NCBI GenBank assembly: GCA_021774735.1
Contig: JAJFIS010000022.1
Span: forward strand, 124,001-188,000
Source of the DNA: Alphaproteobacteria bacterium
Lineage (GTDB): Bacteria > Pseudomonadota > Alphaproteobacteria > Sphingomonadales > Kordiimonadaceae
Length of the DNA: 64,000 nt
Direction of reading: 5' to 3'
Below the pieces are notes generated by a model. The model made no database searches. It was not told the DNA's origin and saw nothing but the letters and a program-made list of their open reading frames with translations. Position 1 is the first letter of the stretch; the number at the start of each line of letters is the position of its first letter. This document shows, one piece after another, positions 1 through 64,000 of this stretch. A program made the position numbers and the translations under genes.

Positions 1-1
1 C

Positions 2-412
2 GATGCCAAGCGCTTTGCCGAGGCTATCCAAAAGGAATTTCCCGGTAAAATGATGGCCTATAACTGCTCGCCTTCCTTCAACTGGGAAGCCAATTTGGAT
101 AAAGACACTATTGCTAAATACCAGCGTGAGCTTGGCGCTATGGGCTATAAATATCAATTTGTTACACTTGCTGGTTTCCACCAATTGAACCACGGTATGT
201 TCAAATTAGCCAACGGATACCGCGACCGTGGCATGGCGGCTTACAGCGAGCTACAGCAGGATGAATTTGCCATGGAAAGTGACGGCTACACCGCAACCCG
301 GCACCAGCGGGAGGTTGGCACTGGTTATTTTGATGCAGTGGCACAGGCCATCACGGCGGGCGAATCTTCGACCACGGCGATGGGCGAATCTACTGAAACA
401 GCGCAATTTTAA
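2..412 (+). CDS. aceA: Isocitrate lyase, C-terminal part (5' end outside the window)
   Basis: The open frame enters from the left edge and gives about 136 C-terminal residues. They contain the segment [10 protein letters not shown], which is strongly conserved in isocitrate lyases, followed by the [15 protein letters not shown] region and a tail rich in small residues that alphaproteobacterial AceA proteins share. The enzyme splits isocitrate into glyoxylate and succinate in the cytoplasm, the first step of the glyoxylate bypass used for growth on acetate or fatty acids. The catalytic KKCGH loop would lie upstream of the window, so integrity of the whole gene cannot be judged. A strong terminator follows 60 bases after the stop, so this is probably the last gene of its transcript. 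Two crotonases elsewhere in the window fit fatty-acid use. Confidence 0.93.
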
Positions 413-471
413 ATGGGATTTTCCTCCTGATCATCAGGTCCCATATTCCCGACCTTTCGGGAATACATCTT

Positions 472-503
472 GGGCGGAGGGCTTTTCTCTCCGCCCCTTT
501 TTT
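472..503 (+). terminator. Rho-independent terminator after aceA
   Basis: An 8-bp perfect stem, GGGCGGAG (472-479) with CTCCGCCC (489-496), is followed by a run of T at 498-503. On the plus strand this is a textbook intrinsic terminator for aceA. The T run also forms the last codon of the convergent sulfotransferase gene. On the minus strand the hairpin is not followed by T, so it serves aceA only. Confidence 0.9.
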
Positions 504-1407
504 ATGCGCTGAAATGTCCCATTATTTTGACCAATTCATGTTCATATTGCTGGTTAAACTTAATAACCACCTCATGGTCCAAAGCCACAGCCTGCCCACC
601 GGGAATATATTCAAGCATGGTGAATATTTTATCGCGGGTTTTTCGCTGAGCCTGTCTTCGTTTTTGTACTTCACCACTGTCGTGGCTGGCATCCAAGCGA
701 CCATTTATCCAACGCATAGCCGCAAGAGCATTGCCACCGGCTGATCTATTTTTATTATAGCGTCCGCCTAAATTTTCCCAAGGCAGCACAATATTTCCGC
801 CAAATAGAGCGGCGCATGCTTTGCTGGGATTAGCCCTAAAGTCGCTATATGTTGTGCCATTTATAGTGCCAAAATACCCTTCTGCCTTTGTCAAAAAATC
901 AAGCCAAGATGGAGAGCTTTTTTTGTGAACTGAGCAAAAGTCATCAAAAGAGCTGAAGGAACCTTTCCGCACCGCTTGCCCGTAATAGGAGGCAAGCAAG
1001 GAGCCTGTTTCACGCACGGTTAAACAAAGCTGTACCTTAAAAGGAGCCAACATCTCCGCCACTGCCGCCATATTGGCGTCAGCTTGTGGGAAAAAGCCTG
1101 TTTCACCCTCATAGAAAGGTTCACCAAAAATAGATTCGTTCGAAATAAGTAAAGTCTGCCCCGGGTGCTGCTCAAATTCCTCTTCCAAAATGTCGCGGCC
1201 TTGCCGGATAGCTTTTGATCTGAGCTCACCGCGTCTAACTTGCAGAACGGCTTTATGGATTGGATGGATGTCACGCTCTCGCACCCATCTGGGTAAATAG
1301 CGGATATTTTGCTCCGCAAGCATTTGCTCCTGATCGCGGAAGAAAAATTGCAAACTAGTAGTGCCTGTTTTCGGTGCACCCGCATGCAAAATTACTCTAT
1401 TTCCCAT
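502..1407 (-). CDS. Sulfotransferase family protein (PAPS-dependent type)
   Basis: This is a 301-residue protein with the N-terminal 5'-phosphosulfate loop GAPKTGTTSLQ at about residues 10-20, the signature of PAPS-binding sulfotransferases. A 3'-phosphate-binding-like segment, LTVRETGSLLASYYGQAV, lies near residues 128-145, with Arg and Ser spaced as in the family. No signal peptide or membrane segment is visible, so it should act in the cytoplasm and move a sulfuryl group from PAPS to an unknown acceptor such as a glycan, lipid or small alcohol. The ATG has a ribosome site, AAGGTCAAG, just upstream. It is convergent with aceA and divergent from the ferredoxin and the cysD-cysNC genes, which make its donor. 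Family assignment is good; the substrate cannot be read from the sequence. Confidence 0.8.
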   Translation of the reverse strand: MGNRVILHAGAPKTGTTSLQFFFRDQEQMLAEQNIRYLPRWVRERDIHPIHKAVLQVRRGELRSKAIRQGRDILEEEFEQHPGQTLLISNESIFGEPFYEGETGFFPQADANMAAVAEMLAPFKVQLCLTVRETGSLLASYYGQAVRKGSFSSFDDFCSVHKKSSPSWLDFLTKAEGYFGTINGTTYSDFRANPSKACAALFGGNIVLPWENLGGRYNKNRSAGGNALAAMRWINGRLDASHDSGEVQKRRQAQRKTRDKIFTMLEYIPGGQAVALDHEVVIKFNQQYEHELVKIMGHFSA

Positions 1408-1525
1408 AACTTGACCTTAAAGAATAAATTGATGCGTCCTTCATGCGCATTTCTTCTAGCAATCGCAATAGTAAAACACTTATAAGACTTACAGGAAATT
1501 ACATTAAGAGAGTGGACACCATTTG

Positions 1526-1846
1526 ATGAGCAAAATTACTGTGACCGACCTTAACGGCAAACCTCGCGAGATTGAGGCTGAAGTTGGCCTGTCTTTAATG
1601 GAAGTCATTCGTGATAATGATTTTGACGATTTAGCCGCAATTTGCGGGGGTTGCTGCAGCTGTTGCACCTGCCATGTCTTTGTTGATGAAAATTGGGCTG
1701 ATAAGCTGCCCCCTCGTGAAGAAGATGAAGAAAGCCTGTTGGAAGATAGCGATCATTATGATGCCGCTCTTTCGCGACTTTCCTGCCAAGTAGAATTTGA
1801 CGATAGTATGGACGGCCTGAAAGTAACCATTGCCCCTGAAGGGTAA
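1526..1846 (+). CDS. [2Fe-2S] ferredoxin with extra cysteines
   Basis: This 106-residue adrenodoxin-type ferredoxin carries C40-x5-C46-x2-C49 and a fourth ligand, C87, in LSCQVE, the usual four ligands of a plant/vertebrate-type [2Fe-2S] cluster. Related alphaproteobacterial proteins typically read CGGACSCATC; here the segment is CGGCCSCCTC, so C43 and C47 replace alanines and, with C44, make seven cysteines in all. It is strongly acidic, as electron carriers of this class usually are. An in-frame TTG precedes the ATG, but the ATG at 1526 is preferred because the purine-rich GAGAG stretch lies about 11 bases upstream of it. It stands 102 bases before cysD, so a shared transcript is possible. 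It probably passes electrons to a monooxygenase or Fe-S enzyme; the partner is unknown. Confidence 0.87.
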   Translation: MSKITVTDLNGKPREIEAEVGLSLMEVIRDNDFDDLAAICGGCCSCCTCHVFVDENWADKLPPREEDEESLLEDSDHYDAALSRLSCQVEFDDSMDGLKVTIAPEG

Positions 1847-1948
1847 ACTTGAGCATATATTTACTTGCTTATGATCAAAGCTTTTATTGGTTGTAAATTG
1901 TGATCCGCATTGGCATATAACGCTGAAATTTAAAGCTTTAGGAACTCT

Positions 1949-2851
1949 ATGACCGACCTGACACATTTGAAAAAGCTGGAAGCGGAAAGCATCCACATTA
2001 TCCGGGAAGTAGCGGCTGAAGCTGAGAACCCTGTAATGTTATATTCTATTGGTAAAGACAGCGCCGTGATGCTGCATTTAGCGATGAAAGCTTTTTACCC
2101 CAGCAAGCCCCCTTTCCCCGTCATGCATGTGGACACCACATGGAAGTTCAGCGAGATGATCACCTTTAGGGATGAACTCGTGAAAAAGCTGGGTCTTAAC
2201 CTGATTGTCCATATTAACGAAGATGGCGTTGAACAAGGCATTGGCCCTTTCAGCCACGGCTCTGGCGTCCATACAGATGTAATGAAAACGCAAGGGCTGA
2301 AACAAGCGCTGAATAAATATGGTTTTGATGCTGCCTTTGGCGGTGCCCGCCGCGACGAAGAGAAAAGCCGCGCCAAAGAGCGTGTTTTCAGCTTCCGCAG
2401 CGCCCAACACCGCTGGGACCCGAAAAACCAACGCCCGGAGCTTTGGAATATTTTCAACACCCGCATTAAGCAAGGCGAAAGCATCCGGGTCTTCCCGCTC
2501 AGCAATTGGACCGAGCTCGATATCTGGCAATATATCTACAAAGAAGCCATTCCCATCGTGCCGCTATATCTATCCAAAGAACGCCCCGTTGTGGAGCGTG
2601 ATGGCCAACTGATAATGGTGGATGATGACCGCATGCCACTGAATGACGGCGAAGTGCCGATGATGAAAAAGGTGCGTTTCCGCACCCTTGGCTGTTACCC
2701 GCTAACCGGGGCCGTGTTATCCGAAGCCGACACCCTGCCCGATGTTATTCAAGAAATGCTGCTGACCAAAACATCAGAGCGCCAAGGCCGCGTTATCGAC
2801 CATGATAGCGCTGCCTCAATGGAGAAGAAAAAACAGGAAGGGTATTTCTGA
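1949..2851 (+). CDS. cysD: Sulfate adenylyltransferase subunit 2
   Basis: CysD, 300 residues, is the PP-loop (N-type ATP pyrophosphatase) subunit of ATP sulfurylase. The loop [14 protein letters not shown] lies near residues 32-45, the MHVDTTWKF segment near 58-66, and the family C-terminus [16 protein letters not shown] is intact. With CysN it makes adenosine 5'-phosphosulfate from ATP and sulfate in the cytoplasm. The stop and the cysNC start share one base (TGATG), so the two are translationally coupled. Length and all main motifs are normal. No sulfate permease and no PAPS reductase gene are in the window, so the local genes only explain synthesis of APS and PAPS. Confidence 0.96.
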
Positions 2852-4761
2852 TGGCACATCAAAGTGACATGATCGAAGAAGATATCCTTGGATACTTAAA
2901 AACGCAGGAAGAAAAATCTCTGTTGCGCTTCATTACCTGTGGCAGTGTTGATGACGGCAAATCAACCCTGATTGGTCGCTTGCTATACGATTCGAAATTA
3001 ATATTCGAAGACCAACTGGCCGCGCTTGAAAATGACAGTAAAAAGCTCGGCACACAGGGTGAAGAAATTGACTTTGCCTTGCTTGTAGACGGCTTAGCCG
3101 CCGAGCGCGAACAAGGCATCACCATTGATGTGGCTTACCGGTTTTTCTCGACCGACAAACGCAAGTTCATCGTTGCCGACACGCCGGGGCACGAACAATA
3201 TACCCGCAACATGGCAACCGGGGCATCCACCGCTGAGCTTGCTGTTATGTTGGTCGATGCCCGCAAAGGCATTTTAACCCAGACGCGCCGGCATAGCTTT
3301 ATCGTGTCGCTACTCGGCATCAAGCATGTTGTTGTGGCTATCAACAAAATGGATTTGGTGAATTATGACCAAAATACATTTGATAAAATTGAAGCTAGCT
3401 ACCGCGAATTTGCTGCTGATTTAGGCTTTGAAGACATCACTTGTCTGCCAATTTCTGCCCTTGCAGGGGATAATATCCTTGAGCCAAGCGAGAACACCCC
3501 TTGGTACAATGGTCCGTCTTTGATGGAGCACCTTGAGACGGTGCAGGTGGCAGATGACATGCAAAATGCCGCTTTCCGAATGCCCGTTCAGTGGGTGAAC
3601 CGTCCCAATCTAGATTTCCGTGGTTTTTCCGGCACCATTGCAGGCGGCACTGTGCGCCCAGGTGACCGCATCAGAGCCTTGCCCAGCGGCAAAGAAAGCA
3701 CCATTGACCGCATTGTGACGCAAGACGGAGACTTGACGCAAGCCATTGCGGGTCAATCGGTGACCATAACGCTCGCAGACGAGATAGATATTTCCCGAGG
3801 TGATGTTATCGCTGATGCGGGAAGCCCTTGCGGCGTTTCGGACCAATTTGCGGCACGGATTGTTTGGATGTCCGACGAGCCCATGTATCCAGGCCGCCCC
3901 TATATTTTCAAAACTGCCAACCAATCTTTACCTGGTCAAATTAGTGACCTGAAACATAAGATAAATGTTAATACGATGGAGAAAACAGCCGCCAAAAGCC
4001 TTGAGCTGAATGACGTTGGCAGCTGCAATATTTCTCTGTCCAAAGACATCGCATTCGATCCTTATGGTGAAAACCGCCAAATGGGGGCCTTCGTTATCAT
4101 TGACCGGCTAACCAACAGTACGGTTGGTGCTGGCATGATCAAATTTGCCCTGCGCCGCGCCACCAATATCCACTGGCAGGCGATAGAAGTTGGCAAGGGC
4201 AGCCACGCGGCTCAGAAGGCCCAAAAGCCGGTCGTGCTTTGGTTCACGGGCTTGTCTGGTTCGGGCAAGTCCACAGTGGCCAATCTGGTCGAGAAAAAAT
4301 TGCACACCCTTGGCCGCCATACTTACTTGCTGGACGGTGACAATGTTCGCCACGGCCTGAACAAAGACCTTGGCTTCACCGATGCCGACCGCGTTGAAAA
4401 TATTCGCCGTGTCGGTCAAGTTGCCAAACTGATGGTGGACGCCGGTTTAATCGTTCTCACCAGCTTCATCTCGCCCTTCATAACAGAGCGGCGCATGGCG
4501 CGTGAAATGGTCGAAGACGGCGAATTCATTGAGGTGTTCATCGATACCCCGATCGAAGTTTGCGAAACCCGCGATGTGAAAGGGCTTTATAAAAAAGCCC
4601 GCGCAGGCGAAATTAAAAACTTCACCGGGTTTGATAGCCCCTATGAAAAGCCAGAACGACCAGACCTGCATATCGACACGGTAGCCCTAAGCGCTGAAGA
4701 CGCTGCTGAGCTTATCGTTGCGCACCTAGCAGAAAAAGGCTACCTCTCGCTTCCAACCTGA
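2851..4761 (+). CDS. cysNC: Bifunctional sulfate adenylyltransferase subunit 1 / APS kinase
   Basis: This 636-residue fusion has a CysN GTPase at about residues 20-440 and a CysC kinase from about 450 to the end. CysN shows the P-loop GSVDDGKST (31-39), DTPGHEQY and NKMD, plus two translation-factor-like beta barrels. CysC shows a second P-loop, [10 protein letters not shown] (about 466-475), [10 protein letters not shown] and ISPFITERR. CysN uses GTP hydrolysis to drive APS formation by CysD; CysC phosphorylates APS to PAPS. PAPS is the donor for sulfotransferases, and one is encoded 1.4 kb away. The same fusion occurs in many alphaproteobacteria. I see no frameshift or missing motif. Confidence 0.96.
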
Positions 4762-4802
4762 TCTATTGTTCGGGCAGAAATTTATTAGCGGAAAGATAGC
4801 CA

Positions 4803-6215
4803 ATGCCTGACTTAACCGAGCTTGTATGCCCTAGCACTTCGCAAGGCGTGACCAATATAACGCCTATTGCTAGTGATCAATTTGATCGCTGGTTGGATGC
4901 GCAAACAAGGGCGACACATGCTTGGGTTAAATCGCATGACTTCACCGCCAAAGAAGGTCAAACCCTTTCACTGCCCACACAAGACGGCTCCATTGCTGAA
5001 ATAATTGTTGGGGTCAATTCAGCCCCTGAAAGCGCTGAGGCAGCGATTTGGTGGTTGGCAGGAGTTCCCGCAAAAATTCCAGCTGGCAATTATAGTATCA
5101 GCGATGTGGTTGATAGCGCTCTTATTGCATCAGCTGCCATAGGCTGGGCGCTTAGCCAATATTCTTTTAACCGCTATAAAAAAGATGCTACCAGCCCTAA
5201 TCGCTTTTTAATGCTACCCGATACTATAGGCATATCATCAATTCAATACACGGTGGCCGCTTACCAAATTGTGCGTGATCTTATCAACACACCAGCCGAA
5301 GATATGGGCCCGCCTGAGCTGGAAGCCGCAGCAAAAGCTATCGCAGAGCCCTTTGGCGCAAAAGTGGTTGTCACAATTGGTGACGCGCTTCAGGAGGCCA
5401 ATTTACCAACCATCCATATGGTTGGCAGGGCCGCAGAAAAAGCCCCGCGCCTGATTGATCTCAGCTGGGGCGATGACAAGCACCCCAAAGTAACGCTCGT
5501 TGGCAAAGGGGTATGTTTTGACACCGGTGGCCTTGATATAAAAGCGGCGCAGTATATGCGCCAAATGAAAAAGGATATGGGTGGTTCAGCCCATGTTCTA
5601 GGCCTTGCCCACATGATTATGGCCGCAAACCTGCCCGTGCGGCTTCGTGTACTTATTCCTGCGGTGGAAAATGCCATTGCGGGCAACGCCATGCGCCCCG
5701 GCGACGTGGTTGTCACCCGCAGCGGATTAAGCGTTGAGATTGGCAATACGGACGCCGAAGGTCGCTTAGTGCTCTGTGATGCCCTATCGCTCGCGGCGGA
5801 AGAAGAACCTGACCTCCTCATGGATTTCGCCACCCTAACCGGCGCGGCGCGGGTTGCCCTTGGCCCTGACCTTCCCGCAACTTTCACCGATGATGATGAC
5901 CTGTGGGGCCTTTTGGATAAGTCTGGTCAACAGATGAATGATCCCCTATGGCGGATGCCGCTATGGAAACCCTATTTAGAGACGATGAAAAGCGATGTTG
6001 CTGATACCGATAATATCTCGGATGGTGGCTTCGCGGGGGCCATTACAGCAGCGCTTTATCTGCAACGTTTCACAGACGGTGCCAAAAGTTGGGTACATTT
6101 CGATGTTTTTGGCTGGCAGCCAAAAGCAGCCCCTGGCAAACCCAAGGGCGGAGCCGCGCAGGCTATTCGTGCCGCCTTTCATTCTATCAAGGTATTCACC
6201 ACCGCAGACAGCTAA
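4803..6215 (+). CDS. Leucyl aminopeptidase family protein (peptidase M17)
   Basis: This 470-residue cytosolic peptidase removes N-terminal amino acids from peptides with two metal ions. The C-terminal catalytic domain keeps the M17 residues: the Lys and Asp of GKGVCFDTGG, the Lys of LDIK, the Asp of KKDMGG and the Asp-Glu-Arg of the signature NTDAEGRL. The N-terminal domain is divergent, as in the PepB-like alphaproteobacterial branch. The start is an ATG 41 bases after cysNC, preceded by GCGGAAAG. It is followed by a MarR regulator and an NlpC/P60 peptidase on the same strand, a neighbourhood I believe recurs in alphaproteobacteria and which suggests a role in peptide or muropeptide turnover. 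Which residues it prefers cannot be told. Confidence 0.92.
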   Translation: MPDLTELVCPSTSQGVTNITPIASDQFDRWLDAQTRATHAWVKSHDFTAKEGQTLSLPTQDGSIAEIIVGVNSAPESAEAAIWWLAGVPAKIPAGNYSISDVVDSALIASAAIGWALSQYSFNRYKKDATSPNRFLMLPDTIGISSIQYTVAAYQIVRDLINTPAEDMGPPELEAAAKAIAEPFGAKVVVTIGDALQEANLPTIHMVGRAAEKAPRLIDLSWGDDKHPKVTLVGKGVCFDTGGLDIKAAQYMRQMKKDMGGSAHVLGLAHMIMAANLPVRLRVLIPAVENAIAGNAMRPGDVVVTRSGLSVEIGNTDAEGRLVLCDALSLAAEEEPDLLMDFATLTGAARVALGPDLPATFTDDDDLWGLLDKSGQQMNDPLWRMPLWKPYLETMKSDVADTDNISDGGFAGAITAALYLQRFTDGAKSWVHFDVFGWQPKAAPGKPKGGAAQAIRAAFHSIKVFTTADS

Positions 6216-6322
6216 TAATTAATATGATATACTTGCTTTTTATCGGCTCATGCGCCAGCCTAGGATCACTTGTTTCGTAAGCGTATCCAATGGCTTCGGT
6301 TGCGCCGATCTGGAGATGTATT

Positions 6323-6682
6323 TTGAGTGAAAAAACCCATCAATTACTTACTATGTGGCGGACAGCCTTAATTGCAGGCGTTCAAACCAATGAACCCGAC
6401 CTGACCATGCGTCAAATTTGCCTTTTTCTCACGGTCTATGAAGAAGAGCCCCCCCATACAGTTCGCGGGCTTGCGGCTGAGCTTGGGGTTGCTAAACCCG
6501 TGATCACCCGCGCAGTGGATACGTTGTCGCGCTATGGCTATGTGCGCCGGAAAAGAGATGAAAGTGATAAACGCAGCGTTTTTATTGAACGCACAGTTAA
6601 AGGGGCTGTTTATCTGTCAGAACTTTCTGACCGCGTTGAACGCGCTGAACAATCGTCATTGAAGGCCCATCCGGGTTCGTAG
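6323..6682 (+). CDS. MarR family transcriptional regulator
   Basis: A small winged-helix protein of about 119 residues. The core reads MRQICLFLTVYEE, then a recognition-helix region RGLAAELGVAKPVITRAVDTL, then the wing RKRDESDKRSVFIERT, as in MarR/SlyA-type regulators. I chose the TTG at 6323 because TGGAG lies 8 bases upstream; an in-frame ATG at 6290 has no ribosome site and would add 11 residues. It is rather short for MarR, with abbreviated dimerisation helices. It lies between the M17 aminopeptidase and the NlpC/P60 gene and may control them, but no operator is evident. Ligand unknown. Confidence 0.8.
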   Translation: MSEKTHQLLTMWRTALIAGVQTNEPDLTMRQICLFLTVYEEEPPHTVRGLAAELGVAKPVITRAVDTLSRYGYVRRKRDESDKRSVFIERTVKGAVYLSELSDRVERAEQSSLKAHPGS

Positions 6683-6696
6683 CATAGGGAAGTTTC

Positions 6697-7545
6697 ATGG
6701 CCGCGCTAAAGTTGCCCAAATTAATTGACCCATCTGGTTTTTTAAGCAAAGACAGTCGCCTGCAGGACCCATCGGGTCTATCGTCTGACGCTGTTGTCTC
6801 TCAGCCCTTTTATCCATTGGATAGTGCGCCCGACGCCTTTGCCAAGCGCCTAACCCAGCTACTTTATGGCCAGCCGGTTCATATTTTAAAAGAAGAAGAC
6901 GGCTGGTGTAAAATTGTCGCATTAATGGATGGCTATGTAGGCTGGGTACCAAGACAGGCCTTAAAATTACAAGCCTTTACGGCCACCCACAGGGTTAGTG
7001 CACCGCTCACCCATATTTTTATTGAGCCGGATATTCGCTCACGCTCGGTTATTGCACTGCCGATGAATGCCCTTATCACCCCAACTGGGGAAGTAAGCGA
7101 AGATGGAAGCCTGGCAAAACTGATGAATGGTCGCTGGGTACCCACGAGCCATATTCGCGCACTCAGCGATGTTGAAGATGATCCCTTTATGGTCGCCTTG
7201 CGCTTTACTGCTATGCCCTATCAATGGGGTGGGTGCACCGCTCTCGGCGTTGATTGCAGCGCTCTGGTCCAACTTAGCTTATTCGCCTGTGGTATGCAGG
7301 TGTTGCGCGACAGCGATATGCAGTTTGAAAGCCTAGGCAAACCAATTGATAAAGCCGAGCTGCAACAGGGTGATTTAGTCTTCTTCCCAGGTCATGTGGG
7401 TATAATGGCAAGCGAGACCGACCTGCTCCATGCTAATGCCACCAATATGGCGGTTACCATTGATCCACTTGAAAATGTTTTAAAGCAGATCGCGGCGGAA
7501 ACCGGCAAGGCTCCATATCTTGGGGCCAAACGCCTGACGCTATAA
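6697..7545 (+). CDS. NlpC/P60 family cysteine peptidase with SH3-like N-terminus
   Basis: This 282-residue protein has two SH3-like segments in the N-terminal half (around EDGWCKIVALMDGYVGWVP and again before GRWVPTSHI), then a C40 peptidase domain. The catalytic Cys lies in GVDCSALVQ, the His in PGHVGIM, and a third polar site is probably the His of LLHANA. Such enzymes cleave gamma-D-glutamyl-diamino-acid bonds in cell-wall peptides. No signal peptide is visible, so it resembles the cytoplasmic dipeptidyl-peptidase VI type that processes imported muropeptides, which suits its place after an aminopeptidase. AGGGA lies 8 bases before the ATG and only 14 bases separate it from the MarR gene, so they are probably cotranscribed. 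Confidence 0.88.
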   Translation: MAALKLPKLIDPSGFLSKDSRLQDPSGLSSDAVVSQPFYPLDSAPDAFAKRLTQLLYGQPVHILKEEDGWCKIVALMDGYVGWVPRQALKLQAFTATHRVSAPLTHIFIEPDIRSRSVIALPMNALITPTGEVSEDGSLAKLMNGRWVPTSHIRALSDVEDDPFMVALRFTAMPYQWGGCTALGVDCSALVQLSLFACGMQVLRDSDMQFESLGKPIDKAELQQGDLVFFPGHVGIMASETDLLHANATNMAVTIDPLENVLKQIAAETGKAPYLGAKRLTL

Positions 7546-7552
7546 TGGCGGA

Positions 7553-7581
7553 ATAAGAAAAGGCGGACCTAAGCCCGCCTT
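7553..7581 (-). terminator. Intrinsic terminator of the cytochrome c gene
   Basis: The inverted repeat AAGGCGG (7560-7566) / CCGCCTT (7575-7581) is followed, reading the minus strand, by TTTTCTTATT. It therefore fits as the terminator of the minus-strand cytochrome c gene. It may also slow plus-strand transcripts leaving the NlpC/P60 gene, but there the T run is poor. Confidence 0.7.
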
Positions 7582-7608
7582 AACGTTAAGTATTATAAAG
7601 CGTATGTT

Positions 7609-8244
7609 TCAGCCTTCGCCTTCACTTGGCTCTGCATCGGTCACTGCTTCTTCAGCAGAACTTGCCTCAGTTGCCGCTTCCTCCACAACCTCTTCTACCG
7701 CTTCTTGAACCACCTCTGGCAGGGCAACAGGGACGTCGGCAAAGCTACGCAGGTAAGCAATCAAGTCCGCTCGTTGACCTGGCTTTTTAAGGCCATTAAA
7801 GCTCATGCCATTGCCCGGCACTGCTTTTTTAGGGTTATCCAACCATGCATCCAAATTTTCAAAAGTCCAATTACCTTCAACCGCTTTTAGGGCCGAGCTA
7901 TAGGCAAAACCTTCTACATTGGCTACATCACGGCCAAGAATGCCATAAAGGTTAGGGCCAACCATTTGCTTGCCGCCATTATCCACAGTGTGACAGCTTT
8001 TACATTTGGCAAACTGCCGCGCACCTTTATCCGCACTTGCGGTCACCATCAATTCAGCAAGCGATGGTCCTGCAACCACCTCAGCCGTGCTGGCTTCCCC
8101 ACTGCTGGCGACTTCAACCGTATAGGCTGGCTTGCCATCATGCTCTTCGGGGAAAAAGGAATCCCCAATCGACGTCACAAACATTATGATCAATACAGAT
8201 GCAAGGACTGCACCGAAAATTTTATTCCACTCAAAAGAATTCAC
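7609..8244 (-). CDS. Membrane-anchored c-type cytochrome (CycM-like)
   Basis: A 211-residue class I cytochrome c with an uncleaved N-terminal membrane anchor (FGAVLASVLIIMFVTSI, about residues 10-26). The heme motif C81-K-S-C84-H85 and the likely axial Met147 in GNGMSFNG place the heme domain in the periplasm. A Glu/Ala-rich tail of about 30 residues follows the fold. I chose the GTG at 8244 because AGGAG lies 9 bases before it and the protein then begins just before the anchor; a longer reading to 8313 lacks a ribosome site. It is divergent from pheA, an arrangement common in this class, where the protein is often called CycM and carries electrons between the bc1 complex and a terminal oxidase. 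Partner unproven. Confidence 0.88.
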   Translation of the reverse strand: MNSFEWNKIFGAVLASVLIIMFVTSIGDSFFPEEHDGKPAYTVEVASSGEASTAEVVAGPSLAELMVTASADKGARQFAKCKSCHTVDNGGKQMVGPNLYGILGRDVANVEGFAYSSALKAVEGNWTFENLDAWLDNPKKAVPGNGMSFNGLKKPGQRADLIAYLRSFADVPVALPEVVQEAVEEVVEEAATEASSAEEAVTDAEPSEGEG

Positions 8245-8502
8245 TGATTTTTCTCCTAACCCCAGAAAGGTATGCTTGCGCGGGACTTTAGCGTTGCTAG
8301 GCACATGGTTCAAGCGCTGTTTCGCATCAAACCCATGGCACTGTGATCTTTTTAAGTCTTTTAGCCGTTTTTTTGCAATTTATTTTTTATGGTGAAGCCA
8401 TTTTTAAACAAAATAGCCAATGATTGATTGACAATCACCCTTGCTCCCGTCACAGAATTCACCTCTATTGCCAACTGTGAAGATATCGGAACTTTAAGAA
8501 TA

Positions 8503-9360
8503 ATGCCCATGTACAAAGACACAGACAATATTATTGCCTTTCAGGGTGAGCTTGGTGCTTATTCCCATATGGCGTGCCAAGCAAAGCACCCGAACATGGA
8601 TGTTTTGCCCTGTCCAAGCTTTGAAGATGCATTAGAGGCGGTTAAAAATGGTGATGCGCGCCTCGCTATGATCCCCATTGAAAATTCCACCGCTGGTCGG
8701 GTCGCAGATATCCACATGCTGTTACCTGAAAGCGGGCTTTATATTATCGATGAGCATTTTGAGGTTATTCGCCACTGCTTACTCGCTAATAAGGATGCCA
8801 CATTAGATACAATTAAAACAGCCGTCAGCCATGTGCAGGCTCTTGGGCAGTGTAGGACAGACCTACGCCAGAAAGGTATTCAGCCGGTGCCATATGCCGA
8901 TACCGCAGGCAGCGCCAAACATGTAGCTGAAGCGGGTGATCCCACCTTGGCTGCAGTTGCCAGCCTCTTAGCTGCTGACGTTTACGGTTTAAAAATTATT
9001 GAGGAAGACATTCAAGATGAAGGCCATAACACGACGCGGTTTGTGGTGTTATCGCGGCACCCTAACAACATTGACGACTTAAATGGCCCCGTGATGACCA
9101 CCTTCACCTTTGAGGTGCGCAATATTCCTGCGGCCCTGTATAAGGCACTTGGTGGCTTTGCGACCAACGGCGTCAACATGACCCGGTTAGAGAGCTATTA
9201 TGATTCTGATAGTTTCACTGCTACCGAATTTTTTGCTGATATTGAAGGCCATAAAGGCATGGCCAGCGTAGACCTTGCATTGGAAGAATTGCGTTTTCAT
9301 TCAAAGCGTGTCCGCATGCTTGGCACATACCCGCAGGGGCGCGCCCGGGGTTTAAAATGA
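8503..9360 (+). CDS. pheA: Prephenate dehydratase
   Basis: This 285-residue enzyme converts prephenate to phenylpyruvate, the committed step to phenylalanine. The catalytic domain begins FQGELGAYSHMACQ and has the MIPIENSTAGRV segment and the DEGHNTTRFVVL stretch with the family's Thr-Arg-Phe. A C-terminal ACT domain (RNIPAALYKALGGFATNGVN, then LESYYDSDSFTATEFF) would bind phenylalanine for feedback inhibition. There is no chorismate mutase domain, as expected in alphaproteobacteria. The start is uncertain: ATGs at 8503 and 8509 are both reasonable, while a TTG at 8428 would add 25 residues unlike the family. It is divergent from the cytochrome c gene across about 260 bases in which I see no other gene. 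Confidence 0.94.
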   Translation: MPMYKDTDNIIAFQGELGAYSHMACQAKHPNMDVLPCPSFEDALEAVKNGDARLAMIPIENSTAGRVADIHMLLPESGLYIIDEHFEVIRHCLLANKDATLDTIKTAVSHVQALGQCRTDLRQKGIQPVPYADTAGSAKHVAEAGDPTLAAVASLLAADVYGLKIIEEDIQDEGHNTTRFVVLSRHPNNIDDLNGPVMTTFTFEVRNIPAALYKALGGFATNGVNMTRLESYYDSDSFTATEFFADIEGHKGMASVDLALEELRFHSKRVRMLGTYPQGRARGLK

Positions 9361-9368
9361 TCCCCGCT

Positions 9369-9779
9369 TTAAAAACTTAAATAGTCACCACCTGTGCCCT
9401 GATCCAGAAAGTCAGCGGCACTGCCAAGCTCAATCAGGGGCCAGCGATCAAGGGCTTCAGGCTGGATGCCTGCAGACTTTAGGGAAATTTCACAAGCTAT
9501 TAGCCGCACATTCATCGCAGATATAGCATCCATGAGCATGCTGCCATCAGGCACTGACATTTCACCGAGCCTTTTATCCAGATCAGCGCCAGAGCCAGTA
9601 TCTGATGCACTCATATTTTCCCATTCTCCCTTGACGAGAAGGCGAACCGCTTCGCTCGTGAAGAAAATACAAACCCTGCGTCCTGATGCTGCGCCCGTGG
9701 TCGCTGTTAAAAACGCCGCATGCAAGCGCGCAGGCTCCCCGCTCATTGCCATAATATTCAATTGCTTAAGTTTGCTCAT
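9369..9779 (-). CDS. DsrE/DsrF-like sulfur-relay family protein
   Basis: A 136-residue protein with a DsrE-like fold pattern: an N-terminal strand, the RRVCIFFTSEAVRLL segment, and Cys96 in ACEISLKSAGI, the position of the conserved cysteine in DsrE-type proteins. Family members bind or carry persulfide sulfur, or are uncharacterised oligomers. Its start overlaps the stop of the MoeB/ThiF-like gene by 4 bases (ATGA), so the two are translationally coupled. A sulfur-carrier protein next to an E1-like adenylating enzyme suggests thiolation chemistry, but no ThiS/MoaD-like protein is nearby. Function unproven. Confidence 0.72.
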   Translation of the reverse strand: MSKLKQLNIMAMSGEPARLHAAFLTATTGAASGRRVCIFFTSEAVRLLVKGEWENMSASDTGSGADLDKRLGEMSVPDGSMLMDAISAMNVRLIACEISLKSAGIQPEALDRWPLIELGSAADFLDQGTGGDYLSF

Positions 9780-10561
9780 GGCATCGGCCTTTCACCGCAA
9801 GCCGGGCAGCCCGCTTCTCGGCGTAATTTAATGATGCGGCTCCTTAAGCTCAGGGTATCGAAAATCATCATGCGCCCGGTCAACCTGTCCCCAATATTGG
9901 TGATCTGTTTCATCACTTCCAGAGCCTGAAGCGATCCAATAATACCTGCAACAGCGCCAAGGATGCCACGGTCTGAGCAAGTTTCTTGGCGGCCCTCGGG
10001 CACCGCAGGCATAAAGCAGCGATAGCATGGTTGATCATCGCCGGTGTGCGGACTGAAGGTGGCGATTTGTCCTTCAAAGGGGCCAATGGCGGCTGAAACC
10101 AGCGTTTTGCCCGCCTCAACCGCAGCATCACTAACCGCGAGGCGGGTCTCAAAATTATCACTGCCATCGACAATAATATCATAGGGCGCAAATAGCGCGG
10201 CCGCATTACCTGCTGTTAATCGGCGGTTGATTTGCTCAACTTTCACATCGGGGTTAAGCCCTTCAATCCGCTTCGCTGCACTCACAACTTTGGGCGTGCC
10301 AATCGAAACTGTGTCATGGATCACCTGCCGCTGCAGGTTCGACAGATCAACCACATCATCATCAACAATAGCCAGCGTGCCAACGCCTGCCGCCGCTAAA
10401 TATAAAAGCAAGGGTGCCCCAAGGCCGCCAGCCCCAACCACCAGCACTTTCGCCGCCAGCAATCGTTGCTGCCCTTTGCCGCCAAGCTCTTTTAAAATAA
10501 TATGGCGGGAGTAGCGCTCTAACTGCTCATCGGTAAAATCCATATGGTGGGATGGTGACAT
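9776..10561 (-). CDS. MoeB/ThiF/HesA-family adenylyltransferase (E1-like)
   Basis: This 261-residue protein has a Rossmann ATP-binding site, VVGAGGLGAPLLLYL (about residues 41-55), the segment DDDVVDLSNLQRQ, and two Cys pairs (CYRC and CPAC) that bind structural zinc. MoeB and ThiF activate the C-terminal glycine of the sulfur carriers MoaD and ThiS by adenylation. It has no rhodanese domain. Neither moaD nor thiS is nearby, so MoeB versus ThiF cannot be settled from context; the sequence looks closer to MoeB. The gene starts 5 bases after dut stops and overlaps the DsrE-like gene, forming a dut-moeB-dsrE run. Confidence 0.88.
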   Translation of the reverse strand: MSPSHHMDFTDEQLERYSRHIILKELGGKGQQRLLAAKVLVVGAGGLGAPLLLYLAAAGVGTLAIVDDDVVDLSNLQRQVIHDTVSIGTPKVVSAAKRIEGLNPDVKVEQINRRLTAGNAAALFAPYDIIVDGSDNFETRLAVSDAAVEAGKTLVSAAIGPFEGQIATFSPHTGDDQPCYRCFMPAVPEGRQETCSDRGILGAVAGIIGSLQALEVMKQITNIGDRLTGRMMIFDTLSLRSRIIKLRREAGCPACGERPMP

Positions 10562-10566
10562 AAAGT

Positions 10567-11031
10567 TTACCCGCCCACACCGGTGCTACCAAACCCACCA
10601 GATCCGCGCGCGGTCTCATCCAAGCTATCCACCTCAACCCAATGCCCTTGCGTGACAGGTGCGATGACCGTTTGGGCGATACGCATACCGCGCGTGACCG
10701 TGAAATCTGTGTCGGATAAATTGACCAGAATCACCTTCACCTCGCCCCGGTAGTCGGCGTCGATGGTGCCGGGGGTGTTCAAGACCGTTACGCCATTTTT
10801 TGCGGCTAACCCCGAGCGCGGTCGCACTTGCGCCTCATAGCCACTGGGCAAGGCCATCGCCAAACCTGTTGGTATCATCGCCCGGCCAAGGGGTTTAATG
10901 GTCACGGTTTCACTTTCACCAAGGGCAGCCCGCAGGTCCATGCCTGCACTATCTATGGTGCCATATGAAGGCAGCTCAAGCCCCTCGCCGTGGGGTAATA
11001 TTTTCACTCTGATGTTAACAGATGCCGTCAT
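10567..11031 (-). CDS. dut: dUTP diphosphatase
   Basis: A 154-residue trimeric dUTPase. It has the AGMDLRA motif, the RSGLA motif, [10 protein letters not shown] with the catalytic Asp, a fourth motif region RIAQTVI, and the glycine-rich tail GSGGFGSTG that closes over the nucleotide. It hydrolyses dUTP to dUMP, keeping uracil out of DNA and feeding thymidylate synthesis. AAAAGGA lies 6 bases before the ATG. Proximity of dut to coaBC is common in this class, but here two unfamiliar genes lie between them. Confidence 0.96.
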
Positions 11032-11074
11032 GATAATCCTTTTAAAAATTTAAGGGCTATTCTTATAACATTTT

Positions 11075-11308
11075 TCATACGTTATCTAGGACAGCCCCAA
11101 ATAAATTATAACCAATACCAATCGTTGGTATTCCAACAATATTCAATTCTACATCTATGACTGTTGTATCAAGAAAAGGAATTGTTTTCACACCTTCAAG
11201 TTGTTTTAAAATTTCAAAAACTAGTTTATTATAGGCAGGTACATCAGTCTGGGTCAGAACAGTATCTGGCCATGTTAAATCAGACGCTAAACCATTGAAT
11301 GTGATCAT
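11075..11308 (-). CDS. Short protein resembling the N-terminus of a T4-lysozyme-type (GH24/pesticin-like) domain
   Basis: I do not recognise this 77-residue protein as a whole. Its second half reads QLEGVKTIPFLDT, then GIPTIGIGYNLF, a pattern like the start of T4-lysozyme-type muramidases. Glu38 and Asp47 are 9 residues apart, as are Glu11 and Asp20 of T4 lysozyme, and Thr62 lies where Thr26 would be, after an insertion of about 9 residues. The protein ends 8 residues after that segment, so the rest of the fold is absent. It has its own ribosome site (AAGGACA, 7 bases from the ATG) and follows the 367-residue exported gene by 14 bases. It may be a truncated relic or a small protein that kept only the motif. 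No signal peptide. Confidence 0.55.
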   Translation of the reverse strand: MITFNGLASDLTWPDTVLTQTDVPAYNKLVFEILKQLEGVKTIPFLDTTVIDVELNIVGIPTIGIGYNLFGAVLDNV

Positions 11309-11322
11309 TTAACTTGTCCTTT

Positions 11323-12426
11323 TTAATGCCTGTAATTGAAGGTGCAAAGATTCTTTAGGTTTGATTTTAGAGCCAGATTCGGGCGATAGTGATATGAAAG
11401 GTGCCACCCAAAGTCTGTCCAAAAAACAGGTTGTCCTCGCCAGAAAAAGAGTTCCTGTCTCTCAAGCTTATTCGAATGCTTCACATTAAGTTTTTTCCAC
11501 GTATCAAAAGGAATATAGAGGAAATAAGCCTTTTGCTTGCCCGGCAAGCCAATATTTCTACAAGCCTGGCTTTTGTCATAAGCGGAGTCACTATTAGCGC
11601 CAGGGCGCCGGTGGCCAATATCTAAACGATTACTGGTCGTCCTACCTTTAATAACAATGCCTGTAGTGGTCGTCTTTTTTTTATAAATAATACCTGAAAT
11701 AATGTAGACTGGCGTCATCCGGTAGAGTATTTCTGTCTGCCCATCAAGGTCGATATCCACTTCGGTTGAGTAGAGTTCAATCTTGTCAATTTGTTTCAAA
11801 ATATCCGCCTTGAACTCTCCCCAGTATTTCTGGCGGAGAGCCTTGGACACAACCCCATTATAAGCAAAGTCAGCATAATCTTTGATCGTCAAGAATTTCT
11901 TTTCATTTAATAGCTTATATCCGTTGCTAAAACTTCTGCCGCGCAGTGCGCTGCCCCTTATTACAACCTTCTCTAAAATATCAAGATACTCTCGCGTATT
12001 GAGAGGTTTCCACTTGGGCAGGGTAAAATCAGGATCACCTTTGGGTAAGGGCACACCACAGTAGCCATAGGTTTTAATCCGGTATTGCTCCATGCTTTTT
12101 GCCATGAGGGTGCAAATGGGCATTTTTTTGTCGACCATTCGCTGCCAAGCAATAATTATAGAGGTTTTTTCTTCCCCGTCCTCAGGGTCAGCTTTATCCT
12201 CGTCCGCTATTTCCTCATCAGCTTGCGCCTCCACGGGCACAGTGTCTTGTTGCGGTTTATCCGGCCCAGCAACGGCAATTACTTGCCCGCTAATAAGCCC
12301 CATCAGGGCGATAAAAACCGCGGCTTTTCTCCAGATGCCAGTTTTCCCTGCGACAAACCGTGAACTTAGCGCAAAATATTCTGCACGACGCTCTTGCTTA
12401 AGCTGACCTTGATGATTCTTTTTCAT
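11323..12426 (-). CDS. Exported protein of unknown function
   Basis: This is a 367-residue protein I do not recognise. A hydrophobic stretch (KAAVFIALMGLISGQVIAVAG, about residues 34-54) after a long basic N-terminus looks like a signal peptide or anchor, and an acidic low-complexity linker follows (about 60-85). The main domain has four cysteines and a segment VDIDLDGQTEILYRMTPVY like an FG-GAP/EF-hand-type repeat, and is rich in Lys, Tyr and Trp. The annotated ATG lacks a clear ribosome site, so the start is uncertain. It is followed after 14 bases by the lysozyme-like fragment and sits between coaBC and dut, which are otherwise neighbours in relatives, so it is probably a lineage-specific insertion. 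Confidence 0.65.
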   Translation of the reverse strand: MKKNHQGQLKQERRAEYFALSSRFVAGKTGIWRKAAVFIALMGLISGQVIAVAGPDKPQQDTVPVEAQADEEIADEDKADPEDGEEKTSIIIAWQRMVDKKMPICTLMAKSMEQYRIKTYGYCGVPLPKGDPDFTLPKWKPLNTREYLDILEKVVIRGSALRGRSFSNGYKLLNEKKFLTIKDYADFAYNGVVSKALRQKYWGEFKADILKQIDKIELYSTEVDIDLDGQTEILYRMTPVYIISGIIYKKKTTTTGIVIKGRTTSNRLDIGHRRPGANSDSAYDKSQACRNIGLPGKQKAYFLYIPFDTWKKLNVKHSNKLERQELFFWRGQPVFWTDFGWHLSYHYRPNLALKSNLKNLCTFNYRH

Positions 12427-12474
12427 GCTGCATACTTTAACACCTTTTAGGCGAAATCAAGACAACCCAAAACT

Positions 12475-13692
12475 TTATTCATTTAAATCGTTGTCTAAAG
12501 CTGAAGCTATCTTGGTCGCCAATTTTGCCGCCACCGCTTCTTTAGTCATTTGCGGCCAGCTATCAGCGCCGCTATCATCAATGAGATGGACCTGATTATT
12601 GCACCCGCCCATAACGCCACTATTTGCGGATACATCATTGGCGACGATCCAATCGCAGCCTTTGCGCAGGCGTTTTTCACTAGCATGGCGGATAACATCC
12701 TGGGTTTCGGCGGCAAAACCAACCACCAGTGCAGGCCTGTCTTCTTGCTTTGTAGACAACCCCTGCAAAATATCGGGGTTATCTGCAAATTCCAATTGAG
12801 GTATGCCGTCGCGGCTTTTCTTCATTTTCTGGTCGCTAGTGTTAGTAATATGCCAGTCCGCCACGGCAGCGACACAGATGGCTGCATCCGCCGGTATTGC
12901 CGCGTCCACAGCTACTGCCATTTCCCGCGCGCTTTCAACCTGCACAAAATTAACGCCACTTGGCGCTGCCAAACTCGTTGGTCCGCTCACCAGCGTTACC
13001 TTGGCCCCTAGGCGCACTAGGGAAGCCGCAATAGCATAGCCTTGACGCCCCGACGAGCGATTAGCGATATAACGCACCGGGTCAATGGCTTCCTGCGTTG
13101 GTCCAGCGGTTACTATGATATGTTTGCCAGTCAATGATCCAGCACCAACAGACCAAAAACCTTCAACCGCCGCCACCATGTCGGGCACTTCGGCCAAGCG
13201 CCCGGCGCCAACTTCGCCGCAAGCCATCATGCCTGTGCCGGGCATAATGAAATGAATGCCGTCATTTTGAAGCTGTTCCACATTCCGCTGGGTAGCAGCA
13301 TGCGCCCACATCTCTAAATTCATCGCCGGGGCAACCATAACCGGCTTGTCAGTTGCCAGCAGAAGCGTCGTGGCGAGATCACCAGCGATACCCGCTGCCA
13401 TTTTGGCCATCAGGTCAGCGCTCGCGGGGGCTACCAAAATCAGGTCAGCGTCTCTGCTAAGCTGAATATGGCCCATCTCCGCTTCATCTTTCAGCGAAAA
13501 TAAATCGGTGTAACATGGGTTTCCGGTCAAAGCGGCCACACTAAGCGGGGTAATGAACTGCGCCCCACCGGGGGTTAAAACGCCGCGTACATCCGCGCCC
13601 ACGTCCATTAACCGCCGAGCAAGCTCCAACGCTTTATAGGCCGCAACCCCGCCGCTGATGATCAATAAAATGCGTTTTCCGTCAAGTGTCAT
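12475..13692 (-). CDS. coaBC: Phosphopantothenoylcysteine decarboxylase / phosphopantothenate-cysteine ligase
   Basis: This 405-residue bifunctional enzyme makes 4'-phosphopantetheine for coenzyme A. The N-terminal CoaC half is a flavoprotein decarboxylase: GGVAAYKALEL near the start, the PAMNLEMW active-site segment and GMMACGEVGAGRL. The C-terminal CoaB half begins near residue 190 with IIVTAGPTQEAIDPVRYIANRSSG and ends with the family's KEAVA segment. The gene is minus strand, with ubiB 35 bases upstream. Length is normal and both active sites look intact. Confidence 0.96.
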   Translation of the reverse strand: MTLDGKRILLIISGGVAAYKALELARRLMDVGADVRGVLTPGGAQFITPLSVAALTGNPCYTDLFSLKDEAEMGHIQLSRDADLILVAPASADLMAKMAAGIAGDLATTLLLATDKPVMVAPAMNLEMWAHAATQRNVEQLQNDGIHFIMPGTGMMACGEVGAGRLAEVPDMVAAVEGFWSVGAGSLTGKHIIVTAGPTQEAIDPVRYIANRSSGRQGYAIAASLVRLGAKVTLVSGPTSLAAPSGVNFVQVESAREMAVAVDAAIPADAAICVAAVADWHITNTSDQKMKKSRDGIPQLEFADNPDILQGLSTKQEDRPALVVGFAAETQDVIRHASEKRLRKGCDWIVANDVSANSGVMGGCNNQVHLIDDSGADSWPQMTKEAVAAKLATKIASALDNDLNE

Positions 13693-13727
13693 CGTCTATT
13701 TTCCAAAATACATATGCTGTGACCTAA

Positions 13728-15254
13728 TCAGCTTAACAGTGCAACAAGCGCCATGGCAAATGCAGCGCCCGCAACAAAGCTGGTGAACATACCACCGCGC
13801 CCAGCTTCAACCGGTCCAGCTGGCACATTATCACGGGTCTCAGCGGCTTCTTCCATTTGGCGCAACAAGCGCTTAAATAACCCAGGAATACCCGTGATGG
13901 CATCAGCCAATTGAACTTCTGGTGACAGGTTATCGCGCATCCATTCAGCAATGACGGGCTCCGACAGATGCCACATCACGGCTGAAGGGTTAAGGTGCAG
14001 TGCCATGCCTTCCGCCATCACCATAGAGCGCTGTAATAACAGCAATTCTGGCCGGGTTTTCATCTCAAATCGGGCTGTGGTGGCAAATAGTTGGGTCAGC
14101 AAATTGCCCGCTGATATCTGCTCCACTGGCAAATCCATGATCGGATCAGCGATAGCCCTTAAGGCTTGGGCAAATTCTTCCAGCGAATGATGGCGTGGCA
14201 CATAGCCCGCTTCAAAATGCACTTCGGCAACATAATGATAATCGCGCTGAATGAAGCCATAAAGAATTTCGGCGAGAAAACGCCGCGAATTACGGTCAAG
14301 ACGCCCCATGATGCCAAAGTCAACCGCTGCGATGATGCCGTCAGCTTCCACCAGCAGATTGCCCTTGTGCAGGTCAGCATGAAAATACCCGTCGCGCATC
14401 GCTTGGGTCAGGAATATTTGCACGACGCGCGAACCCAAGTCGGGCAGATCAATGCCCGCATCCTTCAGGGCATCAATATCCGAAATGCGTATGCCATCGA
14501 TCCACTCGGTTGTTAGGACCTTTTCACTGGTACATTGAAGGTTAACAGCCGGGATGCGGTAACCAGCTTGCCCCTCCATATTATGGGCGAGTTGTGCCGC
14601 AGCTGCAGCCTCTAAGCGCATATCCATTTCATCATGGACACTTTTTTCAACAGTGCGAACAATATCAAAGGGCCGTAAACGCCGTGCCTCAGGGCTAAAG
14701 CGCTCAGCTGTTTTGGCAACCCAGCGAAAGGTGGACAGGTCACGGGCAAAGCGTTTTTGAATGTCTGGACGCAGAACCTTAACCGCCACCTCTTGTCCTT
14801 CTAACGTGCGCGCTTTATGAACCTGCGCGATGGAAGCCGCAGCAATAGGTTCCATATTAAACTCTTGAAACAACTCATCGAGCGAGCCACCAAGTTCCGT
14901 TTCGATAATGCCCACAGCGATCTTGGTATCAAATGGTGGCAGGTTATCCTGCAATCGGCTAAGCCCCGTCGCAATTTCGACACCAATCAGATCAGGCCGC
15001 ATCGCCAGCGTTTGACCGAGCTTAATATAGCTTGGCCCCATGGCGGCAAAGGCATCCGCCAGCCGGGCGCCGTCATCATCTTTCAGTTTACGTTTTCGCG
15101 GAATGAAGAAAGTAACCATGCGCAAAAAACTGGTCAGGCCATCAGGTGCCGCTTCAATTTGCTTCAAGGCTCGAAGTGCGCCGTGCCGCCGCATGGTGAC
15201 CGCCAATTTATAAAGGCGCAGTAAATGAAGAGGTGCCATCAACATACTGGACAT
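13728..15254 (-). CDS. ubiB: Ubiquinone biosynthesis protein, ABC1/ADCK kinase-like
   Basis: UbiB, about 508 residues, is an atypical kinase-like ATPase needed for ubiquinone synthesis. Visible motifs are KLGQ in SYIKLGQTLAMRPD (the family's KxGQ), the Ala-rich loop AAASIAQVHKA, AVKVLRP, the catalytic HADLHKGN and the metal site DFGIMG. A C-terminal membrane helix (FVAGAAFAMALVALL) anchors it. I start it at the ATG at 15254, one base after the ubiE stop; an upstream ATG at 15338 would overlap ubiE by 83 bases and add residues foreign to the family. It forms an operon with ubiE (upstream) and probably coaBC (downstream). Confidence 0.94.
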   Translation of the reverse strand: MSSMLMAPLHLLRLYKLAVTMRRHGALRALKQIEAAPDGLTSFLRMVTFFIPRKRKLKDDDGARLADAFAAMGPSYIKLGQTLAMRPDLIGVEIATGLSRLQDNLPPFDTKIAVGIIETELGGSLDELFQEFNMEPIAAASIAQVHKARTLEGQEVAVKVLRPDIQKRFARDLSTFRWVAKTAERFSPEARRLRPFDIVRTVEKSVHDEMDMRLEAAAAAQLAHNMEGQAGYRIPAVNLQCTSEKVLTTEWIDGIRISDIDALKDAGIDLPDLGSRVVQIFLTQAMRDGYFHADLHKGNLLVEADGIIAAVDFGIMGRLDRNSRRFLAEILYGFIQRDYHYVAEVHFEAGYVPRHHSLEEFAQALRAIADPIMDLPVEQISAGNLLTQLFATTARFEMKTRPELLLLQRSMVMAEGMALHLNPSAVMWHLSEPVIAEWMRDNLSPEVQLADAITGIPGLFKRLLRQMEEAAETRDNVPAGPVEAGRGGMFTSFVAGAAFAMALVALLS

Positions 15255-15255
15255 A

Positions 15256-16032
15256 TCAAAGCCGCCAACCACGGTGCAGGGCAACAACACCGGCAGACAT
15301 TTTCCGGTATGATGTCCGCTCAAAACCAGCTTTATCAATCATCGACTTAAACCGTTCAGGCTCGGGGAACTTTTGGATGCTTTCCACCAGATATTGATAG
15401 CTATCTCGGTCCTTGGTTATCAGCTCGCCCATTTTCGGGATGATATTAAAGCTATATTTTTCATAGGCTTTCTTCAAAAGTGGAATAACCGCCGGTGAAA
15501 ATTCAAGGCACAAAAACTGCCCGCCCGGCTTTAAAGTGCGATAGGCTTCGGCTAATGCTCGGTCGATATGGGTAACATTACGAATCCCAAAGGCAATGGT
15601 ATAGGCGTCTACGCTTTTATCTGGCACCGGCAGACTTTCTGCGTTGCCACAGATAAACTCTGTGCTTTCGCTAAAGCCGCGCTCTATCGCCCGTCTTTTA
15701 CCAACGCGCAGCATTTCAGCATTAATATCACAGACAGAAGCAAAACCACCTTTAGCCGCTTCTAAAAAGCGAAAACTGATATCCCCCGTGCCGCCCGCCA
15801 CATCCAGCAAATGCATATTGGGTCGCGGGTTGAGTGTATTAATCAGGCTATTTTTCCATGCTCGGTGAACACCCATGCTCATTACGTCATTCATGATGTC
15901 ATAGCGGTCTGCCACACTGTCAAAAACTTCGCGTACCAGACCCTCTTTTGCCTGCTCATCAACATCCTTGAAACCAAAATGGGTTTTAGTCGCATCGGGC
16001 GATGTTTTTGTTGATAGTGATTCGTTCGACAT
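15256..16032 (-). CDS. ubiE: Demethylmenaquinone/demethoxy-benzoquinol C-methyltransferase
   Basis: This 258-residue class I SAM methyltransferase has motif [13 protein letters not shown], preceded by the UbiE signature region [16 protein letters not shown]. Later elements [12 protein letters not shown] and [12 protein letters not shown] are also typical. UbiE performs the C-methylation step of ubiquinone synthesis in the cytoplasm. The gene is divergent from mutM over about 150 bases that must hold both promoters. Placement with ubiB is the usual alphaproteobacterial arrangement. No anomalies. Confidence 0.96.
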
Positions 16033-16180
16033 TCTTTTCTGCTCTTACTCAGTATCTATTGGCGTTTAAACTCATATTGCGCTTGAGGCGGACCATAGCC
16101 TAGCAAGACCCGACTTGTCATACATATAATAGTGTATATATCGTCGCAGTAAGACGTGCGGATCAAAAAGAAGAAATCAT

Positions 16181-17026
16181 ATGCCCGAATTACCCGAAGT
16201 TGAAACCACCATGCGCGGCATGGCCCCAATGTTAAGGGGGGAAACCATTATCCGCGCGGAAGCACGGCGCGCCAATTTGCGGATAGAAATTCCAACTGAT
16301 TTCGCAGATCGCTTAACCGGCAATGTCTGCGAGCGCCTGACCCGCCGTAGTAAATATATTCTGCTACATTTCACTGATGGCCTCGTGATGATTTTACATC
16401 TGGGCATGAGCGGAAAAATATCCCTTTATAATAAAGCGAGCGATAGCCTGCCCGAGCCCGGCAAGCATGACCATCTTATATGGGAAACAGCAGGCGGCCT
16501 CATGATGTTCAATGACCCACGACGTTTTGGGCTGGTTACTTTCACCAGTGAAGCTGAACTGCCAGAGCATAAACTTATTCGCCATTTGGGGCCTGAACCC
16601 CTGTCCAACCAATTTCATGAAGCACGTTTAGCTGCCGCCCTTCAAGGCAAGCGATCACCCGTAAAAACAATTCTGCTGGATCAGCGCACCGTTTCGGGCA
16701 TTGGCAATATATATGCCTGTGAAATATTATGGCGCGCGGCCATTCACCCAAAAACCTTGGCACGGGATATCCGCGCTGAGCAAGCAGCGGACATTGTCAC
16801 CCACACCCGGGATGTTTTATGTGAAGCTATCGAAGCTGGGGGTTCCACGCTTAAGGATTATGCCAAGGTTGACGGCGAATTGGGTTACTTTCAGCATCAA
16901 TTTAAGGTCTATGGTCGCGCTGGCGAAAGCTGCTTAAAACCGAATTGCGGCGATGATATTGAGCGTATTGTCCAATCGGGCCGGTCCAGTTTTTACTGCC
17001 CTTGCTGCCAGCCAGCGCCTGAATAA
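16181..17026 (+). CDS. mutM: Formamidopyrimidine-DNA glycosylase
   Basis: MutM/Fpg, 281 residues, excises 8-oxoguanine and formamidopyrimidines from DNA and nicks the abasic site. The processed N-terminus PELPEVET supplies the catalytic Pro and Glu, Lys58 (RRSKYILLHF) is the conserved lysine, and the helix-two-turn-helix region includes QRTVSGIGNIYACEILW. The C-terminal zinc finger has two Cys pairs (C-x4-C and CPCC) with the DNA-binding Arg in QSGRSSFYC. The start is fixed because the catalytic Pro must be residue 2. Divergence from ubiE and the downstream crotonase, rpsT and dnaA match conserved synteny in the class. Confidence 0.97.
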   Translation: MPELPEVETTMRGMAPMLRGETIIRAEARRANLRIEIPTDFADRLTGNVCERLTRRSKYILLHFTDGLVMILHLGMSGKISLYNKASDSLPEPGKHDHLIWETAGGLMMFNDPRRFGLVTFTSEAELPEHKLIRHLGPEPLSNQFHEARLAAALQGKRSPVKTILLDQRTVSGIGNIYACEILWRAAIHPKTLARDIRAEQAADIVTHTRDVLCEAIEAGGSTLKDYAKVDGELGYFQHQFKVYGRAGESCLKPNCGDDIERIVQSGRSSFYCPCCQPAPE

Positions 17027-17074
17027 ATATGGCCGGGGCTTGGCAGCCTGCCAGTGGTCTGTTAGTTTGCTTGC

Positions 17075-17473
17075 ATGATTAGAAGCTTAAAAATTGCTCT
17101 CTCTGCCCTTTTGGTGCTGACCGTGCCCGCCCTGAGCGCTATGCCAGCCCTGATCTTTATAGATGAAAGCTTTATCGAAGGCTTTGGCGATGTGCCTAAA
17201 CTTGAGGGTATAAGCGAGATTAAAGATGAAAAAATTGTTTTTGATACACCCGCCGGAACCTATGCAGAAGCTTTTTTCATCATCTCAGCAACAAAGGGAG
17301 TTTTGATCAAACAGTACCGTGAGGCCTTATCAGCACTTGGCTGGAAGGAAAAGCCTTTGCCCAAAGCGATTGATGGCTCTTATACCTTTTATAAAGACCA
17401 TGAAATGCTAGCTTTGACATTTTATAAGCGGGGCGAAGAACCTCATTTACGTATTCTTTTAACACCAAATTAA
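17075..17473 (+). CDS. Small exported protein of unknown function
   Basis: This 132-residue protein begins with a clear signal peptide (SLKIALSALLVLTVPALSAMPA), so it is probably periplasmic. The mature part is about 110 residues with alternating strand-like segments (GISEIKDEKIVFDTPAGTYAEAFF, ending in LALTFYKRG and LRILLTPN) and no cysteines or catalytic motif I recognise. Proteins of similar size and place occur next to the mutM-crotonase pair in related genomes, but I do not know a function. No ribosome site is obvious before the ATG. Coding is supported by normal codon use and the signal peptide. Confidence 0.7.
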   Translation: MIRSLKIALSALLVLTVPALSAMPALIFIDESFIEGFGDVPKLEGISEIKDEKIVFDTPAGTYAEAFFIISATKGVLIKQYREALSALGWKEKPLPKAIDGSYTFYKDHEMLALTFYKRGEEPHLRILLTPN

Positions 17474-17574
17474 CAAAAATCATGAAAAAGGCCATTTGCA
17501 TAAAAGACTCGCATTAGGCCCTGCTAACCAGTATTGAAACCAGATATATAGGTATGTAATGAGGATTTATAGCC

Positions 17575-18351
17575 ATGCCATTTGAGACAATATTGCTCGA
17601 CAAGGACGATTCTATCGGACTGATAACCCTGAATCGGCCAGATGCTCTTAACGCCCTATCCAGCACTTTGGTGCGCGAGGTAGGTGAAGCGATCGCTGAC
17701 CTTGAGGCTGATGATGCCATTGGTGCTATTGTCATTACGGGCAGCGACAAGGCCTTCGCCGCCGGTGCAGACATTAAAGAAATGGCAGAAAAATCTTTCA
17801 CCGATGTTTTAAGTGAAAATATGTTTGCTGCCGCTAATGATGTTTTTGCCCGCGCCCGCAAACCCATTATTGCAGCCGTCGCTGGTTATGCCTTAGGGGG
17901 TGGCTGTGAAATAGCTATGGCCTGCGATTTTATTATCGCTGCTGACAATGCTAAATTTGGCCAGCCTGAGATTAAGCTAGGGGTGATACCTGGCATCGGC
18001 GGGTCCCAACGCCTGACCCGGGCCATTGGCAAGGCCAAATCAATGGATATGATATTAACAGGCCGCATGATGGACGCTTGTGAAGCCGACAGCAGTGGGC
18101 TCGTCTCTCGCGTTGTACCGCTGGATGATATGATGGATGTAGCGATGGATGTGGCCAAAACCATTGCAGGCTTATCACGGCCCAGCGTTCTTTTGGCAAA
18201 GGAGGCCGTTAACCGTGCTTTCGAGACCACTATGAGTGAGGGAATTTTATTTGAACGCAGAGTGTTTCATTCGCTCTTCTCCACCCTTGACCAGAAAGAA
18301 GGTATGGCTGCTTTCGTCGAAAAGCGCGAACCTCACTATGAGAATAAATAA
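17575..18351 (+). CDS. Enoyl-CoA hydratase
   Basis: This 258-residue crotonase adds water to trans-2-enoyl-CoA in fatty-acid beta-oxidation or amino-acid breakdown. The oxyanion-hole segment AAGADIKEM and both catalytic glutamates are present: the Glu of [11 protein letters not shown] and that of [12 protein letters not shown]. The C-terminal KEAVNRAFE helix is typical. GAGGA lies 8 bases before the ATG. It sits between mutM and rpsT as in many alphaproteobacteria, so its position is conserved rather than pathway-linked. The chain-length range is unknown. Confidence 0.94.
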
Positions 18352-18529
18352 GCTATTATCCATGGGCAAATAGCTTTATTACCTTTTCTATGTTGACCTA
18401 AGGCAATAGTGGCGCTATAGGACGCAGCTCAAATTCATTGGCGGTGGGGCATGCGCCCTAAAGCCTAGTTAGTATATAGTTTGGCGCTGCTTTGATAAGT
18501 GAGCCGCCTGACAGAAGAAAGTTTGTAAG

Positions 18530-18793
18530 ATGGCAAATACGCTGCAAGCAAAAAAACGCATTCGCCGCAACGCGAACCGTACGGATATTAATAAGATGCG
18601 GGTTACCCGTATTCGCTCAAACGTACGCAGCGTTGAAGAAGCAATTACCGCTGGTGACCAATCAGTTGCAGCAGATGCGCTAAAAACTGCTCAGCCTCAA
18701 ATTATGCGCGGTGTGACCAAAGGCGTTTTGCACGCCAAAACCGCGTCGCGGAAAATTTCTCGCTTAGCACAACGCATCAATGGGATGGGCTAA
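18530..18793 (+). CDS. rpsT: 30S ribosomal protein S20
   Basis: S20, 87 residues, is a lysine/arginine-rich three-helix protein that binds 16S rRNA early in 30S assembly. The start [16 protein letters not shown] and the segment [23 protein letters not shown] are diagnostic. The ATG at 18530 gives the usual length. About 180 bases without a gene precede it and should hold its promoter and leader. A strong intrinsic terminator follows, so it is a single-gene transcript. Location directly before dnaA is typical of the class. Confidence 0.97.
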
Positions 18794-18844
18794 AACGAGA
18801 TAGTTTCTTGGCGCTGTGATTCGCATCTGAAAATATCCGATTCG

Positions 18845-18883
18845 AAAAGAGAGTTACTCGTTGAACGAGTGACTCTCTTTTTG
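18845..18883 (+). terminator. Intrinsic terminator of rpsT
   Basis: A long stem of AAAGAGAGTTACTCG (18846-18860) with CGAGTGACTCTCTTT (18866-18880), one mismatch in the arm and a 5-base loop, ends in a T run. It closes the rpsT transcript 50 bases after the stop. Confidence 0.92.
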
Positions 18884-19334
18884 TTTGCACGTCGTTCATG
18901 AGAACAAACAGCGGACGGATGTTTAAGCTCATTTTGTTGCCTACCAGATGTGGTGTGTTAAATGTTGCTAGCATACTAGCAATTAAAAAAATATTCCTTG
19001 ACGCCATGAAACTGTTGCTGGTCGCTTTCGCTCCGGCTATTTTAAAATTCGTTCAGATGGACAGCGCGGGCAAGGTCATTTCTTTCATGGCCTTTGACAG
19101 GCTCCCAAGCATCGTAACGCTGGACGTACCGACTGAAACATAAGATGTTTTTAGAACTCTATTGCTCACTTGGCCCTATGGCCCAGCAAAGGAATATTTG
19201 GTTTTGATCACTAAGGTAATATGCTAAGTCATTGATTATATTATTTTTTAACAGTTCACAGAATCTCCGGGGGGAGTGCTGCAACTGCTAATAGGGGTAA
19301 TGCCAGTTATTGGCACTAGGTGGAGAGTATGGTT
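18884..19334 (+). other. Intergenic region upstream of dnaA with a perfect inverted repeat
   Basis: About 450 bases without a convincing gene. A plus-strand open frame of 81 codons (18898-19143) has no ribosome site and no recognisable protein features. The stretch holds the inverted repeat TTGCTAG-CATA-CTAGCAA (18965-18982), followed by an A-rich run. An AT-rich tract (TTATATTATTTTTT near 19235-19250) and a G-rich run precede dnaA and probably contain its promoter. I looked for DnaA boxes of the TTATNCACA type on both strands and saw none. Confidence 0.5.
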
Positions 19335-20768
19335 ATGGGTCAGTCAGACCAAGGAAAACTAACGTCGGAAATTTCTGCAAAGGAAACACCCAGTTTAGAC
19401 ATGAAATGGAGCCGGGTTCGCCATCGCTTTGAAAGCGAGTTTGGTGAACAAGCCTTCAATACTTGGATGCGCCCCATATCGTTTGCAAGTCAAGACGCTG
19501 GTACGGTTGAGCTAACCGCCCCCACAAATTTTGTCCGTGATTGGGTTGAGCGCCATTATGCTGGTCGTCTAAAAGATTATTTCAATGAAGATGACGCCCA
19601 TATCCGTGATTTACGCATTCGCTTAGCGCGAAAATCTGACCTGAAACCAGCTTCATCAATGGCCGAAAGCCCAAAGCAAACAAATGCTGCTGTCAATTCT
19701 GGTTACGCGCCAAATAATGGGTATGCCAATGGTTCAGTAAACCAAAGCAGTGCCCTTGAGCCTCGCTATACATTTGACAGTTTCGTTGTCGGCAAATCCA
19801 ATGAACTTGCGGAAGCTGCAGCAAGGCGTATCGCGGAATCTAATGATGTACCCTTTAACCCGCTGTTCTTACATGGTGGCGTTGGTCTCGGCAAAACCCA
19901 TTTAATGCACGCCATCGCTTGGGAAGTTAAGCGCCGCGCCCCAGAGAAAAAAGTGCAATATTTATCGGCTGAGAAATTCATGTTCGAATTTATCTCTGCC
20001 CTGCGGTTTAAAGACACCCATGCTTTCAAGCAGCGCTTTCGCAATGTTGATCTACTGATGATCGACGATGTACAGTTCATTGCCAATAAAGACAGTACCC
20101 AAGAAGAATTTTTTCACACGTTCAATGCATTGATTGATAACCGCCGCCAGGTGGTGATATCGGCGGATCGCTCACCGACCGACCTTGTGGGCATTGAAGA
20201 CCGCATTATTTCACGTCTGGGCTGGGGTTTGGTCGCTGATATACACCCAACAGACTATGAACTGCGCCTTGGTATATTACAGACCAAAGCCGAGCAGGAC
20301 GGGCAAGTTGAAGTGCCTGTGGATGTGTTAGAGTTTCTCGCTCGCCGCATAACATCCAATGTGCGGGAGCTGGAAGGTGCTCTGAACCGTGTTCTTGCCT
20401 TCGCCACTCTAGTAGGCCGCCAAGTGACCATGGACATGACACGGGACGTGCTGCAGGACCTTATCCGCGCCAATGACCGCAAAGTTACCATTGATGAAAT
20501 TCAGCGTGCTGTGGCTGATTATTTCAATCTGCGCCTTAGCGAGCTCTTGTCAGACCGCCGGGCTCGTAACATTGCCCGCCCCCGTCAAGTGGCCATGTAT
20601 TTGGCCAAACAATTAACAAGCCGCAGCCTACCAGAAATTGGCCGCAAATTTGGTGGCCGCGACCACACAACGGTGATGCACGGCGTCCGAAAAATTGAAG
20701 AATTACGCCAAGAAGATAGCCAAATGGACGATGATATTACCCGTTTGTCCCGCCAATTAGATAGCTAA
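19335..20768 (+). CDS. dnaA: Chromosomal replication initiator protein DnaA
   Basis: DnaA has four domains: N-terminal DnaB-interaction domain (TWMRPISFASQD), a variable Asn-rich linker, an AAA+ ATPase from about residue 140, and the DNA-binding domain. The ATPase has Walker A GGVGLGKTHL, Walker B LLMIDDVQF and a sensor Arg region RDVLQDL. The C-terminus has RPRQVAMYLAKQLTSRSLPE and the DnaA signature GGRDHTTVMHGVRKIE. It opens the replication origin when ATP-bound. GTG (19320), ATG (19329) and ATG (19335) compete as starts; I prefer 19335 because GGTGGAG ends 9 bases before it. A terminator follows, so dnaN has its own promoter. Confidence 0.97.
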   Translation: MGQSDQGKLTSEISAKETPSLDMKWSRVRHRFESEFGEQAFNTWMRPISFASQDAGTVELTAPTNFVRDWVERHYAGRLKDYFNEDDAHIRDLRIRLARKSDLKPASSMAESPKQTNAAVNSGYAPNNGYANGSVNQSSALEPRYTFDSFVVGKSNELAEAAARRIAESNDVPFNPLFLHGGVGLGKTHLMHAIAWEVKRRAPEKKVQYLSAEKFMFEFISALRFKDTHAFKQRFRNVDLLMIDDVQFIANKDSTQEEFFHTFNALIDNRRQVVISADRSPTDLVGIEDRIISRLGWGLVADIHPTDYELRLGILQTKAEQDGQVEVPVDVLEFLARRITSNVRELEGALNRVLAFATLVGRQVTMDMTRDVLQDLIRANDRKVTIDEIQRAVADYFNLRLSELLSDRRARNIARPRQVAMYLAKQLTSRSLPEIGRKFGGRDHTTVMHGVRKIEELRQEDSQMDDDITRLSRQLDS

Positions 20769-20776
20769 CATAGGCT

Positions 20777-20806
20777 AAAATGGCTCTTCTTGAAGCCATT
20801 TTATTC
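20777..20806 (+). terminator. Intrinsic terminator of dnaA
   Basis: The stem AAAATGGCT (20777-20785) with AGCCATTTT (20794-20802) and an 8-base loop begins 8 bases after the dnaA stop. The T-rich 3' arm and following TATTC would give release. It separates dnaA from dnaN transcription. Confidence 0.75.
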
Positions 20807-21208
20807 AATAGTGTGAAATTCTACTGACCGGGGGGCAGAAAAGCCCCATAGTCGTGCCTTTTTCAGCCTAAATTATCAGCCATTTGATGAAGATTACAGC
20901 CCCACGGCAAAAAGCCATTTATTTTGACCCAAAAACGCCTTTTTTGTTTGGGTAAAACCTCATAATTCGCTATGGTTTATCTGAGTAAATTGTCAGTGGG
21001 TATTTAGGCTCAACTGATCCTGAAAAACAGACTTATGAGGGTGGCACATTCCACCGTTTTAAAGCAGTGTTCAGGGCAGTGGATTAGACCTAATTTCATT
21101 GATCGGGGAGAGGTTATCCCCGCGCAGGTGCTCGGTGCCATTTTATGCACTTTGAAAAATCCGGCGCAGGATAGCCAGAGACACAAATATGAAGAAGAAC
21201 GTCAGATA
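20807..21208 (+). other. Intergenic region between dnaA and dnaN
   Basis: About 400 bases without a supported gene. An open frame continues in frame upstream of dnaN from 21035, but its first 58 codons match nothing in the clamp family. The region holds two small inverted repeats: GGGGC-AGAAAA-GCCCC near 20830-20846 and ACCCAAA (20927-20933) / TTTGGGT (20947-20953). It must contain the dnaN promoter. No DnaA-box cluster was seen. Confidence 0.45.
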
Positions 21209-22324
21209 ATGAAATTTACCATTGAACGGAATAGCCTTCTTAAAACCCTGAACCATGTCCAAAGCGTTGTAGAGCGTCGAAACACCATTCCCATTCTTTC
21301 AAATGTAATGCTTGAAGCAAGTGATGATATGGTCGCCTTTACGGCCACCGACCTTGACATTGCTGTGATTGAAAACACCCCAGCTAACGTTGCTGTAAAA
21401 GGTTCAATAACAGTTCCGGCCCATACCCTACACGACATTGTTCGCAAGCTGCCTGATGGCGCTGAGGTTGAGCTGAGTCTAGCAGAAGGGGAGCGACTGA
21501 CGGTAAAGGCTGGCCGGTCGCGCTTTCAGCTCGCTTGCTTGCCGAAGGAAGACTTCCCGGTTATGAGCGCTGGCGATCTGCCCCACCGCTTTAAACTGAT
21601 GTCTGAAGAATTAAAGCGCTTGATCGACAAGGCCCGCTTTGCCATCTCAACGGAAGAAACCCGTTATTACCTTAATGGCATCTATTTGCATGTAGCCGAA
21701 GGTGATAGTGGTTCTAACTTGCGGGCTGTGGCAACCGATGGTCACCGCCTTGCCCAAGTCGAGCAAGAAATGCCTGATGGTGCCATGGGCATGCCCGGGG
21801 TGATTTTACCGCGCAAAACTGTTGGCGAGGTTCGCAAGCTCGTTGATGAATTTGAAGGCGGCGTTGATATAAGTCTTAGCGACACAAAAGTACGCTTCAC
21901 TTTTGACAGCACCACCGTAATTTCTAAATTGATCGATGGCACCTTCCCTGACTATACCCGCGTCATCCCAATTGGGAACGATAAAATGCTTGAAATGGAT
22001 TGCAAGGTTTTCGCCGAAGCTGTGGACCGGGTATCCACCATTTCATCCGATAAAACCCGCAGTGTGAAATTAAGCATGGACAGTGATGTTCTAACGCTAA
22101 GTGTTACAAGCCCAGACAGTGGCACCGCGACCGAAGAAGTTGTTGCTGGCTATCAAGCTGATGCACTGGAAATAGGTTTTAACAGTCGCTACCTGCTTGA
22201 TATACTCCAGCAAATAGAAGGTGATAGCGTTCAGGTTCAGCTTGCTGACCCTCAGTCACCCACAATTTTGCAAGACCAGCTAGATGAAGCCGCCCTGTAT
22301 GTATTAATGCCGATGCGCGTTTAA
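21209..22324 (+). CDS. dnaN: DNA polymerase III sliding clamp, beta subunit
   Basis: DnaN, 371 residues, forms the ring clamp that tethers polymerase III to DNA and binds other repair proteins. The N-terminus MKFTIERNSLLKTLNHVQSV is the family start. The first domain's NTIPILSNVMLEA, the second domain's TEETRYYLNGIYLH and VATDGHRLA, and the C-terminal YVLMPMRV that lines the peptide-binding pocket are all present. I set the start at the ATG at 21209 from homology; GAAGAAG upstream is a modest ribosome site. recF follows after 106 bases. Confidence 0.97.
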   Translation: MKFTIERNSLLKTLNHVQSVVERRNTIPILSNVMLEASDDMVAFTATDLDIAVIENTPANVAVKGSITVPAHTLHDIVRKLPDGAEVELSLAEGERLTVKAGRSRFQLACLPKEDFPVMSAGDLPHRFKLMSEELKRLIDKARFAISTEETRYYLNGIYLHVAEGDSGSNLRAVATDGHRLAQVEQEMPDGAMGMPGVILPRKTVGEVRKLVDEFEGGVDISLSDTKVRFTFDSTTVISKLIDGTFPDYTRVIPIGNDKMLEMDCKVFAEAVDRVSTISSDKTRSVKLSMDSDVLTLSVTSPDSGTATEEVVAGYQADALEIGFNSRYLLDILQQIEGDSVQVQLADPQSPTILQDQLDEAALYVLMPMRV

Positions 22325-22430
22325 ATATGCGTTTTATACGACAGTACTGCCGTCCATATACTCTGGTGTTTCAAGTGCTGATATTTGTGATAATTGCACA
22401 AAATAACGTCCAAATAATAGGTAACAGCCT

Positions 22431-23696
22431 TTGGCCTTCGCCGTGACAACCCAAATAGACGGTACTGCACCAGAAAATGATGGTGCGGCTGTTTCTGGCT
22501 GCTCACAAGGGTCGTTTGACTGTGAATATTCTTCACCGCAGGGCGCTATCATTCGCCGTGTCAGCCTTAGCAACTTTCGGTCTTATAAAAGCGCCCGCAT
22601 CGACCTGCCCGGAGATGCTAGACCCATCATTTTAACCGGTGAAAATGGCGCCGGGAAAACCAATGTGCTTGAAGCTTTAAGCTTTCTTTCCCCCGGTCCG
22701 GGATTGCGCCGCGCCCCACTGGCTGATGTTGGTAATATTGAAGCAGATAGCGCTTGGGCAGTGGCCACACAGATACAAATTGGTACAGATAAAATAGGTA
22801 TTGGCACCGGCCTGCAAGAAGGCATGCATGATACAGGCAACCCCCTGCGCCGTACCGTCCGCGTCGATGGCATCGACCAAAGCGGTCAAAGTGCTCTGTC
22901 TGATGCCTTATCTGTCATCTGGCTTACTCCGCAAATGGACCGCCTATTTACCGAGGGTGCATCAAGCCGAAGACGTTTCTTTGATCGCATGGCTCTTGCT
23001 TTACACAGCGACCATGGCCGTCAAGTTAGTGCTTATGAGCGTGCCATGCGGGAGCGCAATAAACTGCTGGCTGATAGTGGTGAAGCCGCAGACCCTGCAT
23101 GGCTAAACGCCTTGGAAGCCCGCATGGCAGAACACGGCATTGCTACCGCTGTTGCCCGGCTTGACTATGCTGGCCAACTTGCCGGACAAATTGCCTGTGC
23201 TGATGACAGCGCTTTCCCAAAAGCAACGCTGGCTATCGATGGTTGGTTGGAAAACCGGGTCGCAAGCGCCCTGCCCGCGCATGATATTGAACTAGAATAT
23301 ATCGCAGCCCTAAAAACCGCTCGACCAAGTGATGCAGCCAGTGGCCGAGCCACTATTGGCGCCCATAAGATGGATTTGATTGTTACCCATACAGCCAAAG
23401 CAATGCCTGCAGAAAAATGCAGCACTGGCGAACAAAAAGCGCTGCTAATTAGCCTTGTACTTGCTGGTGCACAGCTGCGCCAAGCTGTTACAGGTACGGC
23501 ACCGCTTATTCTGCTGGATGAGGTCGCCGCACACCTAGATGAAAGCCGCAGGGCAGCACTTTTTGATGCCCTCGTCCCAACCGGTGCCCAATGTTGGATG
23601 ACCGGTACCGATAAATCATTATTTAACGCCATAAAAGACCGTGGACTATTTTTTGATGTTGCAGATGGCTGCATCAACCCTGCCCACGACCAATGA
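22431..23696 (+). CDS. recF: DNA replication/repair protein RecF
   Basis: RecF is an SMC-like ATPase that helps RecOR load RecA at single-strand gaps. Walker A GENGAGKTNVLEAL, the segment NFRSYKSARIDLPG just before it, the signature STGEQKALLISLVLAGA and Walker B LILLDEVAAHLDE are intact. At 421 residues it is slightly long because of about 35 extra N-terminal residues. No strong ribosome site marks the start: the TTG at 22431 has AGGT 8 bases upstream, and a GTG at 22443 is the alternative. It stands between dnaN and gyrB as in many bacteria. An inverted repeat lies 29 bases upstream. Confidence 0.95.
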   Translation: MAFAVTTQIDGTAPENDGAAVSGCSQGSFDCEYSSPQGAIIRRVSLSNFRSYKSARIDLPGDARPIILTGENGAGKTNVLEALSFLSPGPGLRRAPLADVGNIEADSAWAVATQIQIGTDKIGIGTGLQEGMHDTGNPLRRTVRVDGIDQSGQSALSDALSVIWLTPQMDRLFTEGASSRRRFFDRMALALHSDHGRQVSAYERAMRERNKLLADSGEAADPAWLNALEARMAEHGIATAVARLDYAGQLAGQIACADDSAFPKATLAIDGWLENRVASALPAHDIELEYIAALKTARPSDAASGRATIGAHKMDLIVTHTAKAMPAEKCSTGEQKALLISLVLAGAQLRQAVTGTAPLILLDEVAAHLDESRRAALFDALVPTGAQCWMTGTDKSLFNAIKDRGLFFDVADGCINPAHDQ

Positions 23697-23707
23697 ATAA
23701 GTTTTAA

Positions 23708-26164
<2,457 letters not shown>

Positions 26165-26201
26165 ACAAGCTTAAACATTCCAGCTTTATAGGGTGACGGT
26201 G

Positions 26202-26876
26202 ATGACAAAAGCAGTTTTTGAGCCCTTGGAGCCCCTGCCGAGCTATAGCAGTGATGAACAAATTGAACGGTCGCGGGCCTTTTTTGAGAAAATGGCGAAA
26301 CGCCGCACTATCCGTGACTTTTCTAGCAAAGCTGTGCCGCGCGAAGTGATTGAAAATGCTATTCTAGCCGCAGGGCGGGCACCATCGGGCGCTAACAAAC
26401 AACCATGGCATTTCGTCGCCATCAGTAATAATGATCTAAAATCTAAACTGCGCCCTGAAGCGGAAAAAGAAGAAGAAGAATTTTACCAAGGCCGCGCGGG
26501 GGAAAAATGGCTAGAGGACCTGACACCCTTTGGTACTGACGCCAACAAACCCTTCCTTGAAATTGCCCCGTGGCTGATCGCTGTTTTTCGCCAACCTTAC
26601 GGCATTGACCCCGAGAGCGGTGAAAAATTAACCCATTATTACGTCCATGAAAGTGTGGGTATCGCCTCTGGTATTCTATTGACCGCCCTGCATGATGCGG
26701 GCCTTGCCACCCTGACCCACACGCCGTCACCGATGGGCTTTCTCAATGAGCTTTGCGGGCGGCCAAAATCTGAAAAGCCGATCATGCTCATCGTCACCGG
26801 CTTCCCCGCTGACGGCGCTGAAGTGCCTAAAATCACCAAAAAGCCTTTGGGTGAGATCGCAACATTTCTTGAGTGA
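26202..26876 (+). CDS. Nitroreductase family flavoprotein
   Basis: This 224-residue FMN-dependent reductase has the family start KRRTIRDFSSKAVP, the FMN-binding segment APSGANKQPWHFVAI, and the later region GIASGILLTALHDAGLATLTHTPSP. It resembles the iodotyrosine-dehalogenase-like branch more than NfsA or NfsB, but the substrate cannot be read off. It probably acts as a cytoplasmic dimer using NAD(P)H. A GTG at 26193 could serve as start; the ATG at 26202 is preferred, with AGGGTGACGG just upstream. It follows gyrB by 37 bases and may share its transcript. Confidence 0.85.
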   Translation: MTKAVFEPLEPLPSYSSDEQIERSRAFFEKMAKRRTIRDFSSKAVPREVIENAILAAGRAPSGANKQPWHFVAISNNDLKSKLRPEAEKEEEEFYQGRAGEKWLEDLTPFGTDANKPFLEIAPWLIAVFRQPYGIDPESGEKLTHYYVHESVGIASGILLTALHDAGLATLTHTPSPMGFLNELCGRPKSEKPIMLIVTGFPADGAEVPKITKKPLGEIATFLE

Positions 26877-26897
26877 CGATCTATCTTACAAGTTTTC

Positions 26898-27215
26898 TTA
26901 GCCTTGCAGATAAACGAACATGGCTGTCATGCCCATGACGAAGGCTGCTAAGGCAATGACCGCGATAAAAGCCATTCGGCGATAGGGTGACACAGGCTTT
27001 AAGCTCGCGGCATCCGGTCGCAGGTGCAGTTCCAGTTGACCGCGCTCTACTTCCAAAACTGCTGAAAGGCTCATCAAAGTATCAGGCGACGCAACACCGT
27101 GATGTTCCACCCGTTGCACTGTTCGCATTGAAAGATCACAAGCATCGGCGAGGTGCTGCTGGGTCCATCCACGTTCCATCCGCAATGACTTGACGAGACC
27201 TGCGTCTATTTTCAT
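26898..27215 (-). CDS. XRE-type helix-turn-helix protein with C-terminal membrane anchor
   Basis: A 105-residue protein with an N-terminal Cro/CI-type HTH (SLRMERGWTQQHLADACDLSMRTVQRVEHHG, about residues 10-40) and a single C-terminal transmembrane helix (AFIAVIALAAFVMGMTAMFVYL, about 82-103). The DNA-binding part would be cytoplasmic and tethered to the inner membrane. It lies 24 bases after a gene for another C-terminally anchored protein on the same strand, so the two are probably cotranscribed and may interact. Targets unknown. Small membrane-bound XRE proteins are known, but I cannot assign this one to a named family. Confidence 0.72.
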   Translation of the reverse strand: MKIDAGLVKSLRMERGWTQQHLADACDLSMRTVQRVEHHGVASPDTLMSLSAVLEVERGQLELHLRPDAASLKPVSPYRRMAFIAVIALAAFVMGMTAMFVYLQG

Positions 27216-27239
27216 GACAATTTTCTTTCACAGATCATT

Positions 27240-27686
27240 TCAGGACAAGGAAGAGCCCGTTAAGTAGCCTAGCTCATAAAACCCTTTAACCAGTAGATAA
27301 CCAACAATGGCACCTATGACCGTACTGATAATAATTACCACAGCAACATTGCTCGTAGTCCTATTGTTCAATTGCCCTACATTTGTGCGCCCAATGATCT
27401 TGTCGGCTTTCAAGACCATACATTCAACAGCCCCTTTTGTAAGGCTAGTCACGGTGAAAATCACCTCATATGACTGGCCTTCATAGACAAAGTTATGGCG
27501 GCTCGATACACCATAGCTTCTTTTCTCAGATACAATTTCGCCATTCACCAAAATGGTTTCTTTGCCAAAATTACTGCCATGGGCCACTATTTCTATATCA
27601 TCATCATCAAAATAAAAGCTATAGCCCCGCAAGGCGCTCCATTTGCTTTTACCGGCTTCTAAGGGGGTATCTTTTTTCACTGTCAT
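27240..27686 (-). CDS. Membrane-anchored beta-rich protein of unknown function
   Basis: A 148-residue protein I do not recognise. Residues 1-110 look like a compact beta domain (WSALRGYSFYFDDDDIEIVAHG, ETILVNGEIVSEKRSYG, HNFVYEGQSYEVIFTVTSL, VECMVLKADKIIG). A transmembrane helix follows (NVAVVIIISTVIGAIVGYLLV) with a short tail. The start is placed at the ATG at 27686, 8 bases after AAGGA; an ATG at 27692 is too close, and a longer reading to 27782 adds a stretch without a ribosome site. It is followed by the membrane-anchored XRE regulator. The beta domain may be a sensor or binding partner for it; that is inference. Confidence 0.65.
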   Translation of the reverse strand: MTVKKDTPLEAGKSKWSALRGYSFYFDDDDIEIVAHGSNFGKETILVNGEIVSEKRSYGVSSRHNFVYEGQSYEVIFTVTSLTKGAVECMVLKADKIIGRTNVGQLNNRTTSNVAVVIIISTVIGAIVGYLLVKGFYELGYLTGSSLS

Positions 27687-27825
27687 TTTCATATTCCTTA
27701 TTATTAACTGACCAATATGCCAGACCCACAAAGGAATGATCGAAGCATCTCTTTTTGTCTGCGACAGTTTTATGACAGGCATAGAATTATATATGACATA
27801 CGCGCTGTCACACTCTTTGAAACAT

Positions 27826-28767
27826 TTATTTCAGGAAGTCTGCCGGATCAAACTTATAAGTATTTGAGCAAAACTCACAGGTGACATTTATGCTGCCATC
27901 CTCGGTCATATGCTCGATATCATCCTTGGGAAAACCTGCGATGACCGCTCTAATGCGCTCGCAATTGCAACGACAACCCATTTCTACATGCGCGGCATCA
28001 TATACTCGCACCCCGTCTTCTTGGAACAGGCGGTAAAGCAATTCATCCAGCGTTAGTGCAGGATCAAGAAGCTCACCGGTCTTAACGCTTCCCATCAAAG
28101 TGCTGGCACGGTTCCAGCTTTCAGCGCTTTCATCATCAAGGTTTCTGCTCTGGCCTTCTTCTCCCCGTGCCAGATGCTGGGCCATTATGCCGCCGGCGCG
28201 CCAAAAGCCGCTTACCGCATCCCGCGCCGCATTTAGGCGAATTTCGCTGGGCAATTGCTCGGAATTTTTGAAATAACTACGGGCCACATCACTTAAGCTG
28301 TCCCCGTCCATTTCAACAATCCCTTGGTACCGTTCCATGTCTGCGCCTTGGTCAATAGTGATAACCAGAAAGCCTTGTTTGCACATTAAGGCTTTAAAAC
28401 TGGGATTTTTGCCATATTGCGCCAGAATGGTTTCATCAATACGGGCATAACCACGCATGCGAGCGGGTTTATCAGGCCGCAGTTCATAGTCTGCCACCAT
28501 CAGCGGCACCGCGCCTTTGCTTTTGGCCTGCAGGGTTAAAACACCTTCGAATTTTATGATTGAGCCCAAAAGCGCTGCAAGAGCCAGCATTTCACCCAAA
28601 ATAGCCGCAACGGGATCAGGGTAATTATGGCTATGCAGAACTTGCTCTGCCACCGTGCCAAGGCGCACTGCACGGCCTTTCACATTCATGCCTTCTATTT
28701 GGTATGGCCGCACTTCATTGTCGCGGCTGCCCAAGGGGTCTTTGATCACTATGGGGGCATTGGTCAT
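27826..28767 (-). CDS. hslO: Redox-regulated chaperone Hsp33
   Basis: Hsp33, 313 residues, is a cytoplasmic holdase chaperone switched on by oxidation and unfolding. The C-terminal zinc site is complete: CRC (in GCRCNCERI) and CEFC about 30 residues later, four cysteines that release zinc and form disulfides under oxidative stress. The N-terminal domain has the RAVRLG start and the LLGSIIKFEGVLTLQ region. The ATG at 28767 has AAGGA 8 bases upstream and fits family length; a longer reading to 28893 overlaps argF. It follows argF by 28 bases in an argD-argF-hslO operon, a known alphaproteobacterial order. Confidence 0.95.
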   Translation of the reverse strand: MTNAPIVIKDPLGSRDNEVRPYQIEGMNVKGRAVRLGTVAEQVLHSHNYPDPVAAILGEMLALAALLGSIIKFEGVLTLQAKSKGAVPLMVADYELRPDKPARMRGYARIDETILAQYGKNPSFKALMCKQGFLVITIDQGADMERYQGIVEMDGDSLSDVARSYFKNSEQLPSEIRLNAARDAVSGFWRAGGIMAQHLARGEEGQSRNLDDESAESWNRASTLMGSVKTGELLDPALTLDELLYRLFQEDGVRVYDAAHVEMGCRCNCERIRAVIAGFPKDDIEHMTEDGSINVTCEFCSNTYKFDPADFLK

Positions 28768-28795
28768 AACGGCTATCCTTCGGTCGCTTCTGCCT

Positions 28796-29731
28796 TTAAA
28801 GCAAACCCGCACACCATACAAGTACCGCTTTTTGGGCATGCAGGCGGTTCTCTGCCTGGTCAAATACAAGCGACGCCGGACCGTCGATAACACTCGCTGT
28901 CATTTCCTCACCCCGGTGAGCTGGCAAACAATGCATAAAACGAGCCCCCTCAGCCGCTTCCGCCATCAGATCATCCGTTATTTGGAACGGCGCTAGAGCT
29001 TTCATGCGCTCGTCTGCGTCCGCGTCCCCCATGGAAACCCACGTGTCCGCATTAACCGCATCCGCGCCGCGCACGGCTTCTATGGCATCACCGTAAAGTT
29101 TGACATCAGCACCCTGCCCCTGTGCCCAACCAATAATATTGGCGCTTGGGCTATAGCTCTCAGGGCATGCTAATGTCAGTTTAAAGCCAAATTTAACCGC
29201 TGCTTCAATCCAACTGACGGCCATATTATTGCCGTCCCCAACCCATGCTATATGGCGGCCTTTGATAGGCCCTAAATGTTCTTCAAAGGTTAAAATATCC
29301 GCCATCAATTGGCAGGGATGGTTGAAATCCGTCAGACCATTGATAACCGGCACAGTTGCATTGTCCGCCAAACTTTGAACCGCTGCATGGCTGTTGGCGC
29401 GGATCATCACCATATCCACATAGCGGCTCATGACTTTTGCCGTGTCCTCGACCGTTTCACCGCGCCCTAACTGCATATCGCCCGAGGACATAACCAGCGA
29501 GCTACCCCCTAATTGGCGAATAGCCATATCAAAACTGATGCGGGTGCGGGTTGAGGCTTTCTCAAAAATCATCGCGAGAGTGTAGCCCGATAAAGGACTA
29601 TCGGCATCATTTGCCCCTTTGAGCATACCATGTCTTGCAGCTTTTCGCCGTGCGGCTTCATCAATAATTGCGCGCAAATCAGCGCTATCAATATTAGCAA
29701 AATCGAGAAAATGTTTCACGGAGGACGCCAT
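28796..29731 (-). CDS. argF: Ornithine carbamoyltransferase
   Basis: ArgF, 311 residues, joins carbamoyl phosphate and ornithine to give citrulline in arginine synthesis. The carbamoyl-phosphate loop [12 protein letters not shown], the segment [10 protein letters not shown], the ornithine-side SMG loop and the catalytic [11 protein letters not shown] are all intact. AAGGG precedes the ATG. It lies between argD and hslO on the minus strand with short gaps (28 bases each side), consistent with one transcript. Ordinary in length and sequence. Confidence 0.97.
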
Positions 29732-29759
29732 GATATAAGCCCTTGGTATAATTAATTAC

Positions 29760-30953
29760 TTAAGCAGATGGGGCACCATTTTCAGACCAGTCTGTTAAGG
29801 CCTCGTCCAAAATAGTAATCGCTTTATCCACATCACCCTCATCAATAATCAGTGGCGGCAGGAAACGCAGAACGCTGTCACCCGCTGGGGCAGCGACCAG
29901 CCCGCGTGCCACTAAATCCGGTACCGCAAGGCGGGGTTCAACCGCTGGCATTTGAAGCCCGAGCATTAACCCCTTACCGCGCACTTGTTTGATCCAACTC
30001 GGATGCCGCTGACGCAAACCTTCCAGCCTGCCGCGCAGCAATTCGGCAATATTCACCACTTTATCCATAAAGCCTGGTGCCAACATTACATCCAGCACGG
30101 CATTGCCCACTGCCATGGCGAGAGGATTGCCGCCATATGTAGTGCCGTGGGTGCCTGCGGTCATGCCACTGGCCGCATCTTCTGTGGCTAAAACCGCACC
30201 AATGGGGAAGCCACCGCCGATACCCTTGGCGCAGGCCACAATATCGGGGGTAATGTCTGCCCATTCAAAAGCAAACAACTTGCCTGTGCGGCCCATGCCA
30301 CATTGAATTTCATCAAAAACGAGCAACAGGCCATGTTCATCGGCTATTGCCCGAAGCGCCTGCAAGGTCTCTAGCGGAATGGGGCGAATGCCGCCTTCGC
30401 CTTGAACTGGCTCAACCATAATACCGCCCGTTTCTGGCGTGATGGCGGCGCGTACCGCGTCAAGGTCACAAAAGGGCACCACATCAAAGCCATCGGGCAA
30501 TGGGTCAAAGCCGTATATTAGCTTTTCTTGACCCGCAGCAGCGATGCCTGCAAGGGTGCGCCCGTGGAAGGCAGAAGCAAAAGTAACTATGCGGAACTTG
30601 CCTTTATTGCCTTTATCAAAATGATATTTGCGGACCATCTTAATCGCTAATTCGATCGATTCAGCCCCCGAATTAGAGAAAAAAACCGTATCGGCAAAAG
30701 TCTCGGCTACTAGACGTTCGGCCATATGTTGCTGACCCAGGATCTCAAACAGGTTGGATACATGCCATATTTTTTCGGCTTGTTCCTGAACCGCTTTCAC
30801 AAGTGCTGGATGGGCGTGGCCCAAAGCATTCACCCCGATGCCCGAATAAAAATCGAGATATTCCTTGCCATCAGCGTCAAATAAGCTAGTGCCACTGCCC
30901 CGTTCAAAGGATATTGGCATACGTCTGTATGTTGGCAATAAAGGCGTGATCAC
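29760..30953 (-). CDS. argD: Acetylornithine aminotransferase
   Basis: ArgD, 397 residues, is a class III PLP enzyme that transaminates N-acetylglutamate semialdehyde to N-acetylornithine; many also act on succinyl-diaminopimelate in lysine synthesis. The PLP lysine lies in CAKGIGGGFPIGAVLA, with the DEIQCGMGRTGKLFA segment before it and FFSNSGAESIELAIKM nearer the N-terminus. The start is a GTG with AGGAG 9 bases upstream. It heads the argD-argF-hslO operon. No anomaly. Confidence 0.96.
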   Translation of the reverse strand: MITPLLPTYRRMPISFERGSGTSLFDADGKEYLDFYSGIGVNALGHAHPALVKAVQEQAEKIWHVSNLFEILGQQHMAERLVAETFADTVFFSNSGAESIELAIKMVRKYHFDKGNKGKFRIVTFASAFHGRTLAGIAAAGQEKLIYGFDPLPDGFDVVPFCDLDAVRAAITPETGGIMVEPVQGEGGIRPIPLETLQALRAIADEHGLLLVFDEIQCGMGRTGKLFAFEWADITPDIVACAKGIGGGFPIGAVLATEDAASGMTAGTHGTTYGGNPLAMAVGNAVLDVMLAPGFMDKVVNIAELLRGRLEGLRQRHPSWIKQVRGKGLMLGLQMPAVEPRLAVPDLVARGLVAAPAGDSVLRFLPPLIIDEGDVDKAITILDEALTDWSENGAPSA

Positions 30954-31062
30954 GGTTCCGGCTCCTGAAGTTTTATATGTTTTTATTGCGTCAGTTTATC
31001 GAAATGGTCTCTAAAGTTTAATCGCATGGGGTACGCTCCCCTTGCAAGTCCGATTTACTATT

Positions 31063-31914
31063 TTATGCTTTCAGGCGATATCCGCGCTTAAAAATAAAAT
31101 GAGTCACGCCCCAAAGCACAATATTTAAAATAAGAATATAGATAGCACCGACCATTAAATCGCTGTCATGACGGCCAATGAAGCCAAAGCGAAAACCATC
31201 AATCATATAGAAAAATGGATTGACCTTTGAAATGCTCTGGTACAGCGGGTCAAGCCGCTCGATGCTGTAAAAGGTGCCAGAAAGTAAGGTCAAAGGCGCA
31301 ATGACAAAATTTGTAATCGACGATGAATGGTCGAACTTTTCGGCCCAAATGCCCGTAAGAACCCCAACCAGTGACATCATTAAAGTGGCTGAAATCGCAA
31401 AATAGATCACGGCCCACCATGCATGGATGCTAATGCTGATGCTTGGAATGGCCCAAAAGGCAAAAGCGACGCTAAGCCCAACGAACAAACCGCGTGCAAT
31501 GCCCCCAACCACGAAACCGATGGTTAGCTCAGATGCACTGAGCGGCGGCATAAGCACATCAACGATGTTGCCTTGAATTTTACCGATTAAAATCGATGAA
31601 CTGGTATTGGCAAAAGAATTTTGCAACATCGCCATCACCATCAAACCGGGCGCGAGAAAGGTGGAAAACTCCATGCCCGCAACCACACGGCCACTACCGC
31701 CCAGTGCCACGGTGAAGATAATCATGAATAAAATTGTTGTTACCGCAGGTGCCGCAAGCGTTTGCACCCAAATTTTCATGAAACGCCATGTTTCTTTTTG
31801 AAATAAAGTCCAGAGGCCCATCCAGTTTATCGCACCGATTCGCCGTGCCTCAACCGTTCCCGGCAAAGGGAAGCCGGGCGGGGTGTGGCTATGGGTCTGA
31901 TCTGTGGTGGACAT
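31063..31914 (-). CDS. ABC-2 type transporter permease
   Basis: A 283-residue inner-membrane protein with about six hydrophobic helices and the ABC-2 arrangement (LFQKETWRFMKIWVQTLAAP near the start, NPFFYMIDGFRFGFIG near the end). It resembles YadH-like permeases that pair with a YadG-like ATPase, but no ATPase gene adjoins it here, so the partner must be elsewhere. AGGAGG lies 7 bases before the ATG. It is divergent from gcrA and downstream of nothing on its strand, so it forms its own unit. Substrate unknown; relatives move lipids, polysaccharides or drugs. Confidence 0.88.
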   Translation of the reverse strand: MSTTDQTHSHTPPGFPLPGTVEARRIGAINWMGLWTLFQKETWRFMKIWVQTLAAPAVTTILFMIIFTVALGGSGRVVAGMEFSTFLAPGLMVMAMLQNSFANTSSSILIGKIQGNIVDVLMPPLSASELTIGFVVGGIARGLFVGLSVAFAFWAIPSISISIHAWWAVIYFAISATLMMSLVGVLTGIWAEKFDHSSSITNFVIAPLTLLSGTFYSIERLDPLYQSISKVNPFFYMIDGFRFGFIGRHDSDLMVGAIYILILNIVLWGVTHFIFKRGYRLKA

Positions 31915-32076
31915 GAGCTTGCCTCCTGATAAATAATGCTAATAAGCAGATATGTGCTACATAAATTGCAATTGATACTGATAGTGAGCCATTGAGCGCT
32001 TGGCAAGCCCTGCCTTTAAGCGCTATAGGATGGGGTAAGCAGGCCAAACGGCCTATAAACTAACAAAGGATGACAA

Positions 32077-32487
32077 ATGGCCTGGACGGATGCCCGAATT
32101 GATGTACTGCGTAAACTTTGGACCGAAGGTCTAAGCGCCAGCCAAATAGCTAAAGAGCTTGGTGAGAATGTTACTCGCAATGCCGTAATTGGCAAGGCCC
32201 ACCGCTTGGGACTGGAAAAACGCCCGAGCCCCGTGAAGTCAGAAAAAACCAAAAAGCCGGCAGCGCCAAAGAAGGTCGTCAAAAAGGCGACGAGCAGTAT
32301 GGTGACCCTGCTGGACCTGACCGACCGCATGTGCAAATGGCCTATTGGCCATCCGGGCGAAGAGAACTTTCATTTTTGCGGCAAAAATTCCCAAGCTGGT
32401 ATGCCCTATTGCAGCAGCCATTGCCGGGAAGCTTACCAAGCACAGCCACCCCGCCGAGACCGAAAGGCCCGCGCTGTCATCCGCTAA
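32077..32487 (+). CDS. gcrA: Cell cycle regulator GcrA
   Basis: GcrA, 136 residues, is an alphaproteobacterial regulator that binds sigma70 RNA polymerase and activates promoters with methylated GANTC sites. The N-terminal DNA-binding domain MAWTDARIDVLRKLWTEG...SASQIAKELG and RNAVIGKAHRLGL is well conserved. A Lys/Pro linker leads to the C-terminal domain with CKWPIGHPGEENFHFCG and YCSSHC. It is shorter than the Caulobacter protein, mainly in the linker. AAAGGA precedes the ATG. Its presence implies a CcrM-type methyltransferase elsewhere in the genome. Confidence 0.95.
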   Translation: MAWTDARIDVLRKLWTEGLSASQIAKELGENVTRNAVIGKAHRLGLEKRPSPVKSEKTKKPAAPKKVVKKATSSMVTLLDLTDRMCKWPIGHPGEENFHFCGKNSQAGMPYCSSHCREAYQAQPPRRDRKARAVIR

Positions 32488-32663
32488 CCTCAGCAAGCTT
32501 AACCTAAGTTATAACAGCCCCCACGCAGTGTCTTGGTTATGTGCCTGTATATAATTTGGCAATATTATAATAGACAACACATTCTTGTTATACCCTTGCA
32601 CGAAGCCCCTGCTCGTGGCTAAAGTAATGGACTTTTAACCATAAGACAGCAGGGAAATTTAGA

Positions 32664-33113
32664 ATGAAAAAGACACTATTAATTGCCAGTGGCGCATTTA
32701 TGATTGCTGCCTCCACCATCAGTTTAGCTGAAGATACTAAGCCTGACCCCAGCATTGCATACCGCCACCACGCCATGGAACTAACCAAAGATTCGCTTAT
32801 TTCCATGTTTGGAATTGCAAAAGGCAAAGTGCCAGCGAGCGAGCTCGTAATCCACATGAATGTTATGGCCGCATCTGCTGCATCTGCCCAAGCGGCTTTC
32901 AGCAAGAAAGCCCCCGGCGGCAAAACGTTGGATTCTGCATGGGAAAACTGGGAAGATTTCTCCAAGCGAATGGATAAATATGTAGCGGACACAGCCGCTT
33001 TTGCCGCAACAGCGGACAAAGATGATGCAACGCAAAACGCGGCCTTTAAGCAGGTGTTATCAAATTGCAAAGCCTGCCACGACAAATATCGTCAAGAGAT
33101 GAAACGCCATTAA
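32664..33113 (+). CDS. Cytochrome c' (class II c-type cytochrome)
   Basis: This 149-residue periplasmic protein has a signal peptide (KKTLLIASGAFMIAASTISLA) and then a four-helix-bundle-like sequence of about 127 residues. A single C-terminal heme site C135-K-A-C138-H139 is the class II layout. Such proteins bind NO or act as electron carriers. In the longer helix MELTKDSLISMFGIAKGK a Met stands where low-spin cytochromes c-556 have their sixth ligand, so a c-556-like protein is possible. GCAGGGAAA precedes the ATG. A likely terminator follows. A cytochrome b is encoded 700 bases away on the other strand and could be its electron donor. Confidence 0.9.
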   Translation: MKKTLLIASGAFMIAASTISLAEDTKPDPSIAYRHHAMELTKDSLISMFGIAKGKVPASELVIHMNVMAASAASAQAAFSKKAPGGKTLDSAWENWEDFSKRMDKYVADTAAFAATADKDDATQNAAFKQVLSNCKACHDKYRQEMKRH

Positions 33114-33160
33114 TGGCATCAGTTTAAAGCAAAGATATACTATTTTGCCAGAAAAACATG

Positions 33161-33192
33161 GAGGGTATGCTGGTTTCAGGGTACCCTTTTTA
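33161..33192 (+). terminator. Possible terminator between cytochrome c' and the HD-domain gene
   Basis: AGGGTA (33162-33167) can pair with TACCCT (33182-33187) across a 14-base loop, followed by TTTT. The stem is short, and AGGGTACCCT is itself a palindrome, so the call is moderate. The ribosome site of the next gene begins only 14 bases later. Confidence 0.45.
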
Positions 33193-33214
33193 CATTGAGT
33201 AATTGGAGAGCCAA

Positions 33215-33802
33215 ATGGACGGATCAAATGAGAAACGCGCAAGCTTTAAAGCCATGGATGTTGGCACAGCTGAAGATTGGGCCATCATTGGCAGCCATTT
33301 CCCCGAGTTTGTTGGTGGCCTTGCGGACCGGATTTTGAAGCATTTGAAAATTCTTGAAGGCGATTATGGTGGCTTTCCCATCGACCGTTACCAACATAGC
33401 CTGCAAACCGCGACCCGCGCCCACAAGGATGGCCGCGACGAAGCTTATGTGGTTATGGCACTTCTGCATGATATTGGCGATACGTTAGCGTCCCTCAATC
33501 ACCCCGATATTGCGGCGGCAATATTAAAACCTTTTGTCTCAGAGGAATTGCACTGGATTGTTAAAAATCATGGTGTTTTCCAAGGGTATTACTTCTTTGA
33601 ATATTTAGGGCTGGACAAAAATATCAGGGACCAATTTGCAGGACATAAACATTATGATGCTTGCAAAGATTTCTGCGCGCTTTATGATCAAACGGCTTTT
33701 GACCCAGACTATGAAAGCTTACCGATTGAGTTTTTTGAACCGATGGTCAAACGGCTTTTCGCAGCACCCATTAATTCAATGTATATCGCGGAAGATGATT
33801 AA
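33215..33802 (+). CDS. HD-domain protein resembling the mixed-valent diiron oxygenase PhnZ
   Basis: A 195-residue protein with an HD-type metal site: H61 (RYQHSLQTA), H85-D86 (ALLHDIGD), H96 (LNHPDIA), H119 (VKNHGVF) and D158 (LYDQTAF). Aligned by eye to PhnZ as I remember it, these six coincide with the diiron ligands H34, H58, D59, H80, H104 and D161, and Y51 coincides with the PhnZ tyrosine Y24 that is displaced on substrate binding. PhnZ Glu27 and His62, which contact the phosphonate, are Phe and Asp here, so another substrate is likely. No phosphonate gene is nearby. The ATG at 33215 is chosen because TTGGAGAG lies 4 bases upstream. It could alternatively be an ordinary HD phosphohydrolase. 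Confidence 0.75.
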   Translation: MDGSNEKRASFKAMDVGTAEDWAIIGSHFPEFVGGLADRILKHLKILEGDYGGFPIDRYQHSLQTATRAHKDGRDEAYVVMALLHDIGDTLASLNHPDIAAAILKPFVSEELHWIVKNHGVFQGYYFFEYLGLDKNIRDQFAGHKHYDACKDFCALYDQTAFDPDYESLPIEFFEPMVKRLFAAPINSMYIAEDD

Positions 33803-33820
33803 ATTAACGCAAGCTCAGCT

Positions 33821-34474
33821 TTAAAATATCGACAAACACACCAAGCCACCAGTAGCGATAAACAACAATATTGCCCACAAACTGCTGCGTGATTTAGGTG
33901 CCGCTGCTAGAACTTGGTCAGGATTTACACTTTTCCAGCCTGTTATCATTGGGCGCACGAGATTTATTTTTTTTACCAGCGTATAAAATATGATCGCCGC
34001 TATATGGAGCCCGACAAGGCCTATAAGGCTATAACCCACAATGCGGTGAATGGCGGTGATAAGCCCCGCATAATCCCCCGCCTTGGGTGACAGTGGGCCT
34101 TCAAAGAACATAGCATCAGTGGCAAACAAGCCCATACATGACTGCACCAACAACAAAAGCAGCATCAGCATCACGCTCCAGCCACCTATAGGGTTATGGC
34201 CGTAAGTTTCAGCCCCTTTGCCCCTAATATGGGCCAATGTCGCCTTAGGCCCGCGTAAAAACTGCGAAAAGCGCGCCGTGTCGCTGCCGATAAACCCCCA
34301 AAATATACGGAACAATACTAAGATTAAAATCGTAATGCCGCTAATACGGTGCATGTCGTCATAGCCAGTCATTATCTTGTCTTGAAAGGCGGAAAAAACT
34401 GAAAATCCAAATGCCACGACAAGCGCCCAATGAAATAATCGCACGGTGATATCCCATACCTTCACCCTGCCCAT
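33821..34474 (-). CDS. Cytochrome b561-like membrane protein
   Basis: This 217-residue di-heme cytochrome b of the Ni/Fe-hydrogenase b-type or YceI-associated kind starts KVWDITVRLFHWALVVAFGF with the first heme His. Further histidines lie in DDMHRISG, ITAIHRIVGY and VGLHIAAI, within four main transmembrane helices, plus one C-terminal helix. It would carry electrons between the quinone pool and a periplasmic carrier. Its start lies one base after the E1-beta stop on the same strand, so it may be cotranscribed with the dehydrogenase genes, an odd pairing. The cytochrome c' at 32.7 kb is a candidate acceptor. Confidence 0.85.
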   Translation of the reverse strand: MGRVKVWDITVRLFHWALVVAFGFSVFSAFQDKIMTGYDDMHRISGITILILVLFRIFWGFIGSDTARFSQFLRGPKATLAHIRGKGAETYGHNPIGGWSVMLMLLLLLVQSCMGLFATDAMFFEGPLSPKAGDYAGLITAIHRIVGYSLIGLVGLHIAAIIFYTLVKKINLVRPMITGWKSVNPDQVLAAAPKSRSSLWAILLFIATGGLVCLSIF

Positions 34475-34475
34475 A

Positions 34476-35456
34476 TTAATTCCCCGCCATTAGCCGTTTT
34501 GCAGCTTGCAAAATATCAGAAACTTGAGGCAGCCAAGCATTTTCCGCAGCCGGCGCATAAGGGACAGGTGTATGCGGCGGTGTCACCATCGCTATGGGGG
34601 CCTTTAGGGCTTTAAAACACTCGGCCTGAACTTGCGCTGCTATATCAGCCGCTATGCCACAACGGGCAGCACCCTCATCAACCACCAATAAGCGCCCTGT
34701 TTTGGCGACACTTGCTATTATACTGTCCAAATCAAGGGGGCTTGTAGTGCGGGGATCAATTATCTCAATATGGATACCCTCATCACCAAGTTGCTCGGCG
34801 GCCTCCACGGCAGGCTTCACCATTGCCGATGTCGCCACAACAGTCATATCGCTACCGGAACGAATAACCTTAACCTCACCAAAAGGAATGGGTATTATCT
34901 CCTCAGTTACCGCGCCTAAATCCCCGTAAAGGCCTTTATGCTCAATGAAAACCACAGGGCCATCATCCGCCAACGCGGTAAGCAGCAAACCAGCGGCATC
35001 AACACCGTTTGACGGCATAACCACTTTTAAGCCCGCAATGCTGGTGACAAGATGCGCCAGCGATTGGCTGTGCATAGCGCCTGAGCTGTCCCCCGCGCCC
35101 ATAGTCGTGCGAATAACCAATGGTAATTTCAGCCGCCCACCCGATAAGAACCGCGCTTTAGCTGCTTGATTTAATATCTGGTCAAAGCATACGCCCATGA
35201 AGTCATTGAACATTATTTCCACCACCGGCCTTAGCCCTGTCATCGCGGCACCAACCGCCATGCCAACAAAGGCTGTCTCTGATATGGGCATATCCATTAC
35301 CCGTTTAGGGCCATATATTTCCCGCAAGCCTGATGTAACCCCAAATACACTTTCACTAATGTCTTCACCGAGCAAAATGACATTTGTGTCTTCTGCCATA
35401 GCTTGGTTCAAAGCTTGGTTTAAAGCGGCTGCATATGTCTGGTTGCCAGCGGTCAT
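34476..35456 (-). CDS. 2-oxoacid dehydrogenase E1 component, beta subunit
   Basis: A 326-residue protein with the transketolase-like pyrimidine domain of E1 beta: INQAMAEDTNVILLGEDISE near the start, FGVTSGLREIYG, then the PRVMD/PISETAFVGMA region, and a C-terminal transketolase domain with IDPRTTSPLDL and LLVVDEGAARCG. With E1 alpha it forms an alpha2beta2 thiamine-diphosphate enzyme. The sequence looks like the acetoin/pyruvate dehydrogenase E1 group; neither E2 nor E3 is in the window, so the substrate is open. It overlaps the alpha gene by 4 bases. Confidence 0.9.
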   Translation of the reverse strand: MTAGNQTYAAALNQALNQAMAEDTNVILLGEDISESVFGVTSGLREIYGPKRVMDMPISETAFVGMAVGAAMTGLRPVVEIMFNDFMGVCFDQILNQAAKARFLSGGRLKLPLVIRTTMGAGDSSGAMHSQSLAHLVTSIAGLKVVMPSNGVDAAGLLLTALADDGPVVFIEHKGLYGDLGAVTEEIIPIPFGEVKVIRSGSDMTVVATSAMVKPAVEAAEQLGDEGIHIEIIDPRTTSPLDLDSIIASVAKTGRLLVVDEGAARCGIAADIAAQVQAECFKALKAPIAMVTPPHTPVPYAPAAENAWLPQVSDILQAAKRLMAGN

Positions 35457-36412
35457 AAGTCAGCCTTCAATGCTACAGACTGCAGCTGCTGCTCACTCGC
35501 TTCTGGACTTGCGAGCGCTCTCACAAAAGCATTTTCAACATCCGCACCTTCGCCTGCCTCAATCACCCGAAGTTGGTTATCTTCCGCGCCCATTTTCAAT
35601 AGATATTCCCGCATATGAGTATACGGATCATCCATATCACTGGCCGTTTCTGCGCGCCCATCCCCGTGGAAATGACCCCCGAGACGCTGGCATTCAAATT
35701 CAATCAACGCCGGTTGCTTGTGCTCCCGCACCCATTTTATCATGCGCTCAGCGCCTTCAACCACCCGGTTCACATCAATGCCTTTAATCAGTTCTGCTGG
35801 CATAGCAAGCGCCCTAGCTCGTGCGGTTATTCCCGGACCTGCACTAACATCATCACTTGCGGTTGCTTGTGCTACGCCGTTGTTCTCCACAATAAATAAT
35901 AAGGGCAAGCCCATAACGGTAGCTAAATTCATCGTCTCCATAACCGCGCCTTGGTTGATGGCACCATCGCCGAAGAAGGTCACCGCAATGCCGCCCGTGG
36001 CGAGAGTTTTTGCCGAAAGCGCCGCCCCTGCCGCCAGCGGTACTTGCGCTCCGACAATACCATTGGAGCATAGAAAGCCGTGGTCCGGGTCAATGATATG
36101 CTGAGTGCCACCCATGCCCGATGACAAGCCGCCACCACGCCCCATCAATTCAGCAAACAAAGGTTCCATCGGAACACCAACGGCCAAAGCAGCTGCGTGG
36201 CTGCGGTGGGAACCAGTTATACGGTCAATATTGGGATCAAGCTGGCTACAGACACCAACCGCGATCGCTTCGCCGCCATGAGACAAGTGTGGCAAACCCG
36301 GCACCAAGGCTTGGTCACGCGCATGAGCTACCTTATTTTCAAACAGCCGGATGCGGATCATTGCAGCAAATAACCCTAGCTTTTGGTCTATATTTTGAAT
36401 GGTATTTTCCAA
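35453..36412 (-). CDS. 2-oxoacid dehydrogenase E1 component, alpha subunit
   Basis: This 319-residue thiamine-diphosphate-binding E1 alpha has the motif GDGAINQGAVMETMNLA...NN, HLSHGGEAIAVG near the N-terminus and the SHRSHAAALAVGVP loop. The family includes pyruvate, acetoin and branched-chain E1 enzymes; the lack of adjacent E2/E3 and the size favour the acetoin/AcoA type, without proof. The reading starts at TTG (36412) without a good ribosome site; the ATG at 36361 would remove 17 residues but cut into the first helix. It is divergent from sufR, with an IscR-type operator between them, so iron-sulfur status may affect both sides. Confidence 0.88.
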   Translation of the reverse strand: MENTIQNIDQKLGLFAAMIRIRLFENKVAHARDQALVPGLPHLSHGGEAIAVGVCSQLDPNIDRITGSHRSHAAALAVGVPMEPLFAELMGRGGGLSSGMGGTQHIIDPDHGFLCSNGIVGAQVPLAAGAALSAKTLATGGIAVTFFGDGAINQGAVMETMNLATVMGLPLLFIVENNGVAQATASDDVSAGPGITARARALAMPAELIKGIDVNRVVEGAERMIKWVREHKQPALIEFECQRLGGHFHGDGRAETASDMDDPYTHMREYLLKMGAEDNQLRVIEAGEGADVENAFVRALASPEASEQQLQSVALKADL

Positions 36413-36492
36413 TTTATTGATAATCCCATAACTAAAAAATCAGTTTACACTATTTTTTTGCCTGATATAGGCATAAGTCAGTCTTATAACCA

Positions 36493-36521
36493 TTGACAAG
36501 CCCCGCCATCATCGCCATATG
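36493..36521 (+). promoter_or_regulatory. Possible sigma70 promoter of the suf operon
   Basis: TTGACA (36493-36498) is followed after 17 bases by CATATG (36516-36521), a perfect -35 with a weaker -10. The IscR-like operator begins two bases downstream and would cover the start point, which suits repression. The call rests on consensus and position only. Confidence 0.4.
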
Positions 36522-36522
36522 A

Positions 36523-36547
36523 AAACATGACTGATTTAGTCAGATAT
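36523..36547 (+). promoter_or_regulatory. IscR type 1-like operator upstream of the suf operon
   Basis: The 25-base site centres on the inverted repeat TGACT-GATTT-AGTCA (36528-36542). By eye it agrees at 22 of 25 positions with the enteric IscR type 1 consensus, including both GACT/AGTC half-sites and the flanking TAT. It lies 52 bases before the Rrf2-family gene it presumably controls. Family knowledge predicts that the [2Fe-2S]-loaded regulator represses the operon here and lets go under iron limitation or oxidative stress. Confidence 0.75.
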
Positions 36548-36598
36548 ATGCTATATTTGGTTTAAAGGTCAAAAAATGAACCATATTAGGACAATATC

Positions 36599-37072
36599 AT
36601 GATCAGATTAACAAACCTTGCTGACTATGCGGTTGTGCTTATGTGCCAGTTTCCAAGTGACGCTGATTATAAAGCGAGCGCGGTTGATTTGGCGGAGGCC
36701 ACTGAACTGCCGGTGCCAAGCGTGGCAAAAATATTAAACGCCTTGGCCCGGGCTGGCCTTCTGGCGTCCCATAGGGGCTTGAAAGGCGGCTTTTCGCTTA
36801 ACCGCCAAGCTGTTGACATTACCGTGGCGGATATCATTGAAGCTGTTGACGGACCTATATCACTGACCCACTGCGTTGACACCGACCATAGTGATTGTTC
36901 AGTAGAAACTGTCTGCGCCATGAAGTCGCATTGGCAAACTATTAATGGGGCTGTAAGAGGGGCGCTCGACAGTATTTTGCTCGCTGACATCAATATGCAA
37001 TCAAGCGGTTTGATGGCGGCACAACAATTAGAGAAAAAATCAGCTGAAGCACTAATTGCGAACAATGGATAG
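36599..37072 (+). CDS. Rrf2-family Fe-S cluster regulator of the SUF system (IscR/SufR-like)
   Basis: This 157-residue winged-helix protein opens with MIRLTNLADYAVVLMC as Rrf2 proteins do, and has the recognition region PVPSVAKILNALARAGLLASHRGLKGGFSL. Three cysteines (LTHCVD, SDCSVE, VCAMK) in the loop after the DNA-binding domain match the Fe-S ligands of IscR. It heads the sufB-C-D-S-T-A run, 41 bases before sufB, and an IscR-like operator lies just upstream, so autoregulation is likely. AGGACA precedes the ATG. It belongs to the SUF-associated regulator group found in proteobacteria. Confidence 0.92.
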   Translation: MIRLTNLADYAVVLMCQFPSDADYKASAVDLAEATELPVPSVAKILNALARAGLLASHRGLKGGFSLNRQAVDITVADIIEAVDGPISLTHCVDTDHSDCSVETVCAMKSHWQTINGAVRGALDSILLADINMQSSGLMAAQQLEKKSAEALIANNG

Positions 37073-37113
37073 GTACATGTTACTGAAAAATTTTGACATT
37101 GAGGAGAATGGCC

Positions 37114-38580
37114 ATGGCCGGCACGGCTGAGGCAAAAGAAAAGATCGCGGAAGCAACCGACGAGTATAAATATGGCTTTGTTAGCGATATTGAAAGCGAT
37201 TTTGCCCCCATTGGGCTGTCTGAAGAGGTGATTCGTTTTATCTCTGCCAAAAAAGATGAGCCAAGCTGGCTTTTAGACTGGCGACTTAAGGCCTATGCCA
37301 TGTGGCAGAAGATGGAAGAGCCTAATTGGGCCAAGGTCGATTATCCCAAGATAGATTATAACGGTATTTATTATTATGCCGCACCGAAGCGAACCGAGAT
37401 TGATAGTCTTGACGAAGTAGACCCAGAACTGCTGCGAACCTATGAAAAGCTTGGCATTCCTATCCGCGAGCAAGAAGTATTAGCAGGCGTTAAGGGGGCG
37501 GCAAAAGTGGCGGTGGACGCGGTCTTTGACAGCGTCAGTGTCGCCACCACTTTCCGCGCTGAGCTATCCAAAGCTGGCGTGATATTCATGTCTATATCAG
37601 AAGCGGTGAAGGAATATCCCGATCTGGTGAAGAAGTATTTGGCAAGCGTCGTGCCGATGCGCGACAATTTTTTCGCAACCCTCAACTGCGCTGTTTTCAC
37701 CGATGGCACCTTTGTTTATATCCCCAAAGGCGTTCGCTGCCCGATGGAGCTGAGCACTTACTTTCGCATTAATGCCGAAAACACTGGCCAGTTTGAGCGC
37801 ACCCTCATCATCGCTGACGAAGGGTCTTATGTGTCATATCTGGAAGGCTGCACGGCGCCGCAAAGGGACGAAAACCAGTTGCATGCCGCAGTGGTGGAGC
37901 TGGTTATCCTAGATGGTGCCGAGATTAAATATTCTACGGTTCAAAATTGGTACCCCGGCGACAAAGACGGTAAAGGTGGCATCTATAATTTTGTCACCAA
38001 ACGCGCCCACTGCAAGGGCAAGGACGCTAAAGTGAGCTGGACCCAAGTGGAAACCGGCTCAGCGGTCACCTGGAAATACCCCAGCTGTATACTGTCTGGT
38101 GAGAACAGTGTTGGTGAATTTTATTCTGTTGCCGTAACAAATAATTACCAGCAAGCTGACACAGGCACTAAAATGATCCACTTAGGCAAGAACAGCCGCT
38201 CGACGATCATCTCAAAGGGTATATCCACTGGCAAGTCCGATAATACTTACCGTGGGCTGGTAAAAGTGCTGGGGGCGGCTGATAATGTGCGTAATTACAC
38301 CCAGTGCGATTCGCTGCTGCTCAGCGACACATGCGGTGCCCACACGGTACCCTATATTGAGGTGAAAAACCCTACCGCCCAAATTGAACATGAGGCAACA
38401 ACCTCGAAAATCAGCGAGGACCAGCTATTTTATTGCCGCGCCCGTGGCATGGGCGAAGAAGAGGCTATCGCCATGATCGTCAACGGTTTTTGCAAAGACG
38501 TCATGCAACACCTACCGATGGAATTTGCCGTAGAGGCACAAAAGTTATTAGGCATCAGCCTGGAAGGCAGCGTTGGATAA
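37114..38580 (+). CDS. sufB: Fe-S cluster assembly scaffold protein SufB
   Basis: SufB, 488 residues, is the core of the SufBC2D complex on which new Fe-S clusters form. It has the family segments [19 protein letters not shown], the beta-helix core ([25 protein letters not shown]) and the conserved C-terminal Cys region [17 protein letters not shown]. The ATG at 37114 has GAGGAG 7 bases upstream; TTG and ATG codons upstream in frame are poorer. Relations: SufC ATPase follows, 4 bases after the stop. Length and key cysteines are normal. Confidence 0.97.
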
Positions 38581-38584
38581 AATT

Positions 38585-39322
38585 ATGTTAGAGATTAAGA
38601 ATTTACATGTAAGCATCGGCGATACTCAAATCCTAAAAGGTTTGAACCTACATATTCGCCCCGGTGAAGTGCATGCCATCATGGGACCGAATGGCACCGG
38701 CAAATCGACGCTCGCCAGCACCATTGCAGGCCACCCCAATTATGAGGTGACCGAAGGCAGTATCCACTACCAAGGTGAGGACCTCCTAACACGGGAAAGT
38801 CATGAACGGGCCGCCGCTGGTATTTTCTTGGGCTTTCAATATCCTGTAGAAATTCCTGGTGTATCGAACCTGAACTTTCTGCGTACGGCCTTGAACAGCC
38901 AACGCCGTATTCGCGGTGAAGATGATATGTCGGCAGCTGAATTCATGAAGCTTGTTCGCTTAAAGGCCGATGATTTGGGCTTAAAGCCTGAAATGCTAAA
39001 GCGTTTTGTTAATGTTGGCTTCTCTGGCGGTGAGAAAAAGCGCAATGAAATGGTCCAAATGGCGGTATTAAACCCTACACTTGCGGTTCTCGACGAAACC
39101 GATAGCGGCTTGGATATTGACGCGCTGCGGGTCGTCTCGGACGGCATTAACGCCCAGCGCCGCGATGATACCGCCATATTACTTATCACCCACTATCAGC
39201 GTTTGCTCGATTATGTTCAGCCCGATGTGGTTCATGTTATGGCAGGTGGTCGCATTGTTAAGTCTGGCGATAAGACCCTAGCTGCGGAGCTTGAAGACAA
39301 AGGGTATGCAGCATATGGATAA
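38585..39322 (+). CDS. sufC: Fe-S cluster assembly ATPase SufC
   Basis: SufC, 245 residues, is an ABC-type ATPase that drives conformational change in SufBCD. Walker A GPNGTGKSTLAST, the signature FSGGEKKRNEMVQM and Walker B LAVLDETDSGLDID are intact, and the Q-loop lies in FLGFQYP. The ATG at 38585 gives the usual start MLEIKNLHVSI; a TTG at 38573 overlaps sufB. The stop overlaps the sufD start by 8 bases, so the two are coupled. Confidence 0.97.
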   Translation: MLEIKNLHVSIGDTQILKGLNLHIRPGEVHAIMGPNGTGKSTLASTIAGHPNYEVTEGSIHYQGEDLLTRESHERAAAGIFLGFQYPVEIPGVSNLNFLRTALNSQRRIRGEDDMSAAEFMKLVRLKADDLGLKPEMLKRFVNVGFSGGEKKRNEMVQMAVLNPTLAVLDETDSGLDIDALRVVSDGINAQRRDDTAILLITHYQRLLDYVQPDVVHVMAGGRIVKSGDKTLAAELEDKGYAAYG

Positions 39323-40532
39323 TTATTTCGATACCGTAATTAATGATCAAATAGCTTCACTGCCCAGTGATCCCGCACGTGTGGGCGCACTTACAGCCCT
39401 GAAAAAACTAGGTTTTCCAACTAAGCGTGATGAAAATTGGCGCTATATGGATCTGAGCGGTGTTAAGCAAGCAGCACCATATTTGGCCAGAAACACCGTA
39501 ATCACCCCTGAGCTTTCATCAAGTGATGCTGAAGGCATTAACGCTATATTTATAAATGGTTACGGATTCGATATAAATAAAAACGCCCTCAAAGACGTCG
39601 CTCTCGCTTCCTCCACCAATATCCACAGTGAGGATAATGCCTTCGCATTAGCGAGCCAGGCTCTCGGCCATGATGGTGTATGTCTGAAAATCACCAAAGA
39701 CACAGAGCTCAAAGGCCCAATGCACCTTCATCACCAATGCAAGGATGCGGGCGAATGCGCCATCCACCTACGCCACCAAATTACACTCAACAAGGGTGCG
39801 TCTTTGACGCTAGTGGAGCATTTCAGCGGTGACGAAGACGCGTACTGGGACAATCAGTTGATGCAGATTACGTTGGAAGACGGGGCAACGCTCAAACATG
39901 TCCGCCTTATAGTGGAAGGTGCTAACGCCACCCACACCAGCAAATGCGCAATCCGCCTCGCCGACAACAGCACCTATGAAGGCTTTACACTCATTTGTGG
40001 CGGCAAAGCTGTACGGTCAACCAGCCACATCCAAATGTTGGGCACCGGTGCCCACGCCGATATCGACGGCCTATCGCTCGCCTATAGTGGTCAAATGGCC
40101 GATAGCTTCGTGCAGGTTGAACATCTTGTGCCAGGTGCCACAAGTGACCAAATTCATCGCAACGTGCTGGCAGGCCGTGGCAAAGCAGCCTTCCAAGGGC
40201 GTATTATTGTGGCACGGGATGCCCAAAAGACCAACGCCGACCAAAGTTGCAAGTCCTTATTGCTCGACCGCAGCGCAGAAGTGAACACCAAGCCCGAATT
40301 GGAAATTTTTGCTGATGATGTGAAATGCAGCCACGGCGCAACGGTGGGCGAACTAGACGAAAAAGCGCTCTACTATATGCTCGCCCGGGGCATTGACCCT
40401 GTAACCGCAAAAGCATTATTGGTTGAAGCCTTCGCAAGTGGTGCCTTTGCCCGCGTTGAGGCGGAGAGTGTTCGAAGTGCCATTAGTGAAAGCTTGCAAA
40501 ATTGGCTAAATGCGGAGACCAAATATGGTTAA
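39315..40532 (+). CDS. sufD: Fe-S cluster assembly protein SufD
   Basis: SufD, about 405 residues, is the SufB paralogue in the scaffold complex and aids iron acquisition. The N-terminal helical part (KKLGFPTKRDENWRYMDLSG) and the beta-helix domain with VEHLVPGATSDQIHRNVLAGRG and AQKTNADQSCKSLLL are typical, and KCSHGATVGELDEKALYYM is the conserved C-terminal segment with its His. The ATG at 39315 overlaps sufC by 8 bases. It overlaps sufS by 8 bases. Confidence 0.96.
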   Translation: MDNYFDTVINDQIASLPSDPARVGALTALKKLGFPTKRDENWRYMDLSGVKQAAPYLARNTVITPELSSSDAEGINAIFINGYGFDINKNALKDVALASSTNIHSEDNAFALASQALGHDGVCLKITKDTELKGPMHLHHQCKDAGECAIHLRHQITLNKGASLTLVEHFSGDEDAYWDNQLMQITLEDGATLKHVRLIVEGANATHTSKCAIRLADNSTYEGFTLICGGKAVRSTSHIQMLGTGAHADIDGLSLAYSGQMADSFVQVEHLVPGATSDQIHRNVLAGRGKAAFQGRIIVARDAQKTNADQSCKSLLLDRSAEVNTKPELEIFADDVKCSHGATVGELDEKALYYMLARGIDPVTAKALLVEAFASGAFARVEAESVRSAISESLQNWLNAETKYG

Positions 40533-41787
40533 TGCCAACTTAGACATAAAGTCACAAGGCACCGGCCTGCTGGACGTCGCTAAAATCCGCGAAGACTTCC
40601 CTATATTCAAGCAAAAGGTTTACAGTAAGCCCCTAACCTTTTTGGATACTGCCGCCAGCGCACAGAAGCCCAAACAAGTGCTTGATGCAGAACGTAATAT
40701 ATCAGAAACCTGTTACGCCAATATCCACCGTGGGGTCTATAAATTCTCTCAGGACGCCACTCAGGCTTATGAAGATGCCCGCGAAACTGTGCGCGCATTT
40801 TTGAGCGCCGAGCATACAAATGAATGTGTTTTTGTTCGCGGCGCAACAGAGGGTATTAACTTGGTCGCCCAAAGCTGGGGCCGGGCTAATATATCTGCGG
40901 GCGACGAAATTATTCTAACCACGATCGAGCACCATTCGAACATTGTGCCGTGGCAAATGCTGGCCGAAGAAAAAGGGGCTATAATTCGGGTTATTCCGGT
41001 TGATGATACCGCAACGCTAGATATGGATGTTTATGCTAACCTTTTGAATGAGCGCACCAAAATGGTCGCGGTTGGCCATATATCGAACGCCGTTGGCACC
41101 ATCAATCCGATCGCTGATATCATCCGCATGGCCCATAGTGCAGGCGCGGTCGCTTTGATCGATGGTTGCCAAGCTGCACCGCATATGCGCCTGAATATGC
41201 AGGCCTTAGACGCAGACTTTTATGTCTTTTCAGCCCATAAAGCATATGGCCCCACGGGCATTGGAGTGCTTTACGGCAAGCAGGCTCTGCTGGATGCCAT
41301 GCCCCCATGGCACGGCGGCGGCGATATGATCAAAACCGTCAGCTTTGAGGGCACGACCTATAATGACCTGCCCTATAAATTTGAGGCTGGCACCCCGCAT
41401 ATAACCGGTGGCATTGGCATGAAGGCAGCGCTGGACTATATGAACGGCATCGGCTTTGACGCCATTAACGCCCATGAAAATGCCCTGATGGCCTATGCCT
41501 TGGACGCCCTAAGCGGCTTTAATAGCTTACGCCAAATTGGTACCTCAAAGGACCGGGGCGCACTGATCAGCTTTGTTATGGACCATGCCCACCCCCATGA
41601 CATTGGCACCATTTTAGACCGCCAAGGGGTAGCCGTACGTGCTGGCCACCACTGCGCCCAACCTGTGATGGACCATTTCGGCCTGCCCGGCACCGTGCGG
41701 GCCAGTTTTGGCATTTATAACGACTACGGCGATATTGACCGCTTGGTCGCGGGACTGCATAAAGTGAATGAGATATTTGGATCATGA
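40525..41787 (+). CDS. sufS: Cysteine desulfurase SufS
   Basis: SufS, 420 residues, is a group II PLP cysteine desulfurase that supplies persulfide sulfur to the SufBCD scaffold. The PLP lysine lies in FSAHKAYGPTGIGVLYG, the catalytic cysteine in RAGHHCAQPVM, and the PLP-contacting His in TIEHHSNIVPW. GGAG sits 7 bases before the ATG at 40525, which overlaps sufD. No sufE or sufU gene is seen in the window; alphaproteobacteria usually carry sufE elsewhere. Confidence 0.96.
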   Translation: MVNANLDIKSQGTGLLDVAKIREDFPIFKQKVYSKPLTFLDTAASAQKPKQVLDAERNISETCYANIHRGVYKFSQDATQAYEDARETVRAFLSAEHTNECVFVRGATEGINLVAQSWGRANISAGDEIILTTIEHHSNIVPWQMLAEEKGAIIRVIPVDDTATLDMDVYANLLNERTKMVAVGHISNAVGTINPIADIIRMAHSAGAVALIDGCQAAPHMRLNMQALDADFYVFSAHKAYGPTGIGVLYGKQALLDAMPPWHGGGDMIKTVSFEGTTYNDLPYKFEAGTPHITGGIGMKAALDYMNGIGFDAINAHENALMAYALDALSGFNSLRQIGTSKDRGALISFVMDHAHPHDIGTILDRQGVAVRAGHHCAQPVMDHFGLPGTVRASFGIYNDYGDIDRLVAGLHKVNEIFGS

Positions 41788-42329
41788 GCGACACCATGAA
41801 TGATAGTGACAAAAAACGAGACGTGATGGATATGAGCGTGCAAGGTGATTTTCCGGCTGAAAATAGGCCCAACGCCCCAACTCGCCCACGGGTGGGAGAT
41901 TTAACAGAGGCATCCTCCAGTGAAGGGGATTTCTTTCTCGATAAATTTTTGAATGAGCCCAAGGTTGATGAGGCGCAGGCTGAGGCGAGCATGCCTATTG
42001 AAGCCGCAGATATGAGCCCCGCGATGATTGCCCTGCGTGAAACCATCATTGAAGCCCTGCGCGAGATATATGACCCAGAAATTCCGGTAAACATCTATGA
42101 GATGGGCCTGATTTATGCGGTGAATGTGGCTGAGGATGCATCCGTTGAAGTTGTCATGACCCTGACAACGCCGCATTGCCCAGTGGCCGAAAGCATGCCG
42201 GGTGAGATTGAGCTGAAGGTCGCGTCCGTGCCCGGCGTGATGGAAGCCAAAGTTAATTTAGTTTGGGAACCGCCGTGGGAAATGTCCTGCATGAGCGATG
42301 AAGCCCGTCTTGAACTTGGATTGTTATAG
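41784..42329 (+). CDS. sufT: Fe-S cluster maturation protein SufT (MIP18/DUF59 family)
   Basis: A 181-residue protein with a C-terminal MIP18/PaaD-type domain from about residue 80: LREIYDPEIPVNIYEMGLIYAV, then TTPHCPVAESMPGEIE with the conserved Cys. About 80 N-terminal residues are acidic and low in predicted structure. SufT proteins help cluster delivery when demand for Fe-S is high. Its ATG overlaps the sufS stop by 4 bases (ATGA), so it is firmly part of the operon. The N-terminal extension is also seen in other alphaproteobacterial members. Confidence 0.92.
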   Translation: MSDTMNDSDKKRDVMDMSVQGDFPAENRPNAPTRPRVGDLTEASSSEGDFFLDKFLNEPKVDEAQAEASMPIEAADMSPAMIALRETIIEALREIYDPEIPVNIYEMGLIYAVNVAEDASVEVVMTLTTPHCPVAESMPGEIELKVASVPGVMEAKVNLVWEPPWEMSCMSDEARLELGLL

Positions 42330-42342
42330 GAGCGTAATAAAT

Positions 42343-42669
42343 ATGTCGATAATTTCTGTAACAGATAATGCCGCTGACCATATCCGCGATATGATGGCAA
42401 AAAACGATAAAGCCATTGGCTTTCGCTTAGGTACCAACACGCAGGGCTGCAACGGCCTTAGCTATACCATCGACTATGTGGTTAATGCGCTTGAAGATGA
42501 TGAAATTGTTGAGACCGGCGGCGTGAAAATTTTTGTCGCGCGAACGGACCTGCTGCATTTAATGGGCACGCGCATTGACTGGGAAGACAGCATGTTTTCC
42601 ACCGGTTTCAGCTTCACAAACCCCAACGAATCTGGTCGTTGTGGCTGCGGCGAAAGCTTTACTGTTTAA
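42343..42669 (+). CDS. sufA: A-type Fe-S carrier protein
   Basis: A 108-residue HesB/IscA-family carrier with the three ligand cysteines: C in TQGCNGLSY and CGC in RCGCGESF. It moves assembled clusters from SufBCD to client proteins. AGGAG lies 9 bases before the ATG at 42343; a longer reading from 42298 overlaps sufT. It is the last suf gene, with a crotonase 41 bases downstream. Whether it is functionally SufA or ErpA-like cannot be decided, but position favours SufA. Confidence 0.93.
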   Translation: MSIISVTDNAADHIRDMMAKNDKAIGFRLGTNTQGCNGLSYTIDYVVNALEDDEIVETGGVKIFVARTDLLHLMGTRIDWEDSMFSTGFSFTNPNESGRCGCGESFTV

Positions 42670-42710
42670 CAAAATTGATTGCCCCAATTACCTCAATTTT
42701 AGGAAATCTC

Positions 42711-43475
42711 ATGACCGATCATATTACTGTCACCCAAAATGGCCCTGTGATGGAGCTTTACTTCAACCGACCTGAAAAGAAAAACGCCATCACCGATGCC
42801 ATGTACGGCAAACTAGCGGACAGTTTAAATAGCGCCGATGCGGACGATAATGTTCGCGCGGTAATTTTAACCGGTAACGGCGACGCTTTCACCGCGGGTA
42901 ATGACCTGATGGATTTTGCAACGGTCAACGCCAGTGGTAAGCGGCTTGAAGACCAAAATGTAACACGGTATCTGCACGCCCTTGCCGGTTTTACCAAGCC
43001 CCTGATTATGGCGGTAAACGGCTTGGCCGTTGGCATTGGCACCACCATGTGTCTGCACGCGGACCTGGTTTTTGTCTCAGGTGAAGCCAGCTTCACCACA
43101 CCTTTCGTTAACTTAGCTGTCGTCCCAGAGGCCGCCTCATCAACCCTTATGCCGCGCCTAATAGGTCACCGCAGGGCCTATGCCATGTTCGCCCTCGGTG
43201 AGAAGGTCAGCGCTTCAGACGCGGTTAGTTGGGGTATCGCCAATAAATTGGTGCCCTTGGACGGCCTGATGTTTGCCGCCCGCAGTGCCGCCGAAAAGCT
43301 CGCCGCCAAAGCGCCAAATTCGCTGAAGCTCACCAAGGCCTTGATGCGCGGCACACCTGAAGATATCAAAGCCATTATGGCACAAGAAAATGTTCATTTT
43401 GGCGCGCAGCTCGTCTCCGCCGAAGCGGGAGAGGCTTTCACAGCCTTCGCAGAGAAGCGCCCGCCTAAGTTTTAA
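42711..43475 (+). CDS. Crotonase family protein, probably enoyl-CoA delta-isomerase-like
   Basis: This 254-residue crotonase has the oxyanion segment AFTAGNDLMDFA and the LAVGIGTTMCLHADLVF loop. The first hydratase glutamate is Thr, but VVPEAASSTLMP keeps a Glu where delta3,delta2-enoyl-CoA isomerases have their catalytic base, and FTTPFVNLAVVPE closely follows the isomerase pattern. It would therefore shift double bonds of unsaturated acyl-CoA during beta-oxidation. AGGAAA lies 7 bases before the ATG. It follows sufA by 41 bases and may be read from the suf promoter without being functionally linked. Confidence 0.82.
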   Translation: MTDHITVTQNGPVMELYFNRPEKKNAITDAMYGKLADSLNSADADDNVRAVILTGNGDAFTAGNDLMDFATVNASGKRLEDQNVTRYLHALAGFTKPLIMAVNGLAVGIGTTMCLHADLVFVSGEASFTTPFVNLAVVPEAASSTLMPRLIGHRRAYAMFALGEKVSASDAVSWGIANKLVPLDGLMFAARSAAEKLAAKAPNSLKLTKALMRGTPEDIKAIMAQENVHFGAQLVSAEAGEAFTAFAEKRPPKF

Positions 43476-43607
43476 GGGACCTTGGCTGCTTGGTAAACTT
43501 ACTGTTAAATTTTTGACATAGCCCCAAAAGACGTTAGTCTTCTTATCAAAGCCCTTGAATTTAGGTTCAAAGGGCCAATAATGAGATCATCAGCGGAGTG
43601 AAACACC

Positions 43608-44651
43608 GTGAGCGAACAAAGCGAGCTTTTAGGGAAATTAAAAATTGACCGGTCCGCACAAAATGGCGGTGGGGGCTCCAAGAAATGGATTTTCCTGACA
43701 GCCCTGTTTTTCCTGACTTCAGCATATCTTAGTTATAAGCTTCTTAGTTATCAGCCCTTTATGCCTGATAAAAATCCTCCTGAAGTAACAAGTCATGTCT
43801 CGCCAAAAAATCGTTCAGCGCAAGAAACCGTAAGCCAAGCTGCCACAACAATCCCGAAGCCTAGCATTGCCAGCGCAGAAGTTTTAAACGCCTCCGGCTA
43901 TATCACTGCGCGACGTCTTGCCACTGTATCGGCTGAAATTACTGGCCTGATCACCGAAGTCTTGGTGGAAGAAGGCATGCGAGTCGAAAAAGGCCAGATA
44001 CTGGCTCGCCTTGATGATACCATTGCTCGAGTGAATCTAGACAGCGCCAAAGCGCAAATCCGTGTCACCACATCCCAAATCAAAGGCACCGCAATTAACC
44101 TAAAAGAAGCTGAGCGTGTGCTAGCTAGGGTATCGAAGCTTAACAGCAGCGAGTTTTCCTCCGAAGCCAACTTAACGCGCGCTAGAGCCAATGTGGAAAA
44201 CCTGAAAACATCACTCGCGGCGCAGCGAGCACAACAGGATGTCTTAAAGCTCGACATTATTCGCCAACTAGAACGCCTGAATGACCATACCATCCGCGCA
44301 CCTTTCACCGGTGTTGTGACGGTTAAAAATGCTCAACCGGGCGAAATTATATCACCGGTTTCCGCCGGCGGCGGCTTCACCCGCACCGGCATTTGTACCA
44401 TCGTTGATATGAACTCGCTGGAAATAGAAGTTGACGTTAATGAGGCCTTCATAGGCCGCGTTTTTGCTGGGCAGCGTGTTAAAGCCAATTTGGACGCCTA
44501 CCCGAACTGGGATATTGCGGCGAATGTTATTGCCATTATTCCAACCGCTGACCGCGCCAAAGCAACAGTGCGGATCCGTATCGCCATTGAGAATAAAGAC
44601 ACAAGAATTTTGCCTGATATGGGTGTGAAAGTAGCCTTTTTAAAGAAGTGA
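43608..44651 (+). CDS. Periplasmic adaptor (membrane fusion protein) of an ABC exporter
   Basis: A 347-residue HlyD/MacA-type adaptor. It has an N-terminal membrane anchor (WIFLTALFFLTSAYLSYKLL), a split biotinyl-lipoyl domain (LITEVLVEEGMRVEKGQILARLDD and NDHTIRAPFTGVVTVKNAQPGE), a coiled-coil hairpin between them and a beta-barrel domain. The start is a GTG with GCGGAGTG about 9 bases upstream. It is followed by an ATPase and two FtsX-type permeases, making a tripartite exporter that would need an outer-membrane channel from elsewhere. Substrate unknown. Confidence 0.9.
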   Translation: MSEQSELLGKLKIDRSAQNGGGGSKKWIFLTALFFLTSAYLSYKLLSYQPFMPDKNPPEVTSHVSPKNRSAQETVSQAATTIPKPSIASAEVLNASGYITARRLATVSAEITGLITEVLVEEGMRVEKGQILARLDDTIARVNLDSAKAQIRVTTSQIKGTAINLKEAERVLARVSKLNSSEFSSEANLTRARANVENLKTSLAAQRAQQDVLKLDIIRQLERLNDHTIRAPFTGVVTVKNAQPGEIISPVSAGGGFTRTGICTIVDMNSLEIEVDVNEAFIGRVFAGQRVKANLDAYPNWDIAANVIAIIPTADRAKATVRIRIAIENKDTRILPDMGVKVAFLKK

Positions 44652-44689
44652 GCCATAACCACAAATGATAGATATAAGGATATTACCCC

Positions 44690-45379
44690 ATGAGTGAGAC
44701 ATTGTTTGACCTGAAAAATGTGCGCAAATATTTCACCCGTGGCGCAGAAGAAATCCATGTATTTGATGGGCTAAACCTAGAAATCGAAAAGGGTGATTTT
44801 GTCGCTATCATGGGGCCATCAGGTTCTGGCAAGACCACGCTTTTAAATATGTTGGGGGGAGTTGACCAACCAACGGACGGCGAAATTTCATTCAGCGGTG
44901 ATCGCATTGATAATTTGTCAGAAGGGGCTTTGGCAAATTGGCGGGCAACCAATATCGGCTTCATATTCCAGTTTTATAACCTGATGCCGATGCTGTCCGC
45001 CGCCCGCAATGTTGAGTTGCCCCTGCTGTTGACCAACTTGTCAGCCAAACAGCGCAAAGAAAATGTCGCCACTGCATTAGAGCTCGTCGACTTAGCTGAC
45101 CGAACAACCCACAAGCCTCGCGAGATGTCTGGTGGTCAACAGCAAAGGGTGGCTATTGCCCGTGCGATCGTTTCAGACCCCAAAATGTTGCTCTGCGATG
45201 AGCCCACGGGTGATTTGGACCGTGAGACCGCCGATGAAATTCTTTCCATGCTCCAGCTATTGAACCGCGACTTTGGCAAAACCATCGTCATGGTGACCCA
45301 CGACCCACTGGCGGCAAAATATGCCAAACGTATTTTGCACTTGGATAAAGGCAATTTTATTAGCGAGGAGGTCGACTGA
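44690..45379 (+). CDS. ABC transporter ATP-binding protein (MacB/LolD type)
   Basis: A 229-residue ATPase with Walker A GPSGSGKTTLLNML, Q-loop FIFQFYNLMP, signature MSGGQQQRVAIARA and Walker B LLCDEPTGDLD, and H-loop VTHDPLA. The sequence belongs to the MacB/LolD/DevA group that serves FtsX-like permeases. AAGGA lies 10 bases before the ATG. Its stop and the next start share a base (TGATG). It powers the exporter encoded by the neighbours. Confidence 0.94.
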   Translation: MSETLFDLKNVRKYFTRGAEEIHVFDGLNLEIEKGDFVAIMGPSGSGKTTLLNMLGGVDQPTDGEISFSGDRIDNLSEGALANWRATNIGFIFQFYNLMPMLSAARNVELPLLLTNLSAKQRKENVATALELVDLADRTTHKPREMSGGQQQRVAIARAIVSDPKMLLCDEPTGDLDRETADEILSMLQLLNRDFGKTIVMVTHDPLAAKYAKRILHLDKGNFISEEVD

Positions 45380-46536
45380 TGGGTGATCTTTACCTCGTCT
45401 TTAAAAACCTGACCCGTAAGAAGATGCGCTTGGCCCTAACGCTGTTCGCCACCTTCATCGCCTTCATGATTTTTGGCACCATTTCAGCCTTCCAAAGCGC
45501 ACTAGACAGCGGAGTAGAGCTATCCGCCGATGACCGTTTGATCACGGTGAATAAGATCAATTTCACTCAGCCTTTGCCGATAGCCTATTACAACCGGGTG
45601 CGCACTGTTGATGGTATTGTTGAAGTAACTCATCTCAATTGGTTTGGTGGTTATTACCAAGATCCAAAAAACTTCCTACCGATGATGGCGGTGAATGAAA
45701 ATACTTTCCTGAAAGTTTATAATGAACTGGTTTTGACCGATGAAGAAGAAGCCGCTTGGAAGGGCAACCGTCAAGGCCTTATAGTCGGCGAAAATGCCGC
45801 CCGTCAATATGGCTGGAAGAAGGGCGACCGCATCCCTATCAATTCGAATATATTCTCACAAAAAGACGGCACCACAAGTTGGGATTTCACCATTGAGGCG
45901 GTCTATACAGGTGAACAAGAGCAAACCGACACAAGTGGGCTCTATTTCCACTATAAATATTTCAATGAGACCCAGTCTTTTGGCGGCAATTATATCGGAT
46001 GGATGGGCGTGCGAACTGCTGACCCTGCCCGCAATGGAGAGGTCATTAAAGCCATTGATGATATGTTCGTTAATTCGCCCTTTGAAACCGAAACAGTACC
46101 CGAGAAAGCTTTCAATCAAGCGTTCCTAGCCCAAATTGGTAACTTGGGCCTAATCCTGTCGTCGGTTATATTTGCGGCTTTCTTCATCATTCTCGTTATT
46201 GTTGGTAATTCAATGATTTTAGCAATCCGTGAACGCACAAGTGAAATCGCAGTGCTCAAGACCATTGGGTTTAAGTCTGGGCGCATTTTCGCAATGGTCC
46301 TTAGCGAAAGTATATTTCTAGCCCTAATGGGGGGTGGCCTTGGTTTGCTGGCCTCTTTTGGGCTGATTGAACTTTTTAATGGTTCAGGAGTTGCCCAATT
46401 GCCGACCTTAGTATTAAAGCCTCATATTATTATGCAGTCGCTGATGTTCATGTTGTTACTGGGAGGCATCACAGGCATATTCCCAGCCATAACAGCTCAG
46501 CGCCTTAATATCATCTCTGCGCTCAGCCGCCATTAA
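45379..46536 (+). CDS. ABC transporter permease, FtsX/MacB type (first of two)
   Basis: This 385-residue permease has an N-terminal helix (LALTLFATFIAFMIFGTIS), a large periplasmic domain of about 230 residues, and three C-terminal helices (LGLILSSVIFAAFFIILVIVG, SIFLALMGGGLGLLASFGLI, and a last one near the end) with the FtsX segment SEIAVLKTIGFKSG. It would pair with the second permease as a heterodimer. Coupled to the ATPase gene by a one-base overlap. Confidence 0.9.
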   Translation: MGDLYLVFKNLTRKKMRLALTLFATFIAFMIFGTISAFQSALDSGVELSADDRLITVNKINFTQPLPIAYYNRVRTVDGIVEVTHLNWFGGYYQDPKNFLPMMAVNENTFLKVYNELVLTDEEEAAWKGNRQGLIVGENAARQYGWKKGDRIPINSNIFSQKDGTTSWDFTIEAVYTGEQEQTDTSGLYFHYKYFNETQSFGGNYIGWMGVRTADPARNGEVIKAIDDMFVNSPFETETVPEKAFNQAFLAQIGNLGLILSSVIFAAFFIILVIVGNSMILAIRERTSEIAVLKTIGFKSGRIFAMVLSESIFLALMGGGLGLLASFGLIELFNGSGVAQLPTLVLKPHIIMQSLMFMLLLGGITGIFPAITAQRLNIISALSRH

Positions 46537-46565
46537 AGCTGGCCATAATAGCTGAAAGGAAGCCC

Positions 46566-47744
46566 ATGAAAATTATAGCCCAAATTTGGACCGTCATGGT
46601 GATGAACATCCGTAGCCTTCCCCAGCGCCTATGGATGTCTCTGGCTGCAGTACTTGCTGTGGCTGTTGTGATTTTTGTTCTGCTCGCATTTTTAGCAATG
46701 GCGAATGGCTTTAACCAAACTCTGTCGGGCACAGGATCAGAAGATATCGCCATAGTTACCCGTGATGGATCGCAGTCTGAGCTTAACAGCGTTATTAGCC
46801 GTGACGGCGTAAATATTATTTCCACAGCTGAGGGCATTGCTAAAGACAAAAATGGCAATCCCATCTACTCAGCTGAACTTTATGTGGTGGTTGATGGCAT
46901 CAAACGCACGACAGGCACCGAAGTTAACATACCCTTGCGGGGTATATCGTCAAGTGGAGTATCGCTTCGTGACCAGGTTACCATTATAGAGGGCCGCATG
47001 TTCGAGAGCGGCAAAAACGAATTGATGATAGGCTCTAGTGCTCTGCGTGAATTTAGCGGCTTTGAACTGGGCCGAGAAGTAACCTTCGGCAAAACGAAAT
47101 GGAAAGTCGTCGGCGTTTTTTCCACCGGTGGATCGGTCTTTGAGAGCGAAGTATGGGCAGATGCACGGACAGTTCAAACCCAGTTTAGGCGCGGCAGCAG
47201 CTTCCAAACCATGCGCATGCGCCTTGCTAACACTGGCGATATTACAGCACTTGAAAAGCTAATTGAAGCCGACCCACGGCTAAATTTTAATGTAGAGACC
47301 GAAGCAAAATATTATGCTGAGCAAGGTAATGCGCTCAGTGGCATAGTGATATTCGGTTGGGCCGTTAGTATCGTTATGGGGGCGGGCGCACTGGCTGGCG
47401 CGCTCAACACTATGTTCACCTCGGTGAGTGCAAGGACCACGGAAATAGCCACCCTCAGGGCCATTGGGTTTAGCAACACATCCGCCTTTATGGGTACATT
47501 GTTCGAATCTGTTGTTTTATCACTGATCGGCGGGATCGCAGGCACCACGTTGGCATTCGCAGCCCTTGATGGGCTAAGCGCCTCAACGCTAAGTGCAGGC
47601 TTTACCCAAGTTGTTTTCACTTTTGAGCTAAGCCCAGATTTATTTGCAACGGGCATTAAATTAGCATTAGCCATTGGCTTCATCGGTGGCTTCTTCCCCG
47701 CATGGCGGGCAGCCCGCATGCCCGTGGTAAAAGCCTTTGGATAG
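46566..47744 (+). CDS. ABC transporter permease, FtsX/MacB type (second of two)
   Basis: This 392-residue permease has the same layout as its neighbour: first helix MSLAAVLAVAVVIFVLLAFL, a MacB-like periplasmic domain (FGLE-like segment EFSGFELGREVTFGKTKWKV), and three C-terminal helices with TTEIATLRAIGFSNTSAF. GAAAGGAA lies just before the ATG. The two permeases have diverged enough to suggest distinct roles in a heterodimer rather than a recent duplication. Last gene of the exporter; a tRNA follows on the opposite strand. Confidence 0.9.
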   Translation: MKIIAQIWTVMVMNIRSLPQRLWMSLAAVLAVAVVIFVLLAFLAMANGFNQTLSGTGSEDIAIVTRDGSQSELNSVISRDGVNIISTAEGIAKDKNGNPIYSAELYVVVDGIKRTTGTEVNIPLRGISSSGVSLRDQVTIIEGRMFESGKNELMIGSSALREFSGFELGREVTFGKTKWKVVGVFSTGGSVFESEVWADARTVQTQFRRGSSFQTMRMRLANTGDITALEKLIEADPRLNFNVETEAKYYAEQGNALSGIVIFGWAVSIVMGAGALAGALNTMFTSVSARTTEIATLRAIGFSNTSAFMGTLFESVVLSLIGGIAGTTLAFAALDGLSASTLSAGFTQVVFTFELSPDLFATGIKLALAIGFIGGFFPAWRAARMPVVKAFG

Positions 47745-47758
47745 ACTAAAAAAGGATA

Positions 47759-47834
47759 TGGTGCCGCTGATAGGACTCGAACCTACTACCCCGTCATTAC
47801 GAATGACGTGCTCTACCTGATGAGCTACAGCGGC
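47759..47834 (-). tRNA. tRNA-Thr (anticodon CGU)
   Basis: The minus strand folds as a 76-base cloverleaf with the encoded CCA. The 7-bp acceptor stem pairs GCCGCTG with CAGCGGC, the D arm has AGCTCATCAGGTAGAGC, the anticodon stem-loop is GTCAT-TCGTAAT-GAC with anticodon CGT (47799-47801), and the T arm contains GGTTCGAGTCC. It reads ACG threonine codons. It is convergent with the exporter permease gene. Confidence 0.95.
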
Positions 47835-48000
47835 TTACAACATCACACAGACATTATGTTACAGTGCGCGCGCAAGATACGGCGCAAGCCTTGCCTTATC
47901 AAGTTTAATTTTCTACCGCGTTAAATTACGGCTTTAGCCTATATTTTCACACTTCAAACATGCCTTGCATAGCAAAGCATTATCGCTTACAGCTATCCGT

Positions 48001-48200
48001 GATGGTTCTCATGGCCCTCTAGTGGGCTGTGAGTGAAAATGGGAATGCGGTACGAAATAGAGCTTAGATCAGCCCAATTTTTACCCCGCAACTGTGCCCG
48101 CAACTGTATGTGAAGAGCAAATCCAACATGCCACTGGGAAACCGGGAAGGCCGGATGCGCGTTAAAATTCACGAGTCAGGAGACCTGCCATCATGTCGCC
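48001..48200 (+). ncRNA. Cobalamin riboswitch aptamer
   Basis: The leader of the TonB receptor gene carries the B12-aptamer landmarks in order: GTGAGTGAAAATGGGAA near 48030-48044, CGCAACTG-type core elements near 48093-48116, the B12 box GCCACTGGGAAACCGGGAAGG (48130-48150), and AGTCAGGAGACCTGCC (48174-48189). This class binds adenosyl- or methylcobalamin and turns off B12 uptake genes when the vitamin is plentiful. The exact 5' boundary is approximate. The genes downstream are a TonB receptor and BtuFCD, exactly the expected targets. Confidence 0.93.
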
Positions 48201-48229
48201 CATCTGCTGGGTCGGTGCAATCAGGCAGA

Positions 48230-48345
48230 ACGGAAATTCCGTGTTGGCGATATATTCGCCCATGCTCGGGGTTTATCGTCTTTTGATTATTCCGTGCATG
48301 TTTTTTTAAAAACACAGTCCCCAATTGGGACCCACGGAATTAAAC
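48230..48345 (+). promoter_or_regulatory. Likely riboswitch expression platform acting on translation start
   Basis: The octamer ATTCCGTG occurs twice, at 48236-48243 and 48289-48296, and each copy is fully complementary to CACGGAAT at 48333-48340, which lies 6-13 bases before the receptor's ATG and includes its weak ribosome site (CGGAA). The first copy can also fold on itself (ACGGA-AAT-TCCGT). A further hairpin GTCCC-CAATT-GGGAC (48317-48331) lies inside the long-range loop. Alternative pairing would let the aptamer hide or expose the start. This is inferred from complementarity only. Confidence 0.5.
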
Positions 48346-50199
48346 ATGAAACCAACCAATATTTTACTTATATCTTCTCTACTGTCAGGGCTTTCCCCAT
48401 TTACAATTGCCCATGCTGCAGATGGTAATGATACCAATGGCGCGGAAGAAATAATTGTTACCGCAAACCGGCGCGCCCAACCCCTTAGCCAGGTAGGCAG
48501 CAGTGTTACGGTACTCACGGAACAAGACCTGCAGGCAAGCCAGCAAATATTTCTGCTGAATGCCTTAGAGAGCGTCCCTGGCCTATCATCCAATCAAACT
48601 GGGGCTTTTGGCGGTACGGCATCCATATCTATTCGTGGTGCTGGCGGCAATAATACGCTGATGCTATTTGATGGTGTCCAACTCAATGATAGCTCATCAC
48701 CCAGCAATGCCTTTAACTTTGGCACACTGGATACTGCCAACATAGCCCGCATTGAAGTGCTGCGCGGGCCACAATCGGTGCTTTATGGCTCAGATGCCAT
48801 CGGCGGGGTCATAAATGTTATCACCAAAACATACGAAGACGGTTTTGGCGGCCAAGTTTTCGGTGAATATGGCTCGTTCGACAGTTTCCGTGGTGGGGCA
48901 CAGTTGCACGGCGGCAGCGAAGCTTTCGGCTTTAACTTATCCGCAAGCGGCAGCCACAGTGATGGCATCTCAGCAGCGGATGAAAATGACGGCAATAGCG
49001 AGCGTGACGGCTATAAGGACATCACCATAACGAGCAAAATTACTAGTAAGCTCACTGAAAATTTGCGGCTTGAGTTCATTGGTCGCTACGCCGACACTAA
49101 CGGTGAATTTGACAGCTTCGGCCCTGTCGACGGCGACGAAACCGCCCTAACCGAAGAATTAACCCTTGCAGGCCGTGTTTACTATGATGCCATGGACGGC
49201 AAGCTGCAAAATACGCTGTCCGTCGAATATAATAAAATTGACCGCGAAAGTATATCGGGCACTTTCGGGACTTTTGGTGCGGTAGGTGAACTGTTCAACG
49301 TTGATTATATCGGATCCGTAACATTAGGCTCAGGCTGGTCCCTAACCGCCGGAGCACAGCATGAAGCAAGCAAGTCCATCAACGATTCCGCTGATAGCTT
49401 CACGATCAACAGCTTGCTGGCGGAACTTGGTTATGCTTCGGATAATGGGTTAGCCTTGACCGCTGGCATTCGCTACGATGACCATGAAACTTTTGGCAGC
49501 GCAACAACAGGCCGCATCACAGGGTCGTATAATATTAAACAAAGTGGCACACGGCTCTTTGCCAGTTGGGGGGAAGGCTTTAAGGCCCCAAGCATTTTCC
49601 AGCTTACTTTCATCTGTGGTTTTTGTGGCCTGACAGAACCAAGCATAGACTTGGCACCAGAGCGCGCCACCGGTTATGACTTTGGGATTGAACAAAAGAT
49701 GCTAGATGATCGCATTACCTTTGGCGCGACCTATTTTCACCTCACAACCCATGATGCCATTGATTTCACCTTCTTCGCTGGTTACCAAAATGTGTCGCAG
49801 CTTCGCGCCAAGGGCTTTGAGCTGATGATTGATGCCGAGCTTGGCGAGATGGTTAGCCTGAGGGCTAACTATACCCGCAATTTAACCCGGGACATTGACG
49901 CGGGTGTGCGAGTTGCGCGTGAGCCAAGAAACGCCTTTGCAGCCACCTTGAATATTTCACCGTCAGATCGCCTGAACACATCAATTTCCGCGACCTACAA
50001 TGGTTCTGAGCTAAACAGTTTTGGCGCAGGTATACTAGATGATTGGCTCCGCCTTGATGTACGCGCGACCTATGATCTTGGCTCTGGCCTGAGCTTATAT
50101 GGCCGGATTGAGAATATATTCGACACTGAGTATCAGTCAGTTTTGGGCTATGGCACCCCTGATCGGTCTATTTTCGCAGGTATCCGCAAAAGCTTTTAA
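48346..50199 (+). CDS. btuB: TonB-dependent vitamin B12 receptor (BtuB-like)
   Basis: A 617-residue outer-membrane receptor with signal peptide (NILLISSLLSGLSPFTIAHA), TonB box region EEIIVTANRR, a plug domain (VTVLTEQDLQASQQIF, IEVLRGPQSVLYGSDAIGGVINVIT) and a 22-strand beta barrel ending in the aromatic residue of AGIRKSF, recognised by the BAM machinery. It would bring cobalamin into the periplasm using TonB energy. The cobalamin riboswitch upstream and btuFCD downstream make B12 the likely substrate. The start at 48346 is favoured over a TTG at 48325 because the signal peptide then begins correctly. Confidence 0.93.
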   Translation: MKPTNILLISSLLSGLSPFTIAHAADGNDTNGAEEIIVTANRRAQPLSQVGSSVTVLTEQDLQASQQIFLLNALESVPGLSSNQTGAFGGTASISIRGAGGNNTLMLFDGVQLNDSSSPSNAFNFGTLDTANIARIEVLRGPQSVLYGSDAIGGVINVITKTYEDGFGGQVFGEYGSFDSFRGGAQLHGGSEAFGFNLSASGSHSDGISAADENDGNSERDGYKDITITSKITSKLTENLRLEFIGRYADTNGEFDSFGPVDGDETALTEELTLAGRVYYDAMDGKLQNTLSVEYNKIDRESISGTFGTFGAVGELFNVDYIGSVTLGSGWSLTAGAQHEASKSINDSADSFTINSLLAELGYASDNGLALTAGIRYDDHETFGSATTGRITGSYNIKQSGTRLFASWGEGFKAPSIFQLTFICGFCGLTEPSIDLAPERATGYDFGIEQKMLDDRITFGATYFHLTTHDAIDFTFFAGYQNVSQLRAKGFELMIDAELGEMVSLRANYTRNLTRDIDAGVRVAREPRNAFAATLNISPSDRLNTSISATYNGSELNSFGAGILDDWLRLDVRATYDLGSGLSLYGRIENIFDTEYQSVLGYGTPDRSIFAGIRKSF

Positions 50200-50216
50200 A
50201 GGCAGATGGATTAACA

Positions 50217-51107
50217 ATGATAGCAGGGCGTAGAAAATTAAATCCATTAACCGCGTTAGGGGTAGCATGGCTGCTATCCGTGAGCGGTCAAATGGGGGTT
50301 CTGCACGCTGCTAACAAGCTGCCCACTGTTGTGTCCCTTGATTACTGTGCCGACCAATATGTGTTGCAACTGGCCGCCCGCAAGCAAATAGCGGCACTTT
50401 CCATTTTTGCCGACCAAGGCCATTCTTTCTTTCAGGCCAAAGCGAAGGGACTACCCAAAACCCATAGCACTATTGAGGAAATTCTGGCGATACAGCCTGA
50501 CCTGATCATCCAAAGCTATATGGCAGCCCCGCGCATGACCGAACTGACGACCGCTTTAGGCAGCAAAACCATCAATACCAAATATGGCAGTTCAGCCGAT
50601 GTTGTCATGCGTAATATTACCACTATCGCCTCCGCACTTGGCCAGCGCGGCCTTGGTGCACAGTTAACCAAAATCTATGAAAGCCGGATTGCCGCGCTTA
50701 GGGCCTTGCCCAAAAGCCCACTCACCGTTGCTTATATCACTCCCAGTGGCTTCACAGCTGGCTCAGGCACTTTTGTTGACCGAATTATCCAGCTCGCGGG
50801 TTTTACTTCTTACGCAGATGCCCATGGCTATCGAGGTTGGATGCCATTGCCATTGGAAAATTTAATCACCAATCCACCAGATATTTTCCTCACCAGTTTT
50901 TATGATACAGACTTAAAAAATCGTTCGAACTGGAGCCTGAGCCGCCATGCGCGTTTGAATGCCATGATCAAAAATATTCCGACCATTGATCTGCCAGGCC
51001 GCTTTATGGCTTGTGATGGCCTATTTCTGGCTCATGCGGCAGAGCGCATAAGGGCTTCAGCCATAGAACAGAACATTATTCCACACGCGCGTAAGGTAAG
51101 CCCATGA
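50217..51107 (+). CDS. btuF: Periplasmic cobalamin-binding protein (BtuF-like)
   Basis: This 296-residue protein has a signal peptide (ALGVAWLLSVSGQMGVLHA) and a class III periplasmic-binding fold: VVSLDYCADQYVLQLA at the start, then TIEEILAIQPDLIIQSYMA, and a C-terminal lobe with TFVDRIIQLAGFTSYA. It hands cobalamin to BtuCD. The gene lies 17 bases after the receptor and overlaps btuC by 4 bases (ATGA), so all four genes form one riboswitch-controlled operon. The assignment rests on family and context; binding residues are not resolved. Confidence 0.9.
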   Translation: MIAGRRKLNPLTALGVAWLLSVSGQMGVLHAANKLPTVVSLDYCADQYVLQLAARKQIAALSIFADQGHSFFQAKAKGLPKTHSTIEEILAIQPDLIIQSYMAAPRMTELTTALGSKTINTKYGSSADVVMRNITTIASALGQRGLGAQLTKIYESRIAALRALPKSPLTVAYITPSGFTAGSGTFVDRIIQLAGFTSYADAHGYRGWMPLPLENLITNPPDIFLTSFYDTDLKNRSNWSLSRHARLNAMIKNIPTIDLPGRFMACDGLFLAHAAERIRASAIEQNIIPHARKVSP

Positions 51108-52096
51108 GCCGATATCATATCCAAATGGCCGCATTGTCGATCCTAACAATATTGGCAGCTCTTATGTCACTAAGCTATGGCAGAACGGATATCCCTATGG
51201 TTGACATCCTAGGCGCTATTTTCTCTTCTGGTGATGATACCATCAACATCATTGTCCGCGAACTGCGCCTACCCCGGGTCATCCTTGGTATTTTGGTTGG
51301 AGCATCGCTTGGTCTAAGTGGTGCTGCCCTGCAAGGCGTTCTGCGTAACCCTCTCGCGGACCCCGGTGTTATTGGTGTCACGGCAAGTGCATCGCTCGGT
51401 GCGGTGCTCGCCATACATCTAGGGCTAGCCTCACTCTGGCCCATGTTCGTTCCGGTTCTGGCCATGACGGGCGCGATGATAACCACGGCCTTTTTACTGT
51501 ATGTCTCCAACAGGGACACCAGCGTCTTAACATTGATCTTAATTGGCATTGGCATCAGCTCACTGGCAGTGGCCATCATATCTCTGATTATGAATATGAG
51601 TGCTACCCCCATGAGCATCCGTGACATGATCATGTGGATGCTAGGTTCCTTGGAAAACCGCACCACCACCGACGTGATATTGGCACTACCTTTCATTCTG
51701 CTTGGCTGGGTCGCTGTAATGGGAACAGGTCAAGGGCTGAACGCGCTAAGCGTCGGTGAAGAAAGTGCCGCCACCATGGGCATTAATATCAAGCAGCTAA
51801 AAATGCGCGTCGTGATTGGCTCGGCGCTTAGTGTGGGTGCGGCAGTTGCGGTGTGTGGCAGTATTGGCTTTGTAGGGCTTGTGGTGCCCCATATGGTGCG
51901 CGGCCTTATCAGCCAAGAGCCATCACGCATATTGTTACCAAGCGCTATCCTAGGGGCGCTGGTCATCACGCTCGCTGATATATTAACGCGTCTTCCAACA
52001 CCCGGAACGCCGCTCCGGCTGGGGGTGGTTACAGCGCTTATTGGTGCGCCCGCATTTATATACATCATCCTAAAGACACGGGATAGCATGCGATGA
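51104..52096 (+). CDS. btuC: Cobalamin ABC transporter permease (BtuC-like)
   Basis: BtuC, 330 residues, is a FecCD-family permease with about ten transmembrane helices. Conserved elements include LRLPRVILGILVGASLGLSG, GAALQGVLRNPLADPGVIGV and GFVGLVVPHMVRGL, the last contacting the ATPase. The gene overlaps btuF and btuD by 4 bases each. Family members also move ferric siderophores or heme; the riboswitch points to B12 here. Confidence 0.92.
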   Translation: MSRYHIQMAALSILTILAALMSLSYGRTDIPMVDILGAIFSSGDDTINIIVRELRLPRVILGILVGASLGLSGAALQGVLRNPLADPGVIGVTASASLGAVLAIHLGLASLWPMFVPVLAMTGAMITTAFLLYVSNRDTSVLTLILIGIGISSLAVAIISLIMNMSATPMSIRDMIMWMLGSLENRTTTDVILALPFILLGWVAVMGTGQGLNALSVGEESAATMGINIKQLKMRVVIGSALSVGAAVAVCGSIGFVGLVVPHMVRGLISQEPSRILLPSAILGALVITLADILTRLPTPGTPLRLGVVTALIGAPAFIYIILKTRDSMR

Positions 52097-52887
52097 CAAG
52101 CTTAATTGCAGAGGGCATTAGCCTAAACATAAAAACTGCCCGCATTTTGGATGATGTTTCGCTTCGTGTTAAGTCCGGCGAAATCATTGGTCTCATTGGC
52201 CCAAACGGTGCCGGCAAAAGCAGCCTGCTGAAATGCATTTTAGGACTTAACGCGCCCACGTCAGGTCAGGTAATGCTGGATGGTATAGACATCAATAATA
52301 TGGACCTGAAAGAGCGTGCAAGGCAAATGGCTTATGCCGCACAAGGGGCACCAGCCCACTGGCCGCTCACTGCGCTCAGCACGGTCAATCTTGGCCGAGT
52401 ACCGCACCTGAGCCCGTGGCAGGAGATGAGCGCAGAAGATAAACTTGCCGTAGCGGACGCCATGGAACTTGCTGATTGTACCCACCTTAGAGGCCGCAGC
52501 ATCACTACCCTGTCTGGCGGCGAACGGGCACGGGTTATGCTAGCCCGCGTTATGGCAACCGGTGCACCCTTCATTCTCGCTGATGAACCCGTGGCATCGC
52601 TTGATCCAGCACACCAGTTGCAAGTTATGGATATATTGCGCGGCCACGCGCATGGCGGCGGCGCTTGTCTTGTTGTATTGCATGATCTGAGCCTTGCTCA
52701 ACGTTACTGCGATCGTTTGGCGCTTATGGACGGCGGTAAAATGATTGCCCAAGGTGCGACCAGCAGTATATTGTCGGATGGTTATCTAGCCGATGTTTTT
52801 GGCATTAAAGTTTCCCGCTGGGAAAATAGTGGCCAAAGCTTCATAGCCCCCCATAAACTGAATGAACACACTAAGAACCAAACATAA
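52093..52887 (+). CDS. btuD: Cobalamin ABC transporter ATP-binding protein (BtuD-like)
   Basis: BtuD, 264 residues, has Walker A GPNGAGKSSLLKCI, signature LSGGERARVMLARV, Walker B FILADEPVASLD and H-loop VLHDLSLAQ. It drives BtuC-mediated import. It overlaps btuC by 4 bases and ends 12 bases before the convergent cobS-like gene, without an obvious terminator between them. Confidence 0.93.
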   Translation: MTSLIAEGISLNIKTARILDDVSLRVKSGEIIGLIGPNGAGKSSLLKCILGLNAPTSGQVMLDGIDINNMDLKERARQMAYAAQGAPAHWPLTALSTVNLGRVPHLSPWQEMSAEDKLAVADAMELADCTHLRGRSITTLSGGERARVMLARVMATGAPFILADEPVASLDPAHQLQVMDILRGHAHGGGACLVVLHDLSLAQRYCDRLALMDGGKMIAQGATSSILSDGYLADVFGIKVSRWENSGQSFIAPHKLNEHTKNQT

Positions 52888-52899
52888 TAACTCTGCGGA

Positions 52900-53712
52900 T
52901 TACCCTATCGACCAGATAACAGAAAGCAGGACCAACACTGCAAGTTCAGAGGATTGCTGAACCAACCCTATTGTATCAAATGTATGATGGTCAACTTGGC
53001 TAATACTGTACCAACCAACGGTAAAGGCGGTAGAGCAAGCTACGGCAAACATCAGCATAGCCTCAATAGGGTCCGATAACATTATGATCGTACCAAGTCC
53101 AAGAACGAGTGCCACGAACAACCTTCCTGGCGTTGTTTTAGTAAGAACATCAGGCTCTGGTTTTGACTTTTCATTGATCTCTTCCAATCTCTGACTGGGC
53201 GACAAGAAAAATAAAACTACAACAATCATCAAGCGAGATAAAATTGCTGCGGACGCTATGGCGGCGATACACATGCTGGTCGATACTTCGATCATGCTGC
53301 TTGCTTTAACACCAAACAACAAAATTAAGGCCACAGCCCCTACCCCGCCGATAGAGCCTTTTTGCATCATTTCCCTTTTATCTTCAGATGTTTTCCCGTT
53401 GTTAAAAGCATTGACAGCGTTTGCTAATCCCGTTTCATGAATAGCACTCGTGGTCATTGCCATGACCAACAAGCAAAGAAATATTCCAGATGTTAATGAA
53501 ACACCTATGATGGATGACAGTGCTAAAGTGAGGGAGCCGAAGGCCGCAACAACCAAACCAACTAGAGGGAAAACCCACTGAGAACGATTAATGTCTGGCT
53601 TTATCTCAGGTTCAACACCTAATCTAATCGGAATAGATGTCAGCCCATCGAAAGCTGTTGTAACATCTTCAACAATTATTTGCCATTTAGGCGTTTTTTT
53701 AACCTCTGTCAT
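52900..53712 (-). CDS. CobS-like protein (cobalamin synthase family) lacking conserved aspartates
   Basis: A 270-residue integral membrane protein of the adenosylcobinamide-GDP ribazoletransferase family, as shown by FPLVGLVVAAFGSL, the IHETGLANAVNAF block, SIGGVGAVALIL and the late FDTIG segment. Active family members read HxDGLADxxDG followed by a DSRxG motif. Here these are H92-E-T94-G-L-A-N98-A-V-N101 and KGSIG, so the aspartates matching E. coli D82, D86 and D89 are Thr, Asn and Asn. It may be inactive, altered in reaction, or act on something else. The ATG at 53712 has GGGGAG 9 bases upstream; an ATG at 53736 is the alternative. It faces the B12 uptake operon and follows a PnuC-type gene. 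Confidence 0.78.
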   Translation of the reverse strand: MTEVKKTPKWQIIVEDVTTAFDGLTSIPIRLGVEPEIKPDINRSQWVFPLVGLVVAAFGSLTLALSSIIGVSLTSGIFLCLLVMAMTTSAIHETGLANAVNAFNNGKTSEDKREMMQKGSIGGVGAVALILLFGVKASSMIEVSTSMCIAAIASAAILSRLMIVVVLFFLSPSQRLEEINEKSKPEPDVLTKTTPGRLFVALVLGLGTIIMLSDPIEAMLMFAVACSTAFTVGWYSISQVDHHTFDTIGLVQQSSELAVLVLLSVIWSIG

Positions 53713-53900
53713 AGATAATATCTCCCCATCCCCCAATCATCATCGCTTAACTTACTATCAGAGATATCTTTTTAATCATCTCTGGGTGCTATAAGGATAG
53801 TCACACTGAAGAAGATTCATAAATCATAAGGATTTAACACACCCTTAATATGGGGTCATTTTTATCGGATAGTTCAAATAAAGGGCCGGCACAACTATAG
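53713..53900 (-). other. Leader between the PnuC-type and CobS-like genes
   Basis: A 188-base non-coding stretch on the minus strand. It carries the inverted repeat CAGAGAT (53759-53765) / ATCTCTG (53778-53784) about 50 bases before the CobS-like start. I searched it for B12-box and AGTCAGGAGACC elements and found none, so it is not a second cobalamin riboswitch. It may hold a separate promoter. Confidence 0.4.
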
Positions 53901-54506
53901 CTATATTGCAGCTAGCCTTGCTTTTCGCCACTGAATTAGGCCCAATATAACCATACCCAAAAATACTATATAGAGCGCCACTGTGGGATATAACCCTTTT
54001 GAATAATAAAGTCCTATAGCTAGCACATCGACCAATATCCATAATATCCAATTTTCAATATAGCGCCGAGACATCAATAATTGTGCGGTCACACTAAGCA
54101 CCGCAACTGACGCATCCCAATAAGGTGTTGTGGCATCGCTATAATACCCCACTAACTTGCCAAGAATTACAGTCGCCATCCCGCAAACGAAAAGAACTAT
54201 CGAGAAATTTTTCACTGTCATTTGTTCGATGTGGATTTCACCGGAGCTTTCTTTGTCTTGTTGCCAATACCACCAGCCATAAATTTGCATGGCAAAGAAA
54301 TAAAATTGCAATATTGATTGGCTATAAAGTTGACTGTCAAAGAAGATTTTTGAATAGATTGCTACCATCACTATTCCGAACGGGAAATTCCAAATACTGC
54401 GCCGAACTATCAGCGTAATATTTATCAGACCCAATATTACCGCTATAATTTCTAGGCTCGTTCCCCCAAGCATAGCCATTATAAAGTTTGTTGGATCTGA
54501 AATCAT
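53901..54506 (-). CDS. pnuC: PnuC family riboside transporter
   Basis: PnuC-type transporter, about 201 residues and seven to eight transmembrane helices. Family landmarks are WNFPFGIVMVAIYSKIFF, the aromatic MQIYGWWYW, TPYWDASVAVLSVTAQLLMSRR and ENWILWILVDVLAIGLYYSKGLY. Members take up nicotinamide riboside, with relatives for thiamine, riboflavin or deoxynucleosides, by facilitated diffusion with trapping. No NadR-type kinase is nearby. The start at 54506 has GAGGA 6 bases upstream; an ATG at 54512 is too close to it. The CobS-like gene is downstream on the same strand, so a different riboside is possible. Confidence 0.85.
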   Translation of the reverse strand: MISDPTNFIMAMLGGTSLEIIAVILGLINITLIVRRSIWNFPFGIVMVAIYSKIFFDSQLYSQSILQFYFFAMQIYGWWYWQQDKESSGEIHIEQMTVKNFSIVLFVCGMATVILGKLVGYYSDATTPYWDASVAVLSVTAQLLMSRRYIENWILWILVDVLAIGLYYSKGLYPTVALYIVFLGMVILGLIQWRKARLAAI

Positions 54507-54613
54507 CGTCATTCCTCAAATTAAATTTACTTTTACTTTTACTTCTCTGCATCATATTAATTATGAGGATCAAAGTAATTATCGAAAACAGGTCTAAAGC
54601 ACATTGGGGTGTC

Positions 54614-57010
54614 ATGACATATTTTTTACCATTTACTCGATATTTTATTGTGCTGAATCTATTGCTTTTTACAATAGCCGCATCCTTCTCTGCTATGTCT
54701 GATGATGCTTCACTACGATCTCCTAAGGTCAAAAATTTGTTATTTGAGGCCTGCTTTTTCTATTCAGATGTCCAACCAAAATTTGCTTCAATGTTGCCGC
54801 TCTCTGAAGCGGCCAAGTGCAATATAACACCCGAGCGAACCAGAGAGATGACGTGGGCAGTATTAGATGTAAGTAGTGAGCCACAACAGCCCAATAGTGA
54901 TCATCTTCTGATTATTACTCGAAGCTGGCTGGAGCGGGTTGTGGTGCAATTTCATTACCAAGATGGCAGTTGGATTGAGCATGATATTGGCCCATATGAA
55001 TTTGATAATTATTGGTCCGTAGGCAATGATATTGAAGTGAAATCACCTGCCAATGATGCCCCCATTGAAACTATTTTAATTGGTCTACAAGATATATCAT
55101 CGGTCCGTTTGCTGCGCGAGATACGTTTTATGCCTGAGGAGTCTTGGATATGGACAAAATTTTCAAACCACACGCTGATGATATTCATAATTGGCATATT
55201 ATTGTCGATGATATTTTACAATCTGTCTCTGGCCATAACATTTCACTTTAACTTTCAAATCCTATACTGCTTCTTCGTCTTAACCTATCTAAGCTACACA
55301 ATCATCAATTACGGCCTAATAGCTGCCTATTTACCCAATTGGCTTAGCCTGAAGCTACAGATGAATCTATCGATCTTTTTCCTCGGCATAAACGGCACTT
55401 GCGCGATGCTTTTTGTGCCCGCATTCCTTGAGAAGCGGGTGCTAACGGACCGCTGGCGAAAAATGATGTATTTCCTAGCATTCACATACGCCTTATCAAC
55501 CCTCCATTATATCTTCACACGAGGATGGGATACGGACCGAGCAGAGTTTATTTTTGTTATCCTGTCCTCCATACTTCTTATTGTGGTTTGCATCACGATT
55601 GCTCTAGCTATTGTTCGAAAAAGCCGTGCGGCCTATTTTTATCTAATAGCCTGGCTGATGCCTGTTATTGGTCTTGTCTTAAGGCTATTGCGTTCTTTTG
55701 AATTGATTGAAACCTCTACTTTTGTCGAATATAGCATCTCAATTGGTATCGCCTTAGAGACAATCATTCTGTCCATTGGGATTGTAGACCGCATCGGCAT
55801 AATCCGTAAGGAACGAGATACGGCCCTTGCCAAACGGGAACAGGCTGAAACTGCTAATGCAGCAAAGTCTGACTTTCTTGCCCGCATAAGCCATGAATTG
55901 CGCACCCCCTTGCATGCAATTTTAGGTCTCAGCAATATGCTGCAAAAAGAAAAAAGCAAAAAAGAACAGCAAAAAAATATCCTGAATATTCAACGTTCCG
56001 GTGACGCTCTATTGCAAATCATCAATGACATTCTCGACTTTTCAAAAATCGAAGCCAGTAAGATGAAAATCGAGATGGTTTCTTTTGAAACCAGTGAAAT
56101 TTTAGATACGGTCAATGCCATAATCCAGCCTGCAGCATATAATAAGGGCCTTGCCTATGTGGTAACAGGCAAAGATACTATGCCCTTAAAACTGATTGGC
56201 GATCCGAACCGAATTAAACAAATATTGATTAATCTTACCACCAATGCCGTAAAGTTCACCGATAACGGAACAGTATCTATTACCATCGAATGCCCCCAAA
56301 CTAGCAAAAATACATTTGATTTAATTTTTCATGTCCAAGACAGCGGCATTGGTATGAATGAAAATCAGACTACACATCTTTTTCACGCTTTCACTCAAGC
56401 GGACGAGACAATATCAAGGAAATATGGCGGCTCTGGCCTAGGGCTAGCCATATGCAAACAGCTGACCGACCTTATGAACGGGGAATTATGGGTTGAAAGC
56501 AAACTTGGCGAGGGTAGCATTTTTCACGCGAAAATACCCGTCTTTCTATGTCCTGAAAAGGAAACTATATCAGGCACAATTAGCGCTGAGACTTTTGCAG
56601 AAAAGTCCATAAAAAACTATAGCGATCTGAAGGGAAAAAATATTTTAATTGTCGAAGACAATCCCGTAAACCAGATGCTTGCGGTCAAAATTCTCAAATT
56701 AGCAGGCATCTCTACTGACGTGGCGAATGACGGCCAACAAGCAATCACCAAAGCCAGTAACAACTCATATGACCTGATATTGATGGATATTCAAATGCCC
56801 GTAATGGATGGGCTAGAGGCCACCCGACAGCTTCGCCAGCTACCAAAAACCAAAGACATCCCTATAATCGCGGCTACGGCGAACACTATGATGGATGAAA
56901 TTGAAACCGCGCATAAAGCTGGGATGAACCATTATATTGCTAAGCCCTATTCACCTGCCACTTTAATCAAAGCCATCAGTGATGTTCTTGGCAAGAAATT
57001 AAAGGTTTAG
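54614..57010 (+). CDS. Hybrid sensor histidine kinase with 7TM-DISM input domain
   Basis: A protein of about 798 residues. Order: signal peptide (YFIVLNLLLFTIAASFSA), periplasmic 7TMR-DISM extracellular domain (DIGPYEFDNYWSVGND, LIGLQDISSVRLLREIRF), seven transmembrane helices, a short coiled coil, HisKA with His427 in RISHELRTPLHAI, the ATPase with N-box NLTTNAVKFTD, DSGIGM and GGSGLGLAICKQL, and a C-terminal receiver with Asp725 in LILMDIQMPVMDG. DISM domains are thought to bind carbohydrates or other small ligands. The output partner, probably a phosphotransfer protein, is not nearby. An ATG at 54563 could be the start instead. It is divergent from the PnuC gene. Confidence 0.9.
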   Translation: MTYFLPFTRYFIVLNLLLFTIAASFSAMSDDASLRSPKVKNLLFEACFFYSDVQPKFASMLPLSEAAKCNITPERTREMTWAVLDVSSEPQQPNSDHLLIITRSWLERVVVQFHYQDGSWIEHDIGPYEFDNYWSVGNDIEVKSPANDAPIETILIGLQDISSVRLLREIRFMPEESWIWTKFSNHTLMIFIIGILLSMIFYNLSLAITFHFNFQILYCFFVLTYLSYTIINYGLIAAYLPNWLSLKLQMNLSIFFLGINGTCAMLFVPAFLEKRVLTDRWRKMMYFLAFTYALSTLHYIFTRGWDTDRAEFIFVILSSILLIVVCITIALAIVRKSRAAYFYLIAWLMPVIGLVLRLLRSFELIETSTFVEYSISIGIALETIILSIGIVDRIGIIRKERDTALAKREQAETANAAKSDFLARISHELRTPLHAILGLSNMLQKEKSKKEQQKNILNIQRSGDALLQIINDILDFSKIEASKMKIEMVSFETSEILDTVNAIIQPAAYNKGLAYVVTGKDTMPLKLIGDPNRIKQILINLTTNAVKFTDNGTVSITIECPQTSKNTFDLIFHVQDSGIGMNENQTTHLFHAFTQADETISRKYGGSGLGLAICKQLTDLMNGELWVESKLGEGSIFHAKIPVFLCPEKETISGTISAETFAEKSIKNYSDLKGKNILIVEDNPVNQMLAVKILKLAGISTDVANDGQQAITKASNNSYDLILMDIQMPVMDGLEATRQLRQLPKTKDIPIIAATANTMMDEIETAHKAGMNHYIAKPYSPATLIKAISDVLGKKLKV

Positions 57011-58347
57011 ATGTTACCGAGCAAGGTGATTTGAGGGTCCCCACTTCGTCCTTTTCCAGGGGTTTGAACCTCCCCTATCTGACCAAAATTTAAGCTATCA
57101 AATGTGTCGCAAGTCCCACATAAAACTGTCCATTGCTCTGCTTTTACACCGCAATGACCACATGTCCAGCCGGTGCTATCAACCATTTGCGCGGCCTTTG
57201 CAATCGCTTCTGATGGATCTTCATCCATTTTGGGCAATAGCTCAGCATATGCATCCCACACCGCTTTACTTGGGTCATTTTCAAGTAGCCCTGCCAAAAT
57301 ATCCCGCGCCACACTTAAATGGTCCGCCGATATCTCTGCTTTCGCCAGCGCTAACAGGGTCGTTGGATGCAGTGCATGATCCGATGTAAAGTCTCGTAGG
57401 CGAACCAGCTGTCTAGTCGGCGTTTCATTGGGCTCTACGGCCATAAAAGCCCGAAGAATATCAGGATGCTGGGTGGCATTATAGGCCTTCTTCAAAGCGG
57501 CTTTTGCTTTGCGGGCTTGCCCAATCTTTATCATAAGACCTGCTTGTAAAATATACGCTGGCACCAATTTTGGACGATCTTTTATCGCGGCCTTAACCGC
57601 TGATAGCGCGCCAGCACGGTCCCCTTTAAGGTCCAACATTTTTGCTTCACCAAAATATAGCGCCCCTCTGTGCTGAGTTGACTGTCTGGCATCAAACACT
57701 TGACGTTTAGTCGCTTTTGCCAAAGTCTCTCGTGCCAGATCAAATTCTCCACTGCGCACCTGCAAGCTAAAAAGCAAGTCTAAGGCCCAGCGATTGCCGC
57801 CATCACTGTCCAGGGCCTTGCTTGCCAGCCGTTTGGCTTCACCAAATCGACCTTGGGACCGTGCTTGCTGCGCCAAGCCGCGTTGACCCAACAATTTACC
57901 ATCTTTCATACTCTCAAGCGCTTTAAAGCGCTCTGTGGCGGCATCATCGTCGCCTATACGCATGGCAGCTTCAGCCCCCACTAAATGGATCATCGGTTGG
58001 GGTGGCAGCAGTAGCTCAGCTCGCTCAATTAACCGCAGCGCCCCCTTGGCGTCATCTGCGGCCAGCGCTACAACGGCTTGATTGAGCAGAGCAAGACCGC
58101 GCCCTTGCGACTTAACCACGCGGTTACTGCCCAAAAGGGGCAATTCACGGCGTAAATAACCCGTGAGCCATACTAGAGCGGCAACCACAACCACGACCAC
58201 CGTCAATAATAACATTAGCGCTGCAAAGCTGGTATGAAGTTCAAAACTTTCAAAGGCAATGACCGCAGTACCTGCATGATCTGCAAGCCATGCACCTCCT
58301 ATGGCTAACGCTAAAACAATCAGGAAGAAAATGACAAGACGGCTCAA
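57007..58347 (-). CDS. HemY-like TPR membrane protein
   Basis: A 446-residue protein of the HemY N-terminal family. Two N-terminal membrane helices (LVIFFLIVLALAIGGAWLAD and SFAALMLLLTVVVVVVAALVW) precede a long row of TPR-like helices, and a small zinc ribbon with two Cys pairs (CGHCGVKAEQW and CGTCDTFDSLNF) lies at the end, as in other alphaproteobacterial members. It is named from its place in heme operons but has no proven enzymatic role; it is probably a scaffold. Its stop overlaps that of the convergent kinase gene by 4 bases, and its start overlaps the mitofilin gene by 4 bases. Confidence 0.9.
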   Translation of the reverse strand: MSRLVIFFLIVLALAIGGAWLADHAGTAVIAFESFELHTSFAALMLLLTVVVVVVAALVWLTGYLRRELPLLGSNRVVKSQGRGLALLNQAVVALAADDAKGALRLIERAELLLPPQPMIHLVGAEAAMRIGDDDAATERFKALESMKDGKLLGQRGLAQQARSQGRFGEAKRLASKALDSDGGNRWALDLLFSLQVRSGEFDLARETLAKATKRQVFDARQSTQHRGALYFGEAKMLDLKGDRAGALSAVKAAIKDRPKLVPAYILQAGLMIKIGQARKAKAALKKAYNATQHPDILRAFMAVEPNETPTRQLVRLRDFTSDHALHPTTLLALAKAEISADHLSVARDILAGLLENDPSKAVWDAYAELLPKMDEDPSEAIAKAAQMVDSTGWTCGHCGVKAEQWTVLCGTCDTFDSLNFGQIGEVQTPGKGRSGDPQITLLGNI

Positions 58348-59633
58348 GGGCTAACCTCCTCTGTTGCGGCATCTTCTTCTGCTGATGAAGCATCCTCACT
58401 AACTGGGGCTGGTTCAGTTTGAGCATTTGGTTCCTTTACAGTACTAGCGCCCACGGACAAATTTGCTAAAATATTGACCGCACCCAAGGCATCCCGGCGT
58501 GCAATAGCCCGGTCCATCCACGGTTTTGCCGCCGCTTGTAAATTTGGCTCAAGTTGATCCAAAAAATTTAGCGCCGCGCCTAAATTACGCCCCTGCAATT
58601 GCCGTTCCGCGTCGTTCAGCACGCCGTCTATGCCCTCACCAGAAACGCCGGTGTTGCGACTAACAAACAGGGTAGCCCACCATCCACTGACCCCGCCTCC
58701 GGCATCAGCCTGTTTTACGCCTCGCACCAAGTTCGGGTATGCGGACACAAGATCGCTATGGGATGCTACCCCTCTTTGGTGCTGGGTTAATATATCCAGT
58801 GCCGCGCCGGCACTTTGCTGGTCAAGGGCCGGTAGCGCCGTTAAATCAAGCCGAAACCCTGCCAGCAGTTCACCATAAGCTTGCCCCGCTTCCATCAATC
58901 GTGAAAGACGCCCAAGGGATAAGGCTAAACGCCCGCGAGGGTTCTGCTCAAGATCACCCATGGCCTGCGCCGCAACTGTGGCTTCCAAAGTGCTTAAGCG
59001 GTCTCGCAATATTTTTGCTTCATTTCTAGCCAGCGTTAAGTGTCCTGATAGCGCCTGAATTTCCTCCCTGTTATCCCCATCTTCTTTGGATGCTATTTCA
59101 GCTCTCAAGCTTGCAATTTCATTCCTTAGAGCGGTTATGGCTTCTGGGTTTTGGTTGTCCCCCGCCGCTGGGCCAAGACTAAGTTTACTGGCAAGAGCTG
59201 CCATATCCTGCCTTGTTTGTTCAACTAACTGGCGGGCTGAAGAAAGTTGTTCCTGCTGGCTCTGAACTGTCTGGTTTAAGGCTGTGATTTGCGCTGATTG
59301 GTTTTCTAATTGCGCGGTCAACTGGGGCGACTTTTCAGCCTCATCCACGGTCCCCGTTCTTGTCTCCATCAGACCAAGACGATTTAACACCGGTTCAACC
59401 AATGGCTCAGCAAACAAACCACCGATAAAAGCAACCAATAAAAATACCAAGCTCCAGCCAAGTTTGGTCACCCAACCTGCTGTTTTTTTAGGCATGCCAT
59501 CTGCACCTACAGTTTCAGCCTTTCCATCTATCACGATATTTTCACGCGCCTCTTCTTCAGAGATAATCTCAGCGTCGATAATATCATCATCGACTTTGCT
59601 GCTAATCCCTTGGACCTCATCATCACCCTGCAT
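58344..59633 (-). CDS. Mitofilin/Mic60 homologue
   Basis: A 429-residue inner-membrane protein: acidic cytoplasmic N-terminus, one transmembrane helix (about residues 57-75, LGWSLVFLLVAFIGGLFA), a long coiled coil (about 105-225), and a C-terminal mitofilin domain (LALSLGRLSRLMEAGQAYGE ... ALNFLDQLEP). It is the bacterial relative of Mic60, which shapes mitochondrial cristae and, in photosynthetic alphaproteobacteria, intracytoplasmic membranes. AGGAGG lies 8 bases before the ATG. Position between hemD and the HemY-like gene is the conserved alphaproteobacterial arrangement. Confidence 0.88.
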   Translation of the reverse strand: MQGDDEVQGISSKVDDDIIDAEIISEEEARENIVIDGKAETVGADGMPKKTAGWVTKLGWSLVFLLVAFIGGLFAEPLVEPVLNRLGLMETRTGTVDEAEKSPQLTAQLENQSAQITALNQTVQSQQEQLSSARQLVEQTRQDMAALASKLSLGPAAGDNQNPEAITALRNEIASLRAEIASKEDGDNREEIQALSGHLTLARNEAKILRDRLSTLEATVAAQAMGDLEQNPRGRLALSLGRLSRLMEAGQAYGELLAGFRLDLTALPALDQQSAGAALDILTQHQRGVASHSDLVSAYPNLVRGVKQADAGGGVSGWWATLFVSRNTGVSGEGIDGVLNDAERQLQGRNLGAALNFLDQLEPNLQAAAKPWMDRAIARRDALGAVNILANLSVGASTVKEPNAQTEPAPVSEDASSAEEDAATEEVSP

Positions 59634-59656
59634 GCAAATAACCTCCTAAACATTCG

Positions 59657-60355
59657 CTACAAAAGCTTGAACATTTCTTCCTCACACGCCGTTGAAGCCA
59701 CTCTCACAGCACGCCACGTCAGCTTGCTCTCATCGACTATTCTGTCACTCATTGCTATTAAATCAATAGTGTTAAGTGACTTTTCAAGCTCTAGTTCTAC
59801 CACAATAGCCTCAAATGTGGTGAGTGTGCGCGCAGAATAAAAGAGGGCCGCCTTAATTTTTCCCTCAACCAGTGCCCTTTGAACAGCTTTAGGGATAACC
59901 GTTTCCACCTCAGCGCCATACACTTCCCGCAGCACCGCCCTATAGCCCGCCGCTTGCAGTGAAGACACAAGATCAGCGACCCGGTGACTACCTGCCAGAT
60001 GACACCAAGAGACACCATCCACTTTAAAATGCGCGCGAATATAAGATAAAATATCGCTGGACCGTTCGCCCGCACAAATAACATTTGTAAAACCCATATA
60101 ACTGGCCATGCTTTCGCTTTTCTGCCCTGCCACAACAACCAAGCTATCTTTCTCGCTTAACTTTGAAAGGCCATAATGAATGGCGTTTTGACTAGTAATA
60201 ATATAACCAATTTCTCCCATTCCTTCTGGCTCAAACCACGTTCTATGGTGGATATGCAGCATGGGTGCATGAAGAACGCTATGGCCCAATTCATTCAGTT
60301 TTGCCACGGTTGCTCCAGCAATAGAATCGGGCCTTGTGACAAGCAAGCTGCTCAT
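59657..60355 (-). CDS. hemD: Uroporphyrinogen-III synthase
   Basis: HemD, 232 residues, closes and inverts ring D of hydroxymethylbilane to make uroporphyrinogen III. The family is poorly conserved; here the start LLVTRPDSIAGATVAKLNELG, the segment YIITSQNAIHYGLSKL, and the late ALFYSARTLTTFEAIV fit. It overlaps hemC by 4 bases, which with position makes the assignment firm. Its product feeds heme, needed for the cytochromes of this window, and corrinoids. Confidence 0.92.
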   Translation of the reverse strand: MSSLLVTRPDSIAGATVAKLNELGHSVLHAPMLHIHHRTWFEPEGMGEIGYIITSQNAIHYGLSKLSEKDSLVVVAGQKSESMASYMGFTNVICAGERSSDILSYIRAHFKVDGVSWCHLAGSHRVADLVSSLQAAGYRAVLREVYGAEVETVIPKAVQRALVEGKIKAALFYSARTLTTFEAIVVELELEKSLNTIDLIAMSDRIVDESKLTWRAVRVASTACEEEMFKLL

Positions 60356-61332
60356 CCCTCCAGCTCCTTAATGTCGTGGCTCAACTGGTCGAAAAAAGCC
60401 GCGCCAGCCTGCACCCGCAATTGCCGACCTGCTTGATTACCAATAAGAGATGCCGCATCGGGGCTGCCGGTTTGTTGCACTTCAAAGTGGGTTTGGCCGT
60501 CGATACTATAGATAGCACCCCTGAAGATTAATTTGCCGTCTATAACACGCGCGCGCCCGGCAATTGGGGTGCGGCATGACCCATCAAGTGCGGTGAGAAA
60601 AGCCCTCTCCGCCTGCACTTCGGTGGCGGTTACTGGGCAATGCAAGGCATTTAAGCGCGCCCGAACCGCTTCATCGCTGGAGCGGATTTCCACCGTTACT
60701 GCCCCTTGGGCTGGGGCTGGCAGAAAAATATCTTCCCCCATCAGGCAAGTGGCTACATCCTGCATACTTAAACGGTTAAGGCCCGCTTGAGCTAAGTAAG
60801 TCGCGGCAGCCTCCCCCGCATTCAGTTTGCGGAGCCGGGTTTGCACATTGCCCCGAAAGGTAATGACCTTCAGGTCAGGCCTTTGGTGCAGGGTTTGTGC
60901 CCGCCGCCTGAGCGACGCCGTGCCAACCACTGCCCCTTTTGGCAGGTCCTCCAAGCTTTTCGCTATTGGCGAGATAAAGGCGTCATGGCTATCTTCCCGT
61001 GGCAGAAAAACCGCAAGCTCCAAGCCTTCCGGCAGGGCGGTCGGCATATCCTTAGTGGAATGCACCGCCATATCAATGCGGCCTTCAAGCAAAGCCTCTT
61101 CAATTTCTTTGGTGAATAAACCTTTGCCGCCAGCTTCCATCAAGCTGCGATCCAAAATACGGTCGCCAGTGGTGGTAATGACTTCAATTTCCACCGAGGC
61201 ATCACCCAAATCAGCATGGGCCGCGATCAATTTTGCCTTAACGTCTTCTGCCTGTGCCAGCGCCAAAGGGCTACCCCTTGTGCCAATGCGAAAAATTCCC
61301 TGCTTCCGGTCATCTTCGGTCTTTTGTTGCAA
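60352..61332 (-). CDS. hemC: Hydroxymethylbilane synthase (porphobilinogen deaminase)
   Basis: HemC, about 326 residues, polymerises four porphobilinogens. It has [16 protein letters not shown], the catalytic-Asp segment [14 protein letters not shown], the arginine-rich [12 protein letters not shown] and the cofactor cysteine in [14 protein letters not shown] start it at TTG 61332 because AAGGAG lies 7 bases upstream; a TTG at 61362 would add 10 residues without a ribosome site. It heads hemC-hemD-mitofilin-HemY and is divergent from tsaD across under 90 bases. Confidence 0.95.
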
Positions 61333-61414
61333 CGAACCTCTCCTTGGTGCTATGGCCTGCAATGATTACCTTAGCTTTATAGAAAGAATGTGCCGAAAGC
61401 CCAAGCCCAAAGCG

Positions 61415-62557
61415 ATGTCAAAAACCAATCAAAATACGAATTGTGCTGCAAGTAGCCCTCGACACAGCCCCAAAAGGCCCTTTGTACTAGGGATTGAGAC
61501 CAGTTGTGATGAAACTGCGGCTGCTATTGTGTCCGCTGACCGTCAGATATTGAGCCATGCATTGATTTCCCAAATTGACGAACATATAGAATTTGGGGGC
61601 GTCGTGCCAGAAATCGCGGCCCGCAGTCACATCACTTATTTACCCTGGTTGGTGCAAAAGGCCTTAGACGAAGCAAGCATGGATGTCGGTGATCTTGATG
61701 CAATAGCTGCCACCACAGGTCCGGGGCTTGTGGGTGGCCTGATGGTTGGCATGTTAACCGCCAAAGCAATGGCACAAGCCAGTGACAAGCCGTTTATTGC
61801 CGTAAACCACTTAGAAGGCCATGCCCTAACTGCCCGACTGATTGACGACACAGCTTTCCCTTTCCTGTTATTATTGGTGTCTGGCGGTCATTGCCAATTG
61901 CTGGAAGTAAGTGGCGTTGGATTATATAACCGCCTTGGCACCACCATTGATGATGCAGTGGGGGAAGCTTTTGACAAAACGGCCAAGCTTTTAGGGCTTG
62001 ATTACCCCGGTGGTCCTGCGGTCGAAAAAGCAGCAGCCTTGGGGAACCCACGTCGGTTCAAACTTCCCCGACCCCTGACCAGCAAGGCGGGCTGTAATTT
62101 CAGTTTTTCTGGCTTGAAGACAGCCGTTCGACGCATTGCAGAAGACTGCGCAAACAAACGCGGTGCCTTATACAGGGAAGATGTGGCAGACATTTGCGCT
62201 GCCTTTCAGGTGGCCGTGGGGGATTGCCTGATTGACCGAACTACCCATGCCATTATGCAATTCAGGGAAAACCATGATGAACCCCTGCCTGCTCTCGTGG
62301 TGGCAGGCGGTGTGGCCGCCAACCAATATCTGCGGGGTCGCCTATCGACCCTTGCTAGGGAACAGAATTTCAAATTTGTGACGCCGCCTGTGCCTCTATG
62401 CACGGACAATGCGGCGATGATCGCCTGGGCTGGCTTAGAGCGTTTTGCAATCGACCCAAAATTAAATGACAAAGACATCGCCTGCCGCCCTCGTTGGCCC
62501 CTAGACAGCCACGCAAAAGGCCTAAGTGGTAGCGGTAAAAAGGGTGCTAAAGCCTGA
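61415..62557 (+). CDS. tsaD: tRNA N6-adenosine threonylcarbamoyltransferase
   Basis: TsaD, about 380 residues, places the threonylcarbamoyl group on A37 of tRNAs that read ANN codons, together with TsaB and TsaE. Typical elements: [16 protein letters not shown], the metal site [41 protein letters not shown], and [15 protein letters not shown]. The start is uncertain; the ATG at 61415 gives about 25 residues before the family start, and an ATG at 61388 is the alternative. The reading frame stays open far upstream into hemC, but that part is antisense and not coding. Divergence from hemC is conserved synteny. Confidence 0.95.
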
Positions 62558-62630
62558 TAGTATCCTTGCCTTAGTAAATTGTTCAGGGCAGACTAGGATA
62601 TAATATCAAACCCTATTATGGAGCGATCAT

Positions 62631-63653
62631 GTGTCTCAAGGCGACAATGAACAGCAGTTATTTCAAACATTAGGGGTCATTGGTGCCGGTGCCTGGGGAA
62701 CGGCACTTGCCAATGTTGGATGTGAGGCAGGGCTTGATACCACCATTTGGGCTCTTGAAGACGACGTTGTCTCGAGCATTAATAACCAGCATATAAATCA
62801 ACTTTATTTAAGTGCTGTAAAGCTACACTCGGCCCTGAAGGCAAGTCATGACATGGCTGATCTGGCGGGATCTGATATCATATTACTGGTTACCCCTGCG
62901 CAGCATCTCCGTAGCATTAGTGCCCAGTTGGCAAAACATATTCGCGCCGGAGTCCCTGTATTAATTTGCAGCAAAGGCATTGAGGTTTCTACCGGCATGC
63001 TCATGTCGCAAGTATTAGCCGAAACAATGCCCGATAACCCGGCGGGTATATTATCCGGCCCGACCTTTGCCATTGAAGTGGCGAGAGGCATGCCATGCGC
63101 TATCACGTTAGCCATGGAGGATAACGCACTAGGTAATCGCTTGGTTCAAGCCCTAGGCCAAGCAACTTTTAGGCCCTATTACAGCCATGATATTATTGGT
63201 GCGCAGGTGGGCGGAGCCATAAAAAATGTTCTGGCGGTTGCCACGGGTATTCTTGTCGGTCTTCAATTAGGCGAAAACGCCAAAGCTGCACTGATTACCC
63301 GAGGCCTTGCTGAGATTAATCGCTTCGGTAATCATTACGGGGCTGAAACAGAAACATTAATGGGACTTTCTGCACTGGGTGATTTGGTTTTAACTTGCGG
63401 CAGCACCCAGTCTCGTAACATGTCCTTAGGCAAGGCGCTCGGTGAAGGCCAAACCATGGAAGCTATTATGGCCACCCGCAATTCTGTGGCGGAAGGGGCC
63501 CATACAGTCAAGATCGTTTATAAAATCGCCCGTGACAATGGCATCAGCATGCCAATTTGTGACAGTGTTTACCGTATAATTATTGATGGCGAAAGTGTGA
63601 GTACGGTGATGCAAAACTTGCTCGCACGGCCCTTTAAAAAAGAAGTGCTTTAA
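62631..63653 (+). CDS. gpsA: Glycerol-3-phosphate dehydrogenase [NAD(P)+]
   Basis: GpsA, 340 residues, reduces dihydroxyacetone phosphate to sn-glycerol 3-phosphate for phospholipids. The Rossmann site GVIGAGAWGTALANV, the segment LSGPTFAIEVARGMP, the catalytic lysine in GGAIKNVLAVATGI and the late TRGLAEINRFG are intact. The start is GTG with GGAG 7 bases upstream; an overlapping ATG two bases earlier is out of frame. It follows tsaD by 73 bases. Confidence 0.96.
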   Translation: MSQGDNEQQLFQTLGVIGAGAWGTALANVGCEAGLDTTIWALEDDVVSSINNQHINQLYLSAVKLHSALKASHDMADLAGSDIILLVTPAQHLRSISAQLAKHIRAGVPVLICSKGIEVSTGMLMSQVLAETMPDNPAGILSGPTFAIEVARGMPCAITLAMEDNALGNRLVQALGQATFRPYYSHDIIGAQVGGAIKNVLAVATGILVGLQLGENAKAALITRGLAEINRFGNHYGAETETLMGLSALGDLVLTCGSTQSRNMSLGKALGEGQTMEAIMATRNSVAEGAHTVKIVYKIARDNGISMPICDSVYRIIIDGESVSTVMQNLLARPFKKEVL

Positions 63654-63670
63654 CAAACTTGGAGAGAAAA

Positions 63671-63967
63671 ATGCTTTTTATCCTTTACTGCCAAGATAAG
63701 CCGGAAAGTCAATCGCTTAGGGCTGAGAACCGCCCGGCGCACTTGGAATATGCTGCACAAGCTGGTGATGCCCTAAAGCTTGCTGGCCCGATGCTGGATA
63801 GTGACGGGATCCCTTGCGGCAGTGTTATTATTTTAGAAGCCGCGAGCCAAGAAGCCGCCGAGCTGATCATCCGCAATGACCCATATTTTACTGCAGGCCT
63901 TTTTGAAAATGTCAATGTCCACCCGTTTAAGCCAATGATTGGGGGTTGGGTCCCTAATAACACTTGA
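63671..63967 (+). CDS. YciI-like protein
   Basis: A 98-residue protein with the YciI dimeric alpha-beta barrel pattern: MLFILYCQDKPES at the start, RPAHLEYAAQAGDALKLAGPML with the conserved His, and DPYFTAGLFENVNVHPF. YciI-fold proteins are small cytoplasmic proteins of largely unknown role. TTGGAGAG lies 4 bases before the ATG at 63671, so the in-frame TTG at 63659 is part of the ribosome site. It follows gpsA by 17 bases and is probably cotranscribed with it. Confidence 0.85.
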   Translation: MLFILYCQDKPESQSLRAENRPAHLEYAAQAGDALKLAGPMLDSDGIPCGSVIILEAASQEAAELIIRNDPYFTAGLFENVNVHPFKPMIGGWVPNNT

Positions 63968-64000
63968 TTGACGGACTTATGAGCCCTCCTTCCTTGTTGC

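Follow-up and report, generated by a model that had tools for sequence, protein, structure and literature searches.

A CobS homolog lacking key active-site aspartates, opposite a cobalamin uptake operon in an alphaproteobacterium, is a candidate pseudoenzyme

Why does a reading frame for a cobalamin synthase (CobS) homolog persist opposite a vitamin B12 uptake operon when essential aspartates of its active site have been replaced? The question arises in the window, the 64,000-nucleotide stretch of alphaproteobacterial DNA analysed here, where the initial annotation had pointed to a CobS-family gene facing a riboswitch-led B12 uptake operon. This arrangement was correct: a cobalamin riboswitch leads a btuB-btuF-btuC-btuD operon on the opposite strand, and the stop codon of btuD, the last gene of the operon, lies 12 nt from the end of the cobS-like gene. 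The locus comprises:

47986-48206, forward strand: cobalamin riboswitch (RF00174, 93.6 bits)
48325-52887, forward strand: btuB-btuF-btuC-btuD uptake operon, convergent with the cobS-like gene and separated from it by 12 nt
52900-53712, reverse strand: open reading frame of the candidate CobS-family pseudoenzyme, 270 amino acids from the ATG, stop codon included in the coordinates, with a Pfam match
53722-53727, reverse strand: Shine-Dalgarno-like GGGGAG, 9 nt upstream of the ATG, read directly
53901-54512, reverse strand: pnuC, nicotinamide riboside transporter family, across a 188-nt gap upstream of the cobS-like gene on the same strand (Pfam 191.9 bits; TIGR01528 122.6 bits, cut-off 42.45)

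The frame at 52900-53712 is open, yielding 270 amino acids from the ATG at 53712 or 278 from an alternative TTG at 53736. The PF02654 (CobS) profile matched it with 92.3 bits (cut-off 23.2), covering profile positions 2-207 of 207, and AlphaFold2, run with a 44-row alignment, gave a model with a mean pLDDT of 91.1 and a pTM of 0.89, weak only in the stretch 177-187; part of this confidence derives from the homologous sequences in the alignment. With a match spanning the full profile and a mean pLDDT of 91, chance similarity is no concern for the CobS assignment. The long helices predicted with high confidence, together with a hydropathy profile that correlates with the family at r = 0.88, indicate a polytopic membrane protein, and the membrane segments had indeed been described from the outset as well formed. 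A sequence search of the PDB found no convincing CobS relative (best E values 0.62 and 0.25), and a fold search with the model returned no match at E <= 0.001. Promoter and terminator scans gave scores about equal to those of shuffled sequence, and Rfam found no riboswitch upstream of the cobS-like gene. The G+C content of the gene is 43%, against 49% for the whole window; it is lower (0.39-0.44) throughout window positions 53000-57200, a segment that spans the cobS-like gene, pnuC and a putative hybrid histidine kinase and has flanks near 0.50.

The active-site regions of the protein are the following:

53404-53439, reverse strand: loop 2, HETGLANAVNAF, residues 92-103, with D82 replaced by T94, D86 by N98 and D89 by N101 (58-homolog alignment)
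53347-53361, reverse strand: KGSIG, residues 118-122, replacing DSRxG, with Asp at column 118 in 58/58 homologs
52966-52989, reverse strand: loop 6, HHTFDTIG, residues 242-249, replacing GxxGDxxG, with Asp246 and Gly249 retained (alignment)

In the CobS of Salmonella Typhimurium, whose numbering applies to D82, D86, D89 and D229, the two motifs read 80-HxDxxxDxxD-89 and 225-GxxGDxxG-232 (PMC8092220). Table 1 of that paper records no growth of a cobS-dependent strain with the D82A, D86A, D89A or D229A variants in any of the six tabulated cobinamide conditions; the paper reports growth of the H80A, G225A and G232A mutants in some or all cobinamide conditions. The window protein departs from both motifs. 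In the block IHETGLANAVNAF (residues 91-103), the loop 2 sequence HETGLANAVN preserves only the His among the motif letters, and in loop 6 the Asp and the last Gly are present and two glycines have given way to His242 and Phe245. What is retained is H92, E93, R160, D246 (D229 in Salmonella) and G249. The alignment of 58 homologs drawn from its order and class, in which row L029 has an internal stop as extracted and row L037 is a fragment, has Asp in every homolog at the columns of T94, N98, N101 and K118. The initial reading of an intact CobS-family frame (92.3 bits to PF02654) with Thr, Asn and Asn at its active-site aspartates and KGSIG in place of DSRxG was thus borne out, the Asp-to-Lys change at 118 falling within the KGSIG block. 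Its matching of Thr94 to the critical D82 was right as to position, but the mutants had been made in S. Typhimurium CobS and not in the E. coli enzyme (PMC8092220).

Since Thr, Asn and Asn stand at D82, D86 and D89, and the D229 equivalent is retained, three of the four acids essential for growth are missing. The cobalamin synthase activity of the window protein is almost certainly lost, judged by sequence, because three individually essential residues are absent and CobU, the maker of one substrate, was not found in the genome. That the protein is still a working CobS that uses other ligands is an idea that the overall PF02654 match would favor, but it is very probably wrong: D82A, D86A and D89A each abolish Salmonella CobS function (PMC8092220), neither CobU nor a canonical CobT was found in the genome, and the protein scored under the cut-off of all six NCBIfam CobS models that it matched (51.6 against 110 for TIGR00317, 93.9 against 273 for PRK00235, and four more). 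An intact CobS used as a control (L021) cleared TIGR00317 (119) and none of the PRK00235 models.

The content of the genome (2.78 Mb in 51 contigs, completeness 100%) fits this loss. Its profile search returned one CobS match, the window gene itself, and no match to CobU; CobO was not found either, and the match to the BluB model, at 45 bits, falls far short of the required 150. The only CobT-family protein is a diverged one. MetH and a PduO-type adenosyltransferase were found. By its gene content, as covered by a genome-wide search for the pathway apart from CobC and CobQ, the genome looks like one that imports and uses B12 and cannot assemble the nucleotide loop. Within the window, tblastn with a relative's proteins found neither cobC nor cobQ.

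The neighborhood suggests where the gene came from. In G009 (L048) and G002 (L047), two other members of the family, btuB-F-C-D, cobQ, cbiB and cobO on one strand face bluB, cobC, cobS, cobT and cobU, and several further relatives have the same two-sided layout with fewer genes. Compared with this ancestral cluster, the window locus has kept the uptake genes and cobS, the sole biosynthetic gene left there. The cobS-like gene would lie opposite the uptake operon because it is a remnant of the ancestral B12 cluster, as in the relatives. In a first tree the window protein pairs with the CobS of another member of its family (L021 of G004; support 90/83) inside a seven-row set supported at 98/92; a second tree gives 89/78 for the pair and 95/96 for an enclosing six-row set. 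The end branch of the window protein measures 1.99 in the first tree, against 0.80 for L021, and its row was flagged as long-branched, the exact place in the tree being less certain than the wider group. Judged by its grouping with the CobS of its own order and by its syntenic place, the window gene is an orthologous remnant of the ancestral cobS.

Likeness to the canonical adenosylcobinamide-GDP ribazoletransferase CobS/CobV (PF02654, TIGR00317) extends to length, membrane profile, the full-length match, H92-E93, R160, D246, G249 and the position of cobS. The window protein differs in having Thr, Asn, Asn and Lys for D82, D86, D89 and the DSRxG Asp, in the loss of two loop 6 glycines, in missing the NCBIfam equivalog cut-offs, and in a genome where CobU was not found and CobT is not canonical. 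The G004 protein is the nearest tree neighbor of the window gene and comes from the same family, but it has all four aspartates and the shorter end branch, and its gene lies in a cobU-cobT-cobS-cobC cluster facing cobO (L006).

If catalysis is gone, the open frame could simply be a gene in decay, a cobS under no selection after loss of the pathway whose frame has stayed open by luck. This main rival explanation is somewhat unlikely, and a good part of the evidence accords with it. From the most to the least conserved classes of alignment columns, the window protein retains 13/23 (the class at least 95% conserved), 12/23, 18/40, 22/66 and 19/100; in the most conserved class all 58 other proteins retain at least 20 of the 23, and where conservation is lowest the window protein is near the bottom of the others' range. 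Its residue loss thus appears fairly even, being similar at every level of conservation, as expected of relaxed selection. The long branch and the G+C of 43% against 49% point the same way, as does the frequency with which CobS has disappeared completely in the family, where a match was undetected in 22 of 28 genomes.

Against decay stands, in the first place, the frame itself. Neutral drift to the observed divergence, simulated from the genes of five relatives with either of two transition biases and a retained fraction sampled from the posterior of 13/23, left a stop-free frame in 0.2-2.7% of runs before indels, and with frameshifts added at an assumed 1 indel per 10 substitutions an open frame was far rarer. 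The hydropathy correlation of 0.88 lies within the range of other CobS proteins, which has a minimum of 0.77 and a median of 0.91 when L029 and L037 are excluded, and exceeds the neutral mean by about two standard deviations, since drift to 60% identity from four start genes with stops forbidden gave mean values of 0.71-0.75 (standard deviation 0.06-0.08); the best of 150 neutral runs reached 0.86-0.90, so that the value of the window protein was attained for one to two of the four start genes. If the variable N-terminus and a gap of one residue in a single relative are set aside, there is one internal length change with respect to the five relatives, and it is in frame:

53125-53148, reverse strand: in-frame 8-residue insertion, about residues 189-196, relative to five relatives (pairwise alignment rows)

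The Shine-Dalgarno-like site is also still there, and dN/dS is below 1 in two pairs of other dead CobS genes, described below. Taken together, these observations argue that selection at the protein level acted on the window gene after catalysis was lost, a signal too weak to exclude decay. The initial statement that this is not a decayed gene thus gains from the improbability of a neutral stop-free frame and from the dN/dS values elsewhere, but it falls short of proof, given residue loss that is even across the conservation classes.

Altered CobS homologs also occur elsewhere in the class. We read the motif in 118 other alphaproteobacterial homologs (58 aligned and 60 from the low-scoring end of the matches listed, with G511 left out), a non-random sample from about 216 genomes with a match. 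All four aspartates are retained in 112 of the 118. The remaining six, which belong to four other families, have lost D82, D86 and the DSR Asp: G687 and G764 from one genus, G525 and G708 from another, G496, and G512 (L182, L183, L184, L186, L187 and L188). None of the 60 fetched frames contains a stop, the G512 frame including a few unread bases, and each of the six genomes has one CobS match. Like the window protein, these homologs have open frames and lack these three aspartates; unlike it, they carry other replacement residues, keep an Asp at the D89 column in four of six cases (G687, G764, G496 and G512) and occupy separate places in the tree. In the second tree all but G512 group with intact CobS of their own families, and a single clade of the window protein and these five, a grouping named after the tree had been seen, was rejected (p-AU 1.2e-10). 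The fewest changes on the tree are five when G512 is included, whose own place is unsure because of a long branch. On this phylogeny, the loss of the aspartates arose independently in these homologs. Plasmid records contained 9 distant CobS matches.

The two pairs allow selection on dead CobS genes to be estimated. By the Nei-Gojobori method, with some dS values near saturation, dN/dS is 0.30 for G525/G708 (pN/pS 0.44, bootstrap 0.35-0.54) and 0.63 for G687/G764 (pN/pS 0.76, bootstrap 0.66-0.90), compared with 0.07-0.26 (pN/pS 0.16-0.43) in seven pairs of canonical CobS. An altered loop 2 residue is common to both members of each pair: one pair has Arg at the D82 column, the other at the D86 column. 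The loss is therefore probably older than the split within each pair, and the purifying selection would then have acted on a non-catalytic function. These figures come from other CobS pairs because no second genome of the window's genus (g1) was among the genomes listed. Near relatives of the window gene were likewise not found in contig scans of a collection that may omit them: 27 pattern matches in a first scan included no relative, and none came from a second scan with the pattern HExGLANxxN[AG]F.

One of the altered homologs lies in a locus whose history resembles that of the window, as far as gene content indicates. In family f109, genomes with an intact CobS (L189, L190) have cobQ, cobO, cobU, cobC and cobS beside cobT, followed by RegB-like and RegA-like genes. 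G496 of that family (L187) keeps cobC, its altered cobS and cobT at the locus with a btuB-F-C set nearby, and cobU, cobO and cobQ were not found within the 19.9 kb of locus sequence. At L187 8699-11315 the altered CobS has as neighbors a CobT that scores well, at 280.7 bits, and a CobC-like phosphatase, and the three are flanked by an ankyrin-repeat protein and RegB/RegA-like genes.

The initial annotation had offered either a pseudoenzyme that may help assembly or sensing, or a changed reaction. There is good support for the loss of catalysis by CobS and no positive evidence for a changed reaction; an enzyme with a rebuilt site carrying out some other phosphotransfer or condensation seems highly unlikely. 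Such an enzyme might account for the retention of H92, E93, R160, D246 and G249 and for a fold predicted with confidence, but four aspartates have become Thr, Asn, Asn and Lys, the replacements are unlike those of the other pseudo-CobS proteins, and no neighboring gene points to a substrate.

The explanation we prefer, with a probability of roughly 0.6, is that the gene encodes a CobS pseudoenzyme, dead as a synthase and kept by selection for a non-catalytic role at the membrane or with corrinoids. The lineage would have given up nucleotide-loop assembly and would rely on imported cobalamin. The window protein would no longer work as a cobamide synthase, a step close to shown with the essential residues gone and CobU not found. 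An intact polytopic membrane protein would have been retained, most likely because selection favored a non-catalytic role present in canonical CobS to begin with; retention for such a role is suggested because the frame is open, the membrane profile is retained and other dead CobS genes are under purifying selection. As to the role, we would guess at a membrane docking site or corrinoid-binding site for B12-handling proteins, and a dead CobS with its membrane body retained is most economically viewed as a scaffold or putative corrinoid-binding protein. Canonical CobS has been proposed as the anchor of a membrane complex for the late steps, and the association of CobC with liposomes depends on it (PMC8749415). 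In the same paper, overproduction of inactive D82A CobS raised ethidium accumulation as the wild type did, which its authors read as a loss of proton motive force.

Counting against the pseudoenzyme reading are the even residue loss, a frame statistic of only 0.2-2.7% and neutral hydropathy maxima of 0.86-0.90, as well as the 22 of 28 family genomes in which CobS went undetected, loss being ordinary there. With an Asp at D89 in four cases, the loss in the other six dead CobS proteins is less complete, the same-strand neighbor pnuC is not a B12 gene, and the upstream region has no Rfam riboswitch. The broader idea that dead CobS is a recurring selected pseudoenzyme, a scaffold repeatedly kept and re-tuned for corrinoid handling or membrane anchoring in alphaproteobacteria that abandon assembly of the nucleotide loop and depend on imported B12, is a doubtful one.

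Published work calls the reason for the membrane location of CobS unknown or unclear (PMC8092220, PMC8749415). A CobS that has outlived its chemistry would, if true, separate the two functions and provide a natural test of the non-catalytic role. There is also a warning for annotation, as a PF02654 match is easily taken to mean cobamide synthesis or salvage, which would be wrong here and in 6 of 118 other homologs. Among the matches listed in the literature searched, titles and abstract openings contained no report of inactive CobS homologs.

Two other cobamide-related proteins of the window genome were considered alongside CobS. Survival of CbiB was rejected, as the sole CbiB-family match is barely over the Pfam cut-off (35.6 against 34.4 bits) and far below the NCBIfam CbiB models (12.7 against 165.9 for TIGR00380); the gene (L121 7927-8871, C15 of the same genome) has an ankyrin-repeat protein on one side and RegB/RegA-like genes on the other. 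The sole CobT-family match is a diverged paralog whose 61.5 bits exceed the Pfam cut-off of 22.6 but come nowhere near the thresholds of the NCBIfam CobT models. We also set aside the idea that CobS and CobT were lost as a pair in this genome: the diverged CobT occurs in 26 of 28 genomes of the family, 21 of those 26 without a CobS match. Classed by place, it sits outside the canonical cluster in these 26; G001 has the canonical copy only and G027 has none. The Glu of LGEASG is missing in the copy of the window genome (L046 10118-11089, C42) and in 25/25 aligned family rows, and it is present in three relatives of family f4. From these sequences (L057-L085 besides the copy of the window genome) the protein looks like a conserved CobT-family pseudoenzyme, and it might, with the CbiB-like protein, be part of the same repurposed system as the window's CobS. 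Beside the CobT-like gene, L046 7084-9976 encodes an apparent fusion of ThiF-type and nitroreductase-type domains and a GNAT-like acyltransferase, names assigned by eye, and L046 11407-14760 encodes a large protein with long repeat runs of Gly-Gly-Ser-Thr-Thr-Thr type, where long open frames also occur on the opposite strand and in another frame.
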